The notes under the pieces were generated by a model that was not told the origin of the DNA, did no database searches, and saw only the letters and a list, made by a program, of their open reading frames with translations. From a candidate division KSB1 bacterium (GTDB taxonomy: Bacteria > Zhuqueibacterota > JdFR-76 > DREG01), in NCBI GenBank assembly GCA_022566355.1, contig JADFJB010000154.1:1-9150 (forward strand): 9,150 nucleotides of DNA, read 5' to 3'. A program made the translations under genes and the position numbers. Positions within the stretch are counted from its first letter, which is position 1. Each line of letters opens with the position of its first letter. This document shows positions 1 to 9,150 of this stretch, in pieces.

Positions 1-1
1 T

Positions 2-58
2 CAACAGAATATTACTCAGCTTGAAGAAATGATCTCTCAATGGGGAGAAAGCTTATAG
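2..58 (+). CDS. C-terminal end of an unidentified protein (partial)
   Basis: An open frame runs from the window edge to a TAG at 56-58 and encodes 18 residues, QQNITQLEEMISQWGESL. The piece is polar and amphipathic, like the end of a helical or coiled-coil protein, but it is too short to assign to a family. It is placed as a gene end because the frame is open from the edge and because the REP-like palindrome that follows at 119-225 is the kind of element usually found between convergent gene ends. A chance open frame of this length cannot be excluded. Confidence 0.4.
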   Translation, partial: QQNITQLEEMISQWGESL

Positions 59-118
59 GAGATAAGACCATTTGCCAAAAAAATATTATTTTAGTGTCTG
101 AACGAAAAGCACCCATTC

Positions 119-225
119 TGTCATTCCCGCATGCTTTTAGCGGGAATCTACATGCTTGGAATGATTAGATTCCGGCTCAAGCTTGTCCCTGCATGTTTTT
201 GGCAGGGAAGATTACCGGAATGACA
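119..225. repeat. REP-like composite palindrome between convergent genes
   Basis: The ends TGTCATTCC (119-127) and GGAATGACA (217-225) are perfect inverted repeats. Inside are two hairpins of the same design. The first has arms ATTCCCGC (123-130) and GCGGGAAT (140-147) with a 9-nt loop. The second has arms CCCTGC (187-192) and GCAGGG (202-207), also with a 9-nt loop. Both loops begin ATG and are T-rich. A further pair, GAATCTA (144-150) and TAGATTC (166-172), flanks the centre. TCATTCCCGC-type palindromes are a widespread class of dispersed bacterial intergenic repeats, often linked to REP-associated tyrosine transposases. None of these is encoded here. It may also end transcripts from either side or protect their 3' ends, but neither hairpin is followed by a clean T run. 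Confidence 0.7.
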
Positions 226-251
226 CTAGTTGTTGAGTTTTAGGTCAAACA

Positions 252-1949
252 CTATTTAACGGCTGGTTGAGGTGGTGTCAGCCAATTTATGGTATGAGCT
301 AGAATAATCACCCCTAAACAGCCAACGACATTATACCAGAGAAAAGATGTTATCTCGAAAATATGAAAAACAAACACTAGAGTTTCAGCAACTATTGCAG
401 CATAAAATGTAGCTGTTCCCTGAATTTTCTTAAAATAAAACGCAACTGCGAATATCCCCAATATGGTTCCATAAAAAAGAGATCCCAAGATATTAACGGC
501 CTCAATAAGTGAGCCAAGCCGGCTGGCATATTCCGCAAGCAAGATGGCATAAACACCCCATATTGCGGTAAAGACTTTAGAGGCGATCACATAATGCTTA
601 TCATTACCCTTCTTGTAGATCATGCGGCGATAAATATCAACAACTGTTGTGGAAGCCAAAGAATTTAGCTCTGCCGAAGTCGATGACATGGATGCGGCAA
701 ATATTGCTGCGATCACCAATCCCACCAATCCGACAGGCAAAAAAGTAGTTACAAATGTCAGAAAAATATAATTCGTGTCATTAGGATTCATTTCCGGATC
801 ATTCTGCTGCATGAGAGAAATAGCCGATTCCCGGATTTCTTTTGTTTTCCCTTCTGCCAGATTGAGATTGTTTTGCGCCTGGTCAATTGCCTCTTGGTCG
901 CTGTCATCCATCGCACTGATTAACTCTCTTATTCTCGTTTTCTTATATTCATGAGCTTTTTCGTATTCAACTTCCAATTCCTGGTAATCTGAAGCGTAGG
1001 CTGTGTTTTGAATTTTATTTATTTCCACAGAATTAAAAAATAAGGGAGGCTTTTCAAATTGATAAAACACAAACAACATAGCGCCAATAAGAAGAATGAA
1101 AAACTGCATCGGGACTTTAGCCAACCCATTAAAGATCAAACCAAAGCGACTTTCAGTGATCGAGGAACCAGTCAGGTATCTCTGTACCTGTGATTGATCT
1201 GTGCCAAAATAGGAGAGGTGCAGAAAAAGTCCGGCAATAATTCCCGACCAAATCGTATACCGATTATTCAAATCAAACGTAAAATCGATTGTATTAAACT
1301 TCCCCATTTTACCTGCCACAAATCCTGCATCCATTATTGAAATATCATCAGGGAGGAGATATAAGATCATAAAAAAAGCAGCAAACATACCAAACATAGC
1401 TATAAACATTTGGTGGAAATGGGTCCAGTTGACAGCCTTAGTGCCTCCTAAGGTTGTATAAACAATCACCAAAACACCGATTATAAAAGTGGTGATTTGT
1501 GTATTCCAACCCAATATAGTGGAAAGGATAATGGCCGGAGCGTAAATGGTAAGCCCAGCCGCCAATCCTCTTTGGATGAGAAAGAGTAGCGCTGCCAAAC
1601 CACGTGTTTTCAGGTCAAAACGATTTTCTAAATACTCATAAGCAGTGAAAACTTTTAGTTTGTGATAAATTGGAACTGCTGTAATGGAAATAATGATCAT
1701 TGCAATGGGAAGGCCGAAATAGAATTGGACAAAGCGCATACCGTCTACATAGGCCTGTCCGGGAGTTGAAAGGAACGTGATCGCGCTAGCTTGCGTTGCC
1801 ATGATGGATAGTGCAATTGTAGGCCAGCGCATGCGCCTGTTTGCGAGTAGGTAGTCCTCTATATTTTTACTACCCCGCCCTTTCCAGACGCCGTAAAGAA
1901 CAATGAAAAGCAGGGATGATATTAAAACAAACCAGTCTAGTGAGTGCAA
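252..1949 (-). CDS. Sodium/solute symporter (SSS/SLC5 family) with an extracytoplasmic charged insert
   Basis: This 565-residue inner-membrane protein is expected to import a small solute with Na+. Features typical of the SSS family are a first helix at about 6-22, GGTKAVNWTHFHQ at 168-180, TDQSQVQRYLTG at 250-261, and a helix at about 403-435 rich in small and hydroxyl residues (ASMSSTSAELNS). That helix matches the Na2-site helix of the LeuT fold. About a dozen or more hydrophobic segments are visible. Residues about 300-392 form a long polar insert, charged and heptad-like at 320-375, just before that helix. By analogy with vSGLT this is the extracytoplasmic loop between core helices 7 and 8. 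The start is TTG: an in-frame TAA lies at 1959-1961, there is no ATG between, and a later Met would remove helix 1. No Shine-Dalgarno sequence is present; the leader is A-rich. It lies 176 bp downstream of the deacetylase on the same strand, which suggests uptake of that enzyme's product. The substrate cannot be read from sequence. Confidence 0.9.
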   Translation of the reverse strand: MHSLDWFVLISSLLFIVLYGVWKGRGSKNIEDYLLANRRMRWPTIALSIMATQASAITFLSTPGQAYVDGMRFVQFYFGLPIAMIIISITAVPIYHKLKVFTAYEYLENRFDLKTRGLAALLFLIQRGLAAGLTIYAPAIILSTILGWNTQITTFIIGVLVIVYTTLGGTKAVNWTHFHQMFIAMFGMFAAFFMILYLLPDDISIMDAGFVAGKMGKFNTIDFTFDLNNRYTIWSGIIAGLFLHLSYFGTDQSQVQRYLTGSSITESRFGLIFNGLAKVPMQFFILLIGAMLFVFYQFEKPPLFFNSVEINKIQNTAYASDYQELEVEYEKAHEYKKTRIRELISAMDDSDQEAIDQAQNNLNLAEGKTKEIRESAISLMQQNDPEMNPNDTNYIFLTFVTTFLPVGLVGLVIAAIFAASMSSTSAELNSLASTTVVDIYRRMIYKKGNDKHYVIASKVFTAIWGVYAILLAEYASRLGSLIEAVNILGSLFYGTILGIFAVAFYFKKIQGTATFYAAIVAETLVFVFHIFEITSFLWYNVVGCLGVIILAHTINWLTPPQPAVK

Positions 1950-2101
1950 ATTTATATCTTATTTAGTTTGGAAATATTTAAGTTCAGTCTATAATAAAAA
2001 GCTAATCGAAGAATTTCATAAAAAGAGTAAATAAGATAATTAATATGACATGATTCAAAAGGACTAAAATATACCACTTATTCCAGCTTGAGAATATGGG
2101 G

Positions 2102-2119
2102 GGACGTTCTTCGACGTCC
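2102..2119 (-). other. Small stem-loop just after the deacetylase stop
   Basis: GGACGT (2102-2107) and ACGTCC (2114-2119) form a perfect 6-bp stem with a 6-nt loop, 6 bp beyond the TAA of the deacetylase gene at 2126-2128. On the minus strand the stem is followed by a C run, not a T run, so it lacks the tract of an intrinsic terminator. It could stabilise an mRNA end, mark a processing site before the symporter cistron, or be chance. Confidence 0.35.
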
Positions 2120-2125
2120 AAATTA

Positions 2126-4624
2126 TTAGTGGGTTCCACGGCCATTTTCCTTGCCTGCAGAAATCATATTAACAAAAAGCCGGTAAGCACCAGGTACACC
2201 AGCCGGCAGCTCCCGGAAAAAAGACAACCCTGTATAAATAAATATTCCGCTGCCATATTCAGTATAAATAATGCCTCCCAACTTATCACCTTCACCCGGA
2301 TCATGGCTGGAAATTGGCGCCTGGAAATTGGAGTCCCATTGATTCGCAAAGTAGAGCCCGCGTTCCTGAACCCAGCCATCGAAATCCGATTGAGTAATTT
2401 TATTAGGTGTATTCAATAGAGGATGGTCGGGAATTTCAAATTTTATCGGGGCATTTTCAACTGATACACGATCACGGGAAATTTGAAAAGGGAATGGTCC
2501 CAAATTATCAACAACCAATCCACGAGATGTATTATATTGAATAATGAGAACACCGCCTTTGTAAACAAAATCAAGCACTCTTGAGTAATGCTGTTTCAAT
2601 CGCGTCCGAGTATTAAATACTCGCACTCCCGCGATGATTGTATCATATCGCTTGAGATCAGCATTTTCCAAATCGTCATCAGAAAGCAGATCTACATGGT
2701 ACCCTAGTTGCTCAAGATATTTTGGCACCTCATCACCAGACCCCATAATGTAAGCGATGTGTTCCTCCCTTTTTGCCAAATCCAAACGAACTAGTTTGGC
2801 TTCCGCAGGTGGAAATAGTGTTTGAATTGAAATATGAGGATATTGAATTCGTAAAAATCCATTTGAAAGCCTTTTTCCATCAACTGTCGCTTCAGCTGTT
2901 AGAATTCCGGAAGAAGATATTTCCGGTGGCCGCAGAGTAAAATAAAACAAACGCTCATCATCTTTTTTCTCTAAGGAAAAGGATTGTGAAGATGGCTCAA
3001 CGCGCCAACCGCTTGGAGTTTGTAATTGGAGTTGACCAGAGACAGCATCTTTGCCAGCTTTGACTCGCAGTCCAATTTTCCTGGAGTCATCATTCCCAAA
3101 TACATAAAGGTTTTCCTCCAAAATCAGAGCGACTTCAGGGATTATCTCCAAAGTTCTGTACTGTTCTCCATTCACCCGATCCGTCCATCTATATAAAACA
3201 GGACTTTCAAAGATAAAACTTTGACCATCAATTTGAACTACAAATTGGACTTCCATAGCAGGTAAATTTTCCGGCTGACCAATTAATTTCTGATCTTTCA
3301 CATTAAATAATCCCAAACTTGATTTAGAACGCAACCAGTATGGGTGAGTCAATTCGAAATCTTCAGGAATCGTTACTGACAACTTCTGTTGGAATGGTTG
3401 GTTATAACTTAAGTTTTGACTATTGACTAATTCTTCTGTTTGATATGGAGTGGTAATTTTTTCTAAAAGTACTGGGTAATGAGAGCGATTGATGACATTA
3501 ACTGTAAGATTTGCTTCACTCCCTGGTGTGTAAGAATATTTCTCGGCTATAGCCTCTGTCCAAAGACCAAGACTGGAACGGATAATCTCTTTGAGCTCTT
3601 TTTGTTTCTGATTTACCCAATAACTTTGCGGTAGTGTTAATATTTTTTTATAAACTTTGACGAGAGAAGGAATAGTAGCTGTAGGATCATCGTGTTGAAA
3701 AGATGCAATTGCTTCTGTGATCATAGTCCCGATCTCTTTTCCGCCTTCTACTCTATTCCATGTCAGATCCACACCATCAAAAAGATCATTTTCAGCTGGC
3801 GTGCCTGCGGTATGCTGAAAACTATTTATAGATTGCCCCCTGCGACCTCTCGATCCGAATCCCTGGCTTTTATGCATACTCCTGCTTTCGGCAGCGATCT
3901 CGGTGTAGGATTTTCCCAGGAATGCATTATACTCACCTACATCAACGCTGATTAAATCAGAAGTATTTGTATCGGAACCAGTTCTATTCCTGCGCCAGGC
4001 ATTCCATATAATTCTCTTGGGTTGCCAAGGAGAGACTAATTTTAATTGTTCCGAATATTGATTGGGATCGTTAGCAGCATGAAATGCTTCTTGAGCTAAA
4101 ATTGCAGATGCGCGGTGATGACCATGACCACCCATTTCGGCCGTAAATCGCGTAATGATCACATCCGGGCGAAATGAACGAATGATCCAAACCATATCCG
4201 AAACCACTTCATCTCTTCCCCAAATTCGGATGGCTTCTTCGGAAGATTTCGAATATCCAAAATCAATAGCACGAGTAAAAAATTGCTCGGCTCCATCCAA
4301 TTTTCGGGCAGCAACCAATTCCTGGGTTCGGATTACACTCATCAAAGCACCCTTTTCTGTTCCAATCAGATTCTGGCCGCCACCTCCGCGAGTCGTAGAT
4401 AAATAAGCAGTTCTAACCAGCCGACCACTGGATAAATATGAGAGTAGAGCTGTATTTTCGTCATCAGGATGAGCAGCTACCATCAGGACACTGCCTAAGA
4501 CATTCAGCTTTCTCAATGCCAATTCCAGCTCGGCCGAATTCATGATCCGAGTTGGTTGAGACAACAAAACTGAATGATTAAGAATGAATACTAATATCAA
4601 ACTAATTTTTAATATTTTTCTCAT
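2126..4624 (-). CDS. Exported PIG-L/LmbE-family deacetylase with C-terminal amidotransferase-like domain
   Basis: Members of this family are Zn-dependent hydrolases that remove N-acetyl groups from GlcNAc-like substrates. The 832-residue protein starts with a signal peptide (about 1-23, MRKILK then a hydrophobic stretch, likely cleaved near LLSQP). The PIG-L domain covers about 45-260. AHPDDE at 51-56 supplies Zn ligands H52 and D55 and the presumed base D54. GGGGQN lies at 80-85, and HGHH at 167-170 supplies the third ligand, probably H170. Residues about 365-600 look like beta-sandwich (NEW3-like) domains. Residues about 620-830 resemble a class I glutamine-amidotransferase (ThuA-like) fold, with GSGDEVPKYLEQLG and a KGGVLIIQYNTS strand-turn, but no nucleophilic cysteine. 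I find no cysteine in the whole protein, consistent with export. It is far larger than the cytosolic BshB/MshB enzymes (about 230-300 residues), so a bacillithiol role is not implied. The ATG has a GGAG six bases upstream. It is followed by the symporter. The substrate is unknown. Confidence 0.9.
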   Translation of the reverse strand: MRKILKISLILVFILNHSVLLSQPTRIMNSAELELALRKLNVLGSVLMVAAHPDDENTALLSYLSSGRLVRTAYLSTTRGGGGQNLIGTEKGALMSVIRTQELVAARKLDGAEQFFTRAIDFGYSKSSEEAIRIWGRDEVVSDMVWIIRSFRPDVIITRFTAEMGGHGHHRASAILAQEAFHAANDPNQYSEQLKLVSPWQPKRIIWNAWRRNRTGSDTNTSDLISVDVGEYNAFLGKSYTEIAAESRSMHKSQGFGSRGRRGQSINSFQHTAGTPAENDLFDGVDLTWNRVEGGKEIGTMITEAIASFQHDDPTATIPSLVKVYKKILTLPQSYWVNQKQKELKEIIRSSLGLWTEAIAEKYSYTPGSEANLTVNVINRSHYPVLLEKITTPYQTEELVNSQNLSYNQPFQQKLSVTIPEDFELTHPYWLRSKSSLGLFNVKDQKLIGQPENLPAMEVQFVVQIDGQSFIFESPVLYRWTDRVNGEQYRTLEIIPEVALILEENLYVFGNDDSRKIGLRVKAGKDAVSGQLQLQTPSGWRVEPSSQSFSLEKKDDERLFYFTLRPPEISSSGILTAEATVDGKRLSNGFLRIQYPHISIQTLFPPAEAKLVRLDLAKREEHIAYIMGSGDEVPKYLEQLGYHVDLLSDDDLENADLKRYDTIIAGVRVFNTRTRLKQHYSRVLDFVYKGGVLIIQYNTSRGLVVDNLGPFPFQISRDRVSVENAPIKFEIPDHPLLNTPNKITQSDFDGWVQERGLYFANQWDSNFQAPISSHDPGEGDKLGGIIYTEYGSGIFIYTGLSFFRELPAGVPGAYRLFVNMISAGKENGRGTH

Positions 4625-4630
4625 GCGTTA

Positions 4631-4634
4631 CTCC
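4631..4634 (-). promoter_or_regulatory. Shine-Dalgarno site for the deacetylase gene
   Basis: The minus strand reads GGAG followed by six bases (TAACGC) and then the ATG at 4624. This is a good anti-16S match at normal spacing and supports the chosen start, which also gives a complete signal peptide. It contrasts with the symporter gene downstream, which has no such site. Confidence 0.65.
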
Positions 4635-4640
4635 ATATAT

Positions 4641-4740
4641 CACAAAGATCACTAAGAATATACATATTATGCACTAAGATCAAAGAGAAAAAGTAAGTAC
4701 CTTAATGAATTTTTGTGTCTACTTTTGGGTCTTTTGTGGT
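4641..4740. repeat. Degenerate inverted repeat upstream of the deacetylase gene
   Basis: The left arm CACAAAGATCACTAAG (4641-4656) pairs imperfectly with CTTAATGAATTTTTGTG (4701-4717). A second partial copy of the left arm, GCACTAAGATCAAAGAG, lies between them at 4671-4687. The right side continues into CTTTTGTGGTTAA (about 4731-4743). The wording TTTGTG...CTTTTGTGGTTAA resembles a dispersed intergenic sequence that I recall from many bacterial genomes; that is memory, not a search. It occupies the expected leader or promoter region of the deacetylase gene. Confidence 0.4.
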
Positions 4741-5013
4741 TAAAATATTTTTTTCCGGTTCTAAGTGAATTCTCGTTTATCAATCAATCGAAAATACAAA
4801 TAAAACTTATACGAACTCAACAATGGTTGAAGTTTCATTTATTCCAAAATAAAGTAAAGATTAATAAAACAGAATTTTTCAAATTGGCAAATAAAATCTT
4901 CTTAAATCTTAAAATATTATTGTTTCCTTCATTTATATTGATATTTGGTAACTATTCAGCCTCTAAGTCTCAAAGGCTCTAAATTCATATTATTTTTTAA
5001 TGCTTTTTTTTAA

Positions 5014-5118
5014 CTGTTCGGCTATTGGCATTTAATCCCAACAGAAGATATAAAAGTGATTATGGATGAGTTAAACAAAGAACAAAAAACGATCAATAAT
5101 CTCATCAAAGTAAGCTAA
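5014..5118 (+). pseudogene. Possible remnant of a plus-strand gene end
   Basis: Between a TAA at 5011-5013 and a TAA at 5116-5118 the plus strand is open for 34 codons. The second part (from about 5038) reads PTEDIKVIMDELNKEQK and on to a stop. It has a normal amino-acid mix, acidic/basic alternation and predicted helix, unlike the Phe/Asn/Lys-rich noise around it. An ATG at 5062 would give an 18-residue peptide, but I see no ribosome-binding site. It could be the decayed 3' end of a lost gene, or chance. Confidence 0.2.
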
Positions 5119-5188
5119 GGGCCAGCAGCCTATGGTTGAAAAGTTACGAATATTTGATATTTTGAAAATTCAGATTTATTTGAAATTT

Positions 5189-6637
5189 CTAAACTTTTCT
5201 CTCCTTCCATTTACCTCTTCGAAAAAGGATAATTCCAGCTATACCCAGCAACGACTCTGCTACAACTATCGCAATAAATACTCCCAATTCGCCAAACCCA
5301 AATTCCAATGCAAGGGCATAAGCCACTGGAATTTCAAACAGCCAGAAGCAGAAAAAATTTATTTTTGTCGGAGTTGCTGTATCACCAGCCCCGTTAAATG
5401 CCTGAATCATAATCATGCCATAGCCATAGAACAGATAACCATAACTAATCACTCGTAAACATTCCGAACCAATTGCGATAACTCGCTCTTCATCCGTAAA
5501 GATACGCACTAAGAATTCAGGAAATGTGATAAAAACGATCGCAATTAAACCCAGGAAAACCATGTTTATAAATGCTGATATCCATACCGATTTTTCTGCC
5601 CGGTCTGGTTTCTTTGCGCCTAAGTTCTGACCAACCAATGTTGCAGCTGCATTACTCATACCCCAAGAGGGCAATATGGAAAAAATAATGATGCGAACAG
5701 CTATTGTGTATCCTGCCAAGGCCTCGCTGCCAAAAACAGCCATGATGCGCACTAATCCAATCCAACTAGAGGTTGCGATGATGAATTGTCCAATGCCGCC
5801 TAAAGATAGTCGTAGCAATCGTTTCATCACATCAATTTGGATTTTCATATGTTTCCTGGCAATATGAATTCTGCCCGATTTACGCAGTAGGGTATAAATT
5901 TGGTACACCACCCCGATTCCACGTCCAATGGATGTGGCAATCGCAGCACCTTTTATACCGAGTTCGGGGAATGGCCCGAGGCCAAAAATCAGGCATGGAT
6001 CCAGAATAATGTTAATGATGTTAGCCAACCATAATGCCCGCATGGCGACAGCCGCATCGCCTACGCCACGGAAGATCGCATTGTTGATAAAGATCAACAT
6101 GATCACGGCATTGGTGCTAAGCATGATAGCCGTGTACATAAACCCGGAACTGATTATTGCTTGTGATGCTCCCATTAATTGAAGTAACTCTGGAGCAAAG
6201 AAAATCCCCAAAAACATGATGGGAGTTGACACCAGGAATCCCACCACTATGGCCTGAACTGCTGCAACTGAAGCGCCTTCGGAATCTTTCTCTCCAGTCC
6301 TTCGCGCAACAATTGCAGTCGCAGCCATACTAAGACCGATTCCGATGGCATAAACAATTGTTATCATTGACTCGGTGAGCCCAACTGTTGCGACAGCATC
6401 CGAACCAAGTTTTGATACGAAAAATATATCTACAACGGCAAAAATCGATTCCATCATCAATTCCAGTACCATTGGAATGGAGAGCAGTAGAATGGCTCTG
6501 CCAATACTTCCCTTTGTAAAATCTCTTTGGGTACCAGCTATGGATTCACGGACATCCTGCCAAAGTTGAGATATTTTCCAATTCGATTCACTCGATGATT
6601 CTGATTTTAAAGATTGATCTTGTTCAATTTGGCTCAT
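5189..6637 (-). CDS. MATE family multidrug/metabolite efflux transporter
   Basis: This 482-residue inner-membrane antiporter is expected to expel cationic drugs or metabolites in exchange for Na+ or H+. Two homologous MatE halves are visible. The first, about 46-260, opens [17 protein letters not shown] and contains FRGVGDA (189-195) and DPCLIFG (213-219). The second, about 275-475, contains [13 protein letters not shown] (336-348) and [11 protein letters not shown] (414-424). These paired GxGD signatures and about twelve hydrophobic segments are diagnostic. The length fits the family, with a polar N-terminal tail of about 42 residues before the first helix. The ATG at 6637 is preceded by GGAAAG (6645-6650) at 7-nt spacing. 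It seems to be a single gene: 520 bp separate it from SixA and 564 bp from the deacetylase. The substrate cannot be predicted. The inverted repeat at 6749-6817 may control it. Confidence 0.93.
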
Positions 6638-6644
6638 GATTTAT

Positions 6645-6650
6645 CTTTCC
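6645..6650 (-). promoter_or_regulatory. Shine-Dalgarno site for the MATE gene
   Basis: The minus strand has GGAAAG, then seven bases, then the ATG at 6637. The purine-rich match and spacing support this start over any later Met, and it keeps the polar N-terminal tail. Confidence 0.5.
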
Positions 6651-6748
6651 AGTTTGAATAAACTTAATAAAAATAGTGTACTTTCCAAAAAATGAAAAGT
6701 TTGAATGAAAAATATTGAATTGTGGAAATTAAAAGTAGAAAGGGGGAT

Positions 6749-6817
6749 AATTCGCTAAAGTAAGCAGATGGATTTCACTTTATGATGGATAATTTGAAGT
6801 AAAATATTTAGCGAATT
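6749..6817. repeat. Perfect 11-bp inverted repeat upstream of the MATE gene
   Basis: AATTCGCTAAA (6749-6759) is exactly complementary to TTTAGCGAATT (6807-6817), with 47 bp between. Just inside the left arm lies GTAAG (6760-6764), and beyond the right arm lies CTTAC (6823-6827), so a second pair adds to the symmetry. It starts 112 bp upstream of the MATE start codon. It could be a two-site operator, the stem of a leader RNA, or the ends of a small palindromic element. The spacer is not coding. Confidence 0.5.
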
Positions 6818-6854
6818 CTACACTTACAGATAACGATTATTAACCTTCCCTTTT

Positions 6855-6923
6855 AACAAGGACGGTATTGCTGATGTACATTTAAAACTCCTTTATTTAT
6901 TAAAACATTATTCTAACAAATAA
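6855..6923 (+). pseudogene. Remnant resembling the end of a dockerin or EF-hand-like repeat
   Basis: The plus strand reads NKDGIADVHLKLLYLLKHY and a few more residues to a TAA at 6921-6923. The order N-x-D-G-x-x-D followed by a leucine-rich helix and a stop close behind matches how type I dockerin or similar Ca-binding C-terminal repeats end. The upstream frame is short (TAA at 6831-6833), has no plausible start, and lacks the first half of the repeat. If real, it is the surviving tail of a large surface protein. It could equally be chance, as only about 20 residues support it. Confidence 0.25.
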
Positions 6924-7157
6924 TTTTGAGTTAGGTAAATAATATTTTTCGCAGAGTTTCGTCAATTAAAGTTAAACAATCATGGTTTGCCATATGGATG
7001 GCTAAAATTGGCTAAGACTTCTATGGGCAAAAACAGAATTTAGAATATAGCAAAATATAAATAATCTCAAAATATTAGCATGGTTTTTCAAAGAAACCCT
7101 TTAATTTCAGGTTTGACATTAATCACACGAATTCCTTTGGGATAATAACCAAGTTCA

Positions 7158-7649
7158 TTATTGCTTGCCCGGATAGTCAAATGATAACAATCTACCATTT
7201 CCTTCAGAAACATCTTGCCATGAATCAACATCGAATGCAATACAGAATACGCTACATGGGGGCATACTGTCAACCTTAACATTGGTTAGATGGCAACCCA
7301 GGTCGTGAAATCCCGGGTTGTGTCCGACCATCATGACATGATGATGTTTGTCATCATTTTGACGGATTATTTCAATTAATTCGCTAACGCCCGCCTCGTA
7401 CAAATTGAAGTTATTCTCTATTTTTTCCTCATCATAACCGATTTCTTCAGCAAAAATCATTGCTGTTTGATAAGCTCTTACAGCCGGGCTTGTAATCAAT
7501 TGATCCGGAATAGTTCCGTTTTTCGCCAATCTCTTCCCCATCATTGGTGCATCTTGTTCCCCTCGCTTATTCAAGGTTCTGGTAAAATCATCCGATTCAG
7601 GATTTTTCAAATTGGAACTTGCGTGTCTAACCAATGTAAGTGTTTTCAT
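7158..7649 (-). CDS. sixA: SixA-type phosphohistidine phosphatase (histidine phosphatase superfamily)
   Basis: This 163-residue cytosolic protein belongs to the branch-1 histidine phosphatases. In E. coli SixA acts on phosphohistidine in HPt domains and PTS proteins. The N-terminal LTLVRHASSN carries the RHA version of the RHG motif, with R8 and the phospho-accepting H9. SPAVRAYQTA (54-63) gives the second phosphate-binding Arg, R58. LYEAG (83-87) includes the presumed acid E85. VGHNPG (108-113) holds the second catalytic His, H110. All key residues are present and the length is standard. Residues DDFTRTLNKRGEQDAP (20-35) are also typical. The ATG at 7649 puts the RHA motif where it belongs; only a weak GGTAG precedes it (7656-7660). 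The gene stands alone, and no histidine kinase or HPt partner is in the window, so its target is unknown. Assignment to SixA rather than a generic phosphoglycerate-mutase-like protein is fairly firm. Confidence 0.88.
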   Translation of the reverse strand: MKTLTLVRHASSNLKNPESDDFTRTLNKRGEQDAPMMGKRLAKNGTIPDQLITSPAVRAYQTAMIFAEEIGYDEEKIENNFNLYEAGVSELIEIIRQNDDKHHHVMMVGHNPGFHDLGCHLTNVKVDSMPPCSVFCIAFDVDSWQDVSEGNGRLLSFDYPGKQ

Positions 7650-7873
7650 CTTAATCTACCGTTTATACAAAAGGAAGCCAACATTCATACATGTCTGTGA
7701 TTAAATCAATCTATTTATCCTGTGATTGCTAGCTTTATTTATACGTGATGGTTAAACCAAATAATTTACAACAAGCCATCATCACACAGCCTCTCTTTAA
7801 ATTGCTTTGTTATTATTCAAAGTGAAATACTTAACCTACTTATATTTCTTATAGTAAGGCCATTCTTAGGTGG

Positions 7874-7890
7874 TTCGGTTTGAAACCGAA
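7874..7890. repeat. 17-bp near-perfect palindrome TTCGGTTT-G-AAACCGAA
   Basis: Arms TTCGGTTT (7874-7881) and AAACCGAA (7883-7890) are fully complementary around a single G, and the plus strand continues into an AT-rich, T-heavy stretch (ATTATTTATTTTT). As RNA it could form a hairpin with a small loop. It resembles an intrinsic terminator in the plus direction, but there is no plus-strand gene upstream to terminate. A dispersed palindrome or a dimeric protein-binding site is as likely. Confidence 0.4.
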
Positions 7891-8134
7891 ATTATTTATT
7901 TTTGAGATTCTGAAATATTATATGAATAATTTAAATTTACAAGTTTTTTACAATTACCGTGTGGCAATTCATGAAACTAATTAATTAAGAACAGTTAACT
8001 TACTCATTCATAAATAAATGTTAATCCATTGTGAAATAATGAAATTTAAAAGGCCTTGCACAGCCACTACATAAATACCAAGACAGTTAAAATGATGGTC
8101 GTAACGATTTAATGAAGGTAAACTGATTTAGGAT

Positions 8135-8193
8135 AATAAGACCCTTCAGGGTAAATAAGAGCCTTCAGGGTTAAATAAGACCTCTCAGGTTTT
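8135..8193 (+). repeat. Three tandem ~20-bp repeats upstream of the TfoX-like gene
   Basis: Three direct copies follow one another: 8135-8153, 8154-8173 and 8174-8193. Each begins AATAAGA and carries a CCT...TCAGG core: CCCTTCAGGG, GCCTTCAGGG and CCTCTCAGG. The core is itself a small inverted repeat. Copies 1 and 2 are nearly identical, while copy 3 differs and forms the left arm of the hairpin at 8181-8207. The array ends 29 bp before the start codon at 8223. Confidence 0.65.
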
Positions 8194-8207
8194 AAAAACC
8201 TGAGAGG
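8181..8207 (+). promoter_or_regulatory. Perfect 13-bp hairpin directly before the TfoX-like gene
   Basis: CCTCTCAGGTTTT (8181-8193) and AAAACCTGAGAGG (8195-8207) are exactly complementary around one A, giving a strong stem (in RNA a slightly larger loop). It lies 15 bp before the ATG and 3 bp before the AGGAAA ribosome-binding site, so it should sit in the 5' untranslated region if transcription starts upstream. It could limit access to the start site, stabilise the transcript, or be a mobile palindromic repeat that landed there. No T run follows, so it is not a typical terminator. Confidence 0.55.
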
Positions 8208-8210
8208 AAT

Positions 8211-8216
8211 AGGAAA
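8211..8216 (+). promoter_or_regulatory. Shine-Dalgarno site for the TfoX-like gene
   Basis: AGGAAA at 8211-8216, six bases before the ATG at 8223, supports that start. It lies only three bases beyond the end of the hairpin at 8181-8207, close enough that folding could affect ribosome access. Confidence 0.55.
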
Positions 8217-8222
8217 CAATAT

Positions 8223-8573
8223 ATGCCAAAATCAAATGAATTTGTTGACTATTTACTGGAACGGCTGGAACCGTTCGGACAAGTAACAGCAAGAGCGATG
8301 TTTGGCGGGTATGGAATTTACCATAACCAGCTGATGTTTGGCCTGGTTGCAGATGATATGTTGTATCTCAAAGTTGATAACATAAATCGCAAAGAATTTG
8401 AAGAAAGGAAATTGCAGCCATTTGTATATGTCAAACAAGGTAAGGCGATGAAAATGTCATATTACCAGGTTCCGGAAGAAGCGCTGGACAATTCTGATGA
8501 AACGTGTCGATGGGCTGAATTGGCATATTCTGCAGCTCTTCGCGGTCAAAGTAAAACTAAGAAAAAGAAATAG
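8223..8573 (+). CDS. Stand-alone TfoX N-terminal-domain protein
   Basis: This 116-residue protein consists almost only of the TfoX_N domain. Matching features are FVDYLLERLEPFGQVTARAMFGGYG (parts of residues 7-31), the LMFGLVADDMLYLK stretch (37-50), and MSYYQVPEEALD (78-89), where the domain's conserved Y-x-x-P-E-E/D segment normally lies. It lacks the C-terminal TfoX domain of the full-length Haemophilus competence regulator, so a competence role is not implied; single-domain members are common and of unknown function. The end is a basic tail, SKTKKKK, which may bind nucleic acid (inference). The start is supported by AGGAAA at 8211-8216. It is a lone plus-strand gene, convergent with queC with only 8 bp between stop codons, leaving no room for separate terminators. 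The upstream repeats and hairpin (8135-8207) are the likely site of any regulation. Confidence 0.88.
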   Translation: MPKSNEFVDYLLERLEPFGQVTARAMFGGYGIYHNQLMFGLVADDMLYLKVDNINRKEFEERKLQPFVYVKQGKAMKMSYYQVPEEALDNSDETCRWAELAYSAALRGQSKTKKKK

Positions 8574-8581
8574 ATCTTCCC

Positions 8582-9150
8582 TTACAAAGGATCCACTGCT
8601 CCATTTTCAGAAAAGGCTTCCGAGCGTTCAACACAAGCGCCACATTTACCACATGGCAACGATTCTCCCTGGTAACAGGTCCAGGTCAATTCATAGGGTA
8701 CGCCGAGGCGAATACCAACCTTAACTATACCTGTCTTTGTATCGTTTAAAAATGGCGTCTTTAAACTGATTGCATCGTAATGCCCTAATTTTAATACTTT
8801 TCTCGCCGCCTGAATAAACTCAGGCCGACAATCTGGATAAATGGCATGATCGCCGGCATGAACACCCATATACAAAGTTGATGCACCAACCGACGCTGCA
8901 AATGCAGCTCCTGAAGATAGAAACATCAAGTTTCGGAAAGGAACAACCGTTAAACGCATGGATGGATCCGTGTAATGGCCTTCGGGGATTTCTACTTCGT
9001 CGATATCTGTAAGTGCATTGCCTTTTAGAGACGAAAAAATGTTTGAGAGATCCAGATGGTGTAACGGTATTTTGTAAAACTCAGCTATTTTTTTTGCAGC
9101 TTGTTTTTCTCGCTGGTGCCTTTGTCCATAATAAAAATGAATGGCATTTA
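8582..9150 (-). CDS. queC: 7-cyano-7-deazaguanine (preQ0) synthase QueC, 3' part
   Basis: QueC converts 7-carboxy-7-deazaguanine, ammonia and ATP to preQ0 on the route to queuosine in tRNA. The frame is open from the window edge to the TAA at 8582-8584 and gives 188 residues. An internal Met at 8959 could be mistaken for the start, but the family's conserved sequence continues upstream of it: FYYGQRHQREKQAAKKIAEF, then ALTDIDEVEIPEGHY. Further on come VVPFRNLMFLSSGAAFA, GVHAGDHAIYPDCRPEF and the zinc motif CYQGESLPCGKCGACVER (four Cys between 8633 and 8677). About 35-45 N-terminal residues, including the SGGxDS ATP-binding loop, lie beyond the edge. All visible key residues are intact. No other queuosine gene is present. 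The gene ends 8 bp from the convergent TfoX-like gene. Confidence 0.95.
   Translation of the reverse strand, partial: NAIHFYYGQRHQREKQAAKKIAEFYKIPLHHLDLSNIFSSLKGNALTDIDEVEIPEGHYTDPSMRLTVVPFRNLMFLSSGAAFAASVGASTLYMGVHAGDHAIYPDCRPEFIQAARKVLKLGHYDAISLKTPFLNDTKTGIVKVGIRLGVPYELTWTCYQGESLPCGKCGACVERSEAFSENGAVDPL

Follow-up and report, generated by a model that had tools for sequence, protein, structure and literature searches.

The window analysed here, a whole contig of 9,150 bases from a source genome of 4.6 Mb in 213 contigs, carries three genes whose products are a large putative deacetylase of the PIG-L family, a microprotein and an SSS symporter. Each of the three is conserved as a coding sequence; they keep the same order and orientation and are found together in genomes even where they are unlinked, and the catalytic residues of the enzyme and the Na2 residues of the symporter are intact. 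We lean, with slightly more belief than doubt, towards the view that they form a conserved uptake unit made up of a periplasmic deacetylase, an SSS importer and a microprotein subunit, which imports a probably anionic product. The exported PIG-L enzyme would act in the periplasm and free an amide of its acetyl (acyl) group, the symporter would import the product of deacetylation, probably a carboxylate-bearing anion, by Na+ symport, and the single-TM microprotein of 35-50 aa would assemble with the symporter as an accessory subunit, a MAP17-like helper. This functional account is plausible, and it proposes one testable role for both an enzyme subfamily and a transporter that have so far been orphans.

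The unit is read from the minus strand in the order PIG-L (4624-2126), microprotein (2145-2002) and SSS (1949-252). An earlier sequence-only reading had noticed an 832-residue PIG-L protein followed on the same strand by an SSS symporter, and gene coordinates together with matches to PF02585, PF00474 and TIGR00813 bear this out. The two-gene unit that it proposed did not stand, since the 47-aa ORF occupying the 176-nt gap between the PIG-L and SSS genes had been missed. The three-gene version combines known protein families with a microprotein family that is so far undescribed. Beyond the SSS gene the window extends for 251 nt, and a search of it for Rfam families and tRNA found none. Its features are as follows.

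2126..4624, minus strand: PIG-L N-deacetylase family protein, large, putatively exported, 832 aa, first in the unit (PF02585, 3.2e-13; AF2 model; full-length homologues)
4559..4624, minus strand: putative Sec signal peptide, residues 1-22, ending ...VLLS (hydrophobic N-terminus; model helix 2-16)
3761..4504, minus strand: PIG-L catalytic domain, residues 41-288 (superposition on MshB 4ewl; presumed Zn/catalytic residues H52, D54, D55, H167 and H170 invariant)
2825..3568, minus strand: beta-sandwich region, residues 353-600, weakly NEW3/NPCBM-associated-like (model strands; PF10633 E=0.022, below cut-off)
2141..2767, minus strand: C-terminal domain with a class I glutamine-amidotransferase/ThuA-like fold, residues 620-828 (fold matches 2gk3, 4jqs)
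2002..2145, minus strand: microprotein of 47 aa with a single predicted TM helix and a PP..xSW...Y motif (profile searches; pN/pS)
252..1949, minus strand: Na+/solute symporter of the SSS (SLC5-type) family, 565 aa, starting with TTG (PF00474, TIGR00813)
780..1043, minus strand: 88-aa insertion of the symporter, residues 303-390, predicted helical hairpin (gap in the SiaT alignment; AF2; length in 48 sequences)
1569..1571, minus strand: codon of symporter R127, an arginine of TM3 (invariant in 48/48 sequences)

Linkage and Co-Occurrence of the Three Genes

Among the 80 best PIG-L homologues on contigs of one genome per species, a set biased towards near relatives and Flavobacterium, 51 have an SSS gene downstream on the same strand. 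Because of this bias, the survey was repeated on an even draw of 138 genomes, taken from the phylum to which one of the hosts belongs (Dyadobacter, L101/G108). PIG-L was present in 41 of these genomes, SSS in 53 and both in 38 (Fisher p=2.9e-18, kinship ignored), and in 34 of the 41 PIG-L genomes SSS was the next gene downstream in the same orientation, usually after 100-230 nt. The chance that an SSS gene comes next is estimated at about 1% (about 26 loose SSS candidates against roughly 4,000 genes), and the pairing is therefore far above chance. The sequence-only reading had named the pairing as recurrent in Bacteroidota and had proposed a survey in which SSS neighbours no commoner than chance would count against it; the claim withstands these numbers, and the pairing was seen repeatedly in Bacteroidota, in Ignavibacteria, in the phylum of the window and in some Acidobacteriota MAGs. 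The literature searched, on PIG-L paired with a symporter and on LmbE, held no relevant description of the pair, although 38 of the 138 genomes drawn from the Dyadobacter phylum have both genes.

Of the 82 genomes of the window's own phylum, 7 have an SSS orthologue, and every one of these 7 has PIG-L too (p=4.5e-7, kinship ignored). SSS adjoins PIG-L in these genomes wherever the contig permits judgement, and the microprotein is present in all seven. The order- and class-level surveys comprised 7 genomes only. Three other PIG-L genes of the source genome served as controls, and none has an SSS gene within 1.5 kb flanks. One large PIG-L reading frame of the source genome other than that of the window (G000:C65:3882-4181, L004), an open frame of 778 aa, has no SSS neighbour within the stretch seen.

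PIG-L stands alone in 27 genomes. SSS is located elsewhere in 21 of them, and a close SSS is lacking in the other 6, as it is in 3 of the 41 PIG-L genomes of the even draw. Since an SSS gene unlinked from PIG-L usually retains its microprotein, microprotein and SSS are the tighter pair and PIG-L is their partner gene. The deacetylase is not required by every such transporter, because a side clade of SSS proteins (42-46% identity) has the microprotein and the hairpin and no close PIG-L. At one locus (L215:1157-4828), genes for a DUF2911 protein, PIG-L and the microprotein are followed by a C-terminal remnant of SSS only; the symporter gene has apparently decayed there, and PIG-L can thus outlive its transporter.

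The genes might also be neighbours kept by conservation of the chromosome, with no shared function, which we find hardly credible. Where PIG-L and SSS are linked, the pairwise identities of the two proteins correlate (r=0.94), a correlation that shared vertical descent also predicts and much of which vertical inheritance accounts for; close relatives, moreover, dominate the 80-locus set. However, the PIG-L/microprotein/SSS order is constant across several phyla while the flanking genes vary, and co-occurrence persists for unlinked genes.

The Microprotein

The ORF at 2145-2002 encodes MAVEPTNNLDVEERPPIFSSWNKWYILVLLNHVILIILFTLFMKFFD. It overlaps the end of the PIG-L gene by 20 nt, and this overlap suggests translational coupling. 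At homologous loci the gap between PIG-L and SSS is typically 100-250 nt and holds an ORF of 35-50 aa, short enough to escape ordinary gene calling. The encoded proteins have one hydrophobic helix, a strictly conserved Trp and, at the fourth residue after this Trp, a near-invariant Tyr. When a profile built from 29 members was run over 1.8 Mb of loci, 87 of the 94 orthologous SSS genes had a match directly upstream; on-target matches scored 25-79 bits with one exception, the top unrelated match 11.5 bits. Three extra matches (L027, L170 and L215) came from the same neighbourhoods, with SSS displaced or lost. In the 82 genomes of the window's own phylum the profile retrieved exactly the 7 SSS genomes (E<=1.2e-8; next match 0.013), 4 of which had no member in the profile. 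Microprotein genes of close Flavobacterium relatives differ mostly at synonymous sites (pN 0.060, pS 0.598, ratio about 0.1), and we therefore conclude that the microprotein is a real gene under purifying selection. Five microproteins compared with Pfam and NCBIfam gave no credible match at E<=1 and none above any cut-off, and the family appears to be so far undescribed.

MAP17 is a small single-TM partner of human SGLT1 and SGLT2 that is essential for SGLT2 (PMC9616851). The layout seen here is alike in that an SLC5 carrier would have a small protein with one TM as its partner. The analogy is one of layout, with no homology claimed; the microprotein is bacterial, is 35-50 aa long and has another motif. 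How a single-TM microprotein aids a carrier of the SLC5 type might be studied here in a simple bacterial model; the counterpart would be MAP17 with SGLT2, a drug target. Predicted small subunits of bacterial SSS carriers include DUF485, found with acetate permease, and DUF4212/TIGR03647, found with TIGR03648. Like the microprotein, these are small membrane proteins encoded beside an SSS gene, but the microprotein is shorter, has a single TM and shows no credible match to a Pfam or NCBIfam family.

The microprotein is absent from two small genomes of 2.4-2.6 Mb (L211 and L212), in which a DUF2911 gene precedes PIG-L and SSS genes that overlap by 4 nt, an arrangement that looks like a compacted operon. 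At seven other loci (L084, L103, L106, L216, L218, L219 and L224; hosts include Daejeonella and Chitinophaga), a second small Gly-rich membrane protein of 50-70 aa, probably with two TM (for example, MSKKHQQHRPRLRIAAIFCIILGLLIGFSIKRVQVGLVIGIALGLLTGSMW...), is encoded between PIG-L and the microprotein.

The Putative Deacetylase

The PIG-L gene starts with ATG at 4624, and its stop ends at 2126. Its product belongs to the PIG-L superfamily by its match to PF02585 (E=3.2e-13, 50.7 bits against a gathering cut-off of 28.2). H52, D54, D55, H167 and H170, which make up the AHPDDE motif and the distal His metal ligand, are invariant among 62 PIG-L sequences; by analogy with MshB, H52, D55 and H170 presumably form the metal site and D54 is the presumed base. 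The AF2 model (mean pLDDT 90.3) contains, in this order, an N-terminal hydrophobic helix, the PIG-L domain, a helical and beta-sandwich middle part and a C-terminal ThuA/amidotransferase-like fold. At the N-terminus, a helix at residues 2-16 is followed by low pLDDT at 18-22 and by Q23, which is almost invariant in the homologue alignment. Such an N-terminus, and the SQ/AQ-type cleavage region of homologues, are what one would expect of an exported protein.

The PIG-L domain (residues 41-288) was superposed on MshB 4ewl with Z 22.9 and an rmsd of 3.1 A over 228 aligned residues, and its fold also matches diacetylchitobiose deacetylase (Z about 20) and BshB (Z 19.5). The fold of the C-terminal domain matches 2gk3 (Z 17.4) and the ThuA-like 4jqs (Z 15.5). 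Since there is no Cys at its presumed nucleophile position (IIQYNTS), this amidotransferase-like domain is probably non-catalytic. The protein shares its catalytic fold and AHPDDE...H..H residues with MshB, Mca, BshB and diacetylchitobiose deacetylase. Those enzymes are 220-300 aa long, whereas the protein studied here has 832 aa, is putatively exported and, unlike them, has beta-sandwich and amidotransferase-like C-terminal domains.

No thiol-cofactor equivalog cut-off was reached by the PIG-L protein (MshB, 26.9 bits against 224; Mca, 42.5 against 277; BshB1, 20.5 against 182). A role in bacillithiol biosynthesis was rejected, the BshB1-like gene of the source genome adjoining bshC on another contig; the apparent export of PIG-L also disfavours it. 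The protein could instead be an external amidase of bacillithiol-type thiol conjugates, with the symporter salvaging a glucosaminyl-malate or cysteine-conjugate product. We regard this as quite improbable. Mycothiol conjugate amidase Mca is the top NCBIfam partial match of PIG-L, though at 42.5 bits it stays far under its cut-off, and glucosaminyl-malate is anionic, in agreement with the arginine R127 of the symporter. A bshC match was obtained for 11 of the 13 genomes of the window's own phylum that have PIG-L and for 29 of the 69 that do not (p=0.006), an association that is loose and confounded by lineage and lifestyle; in G066, a genome 92% complete, the unit is present and a bshC match is absent. 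The separate bshB1-like gene beside bshC in the source genome also speaks against this role, as does the fact that known bacillithiol chemistry is cytoplasmic.

The Symporter

The SSS gene starts with TTG at 1949, and its stop ends at 252. The TTG codon is preceded by an in-frame stop, and the residue aligns with the start of homologues. Family membership follows from matches to PF00474 (E=1.2e-36, 126.9 bits against a cut-off of 22.8) and TIGR00813 (229.7 against 184), and the AF2 model, with a mean pLDDT of 85.5, has the SSS fold. The nearest solved structures are SiaT, SMVT, SMCT1 and NIS, and by fold SiaT, SMCT1, SGLT2 and NIS; SiaT (5nv9) is the best solved relative both by sequence (E=9e-46) and by fold. 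Like SiaT, SMCT1, SMVT and NIS, the protein is a LeuT-fold symporter.

Residues were compared among 48 orthologues, with L156 excluded. S422 and S423 align with Ser342 and Ser343 of the SiaT Na2 site in TM8 and are Ser in 41/48 and 47/48 sequences, respectively; the Na2 site is thus kept. S55 and T58 correspond to SiaT Ser60 and Thr63, ligands of the sialic acid carboxylate; the two proteins thus share this Ser/Thr pair as well as the serines of the Na2 site. SiaT Arg135, also a carboxylate ligand, aligns with A130; the symporter has instead R127 of TM3, invariant in 48/48 orthologues, three residues earlier or about one helical turn away. The match of S55 and T58 to carboxylate ligands and the invariance of R127 are a hint, and no more than that, of an anionic, carboxylate-bearing substrate. 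Assignment to SiaT itself was rejected, the pair that binds Neu5Ac not being kept (Arg135 of TM3 replaced by A130, Gln82 of TM2 by Y77).

What sets the symporter apart from SiaT, SMCT1, SMVT and NIS is a predicted 88-aa helical hairpin in EL4, along with its own candidate microprotein partner. Residues 303-390 form an insertion relative to SiaT (alignment gap at 304/311) between TM7 and TM8, modelled as two helices, 319-348 and 352-383, of about 30 residues each, with AF2 pLDDT >90 for most of the insertion. The insertion is predicted to be a helical hairpin on the external side. Its length is near-constant in the 48 orthologues and slightly shorter, 77-80 residues, in SSS relatives without a close PIG-L. 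As such relatives share the hairpin, the notion that it is a docking site specific to PIG-L is weakened. One can also imagine a hydrolase-coupled importer, in which the microprotein would be a regular part of the SSS protein and the hairpin would dock the periplasmic deacetylase or receive its product, making the whole one machine for an acylated anionic compound; we hold this for possible, if doubtful.

Neighbouring Genes

No sugar-catabolic or SusC/D family recurs beside the unit in the neighbourhoods of the loci. This would suit an enzyme that modifies or remodels the envelope (peptidoglycan or a surface glycan), with the symporter recovering acetate or supplying a precursor, in the service of envelope upkeep and not of nutrition. 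Acetate would be the one certain product of a deacetylase, the monocarboxylate carrier SMCT1 is among the closest solved relatives of the symporter, and the unit behaves as a single-copy, vertically inherited gene set. Yet the microprotein has no match to DUF485, the known partner family of acetate permease, and the big external hairpin seems elaborate for acetate alone. We consider this role unlikely and prefer the uptake unit with a probably anionic product.

Of the 80 PIG-L loci, 35 also carry a DUF2911 (PF11138) gene, which in every case lies downstream and in the opposite orientation; the upstream stretches, of up to 8 kb, contained none. Directly upstream of PIG-L and on its strand, DUF2911 is found in three genomes of the window's own phylum and at L211, L212 and L215. 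In that phylum it is present in 7/7 SSS genomes versus 16/75 others (p=6e-5, kinship ignored), and the DUF2911 genes of the source genome are on contigs other than the window. No text relevant to DUF2911 function was found in the literature searched. Among the loci at which DUF2911 was seen beside PIG-L/SSS (L038, L041, L046, L049, L094, L105, L211, L212, L215 and others), the gene is usually convergent, 3' of SSS, and sometimes directly 5' of PIG-L, whose start it touches in L215.

In the window, a strong palindrome, CCTCTCAGGTTTTTAAAACCTGAGAGG, at 8181-8207, just outside a TfoX-like gene, is followed by a T-rich stretch; it is terminator-like and without an Rfam match. A MATE efflux gene (5189-6637) lies upstream of PIG-L on the same strand, separated from it by an AT-rich stretch (4625-5188). 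A MATE gene occupies the same place (L032) in G005, the only relative of the same family with PIG-L.
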